Assembly: GCA_017999915.1 (NCBI GenBank)
Contig: JAGNKX010000013.1
Coordinates: 1-64,000 of the forward strand
DNA length: 64,000 nucleotides
Reading direction: 5' to 3'
DNA from: Spirochaetota bacterium
Lineage (GTDB): Bacteria > Spirochaetota > UBA4802 > UBA5550
Below the pieces are notes generated by a model. The model was not told the DNA's origin. It saw only the letters and a list, made by a program, of their open reading frames with translations, and ran no database searches. Below are positions 1-64,000 of the stretch, piece after piece. The first letter of the stretch is position 1, and each line of letters opens with the position of its first letter. The translations under genes were made by a program, and so were the position numbers.

Positions 1-72
1 TCTTCATCGTGGGGAGCAAAAAGGTATCTGAATATGGATCATCTCAAAGATTTGCTTATTGATATAGCATAG
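1..72 (+). CDS. 3' end of an unidentified gene (partial)
   Basis: A reading frame is open from the first base of the window and stops at 70-72 (TAG), giving 23 residues that end MDHLKDLLIDIA. The start lies outside the window. The fragment is too short to assign to a family. It converges on the AT-rich acetyltransferase gene. It may be chance. Confidence 0.25.
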   Translation, partial: SSSWGAKRYLNMDHLKDLLIDIA

Positions 73-180
73 GAAGTAACGTCAGTTAGAGGAAAAAGAA
101 AAAAGCGAAAGATTATTGACACTATCCTCATCTTTATTGATGTTCATGTATTCACCGGTAGATATATTTCTAATAATGAT

Positions 181-290
181 TCAGGATTATCCCCGAATCG
201 GCACCGACGGAGGCGGCCAAGCACGAAGCCGAGCGACCGCAGCGAGCCTAAGAGAGCGAGGAGCGGAGCGGTTATGGTTTGTTGGGCGCC
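181..290. repeat. GC-rich palindromic element left of the acetyltransferase
   Basis: This is an abrupt GC-rich block in AT-rich surroundings, rich in GAGCG/CGCTC-type repeats and imperfect inverted repeats (GGCAC near 190 against GTGCC at 291-295; ACCGC against GCGGT). Read on the minus strand, GCCCAAC at 287-281 lies 14 bases after the stop codon of the acetyltransferase and fits the integron attC core RYYYAAC. No matching GTTRRRY box was found at the far side, so it is at best a degenerate attC-like site. Confidence 0.4.
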
Positions 291-301
291 GTGCCAAATA
301 T

Positions 302-814
302 TTATATACTATTCTTATATAATTTTTCAAATAAAATTATTTCAATATCTTCTTCATGACAATATATTTTATCTATTTCATTGAAGCCTAATTTTTTATA
401 AAATTCAATATTATTAACTGAAAACGAAGGAGTACAAGTAGTTAACTTATACATTTCAGGAAACCATTTTTCGATTTGCTTAATTGCAAATGTACCAATT
501 CCTTTATGTTTATATTCATTATCAATATACACTTGCACTAATTCCCAATGATATAACGTATTGTTTTTAATTCTACCGCGTAAAGCTATTATTATTGCAC
601 CTACAAGTTTATTATCTAATAATATTTTGTGATAAACACCTTCTTTCATTGAATAAATATGCCAATTAGGATCATCATAATGTTGTGGCCCTCCATGCTT
701 GCCATCTTTATATAAAATCATTTCTTGATTAAAAGAATTAAAACAGATATTTGTTAATTCATTTGCATCTATAAAATTGGCCCTTTCTAAGTTTAATCTC
801 ATATTAATTATCAA
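302..814 (-). CDS. GNAT-family N-acetyltransferase
   Basis: This 170-residue protein covers a whole GNAT domain. It probably transfers an acetyl group from acetyl-CoA to an amine, but the substrate cannot be read from the sequence. The acetyl-CoA-binding motif A is seen as HKGIGTFAI (Q/RxxGxG/A type) around residue 110, followed by the usual C-terminal VNNIEFYKKLGF segment, where family members have an aromatic-rich helix. Codon use is strongly AT-rich (many AAT, TTA, ATA), unlike the GC-rich genes after 1.7 kb, and the AT-rich stretch ends sharply at GC-rich elements on both sides. I infer a recently acquired gene, possibly a cassette. No neighbour is co-directional. Confidence 0.85.
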   Translation of the reverse strand: MIINMRLNLERANFIDANELTNICFNSFNQEMILYKDGKHGGPQHYDDPNWHIYSMKEGVYHKILLDNKLVGAIIIALRGRIKNNTLYHWELVQVYIDNEYKHKGIGTFAIKQIEKWFPEMYKLTTCTPSFSVNNIEFYKKLGFNEIDKIYCHEEDIEIILFEKLYKNSI

Positions 815-1059
815 AATATTTTATTATATTTGGTATGGCGAACAATTATCAACAAATGAAATACATCTACAATACTATTTCAAAGAAGTATGTGAATAAA
901 TCATATATAGGGAATATCCACTTCCCCCCGGAAGTTATTTGTATAGAATCTCAATTAATTCCTTACAAAAGGGTCGTCAAGAAAAATTCACCTAACATGC
1001 CAATTCATTCATATGCAGCCAGGCCTTCAAAACGTCCGCCCGCAGGGTGGACACCAATA

Positions 1060-1115
1060 GGCGATTGTTGTCTGAGGCTGCACCGAACGGAGCGAATGCA
1101 GCCGAGTTAATCGCC
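1060..1115. repeat. Hairpin element A1 (TCTGAGGC...GCCGAGTTA type)
   Basis: The outer arms GGCGATT (1060-1066) and AATCGCC (1109-1115) are exact complements, and an inner stem GGCTGCA/TGCAGCC follows. The strings TGTCTGAGGC and GCCGAGTTA are shared with the hairpin at 49149-49199, whose arms have a different sequence but pair equally well. There is no T-tract, so it is not a typical terminator. Confidence 0.7.
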
Positions 1116-1180
1116 AAGGCCGTCGCGCCGCCTGAGCGACCGGGGTGATGGGGATCGAAAGGGGAAGGTCGTCGCTTTTT

Positions 1181-1220
1181 CGGCATCCTGCCGGCGGCGG
1201 CAGGCAAACATCCTGTTTGC
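1181..1220. repeat. Double hairpin element A2 with CATCCTG apices
   Basis: Two small hairpins lie in tandem: CGGCA-TCC-TGCCG (1181-1193) and GCAAACA-TCC-TGTTTGC (1204-1220), separated by a GGCGGCAG-containing spacer. The same layout is found at 49256-49297 with different but still pairing stems. Conserved apices and spacer with covarying stems indicate a structured element. Confidence 0.75.
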
Positions 1221-1720
1221 TCAGTGAATCACCCTCTTCCCTTTTAAAAAAAACCATGCCCTGGACCAGGGCGCATTCCCGCCTATTGGGACGATTGAAC
1301 GGAAAATGGAAAAATTTAAAGGTAGAATCCGTGATGATTAGAATGAAAATCAATTCTTTCTCATAAGGTTTTATGAAAGGGCACCTTTTATAATCTCAAG
1401 ACATTTTATGACTAAAACCCTCCATCTGTACATTAATTAATAAAAAATGAAAACTTTTTCTCCGCCGATCCTGTCAAAGTAAGACATGGCAAAGAGGCGG
1501 TTATAGTCCGTGTCAAAAAATGGTTTTTTTGAAAAAAATGTTTGCCCGCAGCTTATTTTATATGATAAAGATGTATCGGACATTTCGTTTCGATGGCTTT
1601 CTGCGCGGAGCCGGTGCGGTCAAGAATGATGGAACAGGGCCTCTGATGCGGGAAACAACAGGTTCGCCGGGAGGAGATCCCGGCTGCGCTGAAAATAAAT
1701 TATTTGTAAGGGGAACGACT

Positions 1721-3157
1721 ATGAAGCGTAACGCTGCCAACGGGTATGGGTGTAAGGTCATTACGGCAATGGCGCTGGCGCTGACTCTGCTCCTGGGCGA
1801 CACGACATGGATCGGGAGCGTGGCAGGCATATCCTCCAATCAGCTGATGGCGCAGTCCAACATGCAGAAAAAGAAGGGCGAGATATTCAAGAAGTTCAAC
1901 GAGAAGAAGGAGAATCTCGTCCGCGGACCCGAGGAAATGAAGCAGATGCTGGCCGATGTCCAGAAGAAGATAAAAGAAAAGAACATGAGCTTCGTGGTTT
2001 CGATCAATGAAATGATGAAGTACAAGATCGCCCAGATCACCGGCGCCCAGGTCCCGAAGAACATCGACAAGGAAGCGAAAGTGCAGTCGAACATGGGCGA
2101 CCAGATGTGGAACGAGTTCATGAGAAAATACCGCGAGTACCTCGAGGGGAAAAAAGGCGGCCGCGACCGTGACCGGGAGACATACCAGAAGAAAAAGCGC
2201 GATGAGGAAAAGGAGCGGCTGGAGAGGGAGCGGCGGCAGCGCGATGAGCAGAGAAGAATAGAGGAAGATAAGAGAAAGGACGAGGACAGGAAGAGAGAAG
2301 AAGCGCGGAGACTGGAAGAAGAAAAGAAAAAGAAGGACGAGGAAGAATACAGCTACCGTGAACAGCAGAAACGGGAACAGGAGAAGCGGGATGAGGAGAA
2401 GCGCCGGGAGAAGAAAGACGAGATAGAAACGGACATCCAGAATCCCCCCTCCCCGAGCGCAGCCTCCTTCACCTGGGTCAGCCGCGGCAAGGTGACGCCG
2501 ATCAAGTACCAGGGAGTCTGCGGCAGCTGCTGGGCCTTCACCTCGGCGGCAGTCCTGGAGGCCAATTTCATGATCAGGAGGAACTGGAACCTCGATATTT
2601 CCGAGCAGAGCATCCTCGACTGCGCCGAGGCGGTGCAGCCGGTGTACCGCGGCGGCCAGGTGGTGAACATCAAGAGCAAAGCCGGGTCATGCCAGGGCGG
2701 ATGGTACGGGCCGGTGTTCGAATATTACAAGACCAACAGCGCGGACCTGGAGAGCCACGCGCCCTACCAGTACAAGGAGGCGTCCTGCAAGGCCACCAGC
2801 ACGGCGAAGTACAGGATCGTGGCGTGGGGCTACGTCAAGCCCAACGCCGGCATACCCGAGGTCAGGGAAATGAAGGAGGCCCTGTGCAAGTACGGGCCCA
2901 TCGCCGCCTGCGTCAAGGTGACCCCGGCCTTCCAGGCCTACAGGAGCGGCATCTTCGACGAGTTCGCGGACTGCAGCGGCGAGCGCGACATCAACCACGC
3001 CATCACCATAGTCGGCTGGGACGACAACAAGGGCGCCTACCTGGTGAAGAATTCATGGGGGCCCCAGTGGGGCGACAACGGGTATGTGTGGATCAAGTAC
3101 GGGTGCAATAACATAGGCTACGGCGCTGCGTGGGTCGTGGTGAGCAGCATGGATTAG
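1721..3157 (+). CDS. Secreted papain-like (C1) cysteine protease with a long charged helix
   Basis: The 478-residue protein starts with a signal peptide (hydrophobic core about residues 12-36). After a lysine-rich segment comes a very highly charged E/K/R stretch (about 145-240), likely a single alpha-helix or coiled coil, and then a C1A peptidase domain. The oxyanion Gln264, catalytic Cys270 (in QGVCGSCWAF), His426 (in INHAITIVGW) and Asn444 (in KNSWG) are all present, so it should be active outside the cytoplasm. The ATG at 1721 follows AAGGGG and begins the signal peptide. The frame is open further upstream (from 1520), but that extension has no secretion signal at its start. A chagasin-like inhibitor gene follows 52 bases downstream on the same strand. 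Confidence 0.9.
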   Translation: MKRNAANGYGCKVITAMALALTLLLGDTTWIGSVAGISSNQLMAQSNMQKKKGEIFKKFNEKKENLVRGPEEMKQMLADVQKKIKEKNMSFVVSINEMMKYKIAQITGAQVPKNIDKEAKVQSNMGDQMWNEFMRKYREYLEGKKGGRDRDRETYQKKKRDEEKERLERERRQRDEQRRIEEDKRKDEDRKREEARRLEEEKKKKDEEEYSYREQQKREQEKRDEEKRREKKDEIETDIQNPPSPSAASFTWVSRGKVTPIKYQGVCGSCWAFTSAAVLEANFMIRRNWNLDISEQSILDCAEAVQPVYRGGQVVNIKSKAGSCQGGWYGPVFEYYKTNSADLESHAPYQYKEASCKATSTAKYRIVAWGYVKPNAGIPEVREMKEALCKYGPIAACVKVTPAFQAYRSGIFDEFADCSGERDINHAITIVGWDDNKGAYLVKNSWGPQWGDNGYVWIKYGCNNIGYGAAWVVVSSMD

Positions 3158-3209
3158 CAGTGTGCTGGGATGAGATGAAATTATGATTACCGATTGCATG
3201 GGAGGTTGT

Positions 3210-3614
3210 ATGATCGGCACGGCAGTTTTTAATAAAACCCTGATGCTGGCGATGATCGTCTCGGCCGCTATGATGTGTTCCTGCTCGGTGAAGCCGGCGG
3301 TCACGGTGACCGAGGCGGATAACGGCGCCGCCATCGATATCAAGAGCGGCGAGATCCTTGAGGTGAGGCTGCCCGCGCAGCTCGGCACCGGCTTCGGCTG
3401 GAAGGTCCTTTCCGCCGGAACGAACCTCGCGCAGAAGGGCGAGCCGGAACAGGTATCGGGCGGGGGAGAGAAGCCCGGCGGTCCCGAGCTCCAGAGCTTC
3501 AAGTTCAAGGCAGGCGAGAAGGGAGAATCGGAGCTCACGCTTCAGTACGCGGAGGGATGGAAAAAAGACGCAAAGCCCCTCAGGGATTTCAGGGTCACGG
3601 TCAACGTGAAATAG
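3210..3614 (+). CDS. Chagasin-type (I42) cysteine-protease inhibitor, predicted lipoprotein or exported
   Basis: The mature part of this 134-residue protein has the three loop motifs of the chagasin/I42 family: LGTGFGW for the NPTTGF/Y loop, a Gly-rich GGGEKPGG segment for the GxGG loop, and a YAEGWK segment near the RPW loop. The family inhibits C1 papain-like proteases reversibly. The N-terminus is hydrophobic and ends in a Cys-containing stretch (MMCSC), suggesting a relaxed lipobox. ATG 3210 follows GGAGG; in-frame ATGs at 3183 and 3198 are less well placed. It lies directly after the C1 protease gene, so the pair probably works together, the inhibitor guarding the cell from its own enzyme. 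A terminator follows. Confidence 0.75.
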   Translation: MIGTAVFNKTLMLAMIVSAAMMCSCSVKPAVTVTEADNGAAIDIKSGEILEVRLPAQLGTGFGWKVLSAGTNLAQKGEPEQVSGGGEKPGGPELQSFKFKAGEKGESELTLQYAEGWKKDAKPLRDFRVTVNVK

Positions 3615-3619
3615 AATAA

Positions 3620-3649
3620 AAAAGGCGGCGGTTATTACCGTCGCCTTTT
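3620..3649 (+). terminator. Rho-independent terminator after the protease/inhibitor genes
   Basis: GGCGGCGG and CCGTCGCC pair (one G-T) around the loop TTATTA, flanked by A and T runs on both sides, so it could act in both directions. Confidence 0.8.
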
Positions 3650-3699
3650 CGTTTCTGTTTCGGAATTTATTCAAGCCCGCCGATAGCGATCTCCCGCGT

Positions 3700-3717
3700 C
3701 CGGACCGCCGGGTCCGG
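3700..3717 (-). terminator. GC hairpin at the end of the MFS gene
   Basis: CCGGACC (3700-3706) pairs with GGTCCGG (3711-3717) just downstream of the MFS stop codon on the minus strand. There is no T-tract. Confidence 0.45.
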
Positions 3718-3723
3718 GCACGA

Positions 3724-4938
3724 TCAATTCTCCCTCTCCCGCGGAATCTCCTTCATGAGTATCGTGCAGAGGAGCCCCGCGCCGAAAAGAACGGTGAGTG
3801 CCCACATGTTGAAGAGAAGCGTAAAAAGGATGCCGCTGATCTGGCCGCTCAGCATCAGGACGCCGTTGGACGTCGCCTCCGGAACGGGGTGCGTTTTTTC
3901 CACCGCATAGGTGAGGCCGATGGGAAGGGCCGACACCAGGAAGAACCCGAAAATGAATCCCGCGATCCCGAGGATGACGATGGAGGAGAGATACTGGAGC
4001 AGTATGACCAGGGGGATCGCAGTCGCCATGGTCATCATGAGGAAGAGCCTCCTCTTGCGGTACTTGTCGGAAAGGGCCGAAAGAATGACGGCGCCGAAGA
4101 TGCCGCCGACGATGATCAGTCCTCCCACGATGCCCGGCGCCACGGACGGGTCGATATCAAGGGGCCGGTTGAAGATGGTGTCTATCTTTGACGATATGGC
4201 GTTGAAGGCGCCGAGCCCGATGAAAAAGGCGCCGAAGAGAAGGAGAAAGTCCCTGTTTTTCAGGAGGGCTTTCATGCCGGACATCATCGAGACCTTCCGT
4301 TCCGCCGCGATCGGATTGGGCGGCGTCTTCGGCTTGTCCCTGACGAAGATCAGGTAGAGGACCATGCCGGCCAGGGAGAATATGCCGTAGATGTAAAGGA
4401 TAAGGGTGATGCCGCCCCTGGGGTCGCCGGCGTGCTTGAAGTGATCCATGATAAAATCGCCGGCGAACATCGCCGCTGTCAGGCCCAGGAAGAGCGACAT
4501 GGTGGCGAGTCCCGAGGCGAGGGCTTCCTCCTCCTGGGGGAACCAGTTAGCCGCCACCTTGGTGAAGGAATTGAGCACGAAGGGCTGGCCGATGGCGCAG
4601 CCGATCTGGAACACCAGGAGCCAGGTGTAGTCCGGGGCGAAGATCCTGAGGAACCCGGAGAGGCCCAGGATGACGACGCCTATGCCGGTGCCGCGCTTCA
4701 GGCCGAAACGGTCGATGCACCAGGAGGCCGGGAAAGAGACCGGGATATAGGCGAGCATGAAGACCACGGCCATGAGATCGATGGCGTCGGCGTCGCCGCC
4801 GGTAAAGATCGCGGCCGTGTCCTTGGCGATGGGGGCGAAGGTGATCCACTGGATCTGGGTCGCTATGGCCGGGAGCATGAAGAGGAAGAGAACGACCCAT
4901 CGGTACGGCGAGGCTGGACCGGATTGTGTTGTGTTCAT
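3724..4938 (-). CDS. Major facilitator superfamily transporter
   Basis: The 404-residue protein has about 12 hydrophobic segments, the normal MFS size. The opening YRWVVLFLFML...TQIQWITFAPI and the loop DRFGLKRG (MFS signature between helices 2 and 3) resemble the FLVCR/DIRC2-like branch. The substrate is unknown. ATG 4938 follows TGGAGG at good spacing; the frame continues upstream to 5076 but lacks a ribosome site there. The gene stands alone, with a GC hairpin after its stop. Confidence 0.85.
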   Translation of the reverse strand: MNTTQSGPASPYRWVVLFLFMLPAIATQIQWITFAPIAKDTAAIFTGGDADAIDLMAVVFMLAYIPVSFPASWCIDRFGLKRGTGIGVVILGLSGFLRIFAPDYTWLLVFQIGCAIGQPFVLNSFTKVAANWFPQEEEALASGLATMSLFLGLTAAMFAGDFIMDHFKHAGDPRGGITLILYIYGIFSLAGMVLYLIFVRDKPKTPPNPIAAERKVSMMSGMKALLKNRDFLLLFGAFFIGLGAFNAISSKIDTIFNRPLDIDPSVAPGIVGGLIIVGGIFGAVILSALSDKYRKRRLFLMMTMATAIPLVILLQYLSSIVILGIAGFIFGFFLVSALPIGLTYAVEKTHPVPEATSNGVLMLSGQISGILFTLLFNMWALTVLFGAGLLCTILMKEIPREREN

Positions 4939-5324
4939 GAAACCTCCAGAAAGGGGTAATGAAATAGGAATATCTCCGCACTGAACAACGTGCAGGTGAA
5001 AATAAAAAATGTACTGATAAGTCTGATTAAAAAAAAGCAATGGAAAGCGGATGTAGGGTACCACAGGCGATGGCATTTGTCAAAGATAAATCGTATATAG
5101 TATGATGTTTTTCATCAAAGGGCTTGCATATGCATGAAAAAGCGCTTGATCGCAAAACATTATGCGACAAAATACCCCGCAGCTTACCGCGGGGTATTTG
5201 CAGATTAATCGTTATTTAGTTGTACTAATTATCAAAGTGTGTTAACGTGGCATGCTGAAGACGAGGCGCCACGCAAGAAACGCCCCGGTCATGGATAAAG
5301 ATAAAACAGGGAAGGACACCAGCC
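4939..5324. other. Intergenic region with an orphan hairpin
   Basis: Divergent region between the MFS gene and the small gene at 5325. No coding sequence is supported. It contains the perfect hairpin at 5171-5198, described separately. Confidence 0.6.
5171..5198 (-). terminator. Orphan terminator-like hairpin
   Basis: AATACCCCGC pairs perfectly with GCGGGGTATT around an 8-base loop. On the minus strand it is followed by TTTTG. No gene ends next to it on either strand, so it may close an unannotated short transcript. Confidence 0.5.
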
Positions 5325-5504
5325 ATGGCATTTGGAAGAGACGGTTCAGAACTGGAGCTTCAGATTTTCGACTTGCAGAACAAAAAGCTTGTCCGCGCCC
5401 TGGAGGACATAATCGAGCAGAGCGGCGATACCAAAATCGTAAAAATTGCCCGGAATGCCCTGGCAGAGGCCGAAGATGTCAGGAAAAAACTGAGCGACGA
5501 CTGA
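5325..5504 (+). CDS. Small acidic/helical protein of unknown function (59 aa)
   Basis: The frame encodes 59 residues, opening MAFGRDGSELELQIFDLQNK and ending DVRKKLSDD. It looks alpha-helical, with heptad-like spacing of I/L/V residues and no Cys or membrane segment. A GGGAAGG sequence precedes the ATG, and codon use matches the neighbours. It lies 40 bases before the CDF transporter gene on the same strand and may be cotranscribed with it. The family is not recognised. Confidence 0.65.
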   Translation: MAFGRDGSELELQIFDLQNKKLVRALEDIIEQSGDTKIVKIARNALAEAEDVRKKLSDD

Positions 5505-5544
5505 AGGGGAGTCGAACCGCCCGTGTTTCCTGGACGATAATCCC

Positions 5545-6462
5545 ATGGATAGAAATAACATCATAAAAACCGCGTCAATAATAAGCATAGCGGGAAACGC
5601 GTTGCTGGCAGTCTCGAAAATCATTGTCGGTATAATCTCGGGTAGCCTTTCGGTCCTTGGCGACGGACTTGACAGCATCACGGATGTGATCATCTCGATC
5701 ATCACGCTGGTTGTATCGATTATCATTATGCATCCGCCTGACAGGGAACATCCCTACGGACATTTCAGGGCGGAAACCATCGGGACTTCAATACTGGCTT
5801 TTATCATATTCTTCGTGGGCGGACAGCTCGGCCTGTCGACCGTCGAAAAGCTTTTAAGCCATGATCAGATCGGGATGCCCGGGAAAACAGCCATCTACGT
5901 CACCATTGCATCAATTCTGGGAAAATCCATGCTTTCGCTGAGCCAGTATGTCCTGGGAAGAAGAGCCGGCAGCCCTTTGATACTGGCGAACGGCAGGAAC
6001 ATGCTTAATGACATCATCATTTCGGCCGGCGTCCTTGTGGGCCTGGCCTTCGTTTTTCTCTATGATCTGGCGATCATTGACAGGATCGTCGCCATACTCA
6101 TCAGCATATGGATCATGTATACCGCCATCCGTATTTTTAAAAGCACCATCACGGAGATGATGGAAGGCGAAGTTAACATGGAGCTATACAATAAAATAAT
6201 CGAAGCGGTGAAGACGACCGACGGGGTCAGCAATCCTCACCGGATACGGATCAGGAAAATCGGCTTTCATCACGTGGTTGACATGGATGTCGAGGTTGAC
6301 GGCGATTCCAGCGTCAGCGAAGCCCATGAGAGGATTAAAGTTCTCGAAAACAGGATACGCGAATCCATCCAGAGCCTGTATGATATAGTCATCCATATGG
6401 AGCCTCTGGGGAATTTTGAGAAGAATGAGTGCTGGGGGCTCAGGGAAAAGGATAATTATTGA
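5545..6462 (+). CDS. Cation diffusion facilitator (CDF) metal transporter
   Basis: The 305-residue protein has a six-helix membrane domain (about residues 8-205) and a C-terminal cytoplasmic CDF dimerisation domain. It should export divalent metal by proton antiport. The helix-2 site is seen as GDGLDSITD, giving the DxxxD pair. The helix-5 site is NMLND, so the usual first His of the HxxxD pair is Asn. That substitution fits a Mn-like or otherwise non-zinc specificity, but this is inference. The small gene at 5325 lies just upstream, and the FAD dehydrogenase follows after 27 bases on the same strand. Confidence 0.88.
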   Translation: MDRNNIIKTASIISIAGNALLAVSKIIVGIISGSLSVLGDGLDSITDVIISIITLVVSIIIMHPPDREHPYGHFRAETIGTSILAFIIFFVGGQLGLSTVEKLLSHDQIGMPGKTAIYVTIASILGKSMLSLSQYVLGRRAGSPLILANGRNMLNDIIISAGVLVGLAFVFLYDLAIIDRIVAILISIWIMYTAIRIFKSTITEMMEGEVNMELYNKIIEAVKTTDGVSNPHRIRIRKIGFHHVVDMDVEVDGDSSVSEAHERIKVLENRIRESIQSLYDIVIHMEPLGNFEKNECWGLREKDNY

Positions 6463-6489
6463 GATACTGAGACGCCACAAGGAGCATAA

Positions 6490-7887
6490 GTGACCTACGA
6501 CTGCATCATAGTCGGCGCCGGGCCGGCGGGAATATTCACCGCCATGGAATTCAGGAAGCGCAGCCCGGGAAAGAGCATCCTCATCCTGGAAAAGGGACGA
6601 CGCATCGAAAACAGGTCGTGCCCCATGCGGGAGACCGGCCGGTGCCATAACTGCCGGCCCTGCAACATTACGACCGGCTTTTCCGGCGCGGGCGCCTTCA
6701 GCGACGGGAAGCTGATGCTCTCGCCGGAGATCGGCGGCATCCTGAACCAGTACCTGCCGGAGGAGCGGCTCGCGGAGCTCATCCGCTACATCGACGACAT
6801 CTACCTCTCCTATGGCGCCGACCGGACCCTCTACGGCGTGAACCTCGACGAGGCGGCCATGGAGCGGCTCCGCCAGAAGGTTATACGGAGCAACCTGAAG
6901 CTCGTGGAATCGCCGGTGCGCCACATGGGCACCGAGGGGAGCTACCGGATCTACACGCAGATCCAGAAGGAGCTCCTCGACGGCGGTATCGAGATCAGGT
7001 TCGACACGGCCGTCACGGACCTCGTCATCGAGGGGGAGACAATAGCGGGCGTGAGGGCCGGCGGCGAGGAGTTCCGCGCCGGCGCCGTGGTCCTCGCCGT
7101 GGGACGCCAGGGCGCGGAGTGGCTCCGGTCGATCTGCGTGAAGTACGGCATCGACACGAAGATCGGAGGGGTCGACATCGGCGTCCGCGTCGAAGTGCGC
7201 AACGAGATCATGAAGGAGGTGAACGAGCACATCTACGAGAGCAAGCTCATATACTACACGCCGACCTTCGACGACCGGGTCCGCACCTTCTGCCACAATC
7301 CCGCCGGCATCGTGGCGACCGAGTACTACCATGACGATCTCGCCGTGGTGAACGGCCACAGCTACCGGGACGACCGCCTCAAGACCGAGAACACCAATTT
7401 TGCCATCCTGGTGTCCAACTACTTCACCGATCCCTTCAAGGAGCCGATCGAGTACGGGAAATACATCGCCCGCCTGGCAAACATGCTTTCGGGCAACAAG
7501 GTCATCGTGCAGCGCTTCGGCGACTTTTTGCGCGGCCGGCGCACCACGGCCGACCGCCTCGGCCGGAACAGCCTGCGGCCCACCCTCCGGGACGCGGTGC
7601 CCGGGGACCTCTGCCTGGTCTTCCCCTACCGAATTATGCTGGACATAAAGGAGATGATAGCCGCACTGGACAATATCTTCCCCGGCCTGTCGAGCGACGA
7701 GACGCTCCTGTACGGGGTGGAGGTGAAGTTCTATTCGAACATCATCGGGGTCGACGAGAGGTTCCAGACCCGGTACCGGGGGCTGTACGCCGGGGGCGAC
7801 GGCGCCGGCATTACCAGGGGCCTCGTGCAATCGAGCATCAACGGAGTGCTCATCGGGAGGATACTAAGCGGGTATGAAGCTCATTAA
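6490..7887 (+). CDS. FAD-dependent dehydrogenase (COG2509-like)
   Basis: The 465-residue flavoprotein starts with the dinucleotide-binding motif VGAGPAGIF (residues 8-16). It has a Cys-rich segment, SCPMRETGRCHNCRPC, then a SGAGAFSDGKL motif typical of COG2509 proteins. A C-terminal GLYAGGDGAGITRG segment closes the FAD site. The redox partner is unknown. The GTG start at 6490 follows AAGGAG. The gene overlaps the downstream phosphoesterase gene by 14 bases, so the two are probably translated together. Confidence 0.85.
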   Translation: MTYDCIIVGAGPAGIFTAMEFRKRSPGKSILILEKGRRIENRSCPMRETGRCHNCRPCNITTGFSGAGAFSDGKLMLSPEIGGILNQYLPEERLAELIRYIDDIYLSYGADRTLYGVNLDEAAMERLRQKVIRSNLKLVESPVRHMGTEGSYRIYTQIQKELLDGGIEIRFDTAVTDLVIEGETIAGVRAGGEEFRAGAVVLAVGRQGAEWLRSICVKYGIDTKIGGVDIGVRVEVRNEIMKEVNEHIYESKLIYYTPTFDDRVRTFCHNPAGIVATEYYHDDLAVVNGHSYRDDRLKTENTNFAILVSNYFTDPFKEPIEYGKYIARLANMLSGNKVIVQRFGDFLRGRRTTADRLGRNSLRPTLRDAVPGDLCLVFPYRIMLDIKEMIAALDNIFPGLSSDETLLYGVEVKFYSNIIGVDERFQTRYRGLYAGGDGAGITRGLVQSSINGVLIGRILSGYEAH

Positions 7888-9031
7888 TTTCATCATATTC
7901 CTGACTGTTTTTTTTACGCTCTACGGCGCGGTGAATTTTTACATTTTCATCAGGGGATGGCAGACCCTCCCGAAAGAATGGATCGTGCGGATACCGTACC
8001 TGGTGATATTTCTCGTCCTCGCCCTGTCCTATATCGGCGGCCGCGTGCTGGAGCGCGTTTCCATCTGCGCCGCCAGCAATTACCTGATCTGGATCGGCTC
8101 CTTCTGGCTCGGGATGATGGTCTACCTGTTCTTCGGAGTGATCCTCTGCGATATCCTTCGCCTCGTCAACTGGGTCGCCGGCGCTGTGGCGGTTCCTTCG
8201 GATTTATACGCGAGAATCAGGCAGATAGCGGCGGTGGTCGTTGCCGTGACGGCGGCGGCCGTCGTGGTGGCCGGATATTTCAACACCCTTAACCCGCGCG
8301 TCAACACGGTGGTGGTGGAGGTCCCCAAGGGCGCCGGCGGCCTTAAGGCCCTGGACATAGCCCTGGTGACGGACATACACCTGGGGACCATCATCAAGAA
8401 TTCGCGCCTGCAGCAGATGGTGGACATGGTCAACGCGCTGCGACCGGACATCGTGCTTCTGGCCGGAGATATCGTCGACGAGGACCTGGCCCCGGTGATC
8501 CAGAACAACCTGGGCGAGCTCCTCTGCGCCATCAGGTCGCGCTACGGCGTCTTTGCCGTCACGGGGAACCACGAGTACATCGGCGGCGTGGAGTCGGCGA
8601 GCCAGTACCTCTCCCGCCACGGGGTAACCGTGCTCAGGGACCGGGCCGTCCTGATCGATAACAGGTTTTACCTGGTGGGGCGCGAGGACCGGAGCAGCGC
8701 TCAGTTCACCGGCCTGCGCCGGCTCCCCCTGGCAGCCGTCATGAAGGATGTGGACCGGACCAGGCCCGTCATCATGATGGACCACCAGCCCTACCATCTA
8801 TCCGAGGCGGCGGAGCACGGCGTCGACCTGCAGGTCTCGGGCCACACCCATCACGGCCAGCTCTGGCCCTTCAATTACATCACCGGCCTTATCTACGAGG
8901 TGAGCCGCGGGTTCAGGCAGGTGGGAAGCGCCGCCGTGTACGTGTCGTGCGGCTACGGCACCTGGGGCCCTCCGGTGCGGGTGGGGATGAGGCCCGAGGT
9001 GGTGCACATCCAGGTGCGGTTTAATAAGTAG
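7874..9031 (+). CDS. Membrane-anchored metallophosphoesterase (YkuE-like)
   Basis: The 385-residue protein has three to four N-terminal transmembrane segments (to about residue 145) followed by a calcineurin-like phosphoesterase domain. The metal-binding motifs are complete: TDIHLG, LAGDIVDE, TGNHEY and SGHTHHGQ. The family hydrolyses phosphoesters, often in envelope lipids, and the membrane anchor suits a lipid or envelope substrate. It overlaps the end of the FAD dehydrogenase gene and is followed by a palindromic terminator. Confidence 0.88.
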   Translation: MKLINFIIFLTVFFTLYGAVNFYIFIRGWQTLPKEWIVRIPYLVIFLVLALSYIGGRVLERVSICAASNYLIWIGSFWLGMMVYLFFGVILCDILRLVNWVAGAVAVPSDLYARIRQIAAVVVAVTAAAVVVAGYFNTLNPRVNTVVVEVPKGAGGLKALDIALVTDIHLGTIIKNSRLQQMVDMVNALRPDIVLLAGDIVDEDLAPVIQNNLGELLCAIRSRYGVFAVTGNHEYIGGVESASQYLSRHGVTVLRDRAVLIDNRFYLVGREDRSSAQFTGLRRLPLAAVMKDVDRTRPVIMMDHQPYHLSEAAEHGVDLQVSGHTHHGQLWPFNYITGLIYEVSRGFRQVGSAAVYVSCGYGTWGPPVRVGMRPEVVHIQVRFNK

Positions 9032-9052
9032 GCGCGGTCACGTGACCGCGCC
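9031..9052. terminator. Bidirectional palindromic terminator
   Basis: A perfect 22-base palindrome centred on CACGTG, with arms GGCGCGGTCAC and GTGACCGCGCC, lies between two convergent genes. It has only short A/T flanks. Confidence 0.6.
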
Positions 9053-10696
9053 TTAGGAATCCATCCTCATGATCGCCTCCGCGATCTTCGCCTTCAGCTT
9101 GTGCCGGTCAATGGGCTTGGCGATGTAGGAGCTGCAGCCCAGGGAGAGAAACCTCTTCTCGTCCTCCTCCATGGCATAGGCGGTCTGGGCTATGATGAAA
9201 GAGCCGTCGAGGCGTCCCTCCTTCCGCAGCGCCGCCAGCACCTCCTCGCCGCTCAGCACCGGCATCTGTATGTCGAGGAACACTATGTCGTAGGGCTTGC
9301 GCCTCATCTTGTCGATGGTTTCGCCGCCGTCCACGGCGAGATCGCAGGACAGGCCGATCTTGGCCAGAGAGGCCTCGATGAACTTCCGGTTGATCGGGTC
9401 GTCTTCCGAAACGAGAATGGTCGGCGGATTGCCCGCCGCGATCCGCTTCCGCAGCACCTTGTCCGGATCGGGACCGGCGCTCCCCGCCGCCGTGGCGCCG
9501 TCGCGGCCCTTGGATTCGGCTTTCCCGGCCGGGGGCAGGGCTATGGTCACGGTGAAGACGGAGCCGCGGCCCGGTTCGCTCTCCACCGAGATGGAGCCGT
9601 TCATGAGCGAAAGGAGCTTTTTACATATGGCGAGGCCGAGGCCGGTGCCGCCGTACCTGCCTGACACGGTCTCGTCCGCCTGGGAGAACTCCGAGAAGAT
9701 GATCTCCTGGCTTTCCTTTTCTATGCCGATGCCGGTGTCCTCGACGCGTATCGTCGCGGTCCCGTCGCGGTAGTCGCAGCCGATGCGGACCGAACCCTTC
9801 TCGGTGAACTTGAAGGCGTTGCTGGTCATGTTGAGTATGATCTGGCGCATGCGCTTCTGGTCGCCCATGACCAGGGGGGGTAGGGCGCCGGCCGTTTCCA
9901 CGGTGAAGGCGAGGCCCTTGTCGCGGGCCGATGACTCGAACAGGGCCTGTACGGAGAGCAGGGTCTCCGCCATGGAGAAGGGCCCGGTCACGATCTCGTA
10001 CTTGCCCGCCTCTATCTTGGAGAGGTCCAGTATGTCATTGACGAGGTCCAGCAGCATCTTCCCCGACTGGTACACCAGCTCAAGGCGCGACCTCTTTTCT
10101 TCGCTGGTTTCCTCGTCCATGAGCATTTCCGTGAAGCCGAGCATCGCGTTGATGGGCGTCCTGATCTCATGGCTCATGGTCGCCAGGAAGTAGCTCTTCA
10201 GCCTGTTGGCCCGCTCCGCTTCGTCCCGGGCTTCCTTCATTTTCATTTCCGCGTTCTTGAGGTCGGTGATGTCGGTCATCAGGCCGATGGTGGCTATGGG
10301 ACGTCCGGCCTTGTCTTTCAAAAGCACGGTGGTGCAGGAGGTGGGAACATAGGAGCCGTCCTTCCGCTGGTAGAGGAGCTCGCCCTTCCAGTAACCCCGC
10401 TTCATGACCTCTTCGAAGGCCTTCTGCCGCTTCCTTTTCTCCTCGTCGGAGTAGACATCCTTGAATTTCTTGTTGATGAGCTCTTCCCGGGTGCATCCCC
10501 GGAGCTTTTCGTAGCTTTTGTTGAAGAAGATATAGTTGCCGTTCAGGTCGGCGACCGCGATCGATTCAGCCGCTTCTTCGACGATGGAGGAATAGAGACC
10601 CATGCGGTCCAGGCTCTTGCGCGCCTCTGCCATGTGGGCTTCCATCTTTCGGATGAAGTCTATCAGTGCCTGTTTTGATTGCTGTTCATAATCCAT
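9053..10696 (-). CDS. PAS hybrid sensor histidine kinase with receiver domain
   Basis: This 547-residue cytoplasmic protein has a short N-terminal coiled coil, a PAS domain (about 35-155), HisKA with the phospho-acceptor His near 176 in MSHEIRTPINAM, a HATPase_c domain with the G-box GRYGGTGLGLAICK, and a C-terminal receiver. The receiver phospho-acceptor is the Asp in VFLDIQMP (near 474). No membrane segment is present, so the signal is sensed inside the cell. No output domain or adjacent regulator gene is seen, so phosphate presumably passes to an unlinked partner. The gene is transcribed alone. Confidence 0.92.
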   Translation of the reverse strand: MDYEQQSKQALIDFIRKMEAHMAEARKSLDRMGLYSSIVEEAAESIAVADLNGNYIFFNKSYEKLRGCTREELINKKFKDVYSDEEKRKRQKAFEEVMKRGYWKGELLYQRKDGSYVPTSCTTVLLKDKAGRPIATIGLMTDITDLKNAEMKMKEARDEAERANRLKSYFLATMSHEIRTPINAMLGFTEMLMDEETSEEKRSRLELVYQSGKMLLDLVNDILDLSKIEAGKYEIVTGPFSMAETLLSVQALFESSARDKGLAFTVETAGALPPLVMGDQKRMRQIILNMTSNAFKFTEKGSVRIGCDYRDGTATIRVEDTGIGIEKESQEIIFSEFSQADETVSGRYGGTGLGLAICKKLLSLMNGSISVESEPGRGSVFTVTIALPPAGKAESKGRDGATAAGSAGPDPDKVLRKRIAAGNPPTILVSEDDPINRKFIEASLAKIGLSCDLAVDGGETIDKMRRKPYDIVFLDIQMPVLSGEEVLAALRKEGRLDGSFIIAQTAYAMEEDEKRFLSLGCSSYIAKPIDRHKLKAKIAEAIMRMDS

Positions 10697-10976
10697 TCAG
10701 GGCCGTTCCTTGGTGCATGGATGTGACGCAAAGGCCGCTGGTACAGCATACAACTATAGTGATTTAAGGTAATATGTCAATACTATTTGAACTGTGGTTG
10801 TCCAACGTTTTAAAAGTATCGATCCTGGTGTTTTGCCGGAGCAAAAAATATTTGAACCGGCGCAGGTATTTTTGTATATGTCTGATAATGGAACAAATGC
10901 AAATATGTATCAGCCATTGATTTTTTTTATTGATCCATAACCATATGACCGACTATTATATCAGCGGTGTATAAAA

Positions 10977-12002
10977 ATGATGAACAGAATAATTCACAAT
11001 GTCATAAAACCGGCCGCCATACTTATCCTGAGCGCCGTGGTCTTCAGCTGCTCGGTTCAGCCCCGGCACGATGTTAAAGCGGATGTAAAACAGCGGTACC
11101 CAAGACCCTGCCGGTTCCAGGAGGTCTGGGCCTACCTGATGAAGGGCGAAGAGAGCAAGATAACGGGCCGGGAGACTCTCACCGATATTCTCTATTTCGG
11201 ATGCTCCGTTACCAGGGACGGCCGGTTGCGCGGTTCCACGGCGCCGCCGGCGCTTTCCTTTAGCGCTTCGGCGCCGAGAATACATCTGGTCGTGTTCAAT
11301 CTCGCCAGCCCCGCACTCCTCCACGGCTGCCTCGACAGGAACGGCAGGGCCCGGGAGGCCCTTATCGGCGATATCGCGGCCGCGTCGGAGCGCTTCGCCG
11401 GCATACAGATCGATTTCGAGTCGCTCTATCCCGAGGACGGGCGGGCCTACGTGGATTTTCTCTCAGATCTGAAGAAGCGCATGCCGGGGAAGACCCTGAG
11501 CGCCGCCGTGCCGGTGCGTATGAACTGGAGCGTCCGGAGCGCCTATGATTACGCGGCCATAGCGGACGTGGTGGACAAGGTCTTCATCATGGCCTATGAC
11601 CAGCACTGGGAAACGAGCCAGGCCGGTCCCATATCGTCCCTCTCCTGGTGCGATACCGCCGCCGGCAATGCCACGATCTTCATCCCCCGGGAGAAGCTCG
11701 TCATGGGAATTCCCCTCTACGGCAGGGTCTGGCAGGGAAAGAAGATAAACCGCGCGGTGACCTATAACCAGGCCGTGGAGCTGTCGAAGCAGTCGAGAGA
11801 AGCGCTGAATAGCTGCCCGGACAGGGGCCCTTCCTTTGAATACACCGAGCAGGTCAGGGTCAGGGTGTTTTACGAGGACATCTCCTCAATACACGCGAAG
11901 CTCAAGCTCTATAAAGAGTACCAGATACCGTCCGTGGCGTTCTGGCGCATCGGCCAGGGGCCGCGGGACCTCTGGGACACGGTGGTCATCGGCATTCGGT
12001 AG
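10977..12002 (+). CDS. GH18-like glycoside hydrolase lipoprotein (YaaH/SleL type)
   Basis: The 341-residue protein has an N-terminal signal with a lipobox-like VFSC before SVQP, so it is likely lipid-anchored. The GH18 barrel is recognised from GIQIDFE, with Asp146 and Glu148 as the conserved D-x-E end of the catalytic motif, then VFIMAYDQHW and LVMGIPLYGRVW. The nearest types act on N-acetylglucosamine linkages in peptidoglycan or chitin. Only the last part of the canonical DxxDxDxE motif is kept, as in spore-cortex-lytic relatives. It is a single gene, divergent from the hybrid kinase and convergent with a chemoreceptor. Confidence 0.75.
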   Translation: MMNRIIHNVIKPAAILILSAVVFSCSVQPRHDVKADVKQRYPRPCRFQEVWAYLMKGEESKITGRETLTDILYFGCSVTRDGRLRGSTAPPALSFSASAPRIHLVVFNLASPALLHGCLDRNGRAREALIGDIAAASERFAGIQIDFESLYPEDGRAYVDFLSDLKKRMPGKTLSAAVPVRMNWSVRSAYDYAAIADVVDKVFIMAYDQHWETSQAGPISSLSWCDTAAGNATIFIPREKLVMGIPLYGRVWQGKKINRAVTYNQAVELSKQSREALNSCPDRGPSFEYTEQVRVRVFYEDISSIHAKLKLYKEYQIPSVAFWRIGQGPRDLWDTVVIGIR

Positions 12003-12014
12003 CGGCTTGCTGCG

Positions 12015-14069
12015 TCACACCTTGAAGTAATCGACCCGATCGGAAAGGCTCCCGGCGATCTTCGCGAGCTCCTGGGTGCTGGCGGTCATCTCCTCCGAGG
12101 TGGCTGCGTTCCTCTGCGACAGCTCGTTGATATAGGACACGGATTTCACGATCTCCTCCGCCGCGATCTTCTGCTCTTCCGACGCGCCACGGATCTCGCT
12201 TGCCCTTGTCTGCACCTTGCCCGCCTCGGCGTTCACGGTATCGTTGGTGGTGAGCTGGTGCTCCATGTTCTCGTAGATCAGGTTCATCATGCGGCTGATG
12301 GTTTCGACGCCCTCGATGATGTCGCTGATGACCTTGACGGTCGAGGTCACGTTGGCGAGGCCGGCCCCGATCTCGTCGTTGTTGACGCGGATCAGGGTGT
12401 CGATATCCTTCAGGCTGGTCGCGGTCTGGTCGGCCAGCTTCGATATCTCGTCGGCCACCACGGCGAAGCCCCGGCCGGCGTCCCCGGCGCGGGCCGCCTC
12501 GATGGCGGCGTTCAGGGAGAGAAGGTTGACCTGCTCGGAGATGCCGTTGATGATCTCGATGATGTTCGTCATCTCCCGCGTGCGCGCGTCGATGGTCGAC
12601 ATGCTCTGGTTCATTACCGCGAGGGACTGGCTCCCGGTCTGCGCCTTGGCCGATATCTGGGCCGTCAGGTTCAGGGCGTCCTTGATCCGCGCGCCCATGC
12701 CGTTGATCGAGTCGGAGAGCTCCTTCATCATGCCTCCCAGGGTGTTGAGGCTGGCGAACTGGTCGTTGGCGCCGTCGCTCACGTTCTCGAGGCCGGAGGA
12801 GAGCTCCTCCACGGTGGACATGATCTCCTCGGCGGACGCGGCCTGGCGCTGCACGTTCTCCGTGAACTGTCCCGAGGAGGCCGACATCTGCTCGGACTCG
12901 GTGGCCAGGGTTATGGAGATCTCCTTCACGTTTTTCACGATATAGGACATGTTGTTCAGGAACTGGTCCAGGCTCTCGCCGATGTCGCTCACCTCGCTTT
13001 GGGAATGGAGACCGGCCCGGACCCGGAGGTCCCCGGTGGACATGACCCTGATGGCGTCGATGATCCTGTTGATCGGCTTCATGATCCTGCTGAAGTTTCG
13101 TATCGCCACGAAGAGGACCGCCACGGTGAAGATGATGCCCGAGAGCAGGTAGAAGGCCGCCATGGTCTTGACCGACGAGAGGGCCTCGCCCCGGTCCACT
13201 TCAATGAGGAAGACCCATTCGAAATAGCTGTACCATTTCCACACGGCGATGACCGAGTTGCCCAGGTGGCCGGTGTAATGATCGCTGCCGTGGCGGGCGG
13301 TCTTGAGGCATTGCGCGACCGAGGGCACCAGTTTCCCGGAGCCGTCGATGAGGCGGAATCCCTTCGCCGTGTTCTTGTACTCGAACCCGCCGGTGGAGCT
13401 CACGACGCGCCCGTTCTTGTCGATCAGGTAGGCGTGGCTTCCCTCGCCAAGGTCGAGCATGTCAAGGGAGTCCTCGATGATCATCAGGTTGATGAAAACG
13501 ACGATGTAACCGGTTATGCGTCCCTTCTCACCCGGCATTGCGTATATGGGATAGCTCACCGGCTGGGTGTTGGACCTGTTTTTCCCGTCTATCTCGACGA
13601 TTTTTTTACCGATGTAGATGTCATCTGTGTCGCTGATCTCCTTGAAGAGGCCCTTTGCCGTCCGGCCCCACTGCGGCGCGCTGGCATAGGAGACGGCGCC
13701 CTGACCGGTGATGATGGCAATGCCGTTGTACGCTCCCTGTTCATCGATGACCGTGCGCAGGTAGGCGGCGGCGGTGTCTTGCCGGCCCGTCGCCGCGGCC
13801 GCGATGACCTGCTGCGACTGCGCGATATGCTCGATATTTTCCACCCTCCGCTCCATCCAGTACTCGATGTGTTCGAACTGCTTGGTCGCCGTTTTCATGT
13901 AGTTTCGCTGGACGATGCCGGCGATGACCCTTCCGCTGAAGATGAAATTGATCACCATGAATACGATGAGCAGCGCCAGCACCGATATGATCATGACGAG
14001 CATGACATTTCGTTTTTTGCCGAAGGCGGCCTGTATGTCGATGTCCAGATATTCTTTAATGCTGTTCAT
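12015..14069 (-). CDS. Methyl-accepting chemotaxis protein with periplasmic dCache-type sensor
   Basis: The 684-residue chemoreceptor has TM1 (about 20-46), a periplasmic Cache-like sensor (about 50-290), TM2 (about 300-325), HAMP and a long signalling domain. The hairpin tip that contacts CheA/CheW is seen as [20 protein letters not shown] followed by GFAVVADEI. The ligand is unknown. The C-terminus ends DRVDYFKV without a recognisable CheR tether. The cytochrome and PrsW genes follow upstream on the same strand. Confidence 0.93.
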   Translation of the reverse strand: MNSIKEYLDIDIQAAFGKKRNVMLVMIISVLALLIVFMVINFIFSGRVIAGIVQRNYMKTATKQFEHIEYWMERRVENIEHIAQSQQVIAAAATGRQDTAAAYLRTVIDEQGAYNGIAIITGQGAVSYASAPQWGRTAKGLFKEISDTDDIYIGKKIVEIDGKNRSNTQPVSYPIYAMPGEKGRITGYIVVFINLMIIEDSLDMLDLGEGSHAYLIDKNGRVVSSTGGFEYKNTAKGFRLIDGSGKLVPSVAQCLKTARHGSDHYTGHLGNSVIAVWKWYSYFEWVFLIEVDRGEALSSVKTMAAFYLLSGIIFTVAVLFVAIRNFSRIMKPINRIIDAIRVMSTGDLRVRAGLHSQSEVSDIGESLDQFLNNMSYIVKNVKEISITLATESEQMSASSGQFTENVQRQAASAEEIMSTVEELSSGLENVSDGANDQFASLNTLGGMMKELSDSINGMGARIKDALNLTAQISAKAQTGSQSLAVMNQSMSTIDARTREMTNIIEIINGISEQVNLLSLNAAIEAARAGDAGRGFAVVADEISKLADQTATSLKDIDTLIRVNNDEIGAGLANVTSTVKVISDIIEGVETISRMMNLIYENMEHQLTTNDTVNAEAGKVQTRASEIRGASEEQKIAAEEIVKSVSYINELSQRNAATSEEMTASTQELAKIAGSLSDRVDYFKV

Positions 14070-14128
14070 AGCCTACCTCTTGATTTTCCGCCGCGCCGTT
14101 TCACGGGGCGGCGTCCCTGTTCAATCAG

Positions 14129-14479
14129 TCACCGCCGTACTGCGTGGTGGCACCTGCCGCACCCCTTGGGCCCCGAGGTCTTCCGGTGACAGCCCAGGCA
14201 TTGCTGGTGAAAGGCTCCCTTCAGATTGATGATGTTCCCTTTGTCGCGTCGCAGGTGGCAGCTCGAGCACTTGACGTTTTTCCCGGTGTGGTGGCAGTCC
14301 TTGCACGCGGTGCCGTAATCGTCCGCGTGGGCCCTGTGGCTGAAGGTGATGGGAGGCTTGCGGTGGCCGGTTTTGGGAAGGACGATGACGTCCTCGACTG
14401 AAAAGAGCGCTCCCGCGAGGAGCGGGATCAGCACCGCCGTTATTAAAAGGACTCTTTTTTGTTTTGTGATCTGTGTCAT
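14129..14479 (-). CDS. Tetraheme cytochrome c (class III / c3-like)
   Basis: The 116-residue exported protein has a signal peptide (about 1-28) and four heme-attachment motifs, CKDCH, CSSCH, CLGCH and CGRCH, plus additional His residues (FSHRAH, FHQQC) that could be distal ligands. This fits a small periplasmic multiheme electron carrier of the cytochrome c3/c7 class. It lies between a chemoreceptor gene and a PrsW-type protease gene on the same strand. No reductase or hydrogenase lies nearby, so its partner is unknown. Confidence 0.88.
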   Translation of the reverse strand: MTQITKQKRVLLITAVLIPLLAGALFSVEDVIVLPKTGHRKPPITFSHRAHADDYGTACKDCHHTGKNVKCSSCHLRRDKGNIINLKGAFHQQCLGCHRKTSGPKGCGRCHHAVRR

Positions 14480-14521
14480 GTCATTGCGCCTCTGGTCTGA
14501 ATGATGCCTTGGAGTGTCTTC

Positions 14522-15499
14522 CTAGGCGGCGACCGCCGCCTTGTCATGCCTGCGGTAGGATATCTCCAGGATGATGGCGATGACCGCCGGTACGATGGTC
14601 AGGATGATGCCTCCGGCGATAATATCAGTGATCCCACCCTCTGTTCCCACGGATTTCTCTGTCATGGCGATGGCCAGGAGCGCCCAGAAGCCGGCGCAGA
14701 GAGAGAACAGTATCCGCGAAACCACTATTTTATATACGCCGCTTCCCTGCCGTGCCGCCGGCGCCGCCGGAGGAATCGGGGCGGTGCTTGGCGCCGATTC
14801 CTCCGCCCGGGGCGTTGCGTACCACCTCCGCGCGGACAGGGCCGCTCCCTTCCTGAGATAGATGACGCCGAACACGAAAAGGGCGATGACCAGCGGAATG
14901 ATCAGCAGGGCCGCGGCCGTGGCCGACAGCACGAAGGTGTCGTACACTGCATGGATCAGGTAGGCCGTGATAAAGCCCTTCCGGATGGCGCCGGTTCGTG
15001 CTCCAGCCGTCGGGGCGAACCTGGCGATGCCCACGAAGTAGCCCATGATCACGCCGGTGAAGGTGTGGAGGGGGATTGACGTCACGGCGCGCATGATGCC
15101 GGTGCCGAACCCGCTCTGGACGACGTAGAGGATGTTTTCCAGCAGGGCGAAACCGATGGCCGCCGCGCCGGTATATACGATCCCGTCGTTCTCCTCGTTG
15201 AAATTCATGTTTTTCCAGATGAAGAGGAGCACCACGGCGAGCTTGAGGGCTTCCTCGACCGGAGCGATGACGATGAAGGACTTCAGCGCGGCTCCCGCGA
15301 AGCCGCCCAGGGCGAAGATAGGGATCATCCCGAGGGAGAGCTCGATCAGGGCCGCGGGGATGACGGCGGCGGCGCCCAGCGCCAGGGCCTTCAGGATCAG
15401 ACCGTACGGTTCCGGCTCGATCCTGTCAAGGCGGTAGATGTACAACATGAAGGCGAGTGGCGGCAGAATGGCGGTAATGACGAGAAGCAGTAGGTCCAT
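14522..15499 (-). CDS. PrsW-family intramembrane metalloprotease-like protein
   Basis: The 325-residue protein has about eight hydrophobic segments. The family motifs are visible: PVEEALKL (EExxK type, near residue 80), FALLENILY, PLHTFTGVIMG and LIHAVYDT, with the conserved Glu and His residues inside membrane helices. PrsW proteins cleave membrane substrates such as anti-sigma factors. The substrate here is unknown, and no sigma/anti-sigma pair is adjacent. A Pro/Ala-rich linker precedes two final membrane helices. Confidence 0.85.
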   Translation of the reverse strand: MDLLLLVITAILPPLAFMLYIYRLDRIEPEPYGLILKALALGAAAVIPAALIELSLGMIPIFALGGFAGAALKSFIVIAPVEEALKLAVVLLFIWKNMNFNEENDGIVYTGAAAIGFALLENILYVVQSGFGTGIMRAVTSIPLHTFTGVIMGYFVGIARFAPTAGARTGAIRKGFITAYLIHAVYDTFVLSATAAALLIIPLVIALFVFGVIYLRKGAALSARRWYATPRAEESAPSTAPIPPAAPAARQGSGVYKIVVSRILFSLCAGFWALLAIAMTEKSVGTEGGITDIIAGGIILTIVPAVIAIILEISYRRHDKAAVAA

Positions 15500-15592
15500 G
15501 GGGCTTTCCTTTTAGCGTCATTCATTTTCAGCATTGACATTCTGCTATGGTGTGGCGAAAAGTCAAGTATTATAGGCGAAACGTAACGACTG

Positions 15593-16687
15593 TCAGTCCT
15601 TGAAAAGGTAGCCTTTTTCATTGAAGAGAACGCAGCAGGCTTCCACCACGTTCCCGTCATAGAGGACGCCGCTGTTCTTCCTGATCTCGTCGATGGCCGT
15701 TTCCGTGCCGATGGCCCGCCGGTAGGGCCGGTAGGATGACATGGCCTCGACCACGTCGGCAACGGAGAGGATCTTCGCTTCGAGGATGATGTTTTTATCA
15801 GTCAGTCCGCAGGGATAGCCGGACCCGTTAATGCGCTCGTGGTGCTGGTACACGGCCATGGCGACCGGCCAGGGGAAATCGATGTTTTTCAGGATATCGT
15901 ATCCCATCTGGGGGTGCGTTTTGATCAGCTTGTATTCGATCTCGGTGAGCGCCGCCGGCTTGCTCAATATCTCCGCGGGAATCGAGATCTTGCCGATGTC
16001 ATGTATGGACCCGGCGATGCGGATCCCGTCGATGCGGTCCCGCGTGAATCCCATGAGGGAGGCGATGGCCCGGGCCAGGTCCGACACGCGGCGGTGGTGT
16101 CCCGCCGTGTAGGGGTCCCGCACCTCCAGGGCCAGGGCCAGGGCCTGCACCGTCTGGCCCAGGGCCTTGCGCATCGTGTTGAAGCTTTCCTGCAGGTCTA
16201 TGTCGCGCAGCCGCTCGGTGATGTCGCGCATGATGCCGCGCAGGCCGACATTTTTTCCCACGGCGGAATGCATCAGGCTGACCGATATCTCGACGATGCG
16301 GTCGGTCTTGTCCTTGCGGATGATCTCGTACACGACGGTTTTCTTTTCCGCTTCAAGGCGGTGCACCGCGGCGAAGTGCGTCGATATCTGCTCCGCCGTT
16401 TTCTCGTCCATCAGGATCGTATAGCTTGAGCCGATCAGCTCTTCCGGCGTGTAGCCGGTTATGAGCTCCATCGCCTTGTTGCAGAAGGTATGGTTGCCGT
16501 TCAGGTCGACCTCAAAGTAGCCGTCATCGATCTGTTCCAGGATCCGGCGGTAATCGTTCTCCGATTGGATGATGCCGGTCTCAAGGCGCTTGTTATTGAT
16601 TCTGCCGAGCAGGTTGTCACGCTCCTTGCGGAGAGTCTCGATCTCCCGTATGAGTTCCTGTTCGTTTTTAATGGTATGTTGATCCAT
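15593..16687 (-). CDS. PAS-HD-GYP protein (cyclic-di-GMP phosphodiesterase type)
   Basis: The 364-residue protein has an N-terminal coiled coil, a PAS domain (about 45-165) and an HD-GYP domain. The metal-binding HD pair is in SIHDIGK, preceded by AGHHRRV. The HHERINGSGYP segment gives the GYP signature, so c-di-GMP hydrolysis is likely. ATG 16687 is chosen; GTG at 16693 is possible. It is divergent from a PilZ gene, so a c-di-GMP-degrading enzyme and a c-di-GMP receptor share an upstream region. Confidence 0.9.
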   Translation of the reverse strand: MDQHTIKNEQELIREIETLRKERDNLLGRINNKRLETGIIQSENDYRRILEQIDDGYFEVDLNGNHTFCNKAMELITGYTPEELIGSSYTILMDEKTAEQISTHFAAVHRLEAEKKTVVYEIIRKDKTDRIVEISVSLMHSAVGKNVGLRGIMRDITERLRDIDLQESFNTMRKALGQTVQALALALEVRDPYTAGHHRRVSDLARAIASLMGFTRDRIDGIRIAGSIHDIGKISIPAEILSKPAALTEIEYKLIKTHPQMGYDILKNIDFPWPVAMAVYQHHERINGSGYPCGLTDKNIILEAKILSVADVVEAMSSYRPYRRAIGTETAIDEIRKNSGVLYDGNVVEACCVLFNEKGYLFKD

Positions 16688-16801
16688 GGCCACAATGATG
16701 TCATTTTACCGCATAAGAGCGTTAATTTCAATGATAATTTGGTTTTTAGCGAAAAGAGAGGCGCGGGAGCGTCGATATCAGGCATAAAATGAATTTTTTA
16801 T

Positions 16802-16831
16802 TTGACATCCCTCTTGAAAATGTTTTATATA
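16802..16831 (+). promoter_or_regulatory. Sigma70-type promoter for the PilZ gene
   Basis: TTGACA (16802-16807) is followed after 18 bases by TATATA (16826-16831), about 65 bases upstream of the PilZ start codon in an AT-rich stretch. Confidence 0.55.
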
Positions 16832-16896
16832 TTTATATTGAATATAACGTTGTGCGACGGCGTTCCCTTCAAACGACATTATCGGAGGTGAATATA

Positions 16897-17268
16897 ATGG
16901 AAAAAAGGAATACGATCAGGGTGCCTTTTCACGTCCGGTCTGTTGTCAAATACGGGGATTCTGTTCTTGAAGGAGATGTCCTTGATCTCAGCACGGGGGG
17001 GATGATGATCCAGGCTGAAATGAATCTCCCCGTTGATGAAATCGTCCAGATCTCGCTGTTTCTCTACGGAACCAGCTCAAATCTCTCCCTGAATATCGTC
17101 GGCAAGGTGGTGCGCAAAACGGACTCCGGCACGGCCATCAAGTTTACCGAGCTCGACCTGGATTCGTTCATCCACCTGAGGAACATCGTATCCCGCAACG
17201 CCTTTGACGAGGAGAAGATCGTCAGGGAGTTCCAGGAATTCAAGATAGAAGACGCCGCCAGGGACTAG
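16897..17268 (+). CDS. PilZ-domain protein
   Basis: This 123-residue protein is a single PilZ domain, a c-di-GMP-binding module. The first binding motif is at the very N-terminus (KRNTIRVPF, RxxxR-like with Lys in the first place) and the second is DLSTGGM (DxSxxG). ATG 16897 follows TCGGAGGTG; the frame extends upstream to 16789 without a ribosome site. The stop codon shares the palindrome CTAG with the stop of the convergent acyl-CoA dehydrogenase-like gene. It is divergent from the HD-GYP gene. Confidence 0.88.
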   Translation: MEKRNTIRVPFHVRSVVKYGDSVLEGDVLDLSTGGMMIQAEMNLPVDEIVQISLFLYGTSSNLSLNIVGKVVRKTDSGTAIKFTELDLDSFIHLRNIVSRNAFDEEKIVREFQEFKIEDAARD

Positions 17269-18212
17269 CCCAGGCGCGACCACGCGGCTTCAAGGCGCTT
17301 GGCCCGGGCCGTTTCCGCCACGGAGAGAAGCCCCCGGTCCCGTTCCCACCGGACCCTTGTTTGTTCATCAACCATGTCCCAATAGCCTGACACGCTTCCC
17401 AGGAGCGCGGTGATCTGCCGGTGCAGCCCCCCCAGCGCGATGTGCACCGCCGGCGAGGAAGTATCTTCCATGGCCAGGGCCCGCGTTCCCGCGATAAGGC
17501 TCGCCGTCTCCTCCCTGATGGCGCGGGGCCAGCCGTGGAGGGAGGCGATGCGGAAGATGAACCCGGCGATGGCCGCGAACACGTGAAGGTCCTCGATGGT
17601 GCGGAAGGGCCGGATATACCCGTTGTACCCGTCGCCCGGAAGGACGGAGCCTTCGTCCACGGCGACGCCGCTGAAGGCGATCGTGCCGTGGCTGATCTCC
17701 GGCACAAAGGGAAGGCCCTTCATGACCGTGACCTCGACGCCCGGCGCGTTTCGTTCGACCATGACCATGCGGATCCGGTTTTTCCCGTCCGGGCCGGAGC
17801 CGGTCGAGGCCGCCACCAGGAGAAGCTCGGCCTCGTCGGCCATGGTGATGAATTTCTTGCTTCCGTCCAGGGTCCATCCTCCGCCCGATGCAGCCTCCCT
17901 GAGGGACGATCGTATCGTCGACGGGTGCCCGCCTTTCTCCTCGGAGACGCAGAAGGAGACGATGGCTTTCTGCGGCAGGGAAGGGACAAGACGCCGGAGT
18001 CCCGATTCGTATCCCGCGGCGAAGGCGTAGGCGGCGCGGTCCGCCAGGAAGCCCCCGATGACCGCCCGGTCCACCGGGAGATCCCATCCCGACGCGGCGT
18101 CATCGTAGATTTTCTTCCAGTCGCTCACTCTTTCAAGAGGCCTGGTATCTATCGCGCCCTGCCGCGAAAAAAGCCAGTCGAGGATGGTGATCGTCGGTTT
18201 CTTTTCTTTCAT
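17265..18212 (-). CDS. Short acyl-CoA dehydrogenase-like protein
   Basis: The 315-residue protein is recognisable as acyl-CoA dehydrogenase-like from its central beta domain (FCVSEEKGGHPSTI, WTLDGSKKFITMADEAE, PFVPEISHGTIAFSGVAV). Members are usually about 380 residues. Here both the N-terminal helical domain and the C-terminal helical domain are shortened, and the usual catalytic Glu region is not evident. It may be a divergent dehydrogenase or a non-catalytic relative. No fatty-acid genes are adjacent. Its stop overlaps the PilZ stop tail to tail. Confidence 0.65.
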   Translation of the reverse strand: MKEKKPTITILDWLFSRQGAIDTRPLERVSDWKKIYDDAASGWDLPVDRAVIGGFLADRAAYAFAAGYESGLRRLVPSLPQKAIVSFCVSEEKGGHPSTIRSSLREAASGGGWTLDGSKKFITMADEAELLLVAASTGSGPDGKNRIRMVMVERNAPGVEVTVMKGLPFVPEISHGTIAFSGVAVDEGSVLPGDGYNGYIRPFRTIEDLHVFAAIAGFIFRIASLHGWPRAIREETASLIAGTRALAMEDTSSPAVHIALGGLHRQITALLGSVSGYWDMVDEQTRVRWERDRGLLSVAETARAKRLEAAWSRLG

Positions 18213-18276
18213 GATTGCATCAGCCCCCGCTAAAGACTGGTCTCCGGCGGTATAATGTCAAACCTTAATTTGGCCC

Positions 18277-18295
18277 GGCCGGCGCTCCGCCGGCC
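18277..18295 (-). terminator. GC hairpin downstream of the DnaJ-related gene
   Basis: GGCCGGCG (18277-18284) and CGCCGGCC (18288-18295) pair perfectly around CTC. On the minus strand it is followed by AAATTAAG, which makes a weak terminator. Confidence 0.5.
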
Positions 18296-18340
18296 ATCGG
18301 CGGCAACCCACGGGGCCCCCGGGCGGAGTGGAGGGGCCGC

Positions 18341-19015
18341 TCAGATGACGAAGACTTCCATGAGGACCTGGTAGGCGTGGTTCAGCTCCTTCATCAGGGG
18401 CTCACTCCCCCGGTTCAGGTCCGGGTGGAGCTTCTTGGCCATCTCGTGGTATTTCTTCCTGATGCTTTTCATCGTGGGGCGCGGGACGCCGAAGAGATCC
18501 AGGGCCCGCTCCACCTCGCCGCGCCGGAGCGCGTATATGACGACGCCCTTCATCAGCTTCTCAAGGACGGCGCTCTCTCCGAAGGAGAGATTGTCCGGGT
18601 TGGTGTAGAAATCATAGAGAGGGTCGAAGAAGAGATCGGTTTCCCCGGGGCCGCGGTGCGCCGCGCAGTAATCGCCGCCGTCGGTGTCCATGCAGCAGTG
18701 AGATCCCGCCTGGGAGTCGTAATGATGGCAGGCGCCGGGGCCCGGTATCCGGGCCAGCCTGATCCTCATCGGGTCAAGGTGAAGGTAATAGCCGCGCGCT
18801 CCCGCCTCCCGCTTCAGCCGGTACAGGGCGTGGTAGAACGAGAAGTGGAGCTCGAAGAGCTTTTCCCTGTTGGAGGGTATCCGCTCCTCCCCGGTCATGG
18901 CCCGCAGGAGTTCCGCCTCCATCACCGGGGATTCATGCGATTCCAGGAGCGTGAGGATATCGGCCGTATCGAAGGGGATGAGACGAAGCCTGTGTTCGGA
19001 GCGCCGCGGATCCAT
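18341..19015 (-). CDS. DNAJ-related protein with C-terminal J domain
   Basis: The 224-residue protein has an N-terminal region of the DNAJ_related type (LLESHESPVMEAELLRAM, then LFELHFSFYHALYRLKRE). A Cys/His-rich middle (CHHYDSQAGSHCC) is followed by a J-domain-like end, where the HPD motif is seen as KKLHPDLNRG. It probably stimulates a DnaK-type chaperone. The J domain lacks much of helix IV. It lies downstream of mutS2 on the same strand, 48 bases apart, and may share its transcript. Confidence 0.75.
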   Translation of the reverse strand: MDPRRSEHRLRLIPFDTADILTLLESHESPVMEAELLRAMTGEERIPSNREKLFELHFSFYHALYRLKREAGARGYYLHLDPMRIRLARIPGPGACHHYDSQAGSHCCMDTDGGDYCAAHRGPGETDLFFDPLYDFYTNPDNLSFGESAVLEKLMKGVVIYALRRGEVERALDLFGVPRPTMKSIRKKYHEMAKKLHPDLNRGSEPLMKELNHAYQVLMEVFVI

Positions 19016-19063
19016 TAACTACATATATTCAATAATTTTGAGCGCGTCAAGATAATTATTCCC

Positions 19064-21484
19064 TCAGCACCGGAGGCGTACGATGGTCACGCCGTCCCCG
19101 CCTTCGCCGATCTCGCCGGGCCTGAACCCGCTCGCGTAAAGGTTGTGCCTGAGGTTCTCCCGCACCGCCTCCTTCATGGCGCCGGTGCCGTGGCCATGGA
19201 TCACCACCGCCGTGTCGATGCCGACACGGACCATCCGGTCGAAGTCCTGCTCCATGATGCGCAGGCCCTCCTCGACCCGCTTTCCCCTGAGGTCCACGGT
19301 GTTGTAGGTCGTTTGCACCACGCCGGGTATGGCGCCGCCGTCATCGGCGCCCGGCTCAGGGCGCCTCTTCCTGTCCTGTTTCCGCTCCGGCGCGGGGCGG
19401 GCCTGCCCGCCCTTCGGCTGGTACAGGTCGTCGAGGCTGAAGGTGGACCTGATAGAGCTTCCCAGGAGGACAGTCGCGGTCCTCCGCGAGGCGTCGATGG
19501 TCTCGACGGTCCCCTCCTTTTCGAGGGAGATGATGAAAATGCGGTCGCCCGGCTTCAATCCTTCCGCGTCCAGGGGGACATACTTGTCGCGGAAGAGCTT
19601 TCCCTTTTCCCTGCCGAGGTCGGTCCGTATCGACTCCTCCACCTCCCTGATCGTCTCATGGACCCTGCCCGCCTCCTTCATGTTCATCTTCTGGAGATCG
19701 GTGATGCGGCGCGCCACCAGGTCCCGGTATTCCCGGAGCTCCCGGAGGAACTCGATCCCCTCCTTCTGCTTTATCTCCTGGGAGCGCTTCTCCAGCGATT
19801 TCATCAGCCCGTCGTACTCGGTCTTCTCCTTTTCAAGGCCGGCGGCCATCTCGTCGAGGCGGGCCTTCTTGTCCGTGAGCTCCCGCTCGTGCTTCTGCAT
19901 CTTTTCGATCAACGCCTCCATGGTGAGCTCCCTGCTGTCCAGGAGGGACCGCGACCGGTCGATGACCCGGTCCGGAAACCCGTAGTTCCTGGCTATCTCG
20001 ATGGCGTAGCTCACGCCGGGGATCCCGGTGATGAGGCGGTAGGTGGGGCGGAGCGTGTCCATGTCGAAGGACACTGACGCGTTCTGGAACCTGCCGTCGC
20101 CCGCGGGGAGGTCTTTCAGCTCGGAGTAATGCGTGGTGACCACGATCCTGCTCCCTGTCTCGATCAGGGACTCCAGGATCGCCTGGGCCAGGGCCGCGCC
20201 CTGGCGCGGGTTGGTGCCCACGATGATCTCGTCGATGATGACGAGTGTCCGGTCGTCGGCATTGGCCAGCATCTCGTTGATGACCACGATCTGGCCGGAG
20301 AAGGTCGACAGCGACCGGGAGAGGCTCTGGTCGTCGCCGATATCCGCGAGGATGCGCGAGAAGATCCCGACCCGCGAGTCTGGCCCGGCCGGCACGTGAA
20401 GGCCCAGCATCACGAAGAGTACGCAGAGGCCGATGGTCTTCAGGAGCACCGTCTTCCCGCCGGTGTTGGCGCCTGATATGACGAGGCAGCGGTTCTCCCC
20501 GCCCAGGCCGATATCGTTTGCCACCACCGAGGCCGGCGACATCAGGTAGAGGATCGGGTGCCGGGCGCCATAGAGGACGATGTCGCTCGATTCGGCGATC
20601 TCCGGCTCAGCGCCCTTTATGTCTATGCTGAAGCGGGCGGCGCCGTGGAGGAAGTCGAGGCCCGCGATAGCGTCGAGGTTCCCGCGGAGGGGACCGGCGC
20701 TTTCCGCCACGCGGGCGGAAAGGTCGCGGAGGATCCTCGCGGTCTCCGCCTGCAGCTCCTTCTCCACCATGAGGGCGCGGTTGTTCAGGGGCGTGATCTC
20801 CTGGGGCTCGATGTAGTAGGTGGCGCCGCTGGCGGATATGTCGTGGACCGTGCCCCGGACGCGGTCCTTCATGGAGGATTTGACCAGGACCACGTAGCGG
20901 TCGTTCCGGGTGGTGAAGATCTTCTCCTGCAGCACCGCGTCCATGGAGGGCGTGTGGATCATCCGCCCGATGCTTTTCTCCATCTCCTGCTTCGCGGAGA
21001 AGAGCTCCCCCTTGAGCCTGTGGAGTTCCGGGTACGCGGCGTCGTTCAGCTCGCCGTTTTCCGTTACGGCTTTCGTGAGAACACCGGTGATGGTCTCGAG
21101 CCTGTCGAGGCGGCCGTGCTCCTCCGCCAGGGGAGGGAACTCGTCCTTCTGTTCCTTCAGAAAGCGCATGATCCTGCCCGAGGCGACGACGAAGCTCCTC
21201 ACCGCCGCCAGGTCATCAAGCTTCAGGGCGCCGTCGCGCTCAGCCAGGGCGATCTGCGGCTCTATGTCGGCGACACCGGAGAAGTCCGGCGCCCTGTTCT
21301 GCGCTATCAGCTCCTTCAGGGCGGAGATTTTCTTAAGCCGTGCCCGGGCGATGTCCGCGCCGGGCGGCCGGATCCCGTCGACCAGGTCACGCCCCGGCCC
21401 CGTGGCGCAGCGCCGGCGGAGCTCATCACGGATGACGGGCCACTCCAGTATTTCCAGCACGCGGGGGGATATGTGTTCGTTCAT
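19064..21484 (-). CDS. mutS2: Endonuclease MutS2 (MutS family with Smr domain)
   Basis: This full-length 806-residue MutS2 protein has an N-terminal clamp/lever region, an ATPase with Walker A ISGANTGGKTVLL (near residue 335) and Walker B LVIIDEI, a long coiled coil (about 510-630), and a C-terminal Smr nuclease domain (VDLRGKRVEE, then VIHGHGTGAMKEAV). The family acts on branched DNA or collided ribosomes rather than mismatch repair. ATG 21484 is chosen; GTG at 21490 is possible. The DNAJ-related gene follows. Confidence 0.95.
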   Translation of the reverse strand: MNEHISPRVLEILEWPVIRDELRRRCATGPGRDLVDGIRPPGADIARARLKKISALKELIAQNRAPDFSGVADIEPQIALAERDGALKLDDLAAVRSFVVASGRIMRFLKEQKDEFPPLAEEHGRLDRLETITGVLTKAVTENGELNDAAYPELHRLKGELFSAKQEMEKSIGRMIHTPSMDAVLQEKIFTTRNDRYVVLVKSSMKDRVRGTVHDISASGATYYIEPQEITPLNNRALMVEKELQAETARILRDLSARVAESAGPLRGNLDAIAGLDFLHGAARFSIDIKGAEPEIAESSDIVLYGARHPILYLMSPASVVANDIGLGGENRCLVISGANTGGKTVLLKTIGLCVLFVMLGLHVPAGPDSRVGIFSRILADIGDDQSLSRSLSTFSGQIVVINEMLANADDRTLVIIDEIIVGTNPRQGAALAQAILESLIETGSRIVVTTHYSELKDLPAGDGRFQNASVSFDMDTLRPTYRLITGIPGVSYAIEIARNYGFPDRVIDRSRSLLDSRELTMEALIEKMQKHERELTDKKARLDEMAAGLEKEKTEYDGLMKSLEKRSQEIKQKEGIEFLRELREYRDLVARRITDLQKMNMKEAGRVHETIREVEESIRTDLGREKGKLFRDKYVPLDAEGLKPGDRIFIISLEKEGTVETIDASRRTATVLLGSSIRSTFSLDDLYQPKGGQARPAPERKQDRKRRPEPGADDGGAIPGVVQTTYNTVDLRGKRVEEGLRIMEQDFDRMVRVGIDTAVVIHGHGTGAMKEAVRENLRHNLYASGFRPGEIGEGGDGVTIVRLRC

Positions 21485-21646
21485 GGGCACAGGTCAATCG
21501 TAGTAAGATTCAACTCCGGTTTTCACAGTTATGCTGATGGCAGGAGGCGGGATCGCGTCAAGAACTTATTGGGACTGGACGTGATATGCCCATCTCCCGT
21601 TGGGGGGTACTTTGGTCCTGTTCATGTGCAGGAGTCATCACCAGAA

Positions 21647-21674
21647 ACAAACGGCAGCTGACGCTGCCGTTTGT
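21647..21674 (-). terminator. Terminator of the 21.7-kb lipoprotein gene
   Basis: ACAAACGGCAGC and GCTGCCGTTTGT pair perfectly (12 bp) around the loop TGAC, 20 bases after the lipoprotein stop on the minus strand. Confidence 0.75.
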
Positions 21675-21693
21675 ACTGGCGAATGGATAAAAA

Positions 21694-22284
21694 TTATTTT
21701 TGCGGCTTATTGGGATCCAGTGTCATGAAAGCCTTCAGGCTCTCGACTTCTTTCGGTGAATATACAATGGTAACCGGTTTGTTTCCGGCGTTCAGGCGCA
21801 GGGTAATGGCTGAAGCGGTAGCCATTGCCTTTTCAATCTGCGGGTTGAGGGTGAGTTTCAGGTTGAATTCTTTATGCTCCCTGGTGCTGGTCTTGCCGGT
21901 CGTTTTGCCTGTTGCGTCAGTAGACACATCGATGTCGGTGTTGCGTTTTTTCTCTGTTTCGGTGATTACGCCGTTGATATTGAATACCTTGTCATTTACC
22001 TTTACCATCGCGGCATTGGTAAAATTTTCAACCAGCGTCGCGCCAATCATCTTGATCGCTACCGTGGTTGGGGTGGATCTGCCGTTTTTCACCTCGCGGT
22101 AGAATTCGTTTTCCCACATCATGAGAACCGCCCCGCTCCAGTCGCTTATGCCGGGCTTCAGGTACATGGTCATTGTCTTTGCTTTGGTGAAATCATCATC
22201 CTTAACAACAATTTTTCCTGTGCTGCACGATATCGTCGCCGCGATAAGCGTGAACACCATTAACAAGTAGATACATTTTTTCAT
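21694..22284 (-). CDS. Predicted lipoprotein of unknown function
   Basis: The 196-residue protein has a signal peptide ending in TISC-STGK, a good spirochaete-type lipobox, so it is likely lipid-anchored in the envelope. The body has VAIKMIGATLVENF and a segment of threonine/lysine residues (TDATGKTTGKTSTREHKE), then mixed beta structure. No family is recognised. It is a single gene between AT-rich upstream DNA and a strong terminator. Confidence 0.75.
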   Translation of the reverse strand: MKKCIYLLMVFTLIAATISCSTGKIVVKDDDFTKAKTMTMYLKPGISDWSGAVLMMWENEFYREVKNGRSTPTTVAIKMIGATLVENFTNAAMVKVNDKVFNINGVITETEKKRNTDIDVSTDATGKTTGKTSTREHKEFNLKLTLNPQIEKAMATASAITLRLNAGNKPVTIVYSPKEVESLKAFMTLDPNKPQK

Positions 22285-22948
22285 CGCTCCTCCTGGAATT
22301 ATTAAATGAAATGATAATACTCCCCCATTGGAGTATCAGTTAATAAGATGAAACTGTTTGTTTTTTATCCCTGGAAACGGGACATTGGTTATAACGAAAT
22401 TGTGAAAAAGTAAACAAATCATGTCAATATTTTTTTAGTCGAAGTTATGTCAAATGTATAATATATTGAAATAATCACAATAATCTTTATATAATTGATT
22501 AAATGTTAATATAAATAATAAATTGGTTTATAAATAATGCGCGTTAAGTTTGATCATACATGCGGTAAAATTTCATTAGAAAAAACGGGTTTAAAGCAGA
22601 TGTGGATCCGTATTTCCGTACCGGCCATTTACCAATGGATAACGGAAAGGTTGTGGTTTGCCCATATGTGGTCGCTGTCTTGACGGAGTCAGGAGCAGAT
22701 CGTTCACTCCGAAGCCTATCAATCAATAAGTCCCCGCAAACCTGAGAAAAAATTGATTTTTACCATCGGTTATTGTTATTTATAACTATCCATTTCTATC
22801 CGTGTCACCGTTGGTGTAGTGTTCCCGGCCCGTTTCTGTTATTGCTTTCATCCTTCCAGTTCAATGAACTGTAACAAGGGGGATTGGTGATGGGATATTT
22901 ATTATCTGAAAATGTCAATTCCCCAAATATAATAGGGGAGGTGCCATT
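22285..22948. other. AT-rich intergenic region without a supported gene
   Basis: About 660 bases separate two divergent genes. Short frames near 22537-22745 on the plus strand exist (one ends VVVCPYVVAVL...), but they lack a start with a ribosome site and no family is recognised. They may be a degraded fragment. The rest has no repeat or RNA that I can recognise. Confidence 0.5.
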
Positions 22949-24013
22949 ATGACACAGGAAGAAATCTATGTAAAGCTCAGGGAGCATCTGCACAGTCTGC
23001 CGGGCGGCTTTCCCACGACAAAGGAAGGCCATGAAATCAAAATATTAAAAAAGCTTTTCACGCCTGATGAAGCGGTCTACGCAATGGCATTGCGTCCGAA
23101 ACCCGAGGATGTCGCCACGATAGCGCGACGCCTGTCTATAGGCGAGCCGGAGGCGTCCGAGCAAATTGAGAACCTGGCGCGCAAGGGGCTCATTTTCAGG
23201 GTCCGGGAGGGGAATATCAAAAAGTACATGGCGATTTCATATGTCGTCGGGATCTTTGAGTTCCAGCTGGATAAAATGGACCGCGAGTATGCCGCGCTCC
23301 ATGACACATACAAGCCCTATTACGGACTGCAATGGATTTCGACCAGGACCAGGCAGATGAGGACCGTACCGGTGCATGCCGCGATTCAATCGAACGCCTC
23401 CGTGGAAATCTATGACCGGGCCCGCGATTTTATCAAAACGCAGAAAATAATCGGACTCGCCGACTGCATATGCAGGAAAAAGAACGACCTGCTGGGAAAA
23501 AGTTGCGGCCATCCCCTTGAGACCTGCCTGACGTTCGGCGATGTCGCCACTTACTACATCGATTATAAGATGGCGCGCAAAATCACTCCGGACGAAGCTC
23601 TGCGGGTGCTTGAGCTGGGCGAGAGATCGGGACTGGTCATTTCACCGACAAACACCGTGGAGCACGCGGGCATGTGCCTCTGCTGCTCCTGCGGCTGCGG
23701 CGTCCTTTCGGGCATGAAACTGATGCCCAATCCGGCCGATTACATCGATTCGACCTACCAGGCGGGCATAGACGCGCTCCTCTGCGATTCCTGCGGCGAG
23801 TGCGCCGGCCGGTGCCAGATGGGGGCGATCGCCAGGGGGGATGCGTCCTACGCCGTCAATCCCAGGCGCTGCATCGGCTGCGGCCTCTGCATCGCAACCT
23901 GTGATAAAAACGCCGTCTCCTTCCATTGCAGGGAGGGCGGCGTTAAGCCCCGCGGGAATTTCTATGACCTGTTGGACACGATCAGCAAAGAGCGTGGTCT
24001 TGCCGCGCAATAA
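22949..24013 (+). CDS. Winged-helix / 4Fe-4S ferredoxin-domain protein
   Basis: The 354-residue protein has a winged-helix-like N-terminal part (about 30-95; PEDVATIARRLSIGEPEASE) and a Cys-rich middle (ADCICRKKNDLL, SCGHPLETC, MCLCCSCGCG). It ends with two classical 4Fe-4S motifs, CDSCGECAGRCQMGA and CIGCGLCIATCDKNA. It resembles cytosolic 4Fe-4S proteins of anaerobes whose function is not settled. ATG 22949 follows GGGGAGG. The SDR gene follows after 93 bases. Confidence 0.8.
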   Translation: MTQEEIYVKLREHLHSLPGGFPTTKEGHEIKILKKLFTPDEAVYAMALRPKPEDVATIARRLSIGEPEASEQIENLARKGLIFRVREGNIKKYMAISYVVGIFEFQLDKMDREYAALHDTYKPYYGLQWISTRTRQMRTVPVHAAIQSNASVEIYDRARDFIKTQKIIGLADCICRKKNDLLGKSCGHPLETCLTFGDVATYYIDYKMARKITPDEALRVLELGERSGLVISPTNTVEHAGMCLCCSCGCGVLSGMKLMPNPADYIDSTYQAGIDALLCDSCGECAGRCQMGAIARGDASYAVNPRRCIGCGLCIATCDKNAVSFHCREGGVKPRGNFYDLLDTISKERGLAAQ

Positions 24014-24106
24014 ATCTTTTGGCGACTCGACAGAATATCGGGATGTAGACCCTGAAGCCGCCTGTGGAGAGGTGAGGGAATAGCCAGACCATTGAAGGAG
24101 GGACCC

Positions 24107-24946
24107 ATGAAAACGAATCAGTCGATTGTCATCACCGGGGCGTCCACCGGGATCGGGCGGGCATGCGCGCTTCGCCTCGAGAGCGACGGTTTCAGGGTGT
24201 TCGCGGGTGTAAGGAAAAAAGCCGACGGCGACGCGCTGGCGGCTCTTTCAAAGGGCGGCATCGTTCCGCTGATGCTCGATGTCACGGATGAAAAGATGAT
24301 TGCCCGCGCCGTGAAAACGGTCGCGTCGGAAACCGGCGGTGGATTGTTCGGGCTGATGAACAATGCCGGGATCGGACAGGGCAGCGCCGTTGAGCTGACG
24401 CCGGTTTCGGTCGTCCGCGAGCTGTATGAGGTCAATGTCATCGGCATGTTCGCCGTAACACGGGCCTTTCTGCCGCTGTTGCGAAAGGCGAGGGGGCGGA
24501 TCGTGAATACGGGCTCCGCCGGGGGGTTCATTTCGCTGCCGGCGGCGAGCGTTTACAACTCTTCGAAATTCGCCGTTGAGGCCATAAGCGACGCGCTGCG
24601 GGTGGAGCTGCGTCCCTTCGGGATTCATGTCTCGGTGCTGGAGCCCGGCCTGATCCGGTCCGAGATATTGAGGAAAGGGAGGGAGGCAAGGAAGAGTCTC
24701 ATTGCCCGGGCGGACCCGGACATCTATGGTCTGTACGGGGACGTTGTGCAGCACAACGCGAAATGGCTCGAGGAAGGGGCCCGCCTTCCCGCAGAAGCCG
24801 TGGCCGAGCGGGTCCACCACGCCTTTACCGCGAAGAAACCCAAGTCCCGGTATGTGATCGGACGTGACGCGAAGAAGCTGCGGTTCCTGGAGGGGCTGCC
24901 GACCCCGGTGCGGGATTGCATCGTCTGGAAAACTATTTATGGATAA
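24107..24946 (+). CDS. Short-chain dehydrogenase/reductase
   Basis: This 279-residue protein is a classical SDR. The NAD(P)-binding motif is TGASTGIG (residues 10-17), NNAG lies near 90, the catalytic Ser is in NTGSAGG, and the YxxxK pair is seen as YNSSK (near 150). The PG motif after the active site is EPGLIRSE. The substrate is unknown. ATG 24107 follows GAAGGAGGG; TTG at 24092 is an unlikely start. It is on the same strand as the 4Fe-4S protein. Confidence 0.9.
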   Translation: MKTNQSIVITGASTGIGRACALRLESDGFRVFAGVRKKADGDALAALSKGGIVPLMLDVTDEKMIARAVKTVASETGGGLFGLMNNAGIGQGSAVELTPVSVVRELYEVNVIGMFAVTRAFLPLLRKARGRIVNTGSAGGFISLPAASVYNSSKFAVEAISDALRVELRPFGIHVSVLEPGLIRSEILRKGREARKSLIARADPDIYGLYGDVVQHNAKWLEEGARLPAEAVAERVHHAFTAKKPKSRYVIGRDAKKLRFLEGLPTPVRDCIVWKTIYG

Positions 24947-25231
24947 GGATGCCGCGCAATCCATCCGGTTTATCAAGATCCAGCCGTCAATCCGGGCAGG
25001 CGGCCGATAAATAATAAATGCAAATCATTCTATTTTATTGATATATTTACCAGAACCCGGTTATCCAGCCTGATCATAGTCGTGTGTTTTCAGGATGCCA
25101 GGAATATCCCCGTCAATGACCCGGTTGGTTCCTAACATGCAAATCACCGCCACAAAGGACGCCGACTGCGCCTGAGACATGACGTTATGGATGTTGATCC
25201 GCAGCGGAAGGTCATTTGAAGCGAGATGTTC

Positions 25232-26218
25232 CTAACATAACTCCGATTCATCGTAGCTTCTGTAAAACCATCGGGGTTTCAGGGTGTTAGGCTCCCGTGT
25301 CTTTTTTGCTTTAATGAAGAAGTACTTGCCGAGATATTCTTTTTGGAACTTCACGAGCCTGAGGATCTTCCTGACGCTATACACCGAATTGGCGCTGTTC
25401 AGGTCCTCGACATCGCTGCAGAACATCGTTTCTATGTCGAATCCGGCATGGTTCAGAATACCTATGAGCTCGTTTTTGCTGTATTCCCTGTTGTGCCTTC
25501 CGTAAATGCCGTAGCCGGAGTATGTGTCATTTATGTTGATACCGGCGAGGATGCTTGCGACGTTGTACAGCCTGTTGACGTTGGGGGTTGTCAATATCAG
25601 GGTTCCGCCTTTTTTCAATACCCGGTGTATGTTGATCAGGGCGTAGAGGGGATCCATGGTCAAGTGCTCAATCACTTCGCAGAATAAAATTACATCGAAA
25701 CTCCCCGGGGGGAAGGGGAGTTCTTCTTTTTCGATATTATTGTTGTAGTACTCGAATACCATTTCCCCGTCATTCTTGCTTGACTTCCTTTCGGAATATT
25801 TTCCCGACTGGTCCCCGAAAAAGTTCGTGCATACGAGGCTGTACTTCGTGAATTTTTTAACCAGCGTGGATGTGAAATAGGGATTGCCGCCTATTTCCAG
25901 CAGTGCGCCTGCGGTGTCCGGCGGGATCAGGCTGAGGGTATACAGGAACCTTTTAAAATCCTCCCGCAAGTAATTGGTGAATTCCCCGGTTTTGTCGTAT
26001 TCGAATCGATAGGAGTCAAGCAGATGATAGAGAGATTCGAGGGTTTCTCCACGGGGAATCGTAAGGGTATGATGTAAAAAGGGATAATGTACCCCCTGTT
26101 TTTTTTTCTCTTTGATAAATATCCGTCTCACCGCTTTTGAAACGGCTCGCGCCGCTTTTCCGATAAATGGAATCGTATCAAGGTAATCCAGCATTTTATT
26201 GATAGTGTCTATCGTCAT
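25232..26218 (-). CDS. SAM-dependent class I methyltransferase
   Basis: The 328-residue protein has a basic N-terminal segment (about 1-100) followed by a class I methyltransferase fold. Motif I is ALLEIGGNPY (near 120), the DVILFCEVIEHL segment gives the post-I acidic loop and motif IV, and VLKKGGTLILTTPN is motif VI. The substrate is not evident. Many such stand-alone enzymes modify glycans or lipids. The gene is not in an operon. Confidence 0.85.
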   Translation of the reverse strand: MTIDTINKMLDYLDTIPFIGKAARAVSKAVRRIFIKEKKKQGVHYPFLHHTLTIPRGETLESLYHLLDSYRFEYDKTGEFTNYLREDFKRFLYTLSLIPPDTAGALLEIGGNPYFTSTLVKKFTKYSLVCTNFFGDQSGKYSERKSSKNDGEMVFEYYNNNIEKEELPFPPGSFDVILFCEVIEHLTMDPLYALINIHRVLKKGGTLILTTPNVNRLYNVASILAGININDTYSGYGIYGRHNREYSKNELIGILNHAGFDIETMFCSDVEDLNSANSVYSVRKILRLVKFQKEYLGKYFFIKAKKTREPNTLKPRWFYRSYDESELC

Positions 26219-26373
26219 TCTGTCTAAAACCTCACTGGAGAAGGAGGTTACAGCGTTAAGGCCGCGTCAAGAAAAAAATATCCTGGGGGATAATGCGGGT
26301 TCCCTGAATTCAGGGTATTCTCGGGGCAGCATTGCATTAGTGCGACATATCGCTTTTATTAATCATAAAAAAA

Positions 26374-26391
26374 GGAGAACTTGCGTTCTCC
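26374..26391 (-). terminator. Rho-independent terminator of the chemoreceptor gene
   Basis: On the minus strand GGAGAAC-GCAA-GTTCTCC is followed by seven T residues (26373-26367). It lies about 45 bases after the stop codon. Confidence 0.9.
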
Positions 26392-26437
26392 CTCAGAGGA
26401 ATAACGGGCTGCGTGTATGGCGATGTGATATTAATTG

Positions 26438-28213
26438 TTAGAATTCTTCAAACCCATCCTGCTTCATTATTTTCTTCATGTGGCTGTCATGGGCGGCGCG
26501 GGCGGCGGTCATTGTTGCGGCCCGCTCTGACGAATCCTTTTTGCTGACGTTGCCGGCCGGTTGCGGCTTGGCCGTTTCTTTTCGTGCCTGTTTGGCCGCA
26601 GCCTGGCGCGTCTCGGCGCTCTTCCGCCCGGATTTGACAGCCATGGCGGTCCTGACCTTGAATTTCTGCACCATGCCAAGGAGCTCCTGGGCCTGGTTCG
26701 ACATCTCCTCGCTGGCCGAAGCCGTCTCCTCCACCAGGGACGCGTTCTGCTGGGTCATGGTATCCATCTCCGAGATGGCGGTGTTGATCTGGTTGATCCC
26801 CTGCTTCTGCTCCTGGCTCGCGGCGGTGATCTCGCCGATGATCCGGGCCGACACCTTGGCCGCTTCGGCAATCTCCGTCAGGGAGTTGCCGGTTCTGTTC
26901 ACCAGCTCGGTGCTGGACTCCACTTTCGCCACGGTGTCCCTGATCAGGGACTCGATCTCCTTGGCGGCGTTGCCCGAGCGCTGGGCGAGGTTCCGCACCT
27001 CGCCGGCCACGACCGCGAAGCCGCGCCCCTGCTCGCCGGCCCGGGCCGCCTCGACGGCGGCGTTCAGCGCCAGGAGGTTCGTCTGGAAGGCGATCTCGTT
27101 GATGACCGCGATGATATCCGCCACCTTCTTGCTCGATTCGTTCATCTCGGTGATGGAGGCCACCGCCTCGATGGCGATCCTGTTGCCCTCCATCGACTTG
27201 GATACTCCCTGGTCCGTAAGGCTGCTGGCGCGCACCGCGTTTTCCGCGTTCTGGTTGATGGTGGCCGCCGTTTCCTCGATGGTGGAGGCTATCTCCTCGA
27301 TGCTCGATGCCTGCTCACTGGTGCGCTGGGACAGGTTCTGGTTGCCGCTGGAGATCTGGCCCACGGCCTGCACCAGGTTCTCGGAGGACTCGACCACGCC
27401 GGTGATGAGCTCCTCCAGGCCGTCCGCCGCCGTGTTGAGGGCCGCCGCGATCTTGCCCATCTCGTCCTTCCGGTCGTCGTCCTCGAGCCTCCATGTGAAA
27501 TCGCCGTCGGCCAGGCTCCCGGCATACCGTATTATCCTCTGCACCGGCTTGACGATGGACCGGGTTAACAGTATTATGATCCCCCCGATGACCGCGGTTA
27601 TGACCAGCATTATCACGATGATCCCGATGGTCAGGCTCCGTATGCTTTCCCTGACGTCCTCGATATACAGGCCCGTGCCGATGACGTATCCCAGGGGCTT
27701 GAAAAGCTGCACGTAGGTTATCTTCGGCACGATCCTGTTCTTGTCGTCCTTGTACTGCCACCGGTATTCGACGAAACCCGCTCCCTTCTCCTTGCACACC
27801 GTGGCCATTTCCACGAAGAGCTTTTTCCCGGTAGGGTCCTTGTAATCGCCCAGGTCCTTCCCCTCGAGGCCTGCGTTGAAGGGATGCATGATCATCATGG
27901 GGCTCAAATCGCTTATGAAAAGATAATCCTTGTTTTCGGGGCCGTATTTCATGCTCCTGAGGCGGGAGGTTATCCTGCGCTCCATTTCCTCCTTTGTTAC
28001 GGTCCCTTGTTCGTATTCAGCATTGATGCTGTTGCAGTAGCCAATGGCGATGGCCACCATGTTTTTCAGGCTCTCTTTTCTTTCGGATACGATCTTGTCC
28101 TCAAGGGTCGGCAGGATATAGAGTATGATCGTAGCCGCGAAAATAAGGACCGTCACCAGCAGTACGCCGAATATCTTGTATCCTAATGAAATGTTTTTCC
28201 AGGATAGTTTCAT
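26438..28213 (-). CDS. Methyl-accepting chemotaxis protein with sCache sensor and C-terminal CheR/CheB tether
   Basis: This is a 591-residue chemoreceptor: TM1 (about 13-33), a periplasmic sCache_2 domain (about 35-190; [16 protein letters not shown] and [13 protein letters not shown]), TM2 (about 193-215), HAMP, and a signalling domain with tip [20 protein letters not shown]. After an Ala/Lys-rich flexible linker the protein ends GFEEF, which fits the x-[HFYW]-x-x-[HFYW] pentapeptide that recruits CheR/CheB in other bacteria. Ligands of this sensor class are often small carboxylates. A strong terminator follows. Confidence 0.93.
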
Positions 28214-28243
28214 GGTGCGGCCTCCTTTCCCTCTAACTGTTTC

Positions 28244-28390
28244 CTGAAAAACTCCCTCCTTGGAGTTTTTCAGGGTCGGTTTTACGAAGTGAATTCGTAA
28301 AACCTCACATTTTTCTCGGCTAATGCCTCGAAAAATGGCGATACATCCATGTATCGCTTAGCGGTTTGCTGTTTTTCAGCAAACTGCTAA
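28244..28390. repeat. Array of five consecutive hairpins
   Basis: Five inverted repeats follow each other. H1 is 28244-28273 (12-bp arms CTGAAAAACTCC). H2 is 28278-28304 (11-bp arms GGTTTTACGAA). H3 is 28308-28337 (CATTTTTC arms, inner GGC/GCC). H4 is 28338-28357 (9-bp arms GCGATACAT around CC). H5 is 28358-28390 (14-bp arms with one G-T). H3, H4 and H5 abut with no spacer. Apart from the A/T-rich tail after H5 there is no terminator-like T-run. The array lies upstream of the chemoreceptor gene. Confidence 0.85.
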
Positions 28391-28639
28391 TAAAAAATTA
28401 TTTAATGAGGGATGATAACGCTGCTCCCCTCTTTTCGTAACTGCATGATATTTCCCACTCTTCATAATAACCAGGCGCCGGACATTATCTCCTGATTAAA
28501 AAGATATTTGGACGAGTAATAAAAAACAATAGCCATAGTAACGAGAATGTATACAAGAAAGAGGTAAACTCTTGTAGGGAAATTCCCTTATCATGGCAAA
28601 AAGATATACATCAGGAATCTATTTGTAATGATTAGAGTT

Positions 28640-28758
28640 GTTGCAAAACTAAGTATTTTAATGGGGTCTTAGGGGCGTAGCCCCTAAAAGCCCCCCGCAG
28701 GGGGTCCCCTGCGAGCGCGAGACGCAGTTTCGCAACAAGTCAACTATTTGCAGTTGAC
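28640..28758. repeat. Composite palindromic repeat
   Basis: Outer arms GTTGCAAAACT (28640-28650) and AGTTTCGCAAC (28726-28736, one mismatch) enclose two inner hairpins: TTAGGGGC/GCCCCTAA at 28669-28687, and GCAGGGG/CCCCTGC at 28697-28712. Another hairpin, GTCAACT/AGTTGAC (28739-28758), follows directly. Confidence 0.75.
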
Positions 28759-28790
28759 AGAACAAATGAAAATGATTAGAATTTCATTAA

Positions 28791-28837
28791 GATTGCTTCG
28801 TCGTCCCGATGGAATCGGGACTCCTCGCAATGACAGG
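28791..28837. repeat. ATTGCTTCGTCG...CTCCTCGCAATGACA dispersed repeat
   Basis: ATTGC/GCAAT ends enclose TCCCGAT (28804-28810) and ATCGGGA (28814-28820). The outer strings match a palindromic intergenic repeat that I know from many unrelated bacterial genomes (CATTGCGAGGAG type). It is non-coding. Confidence 0.7.
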
Positions 28838-28896
28838 TTTGATCATTATCTGCCAATTTTAAAATAGCTTCTACAAAAGTGACCTGGAGTGGCGAC

Positions 28897-29496
28897 ATGG
28901 ACAACCATATCAAGAATGCCGAGCTCTACCTGGCGGCGCGGCTGGCCGAAGGGGACCGGCGGCCCGATCTCCACAAGAATATCTCATCCGTGTATCAAGC
29001 CTATCTTAAGATCATCCGGGAGCGGCCGCAGGATTACGCCGCTGAAGTGGGCGATATGTTCGCGGTTCCCAGGGCTGAGCAGCTGGACCGCAGCGAGAAT
29101 TTCCGCTCCCTGTATGAGCGGCTGAAGCACGGTGAGCGCGTGAAGGCCTACGGGGAGCGGAAGCGCGCCGTTGAGGGGTCCACAGGCTACGGGGACCTGT
29201 ACGCGAACATGGAAGAGGCCAGGCGGAAGACCGAGGAGCTCCTGCCCGTCGAGGACAGGCGCCGAGACCTGCTCCAGGAGTTCATGGCGGCGCTGGTCTC
29301 GTGGCGCGTCGCGATCCCGAAGAACAAGGCGGGTTCCAGGAATTCCGTTTTGGCCGCGTGGGAGAAGCTTAAAGAGCTCGACCCTGATCTCTCCTGGGAG
29401 CGCCTGCGCTCCTGGCCGCCCTACCGCAACTGCCTCTATCATAATGATGAACAGCTCTCGCTCCTGGAGCGGTGGTTCGGGGAGGCGCGGAAATGA
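28897..29496 (+). CDS. Unknown helical protein, first gene of a coupled pair
   Basis: This 199-residue protein is rich in Glu, Arg, Leu and Trp and appears wholly alpha-helical, with no signal peptide, membrane segment or Cys cluster. It opens MDNHIKNAELYLAARLAEGD and ends near RWFGEARK. ATG 28897 follows TGGAG; GTG 28881 and earlier starts are weaker. It overlaps the next gene by the ATGA string, so the two products are likely made in fixed ratio. No family is recognised. Confidence 0.75.
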   Translation: MDNHIKNAELYLAARLAEGDRRPDLHKNISSVYQAYLKIIRERPQDYAAEVGDMFAVPRAEQLDRSENFRSLYERLKHGERVKAYGERKRAVEGSTGYGDLYANMEEARRKTEELLPVEDRRRDLLQEFMAALVSWRVAIPKNKAGSRNSVLAAWEKLKELDPDLSWERLRSWPPYRNCLYHNDEQLSLLERWFGEARK

Positions 29497-30527
29497 ACAA
29501 GGACATCCAGGACTTCATCGACAATTACAAAAAGATGGTGGATACGTACCGGCCGAAGGTGAGCGCGGACAGCGCGGCGCTGCGGGAGGCCGACGAGTAC
29601 CTGGTGAAGATGGCCGACGCCGGCAAGGGGTGCGCGGACATCGGCTCCTTCCTGGCCCTGGCGACCGAGCAGGACATGATGAATCGCTTCTCCTCGGTCC
29701 TGTCGAAGGTGGCCATGGAATCGCTGAAAAAACCGGCCGGCGCCGCCGCGTCCATACCGCCGGCCTCGGACGCGGCCCTGGGCTACCACAAGGCCTACGA
29801 GGCGATGGCGGACAAGGCGAAGTTTCCCGAGACCTGCAGGGTCTACGAGCGAGTGTTCCAGATCGAAAAGGAGTCAGCCGACGCCGGGGAATTCTCGTCG
29901 CGGATGGCCCGGGAGGGCCTCTTCGTGAAGATGGCCACGGTCAACCTGGTGGAGACCTTCCGGCCCCTGGCCGGCCAGGCCGACGATATCTCCCTGCCGG
30001 TCATGTCCTTTCACAACCGCTCCATGCTGGAGATGGCGCAGAAGGCAACGAGCTCCATTGAGGTCGAGTACGAATCGCAGCGGCTCCTCGAGCTGAACCG
30101 GATGGAGCTCGCCTGGGACACGATGCTCAACAACGACCTTTTCTACACCCTGGGCAACGCCACGTCAAGCTATCTCATGGCCCCCACGGAGGAGCACCGC
30201 CAGGAGGTGGAGAACGCCAGCCGCTTCGTGGCGGAGTTTTTCGGCGTCGACGACGAAGAGCTCTTCCGGATACCCCGCGTGGTCGACCTGATCGACAAGG
30301 TAATTCTTAAATCCCTGAACAGCGGCACTGGCGGCAAACGCTACACCAGGGAGGAGTTCATTGCGGAGCAGCGCGGCGTGGTCCAGGCCTGCCTCCAGGG
30401 GAAGCCCCCGGTGGAGAAGGGGCCGGCGCCGCGGCGCTCGGCGATCCTCTGGGGAAAGGCCGTGCCCCTGGACGGCGTCCTCGATGCCCTGCGGAACCCG
30501 CAGCGGCCGGAGGAGCTGGGGAAGTGA
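29493..30527 (+). CDS. Unknown protein, second gene of a coupled pair
   Basis: The 344-residue protein is largely alpha-helical and charged, with no secretion signal and no motif I recognise. The middle contains QRLLELNRMELAWDTML, and the C-terminal part (GKAVPLDGVLDALRNPQRPE) looks like a separate short segment. The start codon overlaps the stop of the preceding gene (ATGA at 29493), which suggests translational coupling and perhaps a two-protein complex. It converges on the HepT/MNT pair. Confidence 0.75.
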   Translation: MNKDIQDFIDNYKKMVDTYRPKVSADSAALREADEYLVKMADAGKGCADIGSFLALATEQDMMNRFSSVLSKVAMESLKKPAGAAASIPPASDAALGYHKAYEAMADKAKFPETCRVYERVFQIEKESADAGEFSSRMAREGLFVKMATVNLVETFRPLAGQADDISLPVMSFHNRSMLEMAQKATSSIEVEYESQRLLELNRMELAWDTMLNNDLFYTLGNATSSYLMAPTEEHRQEVENASRFVAEFFGVDDEELFRIPRVVDLIDKVILKSLNSGTGGKRYTREEFIAEQRGVVQACLQGKPPVEKGPAPRRSAILWGKAVPLDGVLDALRNPQRPEELGK

Positions 30528-30533
30528 TCCCCA

Positions 30534-30870
30534 TTATGCCGATGGTAATAATTTCTTTAAAAGAGGAATTAAATCAGAGATATCATGAATTATGGTATCC
30601 CAAACAATATCGTTATTAATATCAAAGTATCCATGTATCAGTCTGTTTCGCATCTCGATCATCTTTTTCCATGGAACTTCGGGATTCAGTTCCACCATGG
30701 CTGGTGAAACATTATTTGCCGCCTCGCCGATAACTTCGAGCAACCGCACGATGGCAAGGCCAAGGATTTCATCAGTATCAAGATCTATTCTTGATTTAGT
30801 CTTCATAAAAAGCGCTGATTTTTTCCGCCGCGTCAATAGCGTGTTTTACGTAGACAAGATCATCCCGCAT
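30534..30870 (-). pseudogene. hepT: HepT-like ribonuclease toxin gene with a one-base frameshift
   Basis: The downstream part (30534-30815) encodes a HepT/DUF86 protein with the RX4HXY motif seen as RNRLIHGY. The N-terminal part is in another frame: ATG 30870 gives MRDDLVYVKHAIDAAEKISA, a typical HepT beginning, then reads FYED and stops. Dropping one T from the T5 run at 30811-30807 joins both parts into one normal-length protein (about 111 aa). The start overlaps the MNT gene by 11 bases, as in intact modules. The lesion may be real inactivation, slippage at the T run, or a sequencing error. Confidence 0.8.
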
Positions 30871-31165
30871 CATACTGCACCAACGCCTCGTTTATTACAT
30901 CTTTACGGAAATAGCGGCTTAAATCCTCTGAGGTCCGCATGTCTACTTTGCGTCCACCCATTAGTCGGGACAATTCTTCTTCCATGTCTGCTAGCTTAAA
31001 GAAACCGGGGACGTGGCCCTCCTCGAAGCGCACGAGGACATCAATATCGCTCTGTTCATTGAAATCTTCACGCAATATAGAGCCGAACAATGACAGTTTT
31101 TCTATGTGATTGCGAACACAGTACTGCTCGAGTTCCTGATGATTTATGTTAATGCTGATCTTCAT
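30860..31165 (-). CDS. mntA: MNT-type nucleotidyltransferase antitoxin
   Basis: This 101-residue minimal nucleotidyltransferase has the GSx10DxD active site as FGSILREDFNEQSDIDVLV (about 27-45) and a later acidic KVDM segment. In studied pairs the MNT protein neutralises HepT by attaching AMP to the Tyr of its RX4HXY motif. Here that Tyr is still encoded in the adjoining hepT remnant. No clear ribosome site precedes the ATG. Confidence 0.85.
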   Translation of the reverse strand: MKISININHQELEQYCVRNHIEKLSLFGSILREDFNEQSDIDVLVRFEEGHVPGFFKLADMEEELSRLMGGRKVDMRTSEDLSRYFRKDVINEALVQYDAG

Positions 31166-31415
31166 ATCTAAATAATTATCAGTACCGCCATGATTGTCAA
31201 ATAATAATTTATATCAATGGAATAACGCTTTGAGAATTATCATCTCATGCATCGGGAAGCTCATTATTCAGGAGTTCAATCCGCGCCTTCACCCGTCTGT
31301 AATTAATTCAAAAAATCCATACAAATCATTGACTGTTATTCAGAATTTTAGTATATTATTAAAAAATAAATAGCAGGATCCTGAAAAAGCCTGTTATTAT
31401 TACGGAGTAAAAAGA

Positions 31416-31595
31416 ATGAAAGGAAAACCGGGTAAATACAACACGACCTGCTCCAACCGATTCAGCGGATCGGTATTGATCAATAGGGTTTACGAAGCGG
31501 GCTCGAAGGAAGAGGCTGAGACCCGGGCGTTTCTTCACTGCCTGAAGGCCGGCAACGACCTTGACGACGTCGAGATCGAAGCCGAACCGATTTAA
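31416..31595 (+). CDS. Small protein of unknown function (59 aa)
   Basis: The frame opens MKGKPGKYNTTCSNRFSGSV and ends VEIEAEPI. It has one Cys, a short beta-like segment and an acidic tail, with no membrane segment. GGAG lies about nine bases before the ATG, and a hairpin with a T-run follows the stop, so it is a complete transcription unit. The layout suggests a small single-domain protein. The family is not recognised. Confidence 0.7.
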   Translation: MKGKPGKYNTTCSNRFSGSVLINRVYEAGSKEEAETRAFLHCLKAGNDLDDVEIEAEPI

Positions 31596-31599
31596 CCTG

Positions 31600-31630
31600 C
31601 CATCCTGTCATGATATGTCAGGGTGGTTTT
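31600..31630 (+). terminator. Terminator of the 59-residue gene
   Basis: CCATCCTG (31600-31607) pairs with CAGGGTGG (31619-31626) with one T-G pair, followed by TTTT. Confidence 0.75.
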
Positions 31631-31689
31631 AAGATATAGTTTAGGATGTGATGACTGTGAAAAGACATTCAAACAAAGGAGAAAAAACC

Positions 31690-32352
31690 ATGAAGACATA
31701 TACATTGCCGGATTTGCCCTATTCATTCAGCGCCCTGGAACCCCATATCGACGCGAGGACCATGGAGATCCACCATGGCAAGCACCATGGGACCTACGTG
31801 ACAAAGCTGAATGCCGCCCTGGAAAAGCACCCTGAGCTCTTTGACGAGCCCCTGGAGCGCCTCATCGCGGACCTCTCAGGCGTCCCGGAGGACATCCGCG
31901 CCGATATGAGAAACAACGGCGGCGGCCATCTCAACCACTCCCTGTTCTGGAAGATACTGGCCCCGGACGGGGGAGGGGCCCCGGTGGGAGACCTGTCCAC
32001 GTCGCTAATAAAGAGATTCAGTTCCGTTGATTCCTTCAAGAAGGACCTGGAAGCCGCGGCTTTACAGCGCTTCGGCTCCGGCTGGGCCTGGCTCTCGCTG
32101 AACAGCGTCGGCGAACTGGTGGTCCATTCAACGCCGAACCAGGACAGCCCCCTCATGGAGAGACTGGTGCCGGTCATCGGCCTTGACGTGTGGGAGCACG
32201 CCTACTATCTCTCCTACCAGAACAGGCGCGCCGATTACATCAACGCCTTCTGGAACATCATCAACTGGAGGCAGGCGGATATCAACTACCGGGAGGCATT
32301 GAATACGATCGCTGCATTGAATCCTTCCGTGTCGGTACGGAGAGCGTCCTGA
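31690..32352 (+). CDS. sodA: Superoxide dismutase, Mn-type Fe/Mn family
   Basis: This 220-residue cytoplasmic enzyme converts superoxide to hydrogen peroxide and oxygen. The four metal ligands are present in [13 protein letters not shown] (His), [11 protein letters not shown] (His) and [12 protein letters not shown] (Asp and His). Gly in GGGHLNH and Gln in STPNQDSP are the Mn-type markers. ATG 31690 follows AAAGGAG. A long palindrome lies after the stop, and the AraC-type regulator gene follows, though no regulatory link is shown. Confidence 0.95.
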
Positions 32353-32373
32353 CCGATTTTAATAAGCCGTTAT

Positions 32374-32407
32374 AACGAAGGCGAGGATGCGCATCCTCGC
32401 CTTCGTT
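32374..32407 (+). terminator. Long perfect palindrome after the superoxide dismutase gene
   Basis: Arms of 17 bases (AACGAAGGCGAGGATGC and its complement) meet without a loop spacer. There is no T-run, so termination is plausible but not certain. Confidence 0.65.
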
Positions 32408-32563
32408 GCAATGAATAAAAAAGATTTGCCCTGTATCCGCTAAATCGCGGTATATCATGTAACAAACCGGGTATCATAATTTTCATATTGATTGATCCTG
32501 AGATTGTCCATACATACTCGATGGCGACACCGATGCGGTGAAATCTACGTACAGGTAACGAAC

Positions 32564-34075
32564 ATGATTCCATTCATGCATATCGGAATGGCCTTTGCCC
32601 TGTTCACGATAATATATTTTTTGACCAGGCGGCCCCTCAAGCTGAAAGATATCATCGCGTCGCTGTTTCTTTTCTTTCTCGCCCTTCCCATGGCGATCAA
32701 GGTCTTTTCCAGGGAAACGGCAGGCCTCACCACGCCGGAAATGATGCTGTCCATCGGCAGTTATCCGTACCTGTACGGGCCCTTCCTGTACCTCTATACG
32801 AAATTCGAGATAAGCGAAAAGCCGGTTTTCAGGAAAAAATACCTGCTCCATTTTTTACCCTTCATCATCGCGATGCTTGTCGCCCTTTTCGTTCCGGGGC
32901 TGAACCGGCAGGCCCAGGCCGTAAATCTGAAGAATAGCGCCGCCAATAAAGAACAGCTGAACAAAATGGCCTCGCAGGCGCAGCCGAAGAAAGTGATCGG
33001 ACCTAAGATGTCCCGGCAGAGGGCAGGGGGCGGGGATATGACTCCTCCTCCCGGCGACGACGGTGGAAGAATGCCGCCCCCGGACCACTCCAGGATAAAC
33101 ATGATGCCGCCTCCGGGCCATGACCACGGGCGAATGCCGCCGCCGCGGCCTGGCGAGCCCGGCGGTCCTCCCGACGGAAAGTTCCGGCCGGGGGACCACG
33201 GCCCCGACGGACCTCCTCCCCTGGAGCCGGTGCCGCCCGAAATGGCCTTTGACTCCATGGCGGCCGTGCAGATACCGGGCGCCATAACGGTGCTCTACTT
33301 CATCGGTTACAGCGTCATAGTGATAGTGATGCTGCGGAAACACAGGAAAAACATTTCCGAGTACTTTTCCTATGATTCGTACAAGGTGAACCTCAAGTGG
33401 CTCCGGTGGATAACCATATGCTTTGTCGCGGCTTACTCCTTCGTGTTCCTTTCAATGCAGCTGAAGCCCGAGCTGTTCACCCATCCGTACCTGGACCCGA
33501 GGATGACGCCGGACATAGCCCTGGCCTTTTTCATTTTCGCCTTCAGCTTCTTTTCCATAAAGCAGCCGGTCATTTTCGTCAGTCCGGGCCAGGAAGAAAA
33601 GAACGGTCCCGGACAGGAAGAAAAACCGGGGGGCCCCGGGGAGACGGCGGCGCCCGGTAGCGGCAATGGCGATGAGGACAAATCCGAACAGAAGGAGCGC
33701 AGGTACGAGAAATCCGGTCTGAAGGAAAGCGACGCCAGGAAATACCTGGACGCTCTCGAACGCTATATGAATGAAGAAAAGCCCTATCTTGACAGCGAGC
33801 TGACCATCGTCACGGTCTCGGAGAAGCTCGGCATTCCGAGGCATTACCTCACCCAGGTAATTAACGAGCACTTGAATAAGAATTTCTTCGTGTACATAAA
33901 CGAATACAGGGTCAACGAGGCCAAGCAGAAGATGTCGGACGAGACGTACAGGGACCACACCATCCTCAGGATAGCCTATGATTCCGGGTTCAACTCCAAG
34001 TCCGGTTTCAATATCATCTTTAAAAAGCATACGGGCTTTACCCCCACCGAATTCAGGAACAATTGCGGATTGTAA
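32564..34075 (+). CDS. Membrane-bound AraC-family regulator with a Pro/Met/His-rich loop
   Basis: The 503-residue protein has several N-terminal membrane helices (about 1-135), then a Pro/Gly/Met/His/Asp-rich insertion (about 148-228, with repeated RMPPP or MMPPP units). More helices (to about 345), a charged linker and a C-terminal AraC HTH domain (IPRHYLTQVINEHLNK, then DSGFNSKSGFNIIFKK) follow. It presumably senses something at the membrane and controls genes directly. The rich loop could bind metal. ATG 32564 starts the first membrane helix. Similar architecture is common in Leptospira-like spirochaetes. Confidence 0.85.
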   Translation: MIPFMHIGMAFALFTIIYFLTRRPLKLKDIIASLFLFFLALPMAIKVFSRETAGLTTPEMMLSIGSYPYLYGPFLYLYTKFEISEKPVFRKKYLLHFLPFIIAMLVALFVPGLNRQAQAVNLKNSAANKEQLNKMASQAQPKKVIGPKMSRQRAGGGDMTPPPGDDGGRMPPPDHSRINMMPPPGHDHGRMPPPRPGEPGGPPDGKFRPGDHGPDGPPPLEPVPPEMAFDSMAAVQIPGAITVLYFIGYSVIVIVMLRKHRKNISEYFSYDSYKVNLKWLRWITICFVAAYSFVFLSMQLKPELFTHPYLDPRMTPDIALAFFIFAFSFFSIKQPVIFVSPGQEEKNGPGQEEKPGGPGETAAPGSGNGDEDKSEQKERRYEKSGLKESDARKYLDALERYMNEEKPYLDSELTIVTVSEKLGIPRHYLTQVINEHLNKNFFVYINEYRVNEAKQKMSDETYRDHTILRIAYDSGFNSKSGFNIIFKKHTGFTPTEFRNNCGL

Positions 34076-34212
34076 CATCCACGACGTTACACCGCCAAAA
34101 ATTCAATCCTGCAAAATTCACCGTAAAATCAGATTAATTACTTGATATCTTGTGACAAATTTTTATTTTTGGATACTTACCTGATAAACGCGAATCCCTA
34201 AGAGGAGGAGTT

Positions 34213-34566
34213 TTGGATATCAACGACTCACATCGTCCGTGGGGGTATTTTGAAAACCTCACTGACGCCAACAACCATAAAGTGAAACGAATAACCGTAT
34301 TTCCGGGAAAGCGGCTGAGCCTGCAGAGCCATGAGCGCCGGGCCGAGCACTGGTATGTCGTGGAAGGCACGGCCCTGTTCACCTGCAACGATTCGGTCCT
34401 GGAGCTGCGGCCGGGCCACGCGGTCGACATAGGCCGCGGCGACCGGCACCGCATCGAGAATATCGGCGCGAAGAACCTCGTGTTCATTGAAATTCAAACG
34501 GGCGACTATTTCGGAGAGGATGACATTATCCGTTACGAAGACGATTTCGGCAGGGTCCGCGCGTAA
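34213..34566 (+). CDS. Cupin protein, mannose-6-phosphate isomerase type II-like
   Basis: This single-domain 117-residue cupin resembles the C-terminal domain of GuaB/ManC-type mannose-phosphate isomerases (RPWGYFENL at the start, then KRLSLQSHERRAEHWYVVEG, GDRHRIENIG). The metal-binding His and Glu residues of cupin motif 1 are present. It starts with TTG at 34213 directly after GAGGAGGAG, a strong ribosome site that decides the start. No mannose pathway gene is adjacent. Confidence 0.85.
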   Translation: MDINDSHRPWGYFENLTDANNHKVKRITVFPGKRLSLQSHERRAEHWYVVEGTALFTCNDSVLELRPGHAVDIGRGDRHRIENIGAKNLVFIEIQTGDYFGEDDIIRYEDDFGRVRA

Positions 34567-34616
34567 TAGTTCCCCGGCTTACCGCATAACACGTTACATA
34601 CAGGCAGGAGTTGTTC

Positions 34617-35546
34617 ATGATAACCGTACAGGGTATTACGAAACAGTTTGGGGATATAAGGGCGGTCAATAATATCTCCTTCACCATCAGGGACGGGGAG
34701 ATAACCGGCCTCCTGGGGCCCAACGGCGCCGGCAAGACCACGACGCTTCGGATGCTGACCTGCTACCTGAAGCCGGACAGCGGCGCCATATCCATCGGCA
34801 GGTACAACGTGGACGACAGTCCTGTCGAGGTGAGGAAGATCATCGGGTACCTGCCCGAGTCCGCGCCGGTCTACGGCGACATGCTGGCCTACGATTACCT
34901 CGCCTACATCGCCGAAGTGCGGGGCATCAGGGACGAAAACCGGATCGCCGAGATCGCGGACCTCTGCGGGATCAACGAGGTGATGCACCAGGGCGTCGGC
35001 GAGCTCTCCAAGGGCTACAAGCAGCGACTCGGCCTGGCCCAGTCTATGATCCACGACCCGGACATCCTCATCCTGGACGAGCCGACCAGCGGCCTTGACC
35101 CGAACCAGATCATCGAGATACGCAATCTCATCAGGGAGATCGGCAAGAAAAAGACCGTCATCCTCTCCACGCACATACTCCCGGAAGTGGAAGCGACCTG
35201 CGACCGGGTGATCATCATCGACCACGGCGCCATTGTCGCCGACGACCGGACCGAGAACCTCCAGAGCATGTCCGGGGACGAACGGCTCGTCCTCGTCGGC
35301 GTCTCCGGAACCGATTTCCGGACCCTGTCCGGCGAAATTTCGAAGCTTCCCGGCGTCACCCGCGTGGAGGAGGTCCCCGGGGGCGAACTGGTTTCGGCCC
35401 GGGTGACGACCGGCGGCACCGCGGACCTCAGGCCGGAGATCTTCAGGCTGGCGGCCGCGAAGAGCTGGACCCTCTATGAGCTGACACAGGAACAGCGGAG
35501 CCTGGAGCGCGTGTTCAGGGACCTGACCGGAGGAGGAGTGAAATGA
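34617..35546 (+). CDS. ABC transporter ATP-binding protein (GldA-like)
   Basis: The 309-residue ATPase has Walker A GPNGAGKTTTL (near 36), signature LSKGYKQRLGL, Walker B ILILDEPTSGLD and the H-loop in LSTHILPE. It pairs with the permease encoded next, overlapping by ATGA. The C-terminal extension (about 225-309) is typical of GldA/ABC-2 transporters. ATG 34617 follows AGGAG. It is the first gene of a four-gene operon. Confidence 0.92.
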   Translation: MITVQGITKQFGDIRAVNNISFTIRDGEITGLLGPNGAGKTTTLRMLTCYLKPDSGAISIGRYNVDDSPVEVRKIIGYLPESAPVYGDMLAYDYLAYIAEVRGIRDENRIAEIADLCGINEVMHQGVGELSKGYKQRLGLAQSMIHDPDILILDEPTSGLDPNQIIEIRNLIREIGKKKTVILSTHILPEVEATCDRVIIIDHGAIVADDRTENLQSMSGDERLVLVGVSGTDFRTLSGEISKLPGVTRVEEVPGGELVSARVTTGGTADLRPEIFRLAAAKSWTLYELTQEQRSLERVFRDLTGGGVK

Positions 35547-36310
35547 ACATCAAGGATCTGAAGATAAAGGATATGCTGCGCTCGGCCGGCGATACGGCCA
35601 TGGTCTACCTCCATGAGCCCCTGGCCATCATGAAAAAGGAGCTCATGACCTATTTTTACACGCCCATTGCCTACATCGTCATCACGGCCTTCCTGATCGT
35701 GACCGGTTTTTTCTTCTTTAAAGATTTCTTTTATTTCAACCAGGCGGAGATGCGGGGCTTCTTCCAGTTCCTGCCCCTGGTGCTCACCCTGGTGGTGCCC
35801 GCCATCACCATGCGCCTCTTCGCGGAGGAGATCCACAGCGGGACCATCGAGACCCTCATGACCCTCCCGGTGACCACGGCCGAGGCCGTGGTGGGGAAGT
35901 TCCTTGCCGCGACCGCCTTCGTGTCCATCATGCTGGCGCCCACGCTGGTCTACCTCGTCACCATCGTCATCGTGGGATCGCCTGACCCGGGCCCCATCAT
36001 CGGCGGCTACCTGGGGTCGATCCTCCTGGCCGGGGCTTATTCTTCTGTGGGGATATTAACCTCGTCCCTCGGCCGGAACCAGATCGTCGCCTTCATCGGC
36101 GGCCTGGCCGCGTGCTTCTTCCTCTGGCTCATCGACAAAATCACCATTTTCCTGCCGGCGAAGCTGGCCTTCATCGAGTTCCTGGGGACGGACTATCACT
36201 TCAGGAACATTTCTCGGGGGATCATCGATTCGCGGGACATCATTTATTTCCTGTCCATCATCGTCATATCGATCCTCCTGACGACCAAAATCCTTGATGA
36301 CCGGAGATAG
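35543..36310 (+). CDS. ABC-2 permease (GldF-like)
   Basis: The 255-residue membrane protein has six hydrophobic segments and the family signature RLFAEEIHSGTIETLMTLPV after the second helix. With the ATPase it forms an ABC-2 exporter of the GldF/GldA kind, which in Bacteroidota supports gliding but elsewhere occurs in non-gliding bacteria. ATGA overlap upstream; the GldG-like gene follows seven bases later. Confidence 0.9.
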   Translation: MNIKDLKIKDMLRSAGDTAMVYLHEPLAIMKKELMTYFYTPIAYIVITAFLIVTGFFFFKDFFYFNQAEMRGFFQFLPLVLTLVVPAITMRLFAEEIHSGTIETLMTLPVTTAEAVVGKFLAATAFVSIMLAPTLVYLVTIVIVGSPDPGPIIGGYLGSILLAGAYSSVGILTSSLGRNQIVAFIGGLAACFFLWLIDKITIFLPAKLAFIEFLGTDYHFRNISRGIIDSRDIIYFLSIIVISILLTTKILDDRR

Positions 36311-36316
36311 CAGCCT

Positions 36317-38524
36317 ATGAAACCGAAGGATATAACCGCCGCAGTGAAAGGATGGGCCGACGCCGCCCTGGCGTACCTGAAGGGAAAGGGGACGCAGCTG
36401 GAGCCCGCGAAGCGGCGCACCGTGCAGCTGGGCCTCTACATCGTCATCATCCTGCTCATCAACCTGGTGAGCGTCACCATGAATTTCCGGTGCGACCTCA
36501 CCCGGAACCACACCTTCTCCCTGTCGCAGCGGAGCAGGGATATCGTGTCGAACCTGAAGGAAAATTTAAAAATCAAGGTGCTCTTTTCCCGGGACCTCCC
36601 GGCACAGCACACGTCGATCTACCGCTACCTGAAGGACATCCTCGAGGAGTACGACTACTACGGCAACGAGTATTTCAGCTACGAGATCGTGGGCGAGAAG
36701 GACCTGGAAAAGAGCGCCAACGATTACGGCATCAGGCCGGTGCAGAGCCAGGAATTCGAGAACGACCAGGTCAAGGTGCGCAGGACCTACATGGCCCTGG
36801 TCATCCAGCAGTCGGACATCGTGGAGAAGATCGAGGCCGTCACCGAGCCGACCGGCCTCGAGTACAGCATCACGTCGCTCATAGAGAAGATGTCGAGCAA
36901 GATAGACGGCCTTCTCAGCCTCAAGCAGCCGGTCCAGGTGATGCTTTTCATGGATGGCTCCCTCAAGGGCCTTCCCATCGACGGGATCGACACGCTCAAG
37001 GACAAGGTGAAGGAGGCGGTGGATAAGTGCAACGCCGCCAATTACGACAAGCTCCGGCTCCAGTACGTCGACCCCTCGGCGGACAAGGAGGCGGCCAGGA
37101 TCGCCGCGCAGTACGGCGTCCTGAAGCTCACCTGGAAGGCCGGCCTCGACAGGAACGGGGCGATGATACCGGCCGGCGAGGGATACCTGGGGATCGTGCT
37201 GAAGACCCAGAAGAAGGCGGAGCTCATCGAGCTTTCCGTGGCGCCGACCCTCCTGGGGAAGAACGTCATCACGGGTATCGACAAGCTCCAGGACCGGATC
37301 AACAACGCAGTGGGCGCACTGGTGAGCTCCAATCCCCGCATCGGCTACATCACCGGCCACGGCGAGGTGGAGCTGAACGACCAGCAGTCGCCGCAGGGCG
37401 GCGCCATCCTGAAGCAGGTCCTCTCGGACGTGTACGAGATCCAGAGCGTCGACCTCACGAAGGACGACATCCCCGCGGACCTGGGGCTCATCATGATCAA
37501 CGGGCCGCGGAAGGAGTTCACCGAAGCGGAGCTCTTCAAGATCGACCAGTTCCTCATGAAGGGGAAGAGCGCTATCTTTTTTCTTGATTCGTACAACGAG
37601 ATCAACATGGGCCAGCAGAACATGTTCGGCCGCCAGCCGATGGTGCTCCCGGTCAGGACCGGCCTTGAACCGCTCCTGGCGGGCTACGGCATAAACCTCA
37701 ATAAAAATATCGTCCTTGACACGAGCTGCGCCAAGGCCCCCGTCGGAGGGGCGGTCAGGGACATCTACTACGTCCCCATCATCCGGAAATCAGGATTCAA
37801 CAAGGACGTGGGCATAACGAAATACCTGAAGGGAGCGGCCTTCATCAAGGCCTCCTCGATCGATGTCGACGCCAACAAGGTCAAGGCGCTGAAGCTCGAT
37901 CGGTATGACCTGGTGTCGTCATCCGACGAGAGCTGGCAGATGGCGGACCAGGTCAACTTCAACCCCTTCCTGATGGCGCCGCCCGAGAACAAGGAGGGGA
38001 TGAGGAAGTACACCCTCGCGGTGCTCCTGTCGGGCAAATTCGACAGCCACTTCAAGGGCCGGGAGGTCCCGAAGGAGACCGACCCGAAAAAGGCCCAGGT
38101 GAAAACGGAGAATATCAGCGTCGGCAAGGCGGACAGGACCACGCCGGCCGGCACCACCAGGGTGATCGTGGTTGGCTCGTCCGAGATAACCCGCTCCGGC
38201 TTTCTCATGAACTCGAAGCGGATCATCTCCAGCGCCATGTCACAGGCCGATGAGCAGGACAAGGTCTTCTCCAACGGTTTTTTCATCCACAGCATGGCCG
38301 ATTACCTGCTGGGCAATTCGTACATACCCGAAATGAGCAGCAAGAGCCTCGATTACAACCCCCTGGACAAGATCGGCGACGGAACCAAGATCATACTCAA
38401 GGCGCTCAATATCGGCGGCGTTCCCGTGCTGGTCGTGATCGCGGGCCTTGTCATCTGGAAGCGGCGGCTGCGGCGCAGGAAGGGCATACAGGAGCGTTTT
38501 TCCCGGGAGGCGGGCAATGAATAA
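36317..38524 (+). CDS. GldG-like ABC-transporter auxiliary protein
   Basis: The 735-residue protein is anchored by one helix near residues 35-57 (VQLGLYIVIILLINLVSVTM) and one near the C-terminus (about 690-715). The large exposed part is of the ABC_transp_aux/COG3225 type (VLFSRDLPAQHTSIYRYL; ITGHGEVELND). It probably sits outside the membrane and assists the ABC-2 exporter. The last eight bases overlap the DUF4340 gene. Confidence 0.88.
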   Translation: MKPKDITAAVKGWADAALAYLKGKGTQLEPAKRRTVQLGLYIVIILLINLVSVTMNFRCDLTRNHTFSLSQRSRDIVSNLKENLKIKVLFSRDLPAQHTSIYRYLKDILEEYDYYGNEYFSYEIVGEKDLEKSANDYGIRPVQSQEFENDQVKVRRTYMALVIQQSDIVEKIEAVTEPTGLEYSITSLIEKMSSKIDGLLSLKQPVQVMLFMDGSLKGLPIDGIDTLKDKVKEAVDKCNAANYDKLRLQYVDPSADKEAARIAAQYGVLKLTWKAGLDRNGAMIPAGEGYLGIVLKTQKKAELIELSVAPTLLGKNVITGIDKLQDRINNAVGALVSSNPRIGYITGHGEVELNDQQSPQGGAILKQVLSDVYEIQSVDLTKDDIPADLGLIMINGPRKEFTEAELFKIDQFLMKGKSAIFFLDSYNEINMGQQNMFGRQPMVLPVRTGLEPLLAGYGINLNKNIVLDTSCAKAPVGGAVRDIYYVPIIRKSGFNKDVGITKYLKGAAFIKASSIDVDANKVKALKLDRYDLVSSSDESWQMADQVNFNPFLMAPPENKEGMRKYTLAVLLSGKFDSHFKGREVPKETDPKKAQVKTENISVGKADRTTPAGTTRVIVVGSSEITRSGFLMNSKRIISSAMSQADEQDKVFSNGFFIHSMADYLLGNSYIPEMSSKSLDYNPLDKIGDGTKIILKALNIGGVPVLVVIAGLVIWKRRLRRRKGIQERFSREAGNE

Positions 38525-39473
38525 GAAGATCATCATCAGCGTTTCCATCATCGCCGTCCTCATCCTGTACATCATCATCGCCAACGTGAGGCGTTCGCCG
38601 GACGCGCCGGACCTGCCGGTAATCGACGCGAAGGCCGACGAAATACTCATCAACCGCGAGGCCGGCGTCATCAGGCTCTACAAAAAGGACGGGAAATGGG
38701 TGACGGGCGACAAGGCCTTCCCGGCAGACCTGAAGCAGGTCGAGGAGATCGAAAAGCGCTTCAAGGAGATGCGGCTCACGGATCTCATTTCGTCGAAGGG
38801 ATATTACTCCCGGTACGACCTGACGCCGGACAAGTACGTCGAGGTCATGCTGAAGAAGGGCGAAACCATTCTCCGGCGCTTCAAGATAGGCAAGAAGGGC
38901 CCGACGAACCGCCACACCTTCGTGAAGATCGACGACCGCCCCGAGGTGTTCCTGGCCGAGGGGACCTTCGAGATCGTCCTGAACAAGACCCAGGACGACT
39001 TCCGGGACAGGGAGATCATAAAGATCAGGCGCGACGCGGTATCGGCCTTCACCGTGGAATACCAGGGCATGGCCTTCGCCTTTTCGAGGACGAAGGAGGC
39101 GAAGGCCGCCGGCAAGAAAGCGGATAAAAAGGACGCGAAGAAGCCCCAGGAGCCGGCCTGGGGACCCTGGACCTGCCGGGGTTACGAAACCGTCAAGCTC
39201 AACGACCCCATGGTGGACAACCTGATCCAGGCCCTGGAGCCGCTGCGGGCGTCCTCGTTCCCGGATATGCCCAAGGAGGCCCTGACGCAGAAGGTGTGCA
39301 CGGTGCAGGTCAAGGCCAACGGCAAGGATATCATACTCACCATGTACCGGAACAACGACAAGTACGCCGCCGCGGCCTCCGACTATCCCTACGTATTCGA
39401 AGTGGACAAGTATGTGGTCGAGAGGTTCTTCATCACCGGGTTGGACAAGTTCAGGGCGGCGGCGAAGCAATAA
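38517..39473 (+). CDS. DUF4340 protein, last gene of the GldA/F/G operon
   Basis: The 318-residue protein has an N-terminal anchor helix (about 4-22), then beta-rich DUF4340 units (EILINREAGVIRLYKKDGKW; DRPEVFLAEGTFEIVL) and a Lys/Ala-rich segment (about 205-220). DUF4340 proteins are usual partners of GldG-like proteins. It starts at 38517, inside the end of the preceding gene, and is followed by a GC hairpin. Confidence 0.85.
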   Translation: MNKKIIISVSIIAVLILYIIIANVRRSPDAPDLPVIDAKADEILINREAGVIRLYKKDGKWVTGDKAFPADLKQVEEIEKRFKEMRLTDLISSKGYYSRYDLTPDKYVEVMLKKGETILRRFKIGKKGPTNRHTFVKIDDRPEVFLAEGTFEIVLNKTQDDFRDREIIKIRRDAVSAFTVEYQGMAFAFSRTKEAKAAGKKADKKDAKKPQEPAWGPWTCRGYETVKLNDPMVDNLIQALEPLRASSFPDMPKEALTQKVCTVQVKANGKDIILTMYRNNDKYAAAASDYPYVFEVDKYVVERFFITGLDKFRAAAKQ

Positions 39474-39481
39474 TCATATAA

Positions 39482-39500
39482 CCCCGCCCCACCGGCGGGG
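39482..39500 (+). terminator. GC hairpin at the end of the Gld-like operon
   Basis: CCCCGCC (39482-39488) pairs with GGCGGGG (39494-39500). There is no T-run. A second hairpin, CAGTGACC/GGTCACTG, at 39509-39529 reaches the stop of the convergent chemoreceptor gene. Confidence 0.55.
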
Positions 39501-39523
39501 GCGCGCTGCAGTGACCGCAGGGG

Positions 39524-41086
39524 TCACTGTGACGTGAATGCGCCGACCTGCGAGTTGAGGCCGTCTGCCAGCTCCTTCACCCTGTTCGACTGCGAGAGCA
39601 GGTCCTCGGCCTCCTGTGAGTTCTTCTGCGTGATCTCGTTCACCGATGATATGGATTTGACGATCTCTGCCACCGCGGTCTTCTGCTCCTCGGTGGATAT
39701 CATGATCTCGTCCGAGCGGGTCCTTACCCGCCCGGCGTCGGCGTTGACGTCGGAGCTGATCCCCTGCTGGAGGGACATGTAGCGGTTGATGTCGCCGATC
39801 ATCCCGCTTATCTCGTTCACTCCCTTGATGATGCTGCTCATGACGGAAACCGTTGAATTCATGTTCGACATCCCCTTGGAAATCTCGCCGGTGTTTATCT
39901 TTATCAGCGAGTCGATGTCCTTGAGGCTCGACGCGGTCTGGTCGGCCAGCTTCGATATCTCGTCCGCCACCACCGCGAAGCCCCTTCCCGCGTCACCCGC
40001 GCGGGCCGCCTCGATGGCCGCGTTCAGCGACAGGAGGTTGATCTTGTCGGAAATATCGTTGATGATCCCGATGATGTCGGTCATCGTGCCGGAGCTCTCG
40101 CCTATCTTCCCCATGCCCTCGCTCATGGACTTGATCGAGTTTTCCCCGGCGGTGGCCAGCGACGATATCTGCACCGCCAGGCCGCTGGCGTCCCCGACCC
40201 GTTTGCCCATATCCCCCATGGTCCGCGAGAGGCTATCGAACTTCTCCATCAGCTCCTTCAGGTTCCGCACCTGCAGGTCCGCGCTGTCGGCGATGCTGTC
40301 GCTGCTCCCCGAGACCTCCTCAACGGTGGCCATGATCTCCTCGGCTGCCGACGCCTGGCCCTGGGAATTCTCGGAAAACACCAGGGACGCCCGCGACAGC
40401 CTATCCGAAGCCTCGGCCAGGGTGCCGGCCGAGGCGCTCACCGTCGCGAGGAGACGGGAGACCTCCTGGTACTGCTCGTCCTTCTTCCTGGTGTCTTCCT
40501 CGGATTTCCGTATGGCCCCTTCCGTGATGGAAAGGATCAGCTGCGCCAACAGAAATATCAGCACCAGGGAAAAGGTGCTGTCGATCACGCCGGCCTTGGC
40601 GGCTCCCAGGCTAATCGGGTCGAGTCGCTCCCTCACCATGACGAAGAAGGAGATGTCAGCGGCTATGAAAAGGAGGGAGATGATCCATATCACCCGGCGA
40701 CTGCAGAAGGCGGTGGCCACTACCATGGTGGCGGCCATGAAATAGATGTAGCTGGTGTAGCCGTTCTCGGGGGAAAACCGCAGCTTCGACATGAGGCCGC
40801 CGGAAAGAGCGATGGATATTACGAAAACCATGATGTTCGCGGCCAGGTTGTACCTGCCGCTGCGCAGCATGATCAGGGACAGCACGGTGGCAATGAAGAC
40901 CACCGCCACCGTGAGGCTGGCATGCCTGATGATGCTGTCGTCCAAAATGACAAAGAACGCGACGATCAGCAGCGGCAGCAGGGAGCCCAGCGCCAGCAGC
41001 AGGTACAACAGCGTCTGCGATTTTCTTCGAATGAGGTAGGAGGAATCCGCATACCTCCGGAGGAAATATGATCTGATCGATTTCAT
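39524..41086 (-). CDS. Polytopic methyl-accepting chemotaxis protein
   Basis: The 520-residue chemoreceptor has six hydrophobic segments (about 25-195) instead of a periplasmic sensor, then a linker without an obvious HAMP domain and a signalling domain. The hairpin tip reads [20 protein letters not shown] and continues [10 protein letters not shown]. Such receptors may sense membrane state or small hydrophobic signals. It ends QVGAFTSQ without a tether motif. ATG 41086 is chosen; GTG at 41098 is also possible. Confidence 0.88.
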
Positions 41087-41271
41087 AGCCGTTACCACGC
41101 CCCTTCTTTACTCGGACCCACCCGGGTGCCCGCCAGGGTGTTCCTGCGCAGTGATGATGGCACGTTGTATCATCCCCCGTCAAATACAAATCGAGTGATG
41201 AAAACCCGTGTCGGCGTCAACCTGATCCTGAGAATTCGGGCCGGGGGGCCTCTGAAAATGCCCTATTTGTA

Positions 41272-41300
41272 TTGACAAAATAGCATTTTTGAGCGATTGT
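41272..41300 (+). promoter_or_regulatory. Possible sigma70-type promoter for lon
   Basis: A perfect TTGACA at 41272-41277 is followed after 17 bases by GATTGT, a weak -10 box, about 80 bases before the lon start. Confidence 0.35.
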
Positions 41301-41381
41301 TACATTTCTTCTCCATGGGAACGGCGCGTCGAAAGGTGCGCCCGCCGCGGGGAACAACTTGTTATAATCAGGTACCGGTGA

Positions 41382-43784
<2,403 letters not shown>

Positions 43785-43844
43785 GAGCGCCGGGGGATTT
43801 CGCCGCCCCGGAGGCGGGCCCGACGCCGGTCTCATAAAATAAAA

Positions 43845-43873
43845 TTGACAACCGGACACGGATCGGCTATTAC
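43845..43873 (+). promoter_or_regulatory. Sigma70-type promoter of the CsgG-like gene
   Basis: TTGACA (43845-43850), a 17-base spacer and TATTAC (43868-43873) give a good promoter with a leader of about 80 bases to the ATG. Confidence 0.65.
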
Positions 43874-43957
43874 ATGGACCGTATGTCCCATGGACGGCCC
43901 AACACCGTGCGATGGGGCATTGCGCGGCGAAAAAATGTTCAATCAAGGAGAAAAAAT

Positions 43958-44563
43958 ATGAATCGGGTCAAATATGCAATTGTTCCACTGTGCGGCCTCG
44001 CGCTGCTTATCGGGTCCATAGTTTTTGCCAAGGCAAAGCCGACCATCGCGGTCATGGACTTCAAGAATAAAACCGCCTATGGCGGGTATCAGCTGGGCAG
44101 CGGGGCTGCCGACATGCTCACAACGCAGCTTTTCAAGACCAGAAAGTTCAGCGTGGTCGAGCGGGACAAGCTGAAAAGCCTTATGAAGGAACAGGAAATC
44201 GGCGCCACCGGCCTTGTTGACAAGAAGGCCGCCGAGATCGGCAAGCTGATCGGCGCGGAATACCTGGTCGTCGGTTCGGTCACGGAATACGGCGTGTCCC
44301 GGAGCAAGGGCGGCGCCATGGGCATTTCCGGCACCAAAACCGAATACAGGACCACGGTGGACGTTCGCATCATAAACGCAGCCACCGGCGAGGTCGTTTT
44401 CGCCGATTCGGGGAGCGGATCCGAAAGCTCCTCCAGCGCCAATGTTTTCGGCATAGGCGGCGGTGACACCACGTCATTCGACGAGAAAAAAGCCCAGGAA
44501 TCGATGCGGAAAGCCCTGATAGATGTGTGTGATAAGATCAAAAAGGAAGAGATAAAAGACTGA
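43958..44563 (+). CDS. CsgG-family periplasmic/outer-membrane-associated protein
   Basis: The 201-residue protein has a signal peptide (about 1-27, cleaved after FAKA) and a CsgG-type domain: KPTIAVMDFKNKT, SGAADMLTTQLFKTRKFSVV, then LIGAEYLVVGSVTEYG. Members of this class form secretion pores or envelope assemblies. Here the lipobox Cys of CsgG is absent, so it may be a soluble relative. ATG 43958 follows AAGGAG. A promoter and terminator frame it as a single-gene unit. Confidence 0.82.
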   Translation: MNRVKYAIVPLCGLALLIGSIVFAKAKPTIAVMDFKNKTAYGGYQLGSGAADMLTTQLFKTRKFSVVERDKLKSLMKEQEIGATGLVDKKAAEIGKLIGAEYLVVGSVTEYGVSRSKGGAMGISGTKTEYRTTVDVRIINAATGEVVFADSGSGSESSSSANVFGIGGGDTTSFDEKKAQESMRKALIDVCDKIKKEEIKD

Positions 44564-44596
44564 TTGCGGTTGTCAGGATCGCTGATGATAACAGGA

Positions 44597-44627
44597 GGCC
44601 GTCTCCCTGAAGGGGGCGGCCTTTTTT
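44597..44627 (+). terminator. Rho-independent terminator after the CsgG-like gene
   Basis: The GGCCGTCTCCC and GGGGGCGGCC arms pair around TGAA and are followed by TTTTTT. Confidence 0.9.
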
Positions 44628-44681
44628 ATAGGTCTCCCATGAATCATTCAGCCCCCGTCCCGGCAATCGGTCGAATCATTC

Positions 44682-44733
44682 GGCGCGATGCCCAAGGAGG
44701 GCCCCTCGGCCGGTATCACGCCACGGTGCTTTA
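44682..44733 (+). pseudogene. Short relic of a lon active-site region
   Basis: About 52 bases match the lon segment at 43479-43534 with seven mismatches and a four-base deletion. The frame would read PKEGPSAGIT, the Lon catalytic-Ser motif, and the deletion breaks it. It lies in the spacer between two convergent genes. Confidence 0.6.
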
Positions 44734-44735
44734 GC

Positions 44736-44754
44736 AGCCGGCGGAACGCCGGCT
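44736..44754 (-). terminator. Hairpin overlapping the stop of the zinc-ribbon/beta-propeller gene
   Basis: AGCCGGCG pairs with CGCCGGCT around GAA. On the minus strand it starts in the stop codon and is not followed by a T-run. Confidence 0.45.
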
Positions 44755-46381
44755 ACGAACCCTGGGCCTCGGCCAGCTCTTCCGCGCGGGTTTCATCTTC
44801 CTTGATGGTTGCCGGGCTGCGCCAGAGGAGGGACCCGTCAGGGGCGAGGATGCGGAAATTATCAAAGCCCCTGTCGCACAGGTGTATCTCCCCGTTTTCC
44901 GCCACAGACATATGCTCCATGTCCGTACCCAGGGAAGAGCTGTTTTCCCCGGCATGGGGTCCTGCCAGCACCTTGAACGATCCGTCCGGGCTTATCCTGC
45001 CCACATGGGAAAAGTTGAGGTCATTGATTGTCTCGGAATGGTCAAAGAGAACGTATACACTTCCGTCTCCGGACACGCCGCAATCCTGTATCTTCTCAAC
45101 GCCTGCACAATCGGGTTTGACGATTCCCCGCAGCGCGCCTTCCCGGTCAAAGCTGGCAAAGCGTCCCGTCTCGCGTTCGATGAAATAAAGGGCGCCCTTC
45201 GGCCCGCCCTCTATCCAGGCCCCGTCCGGAGGCCTGGCAGGCCGGTCCTTGAGTTCATCCCATTCCACTCGTTTTTTGGGCAGGTCCCCGTCATCGCCGC
45301 CGGGCCAGAGCCGTACGCGTTTCCCGGTCGGATCAAAGCGCCGCAGGGCGTAATTGTCGTCTTCCCAGCAGCGGTACACCAGGAGGGTCCCGTCAGTCGA
45401 GGCGGCGATGCCCTCGTGGTCCACTGCGGTGGTGAAGTCCGGTTTGTTTTTCTTCTTTTTGATGGTGGCCATGACAGCGCCGGTATCCGCCCGGAAGGCC
45501 TGGACGATGTCCTTTTCCCGGTCAAGGACCCATAGCAGGTTCTGCTCCGAAGCGTAGAGGAGCCGCGCGTAATCGTCCAGGGGGATCTTCTTGTTAAGCC
45601 AGCGGAAACCGCCGCTCCGGTCAGCGCGGCCGATGCGTCCCTCTGAATTTTCCTCCCATAGGAGGGCGGTGTCGCCGCCGGGCAGGGCCGCCAGGTCGAT
45701 GAAATCGTCGATTTCCCCGGGAAGCATCGCCGCGGCTTCGCCCGTGTCGAGAAGGATATACCAGGGGTGCGCGGCAACGGCGGGATACAGACGCACCCAT
45801 ATGTCGTCCGGCACGAGGAGGTCCTGCCCGCAGTGGGTGCATTTGACCGTACGGCTCGATCCGTCAAGGGGCAGGGGGCCGCCGCAGTGATAGCAGCGCA
45901 TGCCGACTCCTTCAGGGGACCCGGCGATGATGCCGCTTCCGTCCGGCGCAGTCTCTCCCACGAGAAGGACCGCGAAGGGCGCCACTGCGCCGAACCAGGG
46001 TGGCGGCACGCGCACGCTCGAGACCGCGCCGCAGGCGCCGCACGAGAATTTCGCGTCCCCCTCCTTTGCGAGGGCAAAAAGGCTCTCCAGGGAGAGAAAG
46101 GCCCCGCAGCCACCGCAGCGGGGAGCCAGGTTGCCGAAGGTCAGCCTGACGCCGCCCAGGACCGCGTTCATAATCGTGGCCCAGGAGTCCGTTTCCGGCT
46201 CCATGTCGCCCGCCTCGACGATTCTTCCGGCTATTAAGAATTCCCACACGTTAAGGGGGGTGGGCGCCTCCCGCCAGCACCTGGAGCAGAGGGTGGTCTC
46301 CGACGCCTGGTTTACCGGAAGGGGATTTTTGCAATGGGGGCACTCCGAAGTAAAGGTAATGCCTACGCTTTTCAGTGCCAT
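44753..46381 (-). CDS. Triple-zinc-ribbon protein with C-terminal beta-propeller (NHL-like)
   Basis: The 542-residue protein has three zinc ribbons in its N-terminal 210 residues: CPHC/CSRC, CGGC/CGAC and CYHC/CTHC. About 330 residues follow that look like a beta-propeller (repeats such as YASEQNLLWVLDREKDIV, GVSGDGSVYVLFDHSE, MSVAENGEIHLCDRGFDNF). There is no signal peptide. The ribbon region is clearly paralogous to that of the gene at 46878-48386, but the C-terminal halves are unrelated. The two genes lie on the same strand with a small gene between them. ATG 46381 follows GAGGAG. Confidence 0.75.
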   Translation of the reverse strand: MALKSVGITFTSECPHCKNPLPVNQASETTLCSRCWREAPTPLNVWEFLIAGRIVEAGDMEPETDSWATIMNAVLGGVRLTFGNLAPRCGGCGAFLSLESLFALAKEGDAKFSCGACGAVSSVRVPPPWFGAVAPFAVLLVGETAPDGSGIIAGSPEGVGMRCYHCGGPLPLDGSSRTVKCTHCGQDLLVPDDIWVRLYPAVAAHPWYILLDTGEAAAMLPGEIDDFIDLAALPGGDTALLWEENSEGRIGRADRSGGFRWLNKKIPLDDYARLLYASEQNLLWVLDREKDIVQAFRADTGAVMATIKKKKNKPDFTTAVDHEGIAASTDGTLLVYRCWEDDNYALRRFDPTGKRVRLWPGGDDGDLPKKRVEWDELKDRPARPPDGAWIEGGPKGALYFIERETGRFASFDREGALRGIVKPDCAGVEKIQDCGVSGDGSVYVLFDHSETINDLNFSHVGRISPDGSFKVLAGPHAGENSSSLGTDMEHMSVAENGEIHLCDRGFDNFRILAPDGSLLWRSPATIKEDETRAEELAEAQGS

Positions 46382-46465
46382 TGGCTTCTCCTCATGCTGA
46401 TGTATTTGCAGGTTGCGCCCATCCTGCAGCATGTCCTGATAAGAGATGAACAGCCGCGGCGGCCC

Positions 46466-46843
46466 TCACCGTATGAAGGCCTTGCCGCTTTTCAGCAATA
46501 CCCCGATTTTTTTCCCGTCCGGCGTCTTTATGATCCTGTTCTCGATGACGACCTGGTCATCCCTGAATTCGAGCTGCCCCAGGAGCCCTACGAGGGTGTA
46601 GTCGGGGTCGTCGGAATGCTTCGCGTTCGCCACAAATCCCGCTTCAGGCGTGACGATGCCTATAAACTCGTCCCCGGCGGCATACTTCCGCACCTTGCCG
46701 GTGGAGAGGTTCAATCCCGCCAGGTCGCCGTTTTTCAGCCTTTCTTCATTTTGAAAGAATTCCGCGTAATCGGCGCCCTCGGTCCTGTGGACCGCGTACC
46801 TCTCATCGCTGCTGCCGCAGAATGGATTGTCCGGTTTATCCAT
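46466..46843 (-). CDS. Small protein resembling the peptidase G2 autoproteolytic domain
   Basis: The 125-residue protein contains a GADYAEFF motif, then KNGDLAGLNLSTGKVRKYA, DEFIGIVTPEAGFVAN and VGLLGQLEFRDD. This order is like the IMC/peptidase_G2 self-cleaving domain found at the C-terminus of phage tail proteins. Here it stands alone, without a tail domain. ATG 46843 follows CGGAGG. It lies between the two triple-zinc-ribbon genes on the same strand. The family link is a pattern judgement. Confidence 0.5.
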   Translation of the reverse strand: MDKPDNPFCGSSDERYAVHRTEGADYAEFFQNEERLKNGDLAGLNLSTGKVRKYAAGDEFIGIVTPEAGFVANAKHSDDPDYTLVGLLGQLEFRDDQVVIENRIIKTPDGKKIGVLLKSGKAFIR

Positions 46844-46877
46844 CGTCGTGCCTCCGTTGTTACGATTTATCATGCCT

Positions 46878-48386
46878 TCATTCAGGCAGAACAGGTTTCC
46901 CGCCCTTTGCGGCCGCCTCGATCGCTTTCGCCGCGGTTATCATGTCTTCCAGGAGCGGCTCGATGTCGCCCGGCTTCAGATAGCGCAGCGGCATCAAGGG
47001 AGCCTCCGCGTGGCCCGGCGCGAGATGGACGGCGAGGCTCGACCAGTCGAGCTTCAGCATGGCCAGCCTGTCCCAGCGGCCCAGGAGCCAGAGTAGCGGC
47101 GACATCATCGTTTCAAGAAACTCGGGCGATTGTTCCATTTTTTTCAGAATGGCCGGGCTTGCGTACCTGATGGGAAATGCGTTATCAAAAAGATCATCGC
47201 CGGTGGAGAAGCGGAAAAGCCCCTCGGGCGGGTAGCCGGGCGGCTCCGTTTTAAGGTAAAAGGGCGAGTCGTCTAGATCGACTTCGATGGCATAATCGTC
47301 GTCCGGGGAAATTTCTATATCCCTTCCCCGGTATACGGCATTGATCAGTCCCATGGACAGGGTGTATTCCGCCGCCTCATGCTTCCAGCCATGCTTTTCG
47401 GCCAGCCTGGTCATGGCCCTTTTACATCTTCCGGGCGTGCCGAACCAGTAGCCTATGTGCATGTGAAGGGCCCCCAAGACAGTCACGATCAAAAACACCG
47501 CGATGCCGATCACGCGTATCACAACCGTAATTATCTCTTCAATCTGCTCCTTGCCGTACCCCGTCAATTTCATGGCGATGGCGACGAAGAGGATGATAAG
47601 AATTATCGACGCGACCCCGGCTGCAAAAATTTTCAGCCAGGACGTCTTCCGGGCGGCCTTCCGCTTGGGCTTCCATCGCTTGACGGCGGCCTTTTCGTCC
47701 TTTTCATCCTTTCTTCTCCGCTCGGCGGATAGCCTGGCGGCAGTTTTTCCCTCGAAGCGGACGAACCACTGCGCCGTTCCCTTTGCCGGGTGAAGCCTGG
47801 TCCAGACGACGTCCGGAATATAGACGTCGACGCTGCAGTAGCCGCACGTCAGGATGCGCTTGCTTTCTTCCGTTACCTTCAGGGCGCCGCCGCACTGGGG
47901 GCAGGTCATTACGACGGGGGTCGGGGAGCTTTCATCGGGTTTTGCGAGAGGCTTTTCCCCGCCGGTTGTCTCCCTTTGGGGCGACAGGCACTGCGTCGCC
48001 GATGGTACGATCTCTATGAGCCAGGGCGGCGCCGGATACGCGTCTATTGAGGCGCCGCATGTTTCGCACGAAATCGATCTGTCGGCATCGGCGTCAAATT
48101 CGGGCAGCGCCGTCCCGCAGCCGGCGCATTTGGGCCTGAGAGCCCAGAATTTGTATTTATACGTGCCGGCCCCTGACATGAGAGTGGCGGCCCTTCCCTC
48201 TCCGGCGTCAAGACTTTCGCCTTCGTTTTCGAATTCATTGAGGAAGCCGCCGATAATGTCCGGGGGTATTGCGATCGGTTTGTGGCAGCCGGCGCAGATT
48301 ATCCGCCGGAGCGGCCCGTTTACCGGCGCGGGCTGTCCGCAGTTGCCGCAGGTCGTGCTTAATTCAAAACAACCGTATCGTGGCAT
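46878..48386 (-). CDS. Triple-zinc-ribbon membrane protein
   Basis: The 502-residue protein has three N-terminal zinc ribbons (CGNC/CAGC, CAGC/CETC, CPQC/CGYC; about 1-210), a Lys/Arg-rich linker and two membrane helices (about 250-310). An acidic C-terminal domain of unknown type follows (EISPDDDYAIEVDLDDSPFY; SPLLWLLGRWDRLAMLKLDW). Matching phrases with the gene at 44753 include PDVVWTRLHP against PDDIWVRLYP after ribbon three. ATG 48386 follows AAGGAGG. Confidence 0.75.
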   Translation of the reverse strand: MPRYGCFELSTTCGNCGQPAPVNGPLRRIICAGCHKPIAIPPDIIGGFLNEFENEGESLDAGEGRAATLMSGAGTYKYKFWALRPKCAGCGTALPEFDADADRSISCETCGASIDAYPAPPWLIEIVPSATQCLSPQRETTGGEKPLAKPDESSPTPVVMTCPQCGGALKVTEESKRILTCGYCSVDVYIPDVVWTRLHPAKGTAQWFVRFEGKTAARLSAERRRKDEKDEKAAVKRWKPKRKAARKTSWLKIFAAGVASIILIILFVAIAMKLTGYGKEQIEEIITVVIRVIGIAVFLIVTVLGALHMHIGYWFGTPGRCKRAMTRLAEKHGWKHEAAEYTLSMGLINAVYRGRDIEISPDDDYAIEVDLDDSPFYLKTEPPGYPPEGLFRFSTGDDLFDNAFPIRYASPAILKKMEQSPEFLETMMSPLLWLLGRWDRLAMLKLDWSSLAVHLAPGHAEAPLMPLRYLKPGDIEPLLEDMITAAKAIEAAAKGGKPVLPE

Positions 48387-48497
48387 TGATCGTTTTCCCT
48401 CCTTGTCTCATGTCGGTAAGACCTTGGTTGGCCGGAAAACTAAACGCGTACCGGCCGCGGCGGGTGTCATTCTTTGTTTATGTGCGGAGTAAGTAAC

Positions 48498-48538
48498 ACA
48501 AGAAGTAATCCCATCGCGGCGGGCGGATTACTTCTTGT
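48498..48538 (-). terminator. Hairpin downstream of the AT-rich small gene pair
   Basis: ACAAGAAGTAATCC and GGATTACTTCTTGT pair perfectly (14 bp) around a 13-base loop, 11 bases after the stop of the small gene at 48549. Confidence 0.65.
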
Positions 48539-48548
48539 AATAAGGGGA

Positions 48549-48704
48549 TTAAATCGCCTTATTCTTGGATTTCTTTTTCTTTGCCGTTTCAATTTCCTTT
48601 GTAATTCTATTGTACTCATATAAAGGCATTTCCTTAAAACCTTGTTTTTTTAAAAAACGTTCCGCCTCTTTGAGAGTCAAACTACCTTTGTTATTCTTTT
48701 TCAT
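48549..48704 (-). CDS. Small Lys-rich protein, possible antitoxin (51 aa)
   Basis: The frame opens MKKNNKGSLTLKEAERFLKK and ends KKSKNKAI. It is basic and helical. Its start overlaps the end of the upstream gene by 14 bases, as is usual in toxin-antitoxin pairs. The DNA is AT-rich compared with the surroundings. The family is not recognised, so the antitoxin role is inferred from layout only. Confidence 0.5.
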   Translation of the reverse strand: MKKNNKGSLTLKEAERFLKKQGFKEMPLYEYNRITKEIETAKKKKSKNKAI

Positions 48705-48876
48705 GTCTTTTATAAACCTCAATATATTCAGCGTATTTATATTGATAAATCAAAATCGCATGATTTAAACCTGTCTTATTGTCTAATTGATAATATATGA
48801 TAGTCCTGATTTTTTGTCCATCTTTATTAAATATGTCTTCATGGACATTTCCGTGCGCAGTGTCAAATCGTCTCAC
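48691..48876 (-). CDS. TumE/DUF6516-like protein, start uncertain
   Basis: The annotated GTG frame gives 61 residues. The RRFDTAHGNVHEDIFNKDG segment and the following beta-strands resemble TumE/DUF6516-type small toxins. Coding-like sequence continues upstream in the same frame to 49005 (VVKLLYFNNNRWHE...), but no ATG, GTG or TTG occurs before the stop at 49006-49008. The gene may have lost its start, or use a rare ATA/ATT start. It is AT-rich, overlaps the small gene at 48549 by 14 bases, and lies beside a palindromic repeat. Confidence 0.5.
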   Translation of the reverse strand: MRRFDTAHGNVHEDIFNKDGQKIRTIIYYQLDNKTGLNHAILIYQYKYAEYIEVYKRHEKE

Positions 48877-49148
48877 TTCATGCCATCTATTATTATTAAA
48901 ATATAGTAGTTTAACAACAAAGGATAATACCTGTTTGTTCCTGGTGTTTATATTTACAATTATTTGAATATGCGAATCTATGAAGATATAATATGTTTTT
49001 TTTATTCAGTAACCTGCATGCAATTGGCCGCCGGCGTCTCATGTCGCGCCTATATGTCATACGAACGGGAAATGCATGTTGTGAAAAAATTTTGAAATAT
49101 CATGTAGGCCCGGTCTCGATACCCCGCCTTCTTTTTGACAAACCTATC

Positions 49149-49199
49149 GGGCGTCTGTCTGAGGCGAGTCCCGCGAAGCGGGCGAGCCGAGTTACGCCC
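49149..49199. repeat. Hairpin element B1 (TCTGAGGC...GCCGAGTTA type)
   Basis: GGGCGT (49149-49154) pairs with ACGCCC (49194-49199), with an inner CCCGC/GCGGG stem. It carries the TGTCTGAGGC and GCCGAGTTA strings found in element A1, and the arm sequences differ from A1 while still pairing. Confidence 0.7.
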
Positions 49200-49255
49200 A
49201 TAGCCCCCGCCGGCGAGGCGGCGCGGGGGGAGGGATTTAAAGGGCCGCCTTTATT

Positions 49256-49297
49256 TCGACATCCTGTCGAGTGGCGGCAGGCGAACATCCTGTTCGC
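49256..49297. repeat. Double hairpin element B2 with CATCCTG apices
   Basis: TCGACA-TCC-TGTCGA (49256-49270) and GCGAACA-TCC-TGTTCGC (49281-49297) are separated by the GTGGCGGCAG spacer. Element A2 has the same layout. GCAAACA/TGTTTGC against GCGAACA/TGTTCGC is a compensatory pair. Confidence 0.75.
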
Positions 49298-49338
49298 TCG
49301 ATGGGCTGGCCGCGGTGCCACCCCCTCCCTTTAAAATA

Positions 49339-50739
49339 TTATTCAACCCCGTCCCAGCAATAGGTGCAGACTTTGTCTTTCGGAAGGCCGATGGCTTCCA
49401 CCAGGTCCTCCAGCTTCTGGTACTGCAGTGTCGTGAGGCCCAGGCGGAGGCGGATCCGCTCCACCATGGCACAGTACCGGTCCCCCTTGCCGGAGGCGTA
49501 TTCTTCAAGATGCGCGTCATCAGTGCCTTCCAGCTCCTTGATGGCAAGGCGGCCCGCCAGGTCCAGGGCGGACCGGGAACGCGAAAAATTCAGAAACTTG
49601 CACCCGTACACCAGGGGCGGGCAGGCGGGCCGCATGTGGACCTCCCTGGCGCCATAGTCGTATAGCCTCTGTATGGTGTCCTTCAGCTGGGTGCCGCGGA
49701 CGATGGAATCGTCGCTGAAGAGGATGCGTTTCCCGTGGATCAGCTCCCGCACCGGGATGAGCTTCATTTTTGCCACCAGGTCCCGGATCGCCTGGTCCTG
49801 GGGCATGAAGCTCCGGGGCCAGGTGGGTGTGTATTTCACAAAGGGGCGCTGGTACGGCTTTTTCGACTCGTTGGCGTACCCGATGGCGTGGGCCACGCCG
49901 GAATCGGGAATGCCCGCCACCACGTCGATGGGGGTCGTATCATTTTTCGCCAGGGCGGCGCCGCAGCGGTTCCGCACCGCCTCCACGTTGATGTTCTCGT
50001 AGCATGAGGGCGGATACCCGTAATAGACCCAGAGGAAGGAGCATATCTGCATGCGGCCACCGGGCTCCTTCACGGTTTTGACGCCCTCCTCGGTCATGAG
50101 GACGATCTCCCCGGGCCCAAGGTATTTCACGGTCTCGTAATCCAGGTTGGGGAAGGAGCAGGTCTCGAAAGCCGCGGCATGGGCGCCCGGCTTTTTTCCG
50201 ATCACGATGGGGGTCCGGCCCAGGCGGTCCCGGGCGGCGTAGATGCCGCCATGGGTAAGGAGCAGGATTGAGCAGGATCCTTCGATCGATTCCTGGGCGC
50301 GGGTGATGCCGTCCACGAAATTCGCCTCCTGGTTGATGAGGGTGGCCACCAGCTCCGTGGGATTGATCTCGCCGCCGCTCATCTCGGAGAAGTGCGTAGT
50401 GCGCTTGCCGTAGGCCGCTTTTATCAGCGCTTCGAAATTCTTTATGACGCCGACCGTGACGATGGAATAGGCGCCGAGGTGCGAGTTGATGATGAGGGGC
50501 TGGTCCTCGAAGTCGCTGATGACGCCGATCCCCCTGCGGCCCCTGAACTTGGGCAGATCATCGTCGAATTTTGACCGGAACGGCGCGTTGGAAATGTCAT
50601 GGATGCTTCGCTTGAAGCCGTTATCCCCCAGAACCGCCATGCCCCCCCGCTTGGTGCCGAGGTGGGAATGATAATCGGTCCCGAAAAAAAGGTCGCTCAC
50701 GCAGTCGTCCTTGGAAACAACACCGAAAAATCCGCCCAT
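49339..50739 (-). CDS. PurF-like amidophosphoribosyltransferase homologue without the N-terminal Cys
   Basis: The 466-residue protein has the PurF layout: a class II glutaminase-like N-terminal domain and a phosphoribosyltransferase domain with the PRPP loop ILFSDDSIVRGTQ (near 340). In PurF the residue after Met is the catalytic Cys that hydrolyses glutamine. Here the start reads MGGFFGVV, with Gly in that place. The other N-terminal landmarks (SHLGTKRGG, INSHLGAYS) are kept. It may use free ammonia or have another role. The C-terminus has a CTYCWDG segment. No purine genes are adjacent. Confidence 0.85.
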   Translation of the reverse strand: MGGFFGVVSKDDCVSDLFFGTDYHSHLGTKRGGMAVLGDNGFKRSIHDISNAPFRSKFDDDLPKFRGRRGIGVISDFEDQPLIINSHLGAYSIVTVGVIKNFEALIKAAYGKRTTHFSEMSGGEINPTELVATLINQEANFVDGITRAQESIEGSCSILLLTHGGIYAARDRLGRTPIVIGKKPGAHAAAFETCSFPNLDYETVKYLGPGEIVLMTEEGVKTVKEPGGRMQICSFLWVYYGYPPSCYENINVEAVRNRCGAALAKNDTTPIDVVAGIPDSGVAHAIGYANESKKPYQRPFVKYTPTWPRSFMPQDQAIRDLVAKMKLIPVRELIHGKRILFSDDSIVRGTQLKDTIQRLYDYGAREVHMRPACPPLVYGCKFLNFSRSRSALDLAGRLAIKELEGTDDAHLEEYASGKGDRYCAMVERIRLRLGLTTLQYQKLEDLVEAIGLPKDKVCTYCWDGVE

Positions 50740-50991
50740 AGAAGATACTCCATTTATGGTTTATTGATTACAGGGGAGGGGATATTGTCCCGGCGTCCCG
50801 GTACAGTTCTTGCCGATTCGCTTTCCGTGTAAATACATATTTTTATTTTTTGAAAATAGGGAGAATCCAAACGATCATCGATGATATGAATGATGGCAAA
50901 GAAAGGGGCCGCGGGAAAGGCTTTTCCCGCCATTGAAGTTATTATAAGGGCAGGGGATTACATGGGCCCTTTTACAGGGCCATGGCTGATG

Positions 50992-51366
50992 CTATTTGGA
51001 CGAATCGGCCAGGCCGATGATGTTCCCCTCGCTGTCTGCCACCCTGGCGTAGGAGCCGTTCGGGATCGGCTGCTTGAGCGTGACCACCCTGCCGCCGGAG
51101 GCCACGACTTGCTTAATGGTTTCGTCAATCGACTGGACCCCGATAACTATCATCGGCTTTGACGCCTCGGCTTCGCGCGGAAACATGCCGCCGTTGATCG
51201 CGCCTTTTTCCATGACCATGTTGTCTTCGTCCGTCTCCGCCGCGTAGACCATGGTGTAATCCGTGTCCGGGATATCCAGGAGGCTCCACCCGAAAATGTC
51301 CCGGTAGAACCTGGATGCCCGCTCCTTGTTGTCATAGGGTATTTCAAAGTGAACTACTTTATCCAT
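50992..51366 (-). CDS. VOC-superfamily (glyoxalase-like) protein
   Basis: The 124-residue protein is a single VOC domain (HFEIPYDNKERASRFYRDIF at the start; GGRVVTLKQPIPNGSYARVA near the end). The His and the late D/E positions suit a metal or ligand site. The substrate is unknown; such proteins include glyoxalases and resistance proteins. Its ATG follows an AGGAGGCATATC sequence on the minus strand. It is a single gene. Confidence 0.85.
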   Translation of the reverse strand: MDKVVHFEIPYDNKERASRFYRDIFGWSLLDIPDTDYTMVYAAETDEDNMVMEKGAINGGMFPREAEASKPMIVIGVQSIDETIKQVVASGGRVVTLKQPIPNGSYARVADSEGNIIGLADSSK

Positions 51367-51644
51367 GATATGCCTCCTTTTAGGAATTTATTTTTTTTAT
51401 TGAATCCACGGCCTCAATAATCCATGTATTAAAGAATATACTATAATACTTATTTTCAGGGTTGGAGACAATGTTTTTTTCTGTTTCACATCATTTTTAT
51501 ACACATTAATGCTCTCTGTAAATATAGAAGCAAGATATAAGGGAAAAAGTCATGGTGAGCCCTGAAAAGGAATGCCGGCGGAGTCCACTGAGAGGGGATA
51601 AGTCATGACTTACGCCGCCTGGATCATCTGATTCACAGCGGCCC

Positions 51645-52928
51645 TCATTGATGGGGATCCACGGCGGTATCTTTTTTCTGCGACCCCGCAACCAGTCCGA
51701 ATCTGATCGCCATGTTCATTAGCTCGATTTTATTGCCTACCTTCAGCTTGTTATAGATGTTCACCAGGTGGGTTTCCACGGTCCGTTCGGCAATGGTCAG
51801 GGCCCGCGCTATCTCAAGGTTGGTCCTTCCTGCAACAGAGAGCTCGATGACCTCGAACTCCCGGTCGGTGATCCTGTAGGCTTCCTGCATCGTTTTTCTT
51901 CCCCTGTTCTCGCTGGAAATGACCAGGAATCCGGCATGATCGGAAAACCGGTCCGTAATACGGGAAACGTACGAATCCGTGTGGACACGGTCCGCGCCCT
52001 TTTTATAGCTGATGCGAAGGGTCGCGGTGTGCGCCGGGCCGGCAGAGAGTTCATTGAATAGTTCACGGATTGTGGCGTTTCCATCAATCACGTTAAAGAA
52101 GCAGGGGGCGTTCGCTGTGATACCGCCTGAGATCACGTTTTTCGCCGGACCGTTCATCAGCACTATCCTGTTCTCTCTGTCAGTGAGAACGACCATTTCG
52201 CTGATATGGCCTATCAGTTCGTCAGTGTTGATGAGCTGTTTTTCCGACATGAACCCGAGCCTGAACACCGCGTAATAGAGCCCGACAAGATAGAGGGCAT
52301 GGCCTGAAGGGCCGATATCGGGTATGCGGTATAATTTGAATGTGGGGATGATGAACTGGGTAAGGTTAACCAGTACCGTTGTCGAGATGAACGCGCCCAG
52401 GATGACATCCATCTGCCGCCGCTCCCTGTTCAACCCGGTTTTATTTCTGCGAAAGGCAAGGAGGGCGATGAATGCCGCCGAGTACGCGAGGATGAAACAC
52501 ATCGTGATATAGAACCAGGGGCTATCATAGGCCGGTTCGAATTTCCACCTGCCCATGTGTTCCGCGTACCTGAAAAAAAGCCCGGGGCTGGCGGATATCG
52601 GCGCCATGAGGGCCAGCACCGGCAGGTACAACAGGGCCTGCAGCGCAAGGGGCGGCTTTTTTTCCAGCGTGAGAACCAGGCTTATGTTCAGGTTCATCGT
52701 GTAGAACAACTAGAAACAGAAAGACGCGAAGATCGTTGAGGCTATAATCCGCTCCTGTGCCGGCGACGTGTATGCGATGATCGCGTCAATGTGCCACAGG
52801 GACACGACGATGCATACGGCGCCGAGCAATCTGTTTGTGGAATTGCGGAGATCGACCTTCAGTATGTAGATCCCCAACAAAAGGCAGAACACGGCTATCA
52901 GGGACATGATTGTTGAAAAAATCAGCAT
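51645..52928 (-). pseudogene. 7TM-sensor LuxR-type regulator interrupted by an in-frame amber codon
   Basis: From ATG 52928 a histidine-kinase-type 7TM sensor region begins (LLLGIYILKVDLRNSTNRL; VSLWHIDAIIAYTSP). The frame meets TAG at 52712-52710 and continues unbroken to 51645 with the remaining helices, a PAS-like segment and a LuxR HTH (DREFEVIELSVAGRTNLEIA, then VETHLVNIYNKLKVGNKIEL). One substitution (for example CAG to TAG) explains it. The C-terminal part has no good ribosome site. TAG is a normal stop elsewhere in the window. Confidence 0.8.
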
Positions 52929-53100
52929 ATATCAATATATATCAATACGGGTTTCCATCATTATCACGCGGGGGTCATTAAGGCGCTCGGCATTATCCAC
53001 TTCCGGGCGTTCCATGTCTTCATCATATCAATGGCCGGACAGAAGGCAAATACTTTTAAAAATACTCAGTGTTGAGCCGACGGGCCCCGCCTTCGCGGGG

Positions 53101-53544
53101 TCACTTCAAAGGGGCTTTAAGGACGCCGCGGACCTTGGCGATGACCGTGTCCCGGTCAAAGGGCTTCTTTATATACTCGTTTACGCCGCTCTGGATGATT
53201 TCCATTACCGTTTCTTTCTCGCCGTGAGAGGTCACCATAATGATCCTGGTGTCGGGAAGAATGGGCCTGAGTTTTTTCACTGTTTCAATACCGTTCATGA
53301 CCGGCATATCCATATCAATGAAGATAAAATCCGGTTTCATATTCTGATTTTTAATCTTAATGACGGCCACTTCGCCGTTATCTGCCTCGTCCAGTATCTT
53401 GAATTTCACGGACATGAGTATCTGCTTGAGCATTTCCCTGATTGTTCGGGAATCATCGACGACCAGGACCGTGTAGGAAGAACCGTCTTTCCGCACCCCG
53501 ATGGGGGGCTCTTTGTAGATGTTTGATCCGTCTTCTGGCACCAT
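53101..53544 (-). CDS. CheY-like single-domain response regulator
   Basis: The 147-residue protein is a receiver domain with an N-terminal tail of about 22 residues. The acidic pocket is VVDDSR, the phospho-acceptor Asp is in FIDMDMPVMNG, the Thr/Ser switch is in IIMVTSHGE, and the Lys is in IKKPFD. No output domain is present. It probably serves chemotaxis or another phosphorelay. The partner kinase is not adjacent. Confidence 0.9.
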   Translation of the reverse strand: MVPEDGSNIYKEPPIGVRKDGSSYTVLVVDDSRTIREMLKQILMSVKFKILDEADNGEVAVIKIKNQNMKPDFIFIDMDMPVMNGIETVKKLRPILPDTRIIMVTSHGEKETVMEIIQSGVNEYIKKPFDRDTVIAKVRGVLKAPLK

Positions 53545-53973
53545 AGGGGCCTCCCTTGCATAGTATTGAAGCGGCGACGGCCGGCGCCAGGCGCTTATCC
53601 TTCCCTAAGCGTTAACGGGTCGATAGAGGATTGCCGGCCCAACCAGGGGCTTATAATGGACCGGGGCTCCGCCGAAATCAAGAAAAAAAGCATCACCGCC
53701 TGTGTAAATTCTCCTCTCCCATCTGTCCGCCGCCGGGTTCAATGAAATTCATGCTTTTTCCCGTCCCCATCGGCATGGGGCTCCCCTGTTTTTTTTAAAA
53801 AAAGCTTGCAATAAATTAAACAATTAAACGATATACCCAATTGTTTAAACATGATGTTATTTGCGCCATGCGGTCCCGGGGAGCGGCGCCCTCTGTCCGG
53901 GGCCCCTGACGGGAACCAGAGATGCGCAGGGAGTCGGACTATTCGCACATAATCAAAGAGCGAGGTGTATACC
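53545..53973. other. Intergenic region upstream of the envelope-lipid operon
   Basis: No gene supported. A CCCCAT/ATGGGG hairpin near 53765-53780 is followed, after CTCCCCTG, by a T-run that could end an upstream transcript. An AT-rich segment contains the inverted repeat listed separately. A GC-rich section at 53860-53930 has no motif I recognise. Confidence 0.55.
53816..53848. promoter_or_regulatory. Inverted repeat, candidate TetR operator
   Basis: TTAAACAATT (53816-53825) and AATTGTTTAA (53839-53848) are exact complements 13 bases apart, about 125 bases before the glycosyltransferase start. The operon downstream ends with a TetR-family gene, so this is a likely operator. A possible -35 (TTGCAA) overlaps its left side. 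Confidence 0.5.
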
Positions 53974-55203
53974 ATGAAGATTGTATTTGTGATCGATAGC
54001 TGGAACGGCGGCAACGGCGGCGTGGTTGCCACAAAACGAATCGTGGACGAGCTTATCGCCCGGGGCCACCAGATACGGGTTGTCTCCACCGGGCAGCACA
54101 GCGGTCCCTACGAGTTTTTCGAGGTGCCCGGATATTACCTGCCGTTCATCAGGGAGTCGCTGGAAAAGATGAATTTTCTTTTCGCCAGGGGAAAGACCGA
54201 TGTCCTGGAAAAGGCCTTCGATGGGGCCGATGTCGTGCAGGTGCAGTTTCCCTTTTTCGCCGCGCGCAAGGCGGTCAGGGTGGCGAAAAAGATGGGCATC
54301 CCCGTCACCGGGGCCTGCCACGTGCAGCCGCAGAACATCATTGCCGCCATGGGCAAGGAAGACCCGATGATGGAAAAGATGTTCCATGCCCTCTTCAACT
54401 TCTGTCTCTTCAAGCAGGTGGATGCCATTCATTGCCCGTCGTCCTTCGCTGCGCGCATGCTCCTGGAGCATGGAAGCAGTGCCCATTTCCGGGTCATCTC
54501 CAACGGCATCCCCCGGGAATATCACCCGCGCCGGATGTCGCGGCCCTACTGGTTCGCCGACCGGTTCGTGATCCTGAATATCGGGCGCCACGCCATGGAA
54601 AAGCGGCAGGGCCTGCTCATCGAGGGCGTCATGAGATCGAAATACAGGGAGAATATCCAGCTGATCCTTTGCGGGAAGGGGGAGGACACGGGAAAGCTCA
54701 TCGAGAGCGGCAGGAGACTGCCGGTTAAACCTCTCATCGAATACGTGCCGCAGGAGGACAAGCTCCTCTACCTCAATACCGCCGACCTGTACCTCCATTC
54801 CTCCGTGGTGGAGCTGGAAAGCCTATCCTGCCTGGAGGCCATCGGCTGCGGCCTTCCCTGCCTGATCGGCAATTCGCCCCACAGCGCCGCGCCGCAATTC
54901 GCCCTGGACGAGCGTTTCCTTTTCGCCATGGATGACGCCGATTCCCTGGCGGAAAGCATCGATTACTGGTATGAGAACCGCGATGAACTGGCCGCGCTCA
55001 AGAGCCAGACCCTGGATATGGCGGACAACTACCGCATGGACCGCTGCATTACGGAACTGGAGGAGTTTTTCCGGGAGGCCGCTGCGGGCAATCTCAACGC
55101 CTGCGAGATTTCCGGCGAAATAACGGCTGTGCAGAACGATTTCTACCTGAACCGTTCCGAAGAGCCTGTCGGCGTGGCAGGCCGCAGCGGGGGGCTGATA
55201 TGA
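53974..55203 (+). CDS. GT4-type glycosyltransferase
   Basis: The 409-residue protein has the GT-B fold. The N-terminal half begins MKIVFVIDSWNGGNGGV (the usual GGxA/G start) and the C-terminal half has a VELESLSCLEAIGCGLPCL segment, the E-x7-E motif of GT4. A nucleotide sugar is probably the donor. The acceptor may be a lipid, because a PlsC-like acyltransferase gene overlaps by ATGA. ATG 53974 follows GAGGTG; GTG 53965 is an alternative start. Confidence 0.85.
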   Translation: MKIVFVIDSWNGGNGGVVATKRIVDELIARGHQIRVVSTGQHSGPYEFFEVPGYYLPFIRESLEKMNFLFARGKTDVLEKAFDGADVVQVQFPFFAARKAVRVAKKMGIPVTGACHVQPQNIIAAMGKEDPMMEKMFHALFNFCLFKQVDAIHCPSSFAARMLLEHGSSAHFRVISNGIPREYHPRRMSRPYWFADRFVILNIGRHAMEKRQGLLIEGVMRSKYRENIQLILCGKGEDTGKLIESGRRLPVKPLIEYVPQEDKLLYLNTADLYLHSSVVELESLSCLEAIGCGLPCLIGNSPHSAAPQFALDERFLFAMDDADSLAESIDYWYENRDELAALKSQTLDMADNYRMDRCITELEEFFREAAAGNLNACEISGEITAVQNDFYLNRSEEPVGVAGRSGGLI

Positions 55204-55985
55204 ACATGAAGGCCAGGCCGGAGATACCCCGGGACAAGATCATCCAGGTCAATAACACCAGGAAGATCGACTTTAACAGGCCATACAAGTTCATTTACAT
55301 GGACTGGTGGTACGATCTGCTCGTCGCGGTTCCCTTCCTCATCTCATATATCATTACGATATTCTGCGCCGCTTTTTGGGGATTCAGGAGTATCGGGAGG
55401 AAAAACCTGAAGATACTGCGTAGCCGGGGCTGCATCACCATATCGAACCATTGCCACTATTTCGATACGGTGTTCGCGAATTTCGTGGTCCTGCCGAAGC
55501 CGCTCCATACCGCGGTGGCGCAGAGGAACTGCGAGGTGCCCATAGCACGGCAGCTTCTCAGGATACACCGCGCCTTCCCCATCCCGGCCAACGGCAGGGG
55601 CCTTGAGATGATCATGGGCCCTGTCGGAGAGGCGCTGAAGAGAAAGCACCATATCCATTTTCTTCCCGAGGGAGACCTCGTGATGCTGAGCCAGACCATC
55701 CACCGCTTCAAGCCGGGTGCCTTCATCCTCTCGTGCGTTCACCAGGCGCCGATCGTGCCGATGGTCTACATCATCAGGCGGAGAAAATTCCGCGGGAGGG
55801 AGATGGGTCCGGCATGGATCAAGATCACCCAGGTGATCGGGGAGCCCATGTTTCCGCCGCCCCTTAACGCCGACGGCTCGCTTCCAAGGGAGGAGATGGA
55901 GCGGATGGCCGATCGCGCCGCGTCATGGATGGAGGATACCATTGATCGATACCACCGGGAGACAAAACATGGTCGAACAATCTGA
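55200..55985 (+). CDS. PlsC-type 1-acyl-glycerol-phosphate acyltransferase-like protein
   Basis: The 261-residue protein has one membrane helix (about 38-60) and the acyltransferase motifs: NHCHYFD (H-x4-D), FPIPANGRG and FLPEGDL. It transfers an acyl chain to a lipid or glycolipid acceptor at the inner membrane. It overlaps the glycosyltransferase gene by ATGA at its start, and the ABC ATPase gene by 17 bases at its end. Confidence 0.85.
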   Translation: MNMKARPEIPRDKIIQVNNTRKIDFNRPYKFIYMDWWYDLLVAVPFLISYIITIFCAAFWGFRSIGRKNLKILRSRGCITISNHCHYFDTVFANFVVLPKPLHTAVAQRNCEVPIARQLLRIHRAFPIPANGRGLEMIMGPVGEALKRKHHIHFLPEGDLVMLSQTIHRFKPGAFILSCVHQAPIVPMVYIIRRRKFRGREMGPAWIKITQVIGEPMFPPPLNADGSLPREEMERMADRAASWMEDTIDRYHRETKHGRTI

Positions 55986-56658
55986 GGGCATGAAGGAGCT
56001 GATCGTCATTGATGCCATCACCAAGACGTACCGTCTCGGTGACATCAGGGTGGAGGCGCTGAAAGGCGTTTCCCTCAGCATTCATGAAGAGGAGTTCACC
56101 ATTATCGTGGGACGGAACGGCTCGGGGAAGTCCACCCTGCTTTACCAGCTCGGCCTGCTGGACCGCCCGGACTCGGGCGGGATCTTCTTCGAGGGCCGCG
56201 AGGTCAGCCGCATTTCCGACAGGCACCGGCGGCACCTGCGGCTCACCTACCTGGGGTACATTTTCCAGGACTATGCCCTGATAGCGGAACTGACGGCGCT
56301 GGAAAACGTGATGGTGCCGGCCATGATGCTGATGAGCAGGGCCGACGCCAGGGAAAAGTCAAGGAAGCTGCTGGACAGGGTAGGCCTGGGAGCGCGGCTG
56401 AGCCATCTCACCAGGCAGCTGTCCGGCGGGGAGCAGCAGAAGGTGGCCATCGCCCGGGCCATGGTCAATGATCCCAGGGTCATCATCGCGGATGAGCCCA
56501 CGTCCAACCTGGATTCAGTCGCGGCCAGGGACGTGCTCGATACCTTCGAGATGATCAACAATGAGCACGGCCATGCCATCGTCATGGTCACCCACGAGCA
56601 GGAGGAGACCATGTACGCCAAGAAGCTGATTCGATTATCCGACGGGAGAATGCAATGA
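55969..56658 (+). CDS. ABC transporter ATPase, LolD/MacB type
   Basis: The 229-residue ATPase has Walker A GRNGSGKSTLL (near 44), signature LSGGEQQKVAIARA, Walker B VIIADEPTSNLD and the H-loop in MVTHEQEE. Its type goes with FtsX-like permeases that release lipoproteins or lipids from the membrane. ATG 55969 follows GGGAG. It overlaps both neighbours, consistent with one operon. Confidence 0.88.
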   Translation: MVEQSEGMKELIVIDAITKTYRLGDIRVEALKGVSLSIHEEEFTIIVGRNGSGKSTLLYQLGLLDRPDSGGIFFEGREVSRISDRHRRHLRLTYLGYIFQDYALIAELTALENVMVPAMMLMSRADAREKSRKLLDRVGLGARLSHLTRQLSGGEQQKVAIARAMVNDPRVIIADEPTSNLDSVAARDVLDTFEMINNEHGHAIVMVTHEQEETMYAKKLIRLSDGRMQ

Positions 56659-57857
56659 TCGGTGAATGGAAATTACCCTTTTTTCTGGCAGCGAGATTCC
56701 TGAGGCATGGAAGCAAATGGACGCTTTCACTCATCGTTCTCCTCATGGCCATCGCCTTCGTGAACCTGATCTTCGTGACCGCGCTCTTCAACGGCATCGT
56801 TGAAGCGGTCAATAACCAGGTGATAGACACGAACATGGGCCATATCTACCTGTTGCCCCCGGACGGATCGGAGTATTTTGACAACATGGACGAGGTGACC
56901 AAAAAGATCAGGAGCCTTAAGAACATACGCGGCGTCAGCCCCCATCTGTATGTTCCCGGAAGGATCATGTACAAGAATATCAGCGGCAGCTGGCAGATCG
57001 TGGCCGTCGATCCGGAAAAGGAAAAAACGGTTACCAACATATCGAGGAACATGATCGAAGGGGCATACCTGGATAAGGACGATACCGATTCGATCATCAT
57101 AGGCCGCCAGATAGCCGGGGGGAAGAACGTGGAAATGAACGCCCTTTCCTTCCGGGGCGCCAGGGCCGGGGAAACGGTCACCCTCGAATCGGGCGGATTC
57201 AGAAAAACGTTTATCATCAAAGGGATATTCTACACAAGGTTCCTCGATACCGACAGGCGGGCCTTCATCAGCCGGAAGTTCCTGGATGAGATGATGCCCC
57301 AGATGAGCGCCGTGGCTTCAAGCGCGATCATACGCGTCGATAAGACGGGAGAGGAGAAAAAGGTGATCCAGAAGCTTAGGGAATTGAAGATCCGGGGCAA
57401 GCTCTACTCGTGGAAGGAAGTCGCGGGGTACCTGGATTCGGTCACCAAAAGCTTCACCCACATCAATACCCTGCTGACCCTGGTCGGCATGCTGATCGCG
57501 GCCATCACCATATTCATCGTCATTTACGTGGACCTGTCATCCAGACGCCAGCAGATAGGAGTGCTCCGGGCCATCGGCATCAGGCCCTCCCTTATCCGCT
57601 TCACCTATGTCCTGCAGACCCTGGTCTATTCCTTCACGGGCATTCTGATCGGGCTGCTGGTCCTGCTCGTCGGCATAGCGCCCTGGATGGAGAAGCACCC
57701 CTTTGAGATGCCCATCGGCGACGCCATGCTGGTGATCAACTACAATGACCTGTTTTTCAGGGCGGAGCTGATCATCGTCGTGGCCGTGCTGTCCGGATTG
57801 ATCCCGGTCTTTATCACAACCAAGACAAGGATACTTGACGCGATATTCAACAGGTGA
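56655..57857 (+). CDS. FtsX-like ABC permease, LolC/LolE type
   Basis: The 400-residue permease has one N-terminal helix (about 22-50), a large periplasmic MacB-PCD-like domain (about 50-260), and three C-terminal helices, with the FtsX core VDLSSRRQQIGVLRAIGIRP between the first two. Its partner ATPase gene overlaps by ATGA upstream. The natural role is moving lipids or lipoproteins across the envelope. Here the acyltransferase and glycosyltransferase genes suggest a glycolipid product. Confidence 0.88.
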   Translation: MIGEWKLPFFLAARFLRHGSKWTLSLIVLLMAIAFVNLIFVTALFNGIVEAVNNQVIDTNMGHIYLLPPDGSEYFDNMDEVTKKIRSLKNIRGVSPHLYVPGRIMYKNISGSWQIVAVDPEKEKTVTNISRNMIEGAYLDKDDTDSIIIGRQIAGGKNVEMNALSFRGARAGETVTLESGGFRKTFIIKGIFYTRFLDTDRRAFISRKFLDEMMPQMSAVASSAIIRVDKTGEEKKVIQKLRELKIRGKLYSWKEVAGYLDSVTKSFTHINTLLTLVGMLIAAITIFIVIYVDLSSRRQQIGVLRAIGIRPSLIRFTYVLQTLVYSFTGILIGLLVLLVGIAPWMEKHPFEMPIGDAMLVINYNDLFFRAELIIVVAVLSGLIPVFITTKTRILDAIFNR

Positions 57858-58060
57858 AGCGCGGCAATCCGCCATTCCAGGGTCGCCCCGTTGCGGCCAT
57901 GCCCCGGCCCTGCGCGTTGAGATATAATTTCCTCGCATCACGAAAATTGGGTTCAATCCAGCTCCATCCTGCCGGATTCAACAGCAACATTATGTTCTTG
58001 ACAGTACCGCCCTGTATTATTTTCATTTATCACAATAATCCCGGAAAAAAACAACAGGCC

Positions 58061-58651
58061 ATGAAACGGAAGAACAACCCGCCGAAAGAGGACGTTAAAA
58101 AAGAGATCATCATCAAGTCCCGTGAGATCATCTCCAAGATGGGATACAAGAAATCGAGCACCGAAGAGATCGCCAGGTCCCTGAATAAGACCAAGGGCGC
58201 CCTGTATCACTATTTCGAGAACAGGGAGGAGATCATCAAGGAAGTCCTGAAGTACGAGGGCCAGCTGGTAAAGGAGGCCGTCAGCAAGGCCCTGGTCAAT
58301 GAAAAGGAGCCGGATAAGCAGCTTCATAGTTTTTTCCTCATACGGGCGCGGCAGGTGTACGAGCTCTGGTCGTTTTATCAATCGGTGATCGCCGAATATT
58401 TCAACAGGTATTCCTTCATCATGAGCACCCTGAGCGAATATACCACTGAGGAACAGACGATCCTGGAGGGCATCCTCAGGGAAGGAAACAAAAAGAAGGT
58501 GTTCAATGTGAAGAATGTCAGGCTCACGTCACGTTCGCTCATAAAGGCAATGAGGGGATATGATTTCTTCATGTTCCAGGGCGTGCGTTTCGAGGATATC
58601 GAGGATGAAATATCCGAAACATTGAGGATAATAATCAAGGGCCTGGCCTGA
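58061..58651 (+). CDS. TetR-family transcriptional regulator
   Basis: The 196-residue protein has an N-terminal TetR HTH (about 15-60: GYKKSSTEEIARSLNKTKGA, then LYHYFENREEIIKEVL) and a ligand-binding helical C-terminal domain. ATG 58061 is chosen; the open frame begins at 57854 but its first 69 codons lack a domain signal. It lies about 200 bases after the permease gene and may control the operon through the inverted repeat at 53816-53848. The inducer is unknown. Confidence 0.88.
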   Translation: MKRKNNPPKEDVKKEIIIKSREIISKMGYKKSSTEEIARSLNKTKGALYHYFENREEIIKEVLKYEGQLVKEAVSKALVNEKEPDKQLHSFFLIRARQVYELWSFYQSVIAEYFNRYSFIMSTLSEYTTEEQTILEGILREGNKKKVFNVKNVRLTSRSLIKAMRGYDFFMFQGVRFEDIEDEISETLRIIIKGLA

Positions 58652-58662
58652 CCGGCTCCGCG

Positions 58663-60009
58663 TCATGAAGGCATATAACATTCATTGAACAGCATAACCA
58701 GGTCATCCCGCGACAATTCACCGGTCTCGTTGAAAAAGGCCGATGACCGCTGCATCATCCATTCCTCCCGCGGCGCCCGCACATTGTAATACACGGAAGG
58801 AAATACTTTTACATCGAGACCGCGCAGAAACGCGACGGTGTCCCGCACCTCCTCTTTCGTCTGGCCGGGGAGGCCGAGGATGAAGTAGGCGCGCACGTTC
58901 ATGCCGAGGTTCCGCGCGGCCCGTGCGACGCTTCCAAAATGCTCCGAATCAAAGGGCCTCCGCTGCTTTTTCTGCAGCTCCGCAGAGCGGCTCATGAGGG
59001 AGATGTTGAGCTCGCCGAAGCCGGCCCGGACCATAACGGGAAGCAGGCTCTCGTCGATATGCTCCAGGGAAACGCCGTTCATGGCGGCGCAGTCGAGGCG
59101 CTTCCCGGTCGATTCCTGGAAGGCGATGAGCTCCCGGAGGAGGGCCGTTGCGCGCTCCGGAGACGCGAAAAGATTATCGTCCTCGAAGTTGATCATGTCA
59201 GCGCCGAAGCGCTCCACGCAGTGCCGCACTTCCGCGATGACCGACCCGACGCTCCGCTCCCGGAAGGCGCCGCCCCACACGGCATGGACCGTGCAGAAGC
59301 CGCAGCGGTTGGGGCACCCGCGGGACGTGATCATGGCCGCGGCCCTGCGGCGGTAGACCCGGAAGTCCCGGTCCCTCAGGGCGTCCCTGGCGGGGAAGGG
59401 GAGGGCCTCGATATGGGCCGGTGCGCCGCTCCCGGTGCGGATGACTTCGTCGTGGTCGAGATACACGATGCCCGGCACACGGGAAAGGTCGCCGCCTGAT
59501 TGGAGGCACCCCATGAGGGCTACGGAGGGGCCTTCACCTTCGCCGAGGATAACGTAATCGGCTCCCCCCTCGCGCAGGTGGTGCTCCGGGTAGAGCGCCC
59601 CGTGGTAGCCGCCGGTCACCACAGTGGCCCCGGGCGACGCATCCCGGACCATGGCGATGATCCTTTCTGTTTCACGGTGATAGGGAGTGAACAGTGACGG
59701 TATGAAATAGATGTCCGCCTTCGACGCCATGATCCTCTGGCGGATCTCCTGGAAGCTCAGGCCGTAGTGGGTATAATTCGTAAAGGGGAAGCGGTACCGA
59801 GGGGCGGGGTGATCGATATATTCCCGGAGATATGAAAATTCAGGCGGCAGGGGCAGCGTCTTTTTTTTCGGCGAATGGCCGTTAACCAGGGTAACCTCGT
59901 AGCCGGCAGCCCTGACAGCGGCCATGATGTAGAGGAGGCCCAGGGGCTGGCGCCGGATAGACGTGGAGTAAAAGTCTTCAATGGGGGGATTGATGAAACA
60001 GGCTTTCAT
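58663..60009 (-). CDS. B12-binding-type radical SAM protein
   Basis: The 448-residue protein has a cobalamin-binding-like N-terminal domain (about 1-180, MKACFINPPIEDFYSTSIRR at the start) and a radical SAM domain with the CxxxCxxC cluster motif as RGCPNRCGFC (near 230). A C-terminal extension follows. Reactions of such enzymes range from methylation to ring closure, and the substrate cannot be named. The ATG overlaps the stop of the 59-residue gene (ATGA). Confidence 0.88.
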   Translation of the reverse strand: MKACFINPPIEDFYSTSIRRQPLGLLYIMAAVRAAGYEVTLVNGHSPKKKTLPLPPEFSYLREYIDHPAPRYRFPFTNYTHYGLSFQEIRQRIMASKADIYFIPSLFTPYHRETERIIAMVRDASPGATVVTGGYHGALYPEHHLREGGADYVILGEGEGPSVALMGCLQSGGDLSRVPGIVYLDHDEVIRTGSGAPAHIEALPFPARDALRDRDFRVYRRRAAAMITSRGCPNRCGFCTVHAVWGGAFRERSVGSVIAEVRHCVERFGADMINFEDDNLFASPERATALLRELIAFQESTGKRLDCAAMNGVSLEHIDESLLPVMVRAGFGELNISLMSRSAELQKKQRRPFDSEHFGSVARAARNLGMNVRAYFILGLPGQTKEEVRDTVAFLRGLDVKVFPSVYYNVRAPREEWMMQRSSAFFNETGELSRDDLVMLFNECYMPS

Positions 60010-60185
60010 TTCTTGCGGGGGCCGCGTCCCGGGCGCCGGCCGTTGACCGCGTTATAGAGGTGATAGGCGCAGTCCGGCCCCACCAGCTTGGCCGCTTCCC
60101 GGGGGGAGAGGGAGGTCTTTCCCTCCAGGATGAGTCTCCGGTACTTATATGTAAGACGGGCGATTTCAGCTTCGTTGTTGTTCAT
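60006..60185 (-). CDS. Small basic protein coupled to the radical SAM gene (59 aa)
   Basis: It opens MNNNEAEIARLTYKYRRLIL and ends GRGPRKK. The middle (GKTSLSPREAAKLVGPDC) suggests a small HTH-like fold, and the tail is Arg/Lys-rich. Its stop codon overlaps the radical SAM start by ATGA, so the two are translated together. It has no Cys-rich or leader-core pattern, so a peptide-precursor role is not supported. The family is not recognised. Confidence 0.7.
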   Translation of the reverse strand: MNNNEAEIARLTYKYRRLILEGKTSLSPREAAKLVGPDCAYHLYNAVNGRRPGRGPRKK

Positions 60186-60302
60186 ATCTATGATACACTC
60201 GATAGGTCATGATCCTTACTATATAATATATCATGGGCGCAATAACGTCAAGGGTTCAGGCCAGATGGGCTGGGTGTTCACCTGGCTTGCGGCAGCTGTC
60301 TG

Positions 60303-60384
60303 GCCGATAGTTATCGGTGATTTGGGGTGTCAGAGCGGTTTTTAGACCGATTGTTATCGGTCATTTCCCGGGGGCAGAGCGCTT
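60303..60384. repeat. Two imperfect direct repeats with CCGAT...ATCGG palindromes
   Basis: Two units of about 38 bases, at 60303 and 60347, are about 80 % alike. Each begins CCGATNGTTATCGGT and contains CAGAGCG. They lie in a non-coding spacer. Confidence 0.6.
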
Positions 60385-60407
60385 ACTTTCAAGAGGTTTT
60401 TGCCCCC
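60370..60407 (-). terminator. Hairpin downstream of the DUF1566 lipoprotein gene
   Basis: GGGGGCA (60370-60376) pairs with TGCCCCC (60401-60407), about 30 bases beyond the stop on the minus strand. Confidence 0.5.
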
Positions 60408-60437
60408 TTGTATCACCCATGTCAAATAGTCAAATAG

Positions 60438-61661
60438 TTAAAAAGACCGTACAGCCCGAACCCAGCCATGAGTGCTCTTAAAGCTTATGGACTGCATGCC
60501 GGTCCCGTTGCCATTGCCGAAAAACTGTCTGTACGTCCAGGAGGCATCGTACTCGGACGAACTCAAATAATAATTACTAAGGAAACCGCCAATAACGGTT
60601 CTATTAAGGTAAAGCTTGTTTAACTCATCTTTAGACGGCAGATGCCAATCTATATATCCGCCTCCGGTGTATGCCCATGCGAGTCCTGCAGCGTAGGAAG
60701 AGCCTGCCCCGTTTTGCGCTATAATGTTAAAGGTGTTTACAAGGCCGGTCCCGAGAGCCGTGCCTGTGCCACCCGGAACTGCTGTTGATTGATATGCTGA
60801 TAAAGCCCAGACATCAGCGATGCCCTGATCTGCCGTCGCGGCAATAAGTCCATGGGTCTGACCGGGTATAAACCCCGGATCGCCGAACTGATATATATAG
60901 GCAATAACTCCTCCCTGGTAGGGTACTCCAATGGCGAGCAGTCTATACACCACTGCTGTCTGCGGCGACCCGGTAATCGCATACCCTGCGGGGCTTGTGA
61001 TCGTCACTGTAACTCTTTCACCATTGCCAACGGTAATGTTTGAAATCGCAATTGTCCGTGTATTTCCGGAACCCGAGAGAGCGCCCTTAGTCGCCCCGGT
61101 CACGGTTATGTTGTCTACCGTCAAGGTTGCCGGGTCATTATTAAAAAATAGTTTTAATCCCGTCGAGTCTGTTGTCTCCGATGTACCGCCGGTCTCTGTT
61201 GCACCTGAAAATTCAACATTAAGATCCGACGCTGCTCCGGTTACCGGGAATACCGCCGTCACATTGCCTGAATTTTCCGGATTTGTTACTGTCGTCGCCC
61301 CGGCTACGGTAAACAAGTTGGCGGCTACTCCGGTCATGGTAAATCCGGATTTGCTTATCAAACTAATGTTCGCCGTATATACGGTCGCCGCCGCAAAGGG
61401 ATTGTCAGCAGGTGACCAAATAATAATACCTTTATATTGCGCGGTATCTATTACCGTATTTACTGGAACCGCGCCACGTACCGGAACCACAACTCCAGGT
61501 ATTGCCGATATGGTTACAGCTATTTCACCCCGTCCTCCTGTATCACCCGCTCCTCCAACCGGCAACAGCAACAACTTCGAGCTTTTATTGGCATTACAGG
61601 TAGCAAAAGCCAGCGATGCCGCAAGCGCCATCATTCCCAATAATCGCCTATAGGTCTTCAT
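60438..61661 (-). CDS. DUF1566 (Lcl C-terminal) predicted lipoprotein
   Basis: The 407-residue protein has a lipoprotein signal (cleavage region FATC-NANK), a Thr/Val-rich repeat region (about 40-230) of beta-sandwich type, and a C-terminal DUF1566 domain (WHLPSKDELNKLYLNR, then YLSSSEYDASWTYRQFFGNG and GWVRAVRSF). The layout matches surface lipoproteins in spirochaetes. ATG 61661 follows GAGGTGG. The partner or ligand is unknown. The Gly-rich PKD gene is upstream on the same strand. Confidence 0.85.
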   Translation of the reverse strand: MKTYRRLLGMMALAASLAFATCNANKSSKLLLLPVGGAGDTGGRGEIAVTISAIPGVVVPVRGAVPVNTVIDTAQYKGIIIWSPADNPFAAATVYTANISLISKSGFTMTGVAANLFTVAGATTVTNPENSGNVTAVFPVTGAASDLNVEFSGATETGGTSETTDSTGLKLFFNNDPATLTVDNITVTGATKGALSGSGNTRTIAISNITVGNGERVTVTITSPAGYAITGSPQTAVVYRLLAIGVPYQGGVIAYIYQFGDPGFIPGQTHGLIAATADQGIADVWALSAYQSTAVPGGTGTALGTGLVNTFNIIAQNGAGSSYAAGLAWAYTGGGYIDWHLPSKDELNKLYLNRTVIGGFLSNYYLSSSEYDASWTYRQFFGNGNGTGMQSISFKSTHGWVRAVRSF

Positions 61662-61942
61662 GTAATCCACCTCAGAAAAGTATTTTTAAAATGAAGGATT
61701 GAAGGAAATTCATGCGGTTCTTTGATTTTATAAAATTATTGCTATGTATTATGGCATTATGTCGATTATTATATTGACCTTTTTGATTATTCAAATTGCT
61801 TGTTTAAGCGCTCTGGCAATCATATTTTTTCCTTAAACGATGAAATACGTCCGTATAATGCAGCGACTGGTTGCTGGCCGGGTCGCGCCGCCTTCATATA
61901 ACTCGGCATAGCCGCTATGCTTCCCGGCCTCTACTCCAATAA

Positions 61943-64000
61943 TCAATTACCTCCATAATACCCGCTTGCGCCGGCAGCTCCGGGATTGCCGGTTGAAGCT
62001 CCTCCCGCACCCGTTGCTCCCGTGTCACCGGCGCCCGCGGCGCCGGTAAGGCCCGCGGTGCCCGCAGCGCCCCCCGCGCCGCCATTGCCGCAATTAAGCG
62101 TGGAACCTGTCAGGGTAATCCCTGAAGTCCAGCCATGCTTGTATATCGCAAAAGAAGGGCCCCCGGCGCCGCCGCCCCCGGCGCTGCCGCCTCCGCCTGC
62201 GCCGCCGCCGCCCCCGTCTCCTCCGGCGCCGACCTCATCGGTATTGTAATCAGGGCCGTCGCCGCCCCTGCCGCCGTTTCCGCCATAGCCGCCATCACCG
62301 CCCTTGCCGCCGCTGCCTCCATAACCGCTTGTGATAGTGCAGTTCTTGATAATAACTATAGAATCTATCAAAAAAACGCCGAATGACCCGCCGCCGCCAT
62401 GGCCGCCGTTTCCGCCTTTTCCTCCTTCTCCACCGGCACCGCCACCGCCACCGGCATTGCCGGTTCCATCGGCAAACATTAACTCAAGTACCATGTTTCC
62501 CCGCGTTTGAGTGCCCCCGCCGCCCCCGCCGCCCCCGCCATAACCGGGGCTGCCTTCCAGCCCCGCCTGGCCCGAGGTTGAAACCCAGATATTGTTAGTG
62601 ACAGCACCTGACGAACCGCCTTCGACATTGGCTCCGGTTTGGCCATTGGCGCCGGTGCTTCCTTTTTGACCATCCACCCCTTGACACCATGCCCAGGCAA
62701 GCACATTAATACAATCGCTTCCTCCGGCTTCTCCTCCAGAACCTCCCGGGGTTACATCACTTTCGGCTATATGCCCGTATGTACCGTTCTGTCCATCCCA
62801 TTTGCTATCCCAGAACTCACCGGTGCCGCCGTCGCCGCCGTTACCGCCATGGTTGTTGCTCGTAGCTGACCCGGATCCTCCGGGTCCTCCGGCGGCGGAC
62901 GTAAGGTCATCCGCATACCCCCGTTGGCCGGCATTCCCGTCGGCACCGGCGGATCCGGTGGCGCCTGGCGTCCCATCCTCGCCAGCATATCCGTTTCCGG
63001 CGGAAATAAAACTATTCTTCAATTCGACTGTACTATTTTTCAAACGCAGACTGTATGAACTCTTCCCAAAATCAGCCGCGTTTTCACCGGAAATAGTGAA
63101 TCCATCAATATAAATATTGTTTATGTTTTTCCCGTCAATGGCGATATATTCGCTTTGCCCGGTATCACTATCAATGATCGTGCCGCCCTGGATGGCGGTC
63201 GTATAGGAGGGAGTAACTGAAGACTTAAAACTGTCCCGAACCCATATTGAAGGATCAAAACCGCCGAAGAGGCTCACACCGCTGGCCAGGGTCAGGCTTC
63301 CTTCATACACACCGGCGCTCACGTACACGTCGCTGCCGGCCGCGCCGGCCGCGATGATGGCCGCCGGAATGGTTCTCTTGGGGCGCGAACGGTCGATACC
63401 CTCGTTGGCGTCGTTTCCGCCGATCGCGACAAATATGCCGGCGCCCGCCTTTTTCATGACATAGATATACACCCGGCTTGACAGGCTGTTTCCTTCCCCG
63501 TCATTCACCCGCAGGTCAAAGGCGATGGTGCAGACATCAGATGGAGCTGTAAAGGTAGGATTGACGCCCGTGAGAGAACCGTTTCCAATTGTCGGTCCGA
63601 GAATCTGTGTCCAGGAATATACCAGGGTATCTCCATCGGGATCACTGCTCCCGCTCCCGTCCAATGTAACTGTTTCACCGATGGTCACATCCCGGTTTTC
63701 GCCCGCATCGGCCATGGGTCCGCGATTGTCGGCCACGTTGACCGTGACAAGGTCCGATGACGAACGTCTGCCGTTATTAATCGTTAATCTGATTTCATAG
63801 GTGCCCACGGCGTTAAAAAAGAAGCTTGGCGCAATTAATGTGTTATCGTTAAAAACGGCGGTGCTTCCATCCGGTTGGTAGACTATTTCCCAATAAAATG
63901 TCAGGACCTTTCCCTCGGAATCATAGCTCCCTGACCCGTCAAGATTAATGGTTCCACTATAACTGTAAGCATTCTGGTCGGCTCCAGCATTGGCAACCAG
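61943..64000 (-). CDS. Large PKD / Gly-rich surface protein (partial, 5' end outside window)
   Basis: The reading frame is open from the window end to the stop at 61943 (685 codons). It contains two PKD/REJ-like beta domains (GADQNAYSYSGTINLDGSGS; then GENRDVTIGETVTLDGSGSS), a DUF1565/parallel-beta-helix region (about 180-320) and a long C-terminal part (about 340-685). That part is very rich in GG(x) repeats, ending GYYGGN. It is probably secreted or surface-exposed. The start codon is outside the window, so the N-terminal signal cannot be seen. The Gly-rich end may be a flexible or polymerising segment. Confidence 0.8.
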   Translation of the reverse strand: MVANAGADQNAYSYSGTINLDGSGSYDSEGKVLTFYWEIVYQPDGSTAVFNDNTLIAPSFFFNAVGTYEIRLTINNGRRSSSDLVTVNVADNRGPMADAGENRDVTIGETVTLDGSGSSDPDGDTLVYSWTQILGPTIGNGSLTGVNPTFTAPSDVCTIAFDLRVNDGEGNSLSSRVYIYVMKKAGAGIFVAIGGNDANEGIDRSRPKRTIPAAIIAAGAAGSDVYVSAGVYEGSLTLASGVSLFGGFDPSIWVRDSFKSSVTPSYTTAIQGGTIIDSDTGQSEYIAIDGKNINNIYIDGFTISGENAADFGKSSYSLRLKNSTVELKNSFISAGNGYAGEDGTPGATGSAGADGNAGQRGYADDLTSAAGGPGGSGSATSNNHGGNGGDGGTGEFWDSKWDGQNGTYGHIAESDVTPGGSGGEAGGSDCINVLAWAWCQGVDGQKGSTGANGQTGANVEGGSSGAVTNNIWVSTSGQAGLEGSPGYGGGGGGGGGTQTRGNMVLELMFADGTGNAGGGGGAGGEGGKGGNGGHGGGGSFGVFLIDSIVIIKNCTITSGYGGSGGKGGDGGYGGNGGRGGDGPDYNTDEVGAGGDGGGGGAGGGGSAGGGGAGGPSFAIYKHGWTSGITLTGSTLNCGNGGAGGAAGTAGLTGAAGAGDTGATGAGGASTGNPGAAGASGYYGGN

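Follow-up and report, generated by a model that had tools for sequence, protein, structure and literature searches.

The window analysed here, a stretch of 64,000 nucleotides of spirochaete DNA, contains two copies of a small element built from two hairpins with CATCCTG apexes (Table 1). In both copies the unit, 54-57 bp or about 55 bases long, folds into three stems. An enclosing stem of 6-9 bp (6 bp in the window copies) leads through a one-sided, T-rich bulge to the inner CATCCTG hairpin, and is followed, after its 3' arm and a linker of about two bases, by the second CATCCTG hairpin. The tips lie 25-28 nt apart in most copies found, with a peak at 26 or 27 in every group. Both pairs of hairpins lie where the original prediction had placed them. 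The GGCGGCAG that it described as a separator is also present, but it is not a spacer, since its GGCGGC pairs with the upstream arm and closes the enclosing stem. Copies with other stems beyond the window came to light when the genome was searched by BLAST and by pattern (a first whole-genome pattern search returned unrelated matches only), and a covariance model, R1, was built from six copies (alignment A3), copy 1 being left out. When a further and broader model, R2, was run unfiltered, copies 1 and 2 were its only matches in the window (E values of 3e-12 and 1e-8; next E 1.4). With 22 occurrences for an expectation of 10.3 (0/100 shuffles), CATCCTG is over-represented in the window; this excess, the model matches and the covariation described below rule out chance as the source of the double hairpins. 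Beside both copies lies another hairpin, GTCTGAGGC...GCCGAGTTA within a 6-7 bp stem, with a GA/AG internal loop resembling a kink-turn and with other copies in the genome.

Table 1. Coordinates of the two element copies, their parts and the adjoining repeats within the window.
Feature	Position	Strand	Basis or remark
Copy 1, double-hairpin element (CATCCTG strand)	1168-1222; core 1168-1220	+	R1 50.3 bits, E 8.7e-8 (copy 1 outside the model); R2 57.1 bits
Copy 1 enclosing stem, 5' arm GTCGTC	1168-1173	+	Pairs with 1196-1201; fold
Copy 1 bulge GCTTTTT	1174-1180	+	Directly 3' of the GTCGTC arm
Copy 1 hairpin 1	1181-1193; apex CATCCTG 1184-1190	+	
Copy 1 enclosing stem, 3' arm GGCGGC (the former 'separator')	1196-1201	+	Fold
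Copy 1 hairpin 2	1204-1220; apex CATCCTG 1209-1215	+	
Copy 1, opposite strand: two CAGGATG (GGA-loop) hairpins fitting the CsrA/CsrB loop motif	1181-1220	-	Sequence; consensus PMC7652899
Copy 1 host hairpin, arms GAAAGGGGAAG (1157-1167) and CTTCCCTTTT (1236-1245)	1157-1245	+	Sequence
Copy 2 of the element, apparent end ..TTCGCTC	49244-49299; core 49244-49297	+	R1 81.3 bits (copy 2 in the model); R2 77.0; edge placed by empty-site comparison
Copy 2 enclosing stem, 5' arm GCCGCC	49244-49249	+	Bulge TTTATT 49250-49255; fold
Copy 2 hairpin 1 TCGACATCCTGTCGA	49256-49270	+	
Copy 2 enclosing stem, 3' arm GGCGGC	49273-49278	+	Fold
Copy 2 hairpin 2 GCGAACATCCTGTTCGC	49281-49297	+	
Copy 2 host repeat hairpin GGGGGAGGGATTTAAAGG...CCACCCCCTCCCTTTAAA, broken by copy 2	49225-49335	+	Empty forms in L016, L019 (GGAGGGATCGAAAGG joined to GAGGGGGTGTCCGC)
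Neighbouring hairpin GGCGATTGTTGTCTGAGGC..GCCGAGTTAATCGCC, a dispersed repeat belonging to the compound host repeat	1060-1115	+	Motif also at 49149-49199 and in L007, L008, L011, L012
Second example of the neighbouring repeat hairpin	49149-49199	+	

Searched with R1, the genome yields 68 matches. About 61 are clear copies, forming several sub-families that share one layout while their stems are unrelated. A covariance-model search of the genome and its relatives had been proposed as the check on the element: besides these copies it finds the element in 26 of 39 relatives, with further covariation. In an alignment of 95 distinct copies, 94.6% of cells are paired, 416 double changes are counted and 15 of the 17 stem pairs have changed on both sides. 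The observation that stems differ between the window copies yet pair extends beyond these two. The covariation score is 0.658 against 0.134 in shuffles, none of 500 reaching the observed value, and is at most 0.11 when the alignment is slid; these statistics lean towards structure, having been taken from an alignment made to fit it, but the slid controls drop to 26-44% paired.

A structural RNA acting from one strand is expected to show far more G.U than A.C pairs. Across 215 distinct cores, the 3515 pairs comprise 3384 Watson-Crick, 62 G.T (G.U) and 69 A.C, a balance that carries no strand signal; in a small control, eight different tRNAs encoded in this DNA have 8 G.U and 0 A.C in 182 pairs. 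Because G.U and A.C are about equal and Watson-Crick pairing is near-perfect, covariation alone proves neither an RNA nor its strand. Such strict pairing suits DNA palindromes no less than RNA, for instance palindromes whose hairpins are recognised in single-stranded form or corrected by template switching. Of the proposal that the covarying stems reflect selection for structure, the structured element is retained, while selection on a plus-strand RNA does not follow from the covariation.

The element was initially thought to correspond to no named form. However, its architecture and strand match those of the Bacillaceae-1 RNA (RF01690), described as an RNA motif that is probably not cis-regulatory (Weinberg et al., 2010; PMC2864571). 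The discoverers of this motif were not confident of its strand, and a 2014 paper proposed that its reverse complement binds CsrA (PMC4333381). At the gathering threshold, no Rfam family, RF01690 and the CsrB-like families included, matches the window, and RF01690 at E<=5 has no match in the region 1000-1300. The best RF01690 match in this genome reaches 32.5 bits against a gathering score of 35 bits, so that the copies here stay below that score; several matches are nevertheless R1 matches, and the two models overlap, strand included, at C3:142143, C3:145159 and C12:33334. In permissive mode the element of Siminovitchia fortis matches RF01690, again on the same strand, and a Cytobacillus citreus copy found by the element pattern scores 63.7 bits, in an alignment with the parts in identical order. 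Both families share the bulged enclosing stem, an inner hairpin with a UCCUG loop, a short linker (3 nt in Bacillaceae-1), a second UCCUG-loop hairpin, the strand and a multi-copy distribution. They differ in the bulge, AAGAUC in Bacillaceae-1 and T-rich in this genome, and in the host, a spirochaete clade here rather than Bacillaceae; moreover, mobility and nesting, both seen here, are not described for Bacillaceae-1 in the literature found. That the element is real, structured, mobile and of Bacillaceae-1 layout is well supported.

The layout is not confined to one phylum. Among the spirochaetes, 49 of 247 genomes carry the element (R2, stricter filters), and a pattern scan of named genomes also found it in Bacillaceae and Gammaproteobacteria. 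Matches number 86 in S. fortis, 136 in S. terrae, 98 in C. citreus, 63 in Bacillus norwichensis, 25 and 34 in two gammaproteobacterial MAGs and 74 in the spirochaete MAG Nl494_bin20; R1 was built on one sub-family, so its counts outside the spirochaetes are minimum values. A fixed-pattern scan of viral contigs gave no match. Pattern matches in RTX-type coding repeats and in conserved Firmicute genes of other taxa were set aside, as they lack the stems.

In this genome, 61 of 63 mapped matches are intergenic. This position, and the resemblance of some compound host repeats to strong GC hairpins, would suit simple hairpins (terminators or stabilisers of mRNA 3' ends) that selection has kept and whose common tip is incidental. 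However, the window copies have no T-tract terminators. A terminator is superfluous between divergent genes, yet 21 of 58 classified copies are found there, and the fixed tip, the fixed tip spacing and the three-stem architecture recur across phyla. This explanation is already largely contradicted, and we consider it very improbable.

Mobility was assessed from empty sites. The flanks of each copy were joined and searched against DNA retrieved from the genomes studied, and 56 copies have a counterpart spanning the empty site; since compound repeats themselves spread, independent insertions are fewer than 56. No such counterpart was found for copy 1, and copy 2 breaks a repeat that occurs elsewhere in empty form. 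Many targets are apexes of other CATCC/GGATG hairpins, some within another copy. Thus GCAAAA-element-CACCATGTTTTGC (filled in L017, L059 and L071) corresponds to the empty GCAAAACATCCATGTTTTGC of L048, and GTATAA-element-CACCATGTTGAC, filled in about 19 copies, to GTATAACATCC(A)TGTTGAC in L395 and L404. Further apex targets are GGCCCATCCTGGGCC with its complement, CCACAGGATGTGG and GAACATGGATGTTC. In the GCAGAGCC sub-family an identical junction is found in two unrelated target hairpins, CATCC becoming element-CACC, as if the first three loop bases had been replaced by an element ending in CA. Insertions outside apex loops are found between AAAGG and GAGG and between AGTG and CC; the class that includes copy 2 lands at the former point or at similar purine-rich ones. 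Precise empty sites together with insertion into unrelated targets identify a mobile element. At L042-L044, L253 and L263 a unit lies inside another unit, and because insertion into CATCC/GGATG apexes includes the element's own copies, structures grow by nesting. The empty-site counterparts, the insertion into hairpin tips and the nesting are new here.

Several related repeats were seen alongside. L182 and L188, from a gammaproteobacterial MAG, contain tandem arrays of the unit in one host hairpin. Within the window, the hairpin repeat GAAAAACTCCCTCCTTGGAGTTTTTC... at 28232-28311 is an uninterrupted form whose element-carrying forms occur in L046, L068 and L073, and sites in L249 and L251 have an uninterrupted counterpart in the GC-rich hairpin pair at 28649-28712 (GGGGCGTAGCCCC, CCCCGCAGGGGG). 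A MITE-like compound repeat with inverted ends GTAGCAGTCGTAAATTAGGGGG / CCCCCTAAAATTATACTGCTAC bears the element in its apex (L350, L351, L354-L358, L404-L409 and others), and several of its copies have promoter-like TTGACA boxes downstream.

Mobile double hairpins of similar size exist in fungal mitochondrial DNA; they are not known to have CATCCTG tips or any sequence relation to the present element. Double-hairpin elements of this kind are named in earlier work (PMC4478555, PMC5910586). REP/REPIN sequences with their RAYT transposases, and the CGTC-tagged REPs (PMC3733652), are likewise small palindromes scattered between genes and regarded as non-autonomous mobile DNA. The present element differs from them in lacking GTAG, a consistent CGTC and a RAYT adjoining its copies, in combining two unlike hairpins with an enclosing stem, and in inserting into tips of its own kind. 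A palindrome resembling a CGTC-tagged REP, ATTGCTTCGTCGTCCCGATGGAATCGGGACTCCTCGCAATGACAG, lies at 28797-28836.

A rival reading takes the element for a selfish palindrome and nothing more: an HUH/Y1-type or other hairpin-recognising transposase would move it in single-stranded form, the CATCCTG tip would be where that enzyme recognises or cleaves the DNA, and CsrA would play no part. The near-perfect Watson-Crick stems with balanced G.U and A.C speak for it, as do target tips resembling the element's own and the presence of six Y1 transposase (Y1_Tnp) genes in the genome. However, no R2 match lies within 1.5 kb of any of these six genes, which leaves an association with Y1 or RAYT proteins unsupported, and no constant GTAG tag adjoins the stems in the copies examined. 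Strand orientation points both ways. In C. citreus (L310-L342), 37 of 42 copies have their CATCCTG strand aligned with GC skew, among them 10 of 10 between convergent or divergent genes. This suggests a bias towards one replication strand, as in IS200/IS605 elements, known to target the lagging-strand template (PMC6006769); in contrast, neither S. terrae (8/18) nor this genome shows it. A single tip-specific enzyme would also have to be conserved across three phyla, and the tip is free to vary at the same positions as the CsrA loop. We regard this reading as possible rather than likely.

The tips themselves were compared in 190 loops taken from the structure-model alignment, in which TCC was not required: 160 read CNTCCTG and 12 CNTCCNTG, together 172 of 190. 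Their opposite strand reads CAGGANG (C-A-GGA-N-G) or CANGGANG (C-A-N-GGA-N-G). For comparison, CsrB repeats read CAGGA(U/A/C)G, SELEX gave the consensus RUACARGGAUGU and the RsmE loop is ANGGAN (PMC7652899). The reverse-strand loops CAGGANG and CANGGATG fit the CsrA-site loop, both free positions included: GGA lies in a hairpin loop, in the frame A-(N)-GGA-N, under a C-G closing pair. CsrB/RsmZ RNAs likewise carry such loops as paired sites at fixed spacing, but with many sites in one long RNA rather than two per unit at about 60 dispersed loci. Also unlike these RNAs, the element has no visible promoter or terminator of its own (consensus scans at both window copies gave none clearly of an sRNA) and no Rfam match to CsrB-like families. 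The TwoAYGGAY RNA (RF01731) similarly has two GGA hairpins and has also been proposed to bind CsrA (PMC4333381), but it is a separate Rfam family, without a match in the window.

This genome encodes one CsrA, with the VHRKEIY motif retained, next to a FliW-like ORF; FliW rather than an sRNA may control CsrA here. In L101 (969-1758), the FliW-like ORF lies directly upstream of csrA and downstream of a flagellar-hook-like ORF. CsrA is present in all 11 element-bearing genomes tested, from three phyla, and is lacking in the single element-free genome. As CsrA is near-universal in the spirochaete phylum (226 of 247 genomes), co-occurrence there is uninformative; 5 of its 49 element-bearing genomes have no detected CsrA, four of them being 71-80% complete and one 95%. 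The specific prediction that CsrA binds these loops, already proposed in print for Bacillaceae-1, is strengthened by the coincidence of the variable positions and by the presence of the element in CsrA-bearing phyla. Our literature search found no paper joining CsrA with mobile repeats.

The opposite strand deserves the same scrutiny. A functional small RNA or cis element could act from the CATCCTG strand, as in Rfam's Bacillaceae-1, its two AUCCU loops being for instance anti-Shine-Dalgarno-like or protein-binding. RF01690 does model that strand, the structural covariation is strong, and one sub-family, the larger MITE-like compound repeat (n=19), precedes the next gene and points in its direction in 17 of 19 copies by manual count. 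Yet the strand has no excess of G.U, its first loop base is free whereas the complement spells out a protein site already known, and the discoverers' own doubt about the strand weighs in the same direction. Outside that sub-family orientation is random. In this genome no bias is seen relative to genes, replication or GC skew (32/63), and tandem intergenic regions hold 15 co-directional and 11 anti-directional copies. Random orientation is not what is expected of a fixed transcribed regulator. It counts against a CsrA-binding transcript as well, as does the lack of a G.U preference on either strand. An RNA acting from the CATCCTG strand appears improbable.

The element is a mobile, self-nesting palindrome: it reaches high copy number in three phyla, is dispersed between genes, inserts precisely and lands recurrently in hairpin apexes. 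The explanation that we favour, at slightly better than even chances, is a non-autonomous mobile double hairpin of Bacillaceae-1 architecture whose tips would offer CsrA sites and which would be moved by an enzyme recognising hairpin tips. In this scheme, the invariant part of the tip would be read on its reverse complement, as A-(N)-GGA-N closed by C-G, the loop of a CsrA site. A reverse-strand transcript of a copy would then present a pair of CsrA sites spaced by about 26 nt and could bind a CsrA dimer, as a decoy or as a local regulator. The units would be moved by a putative enzyme acting on single-stranded hairpin tips. On a bolder and rather doubtful extension, a cross-phylum family of mobile double hairpins spreads CsrA sites and lands in its own tips, and its nesting may build CsrB-like multi-site RNAs.

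Bacillaceae-1 has stood as a named candidate RNA with no established function in the literature found. Its high copy number in spirochaetes and gammaproteobacteria, the clean empty sites and the landing in like tips recast it as a mobile element. The case also warns against reading selection at the RNA level into every covarying stem of a dispersed repeat, since the stems here pair strictly by Watson-Crick rules and lack the G.U bias of an RNA. If the GGA tips bind CsrA, mobile DNA would scatter the sites of a global regulator through genomes, and nesting of the copies could, if this reading is true, be a way in which CsrA-sponge RNAs arise.
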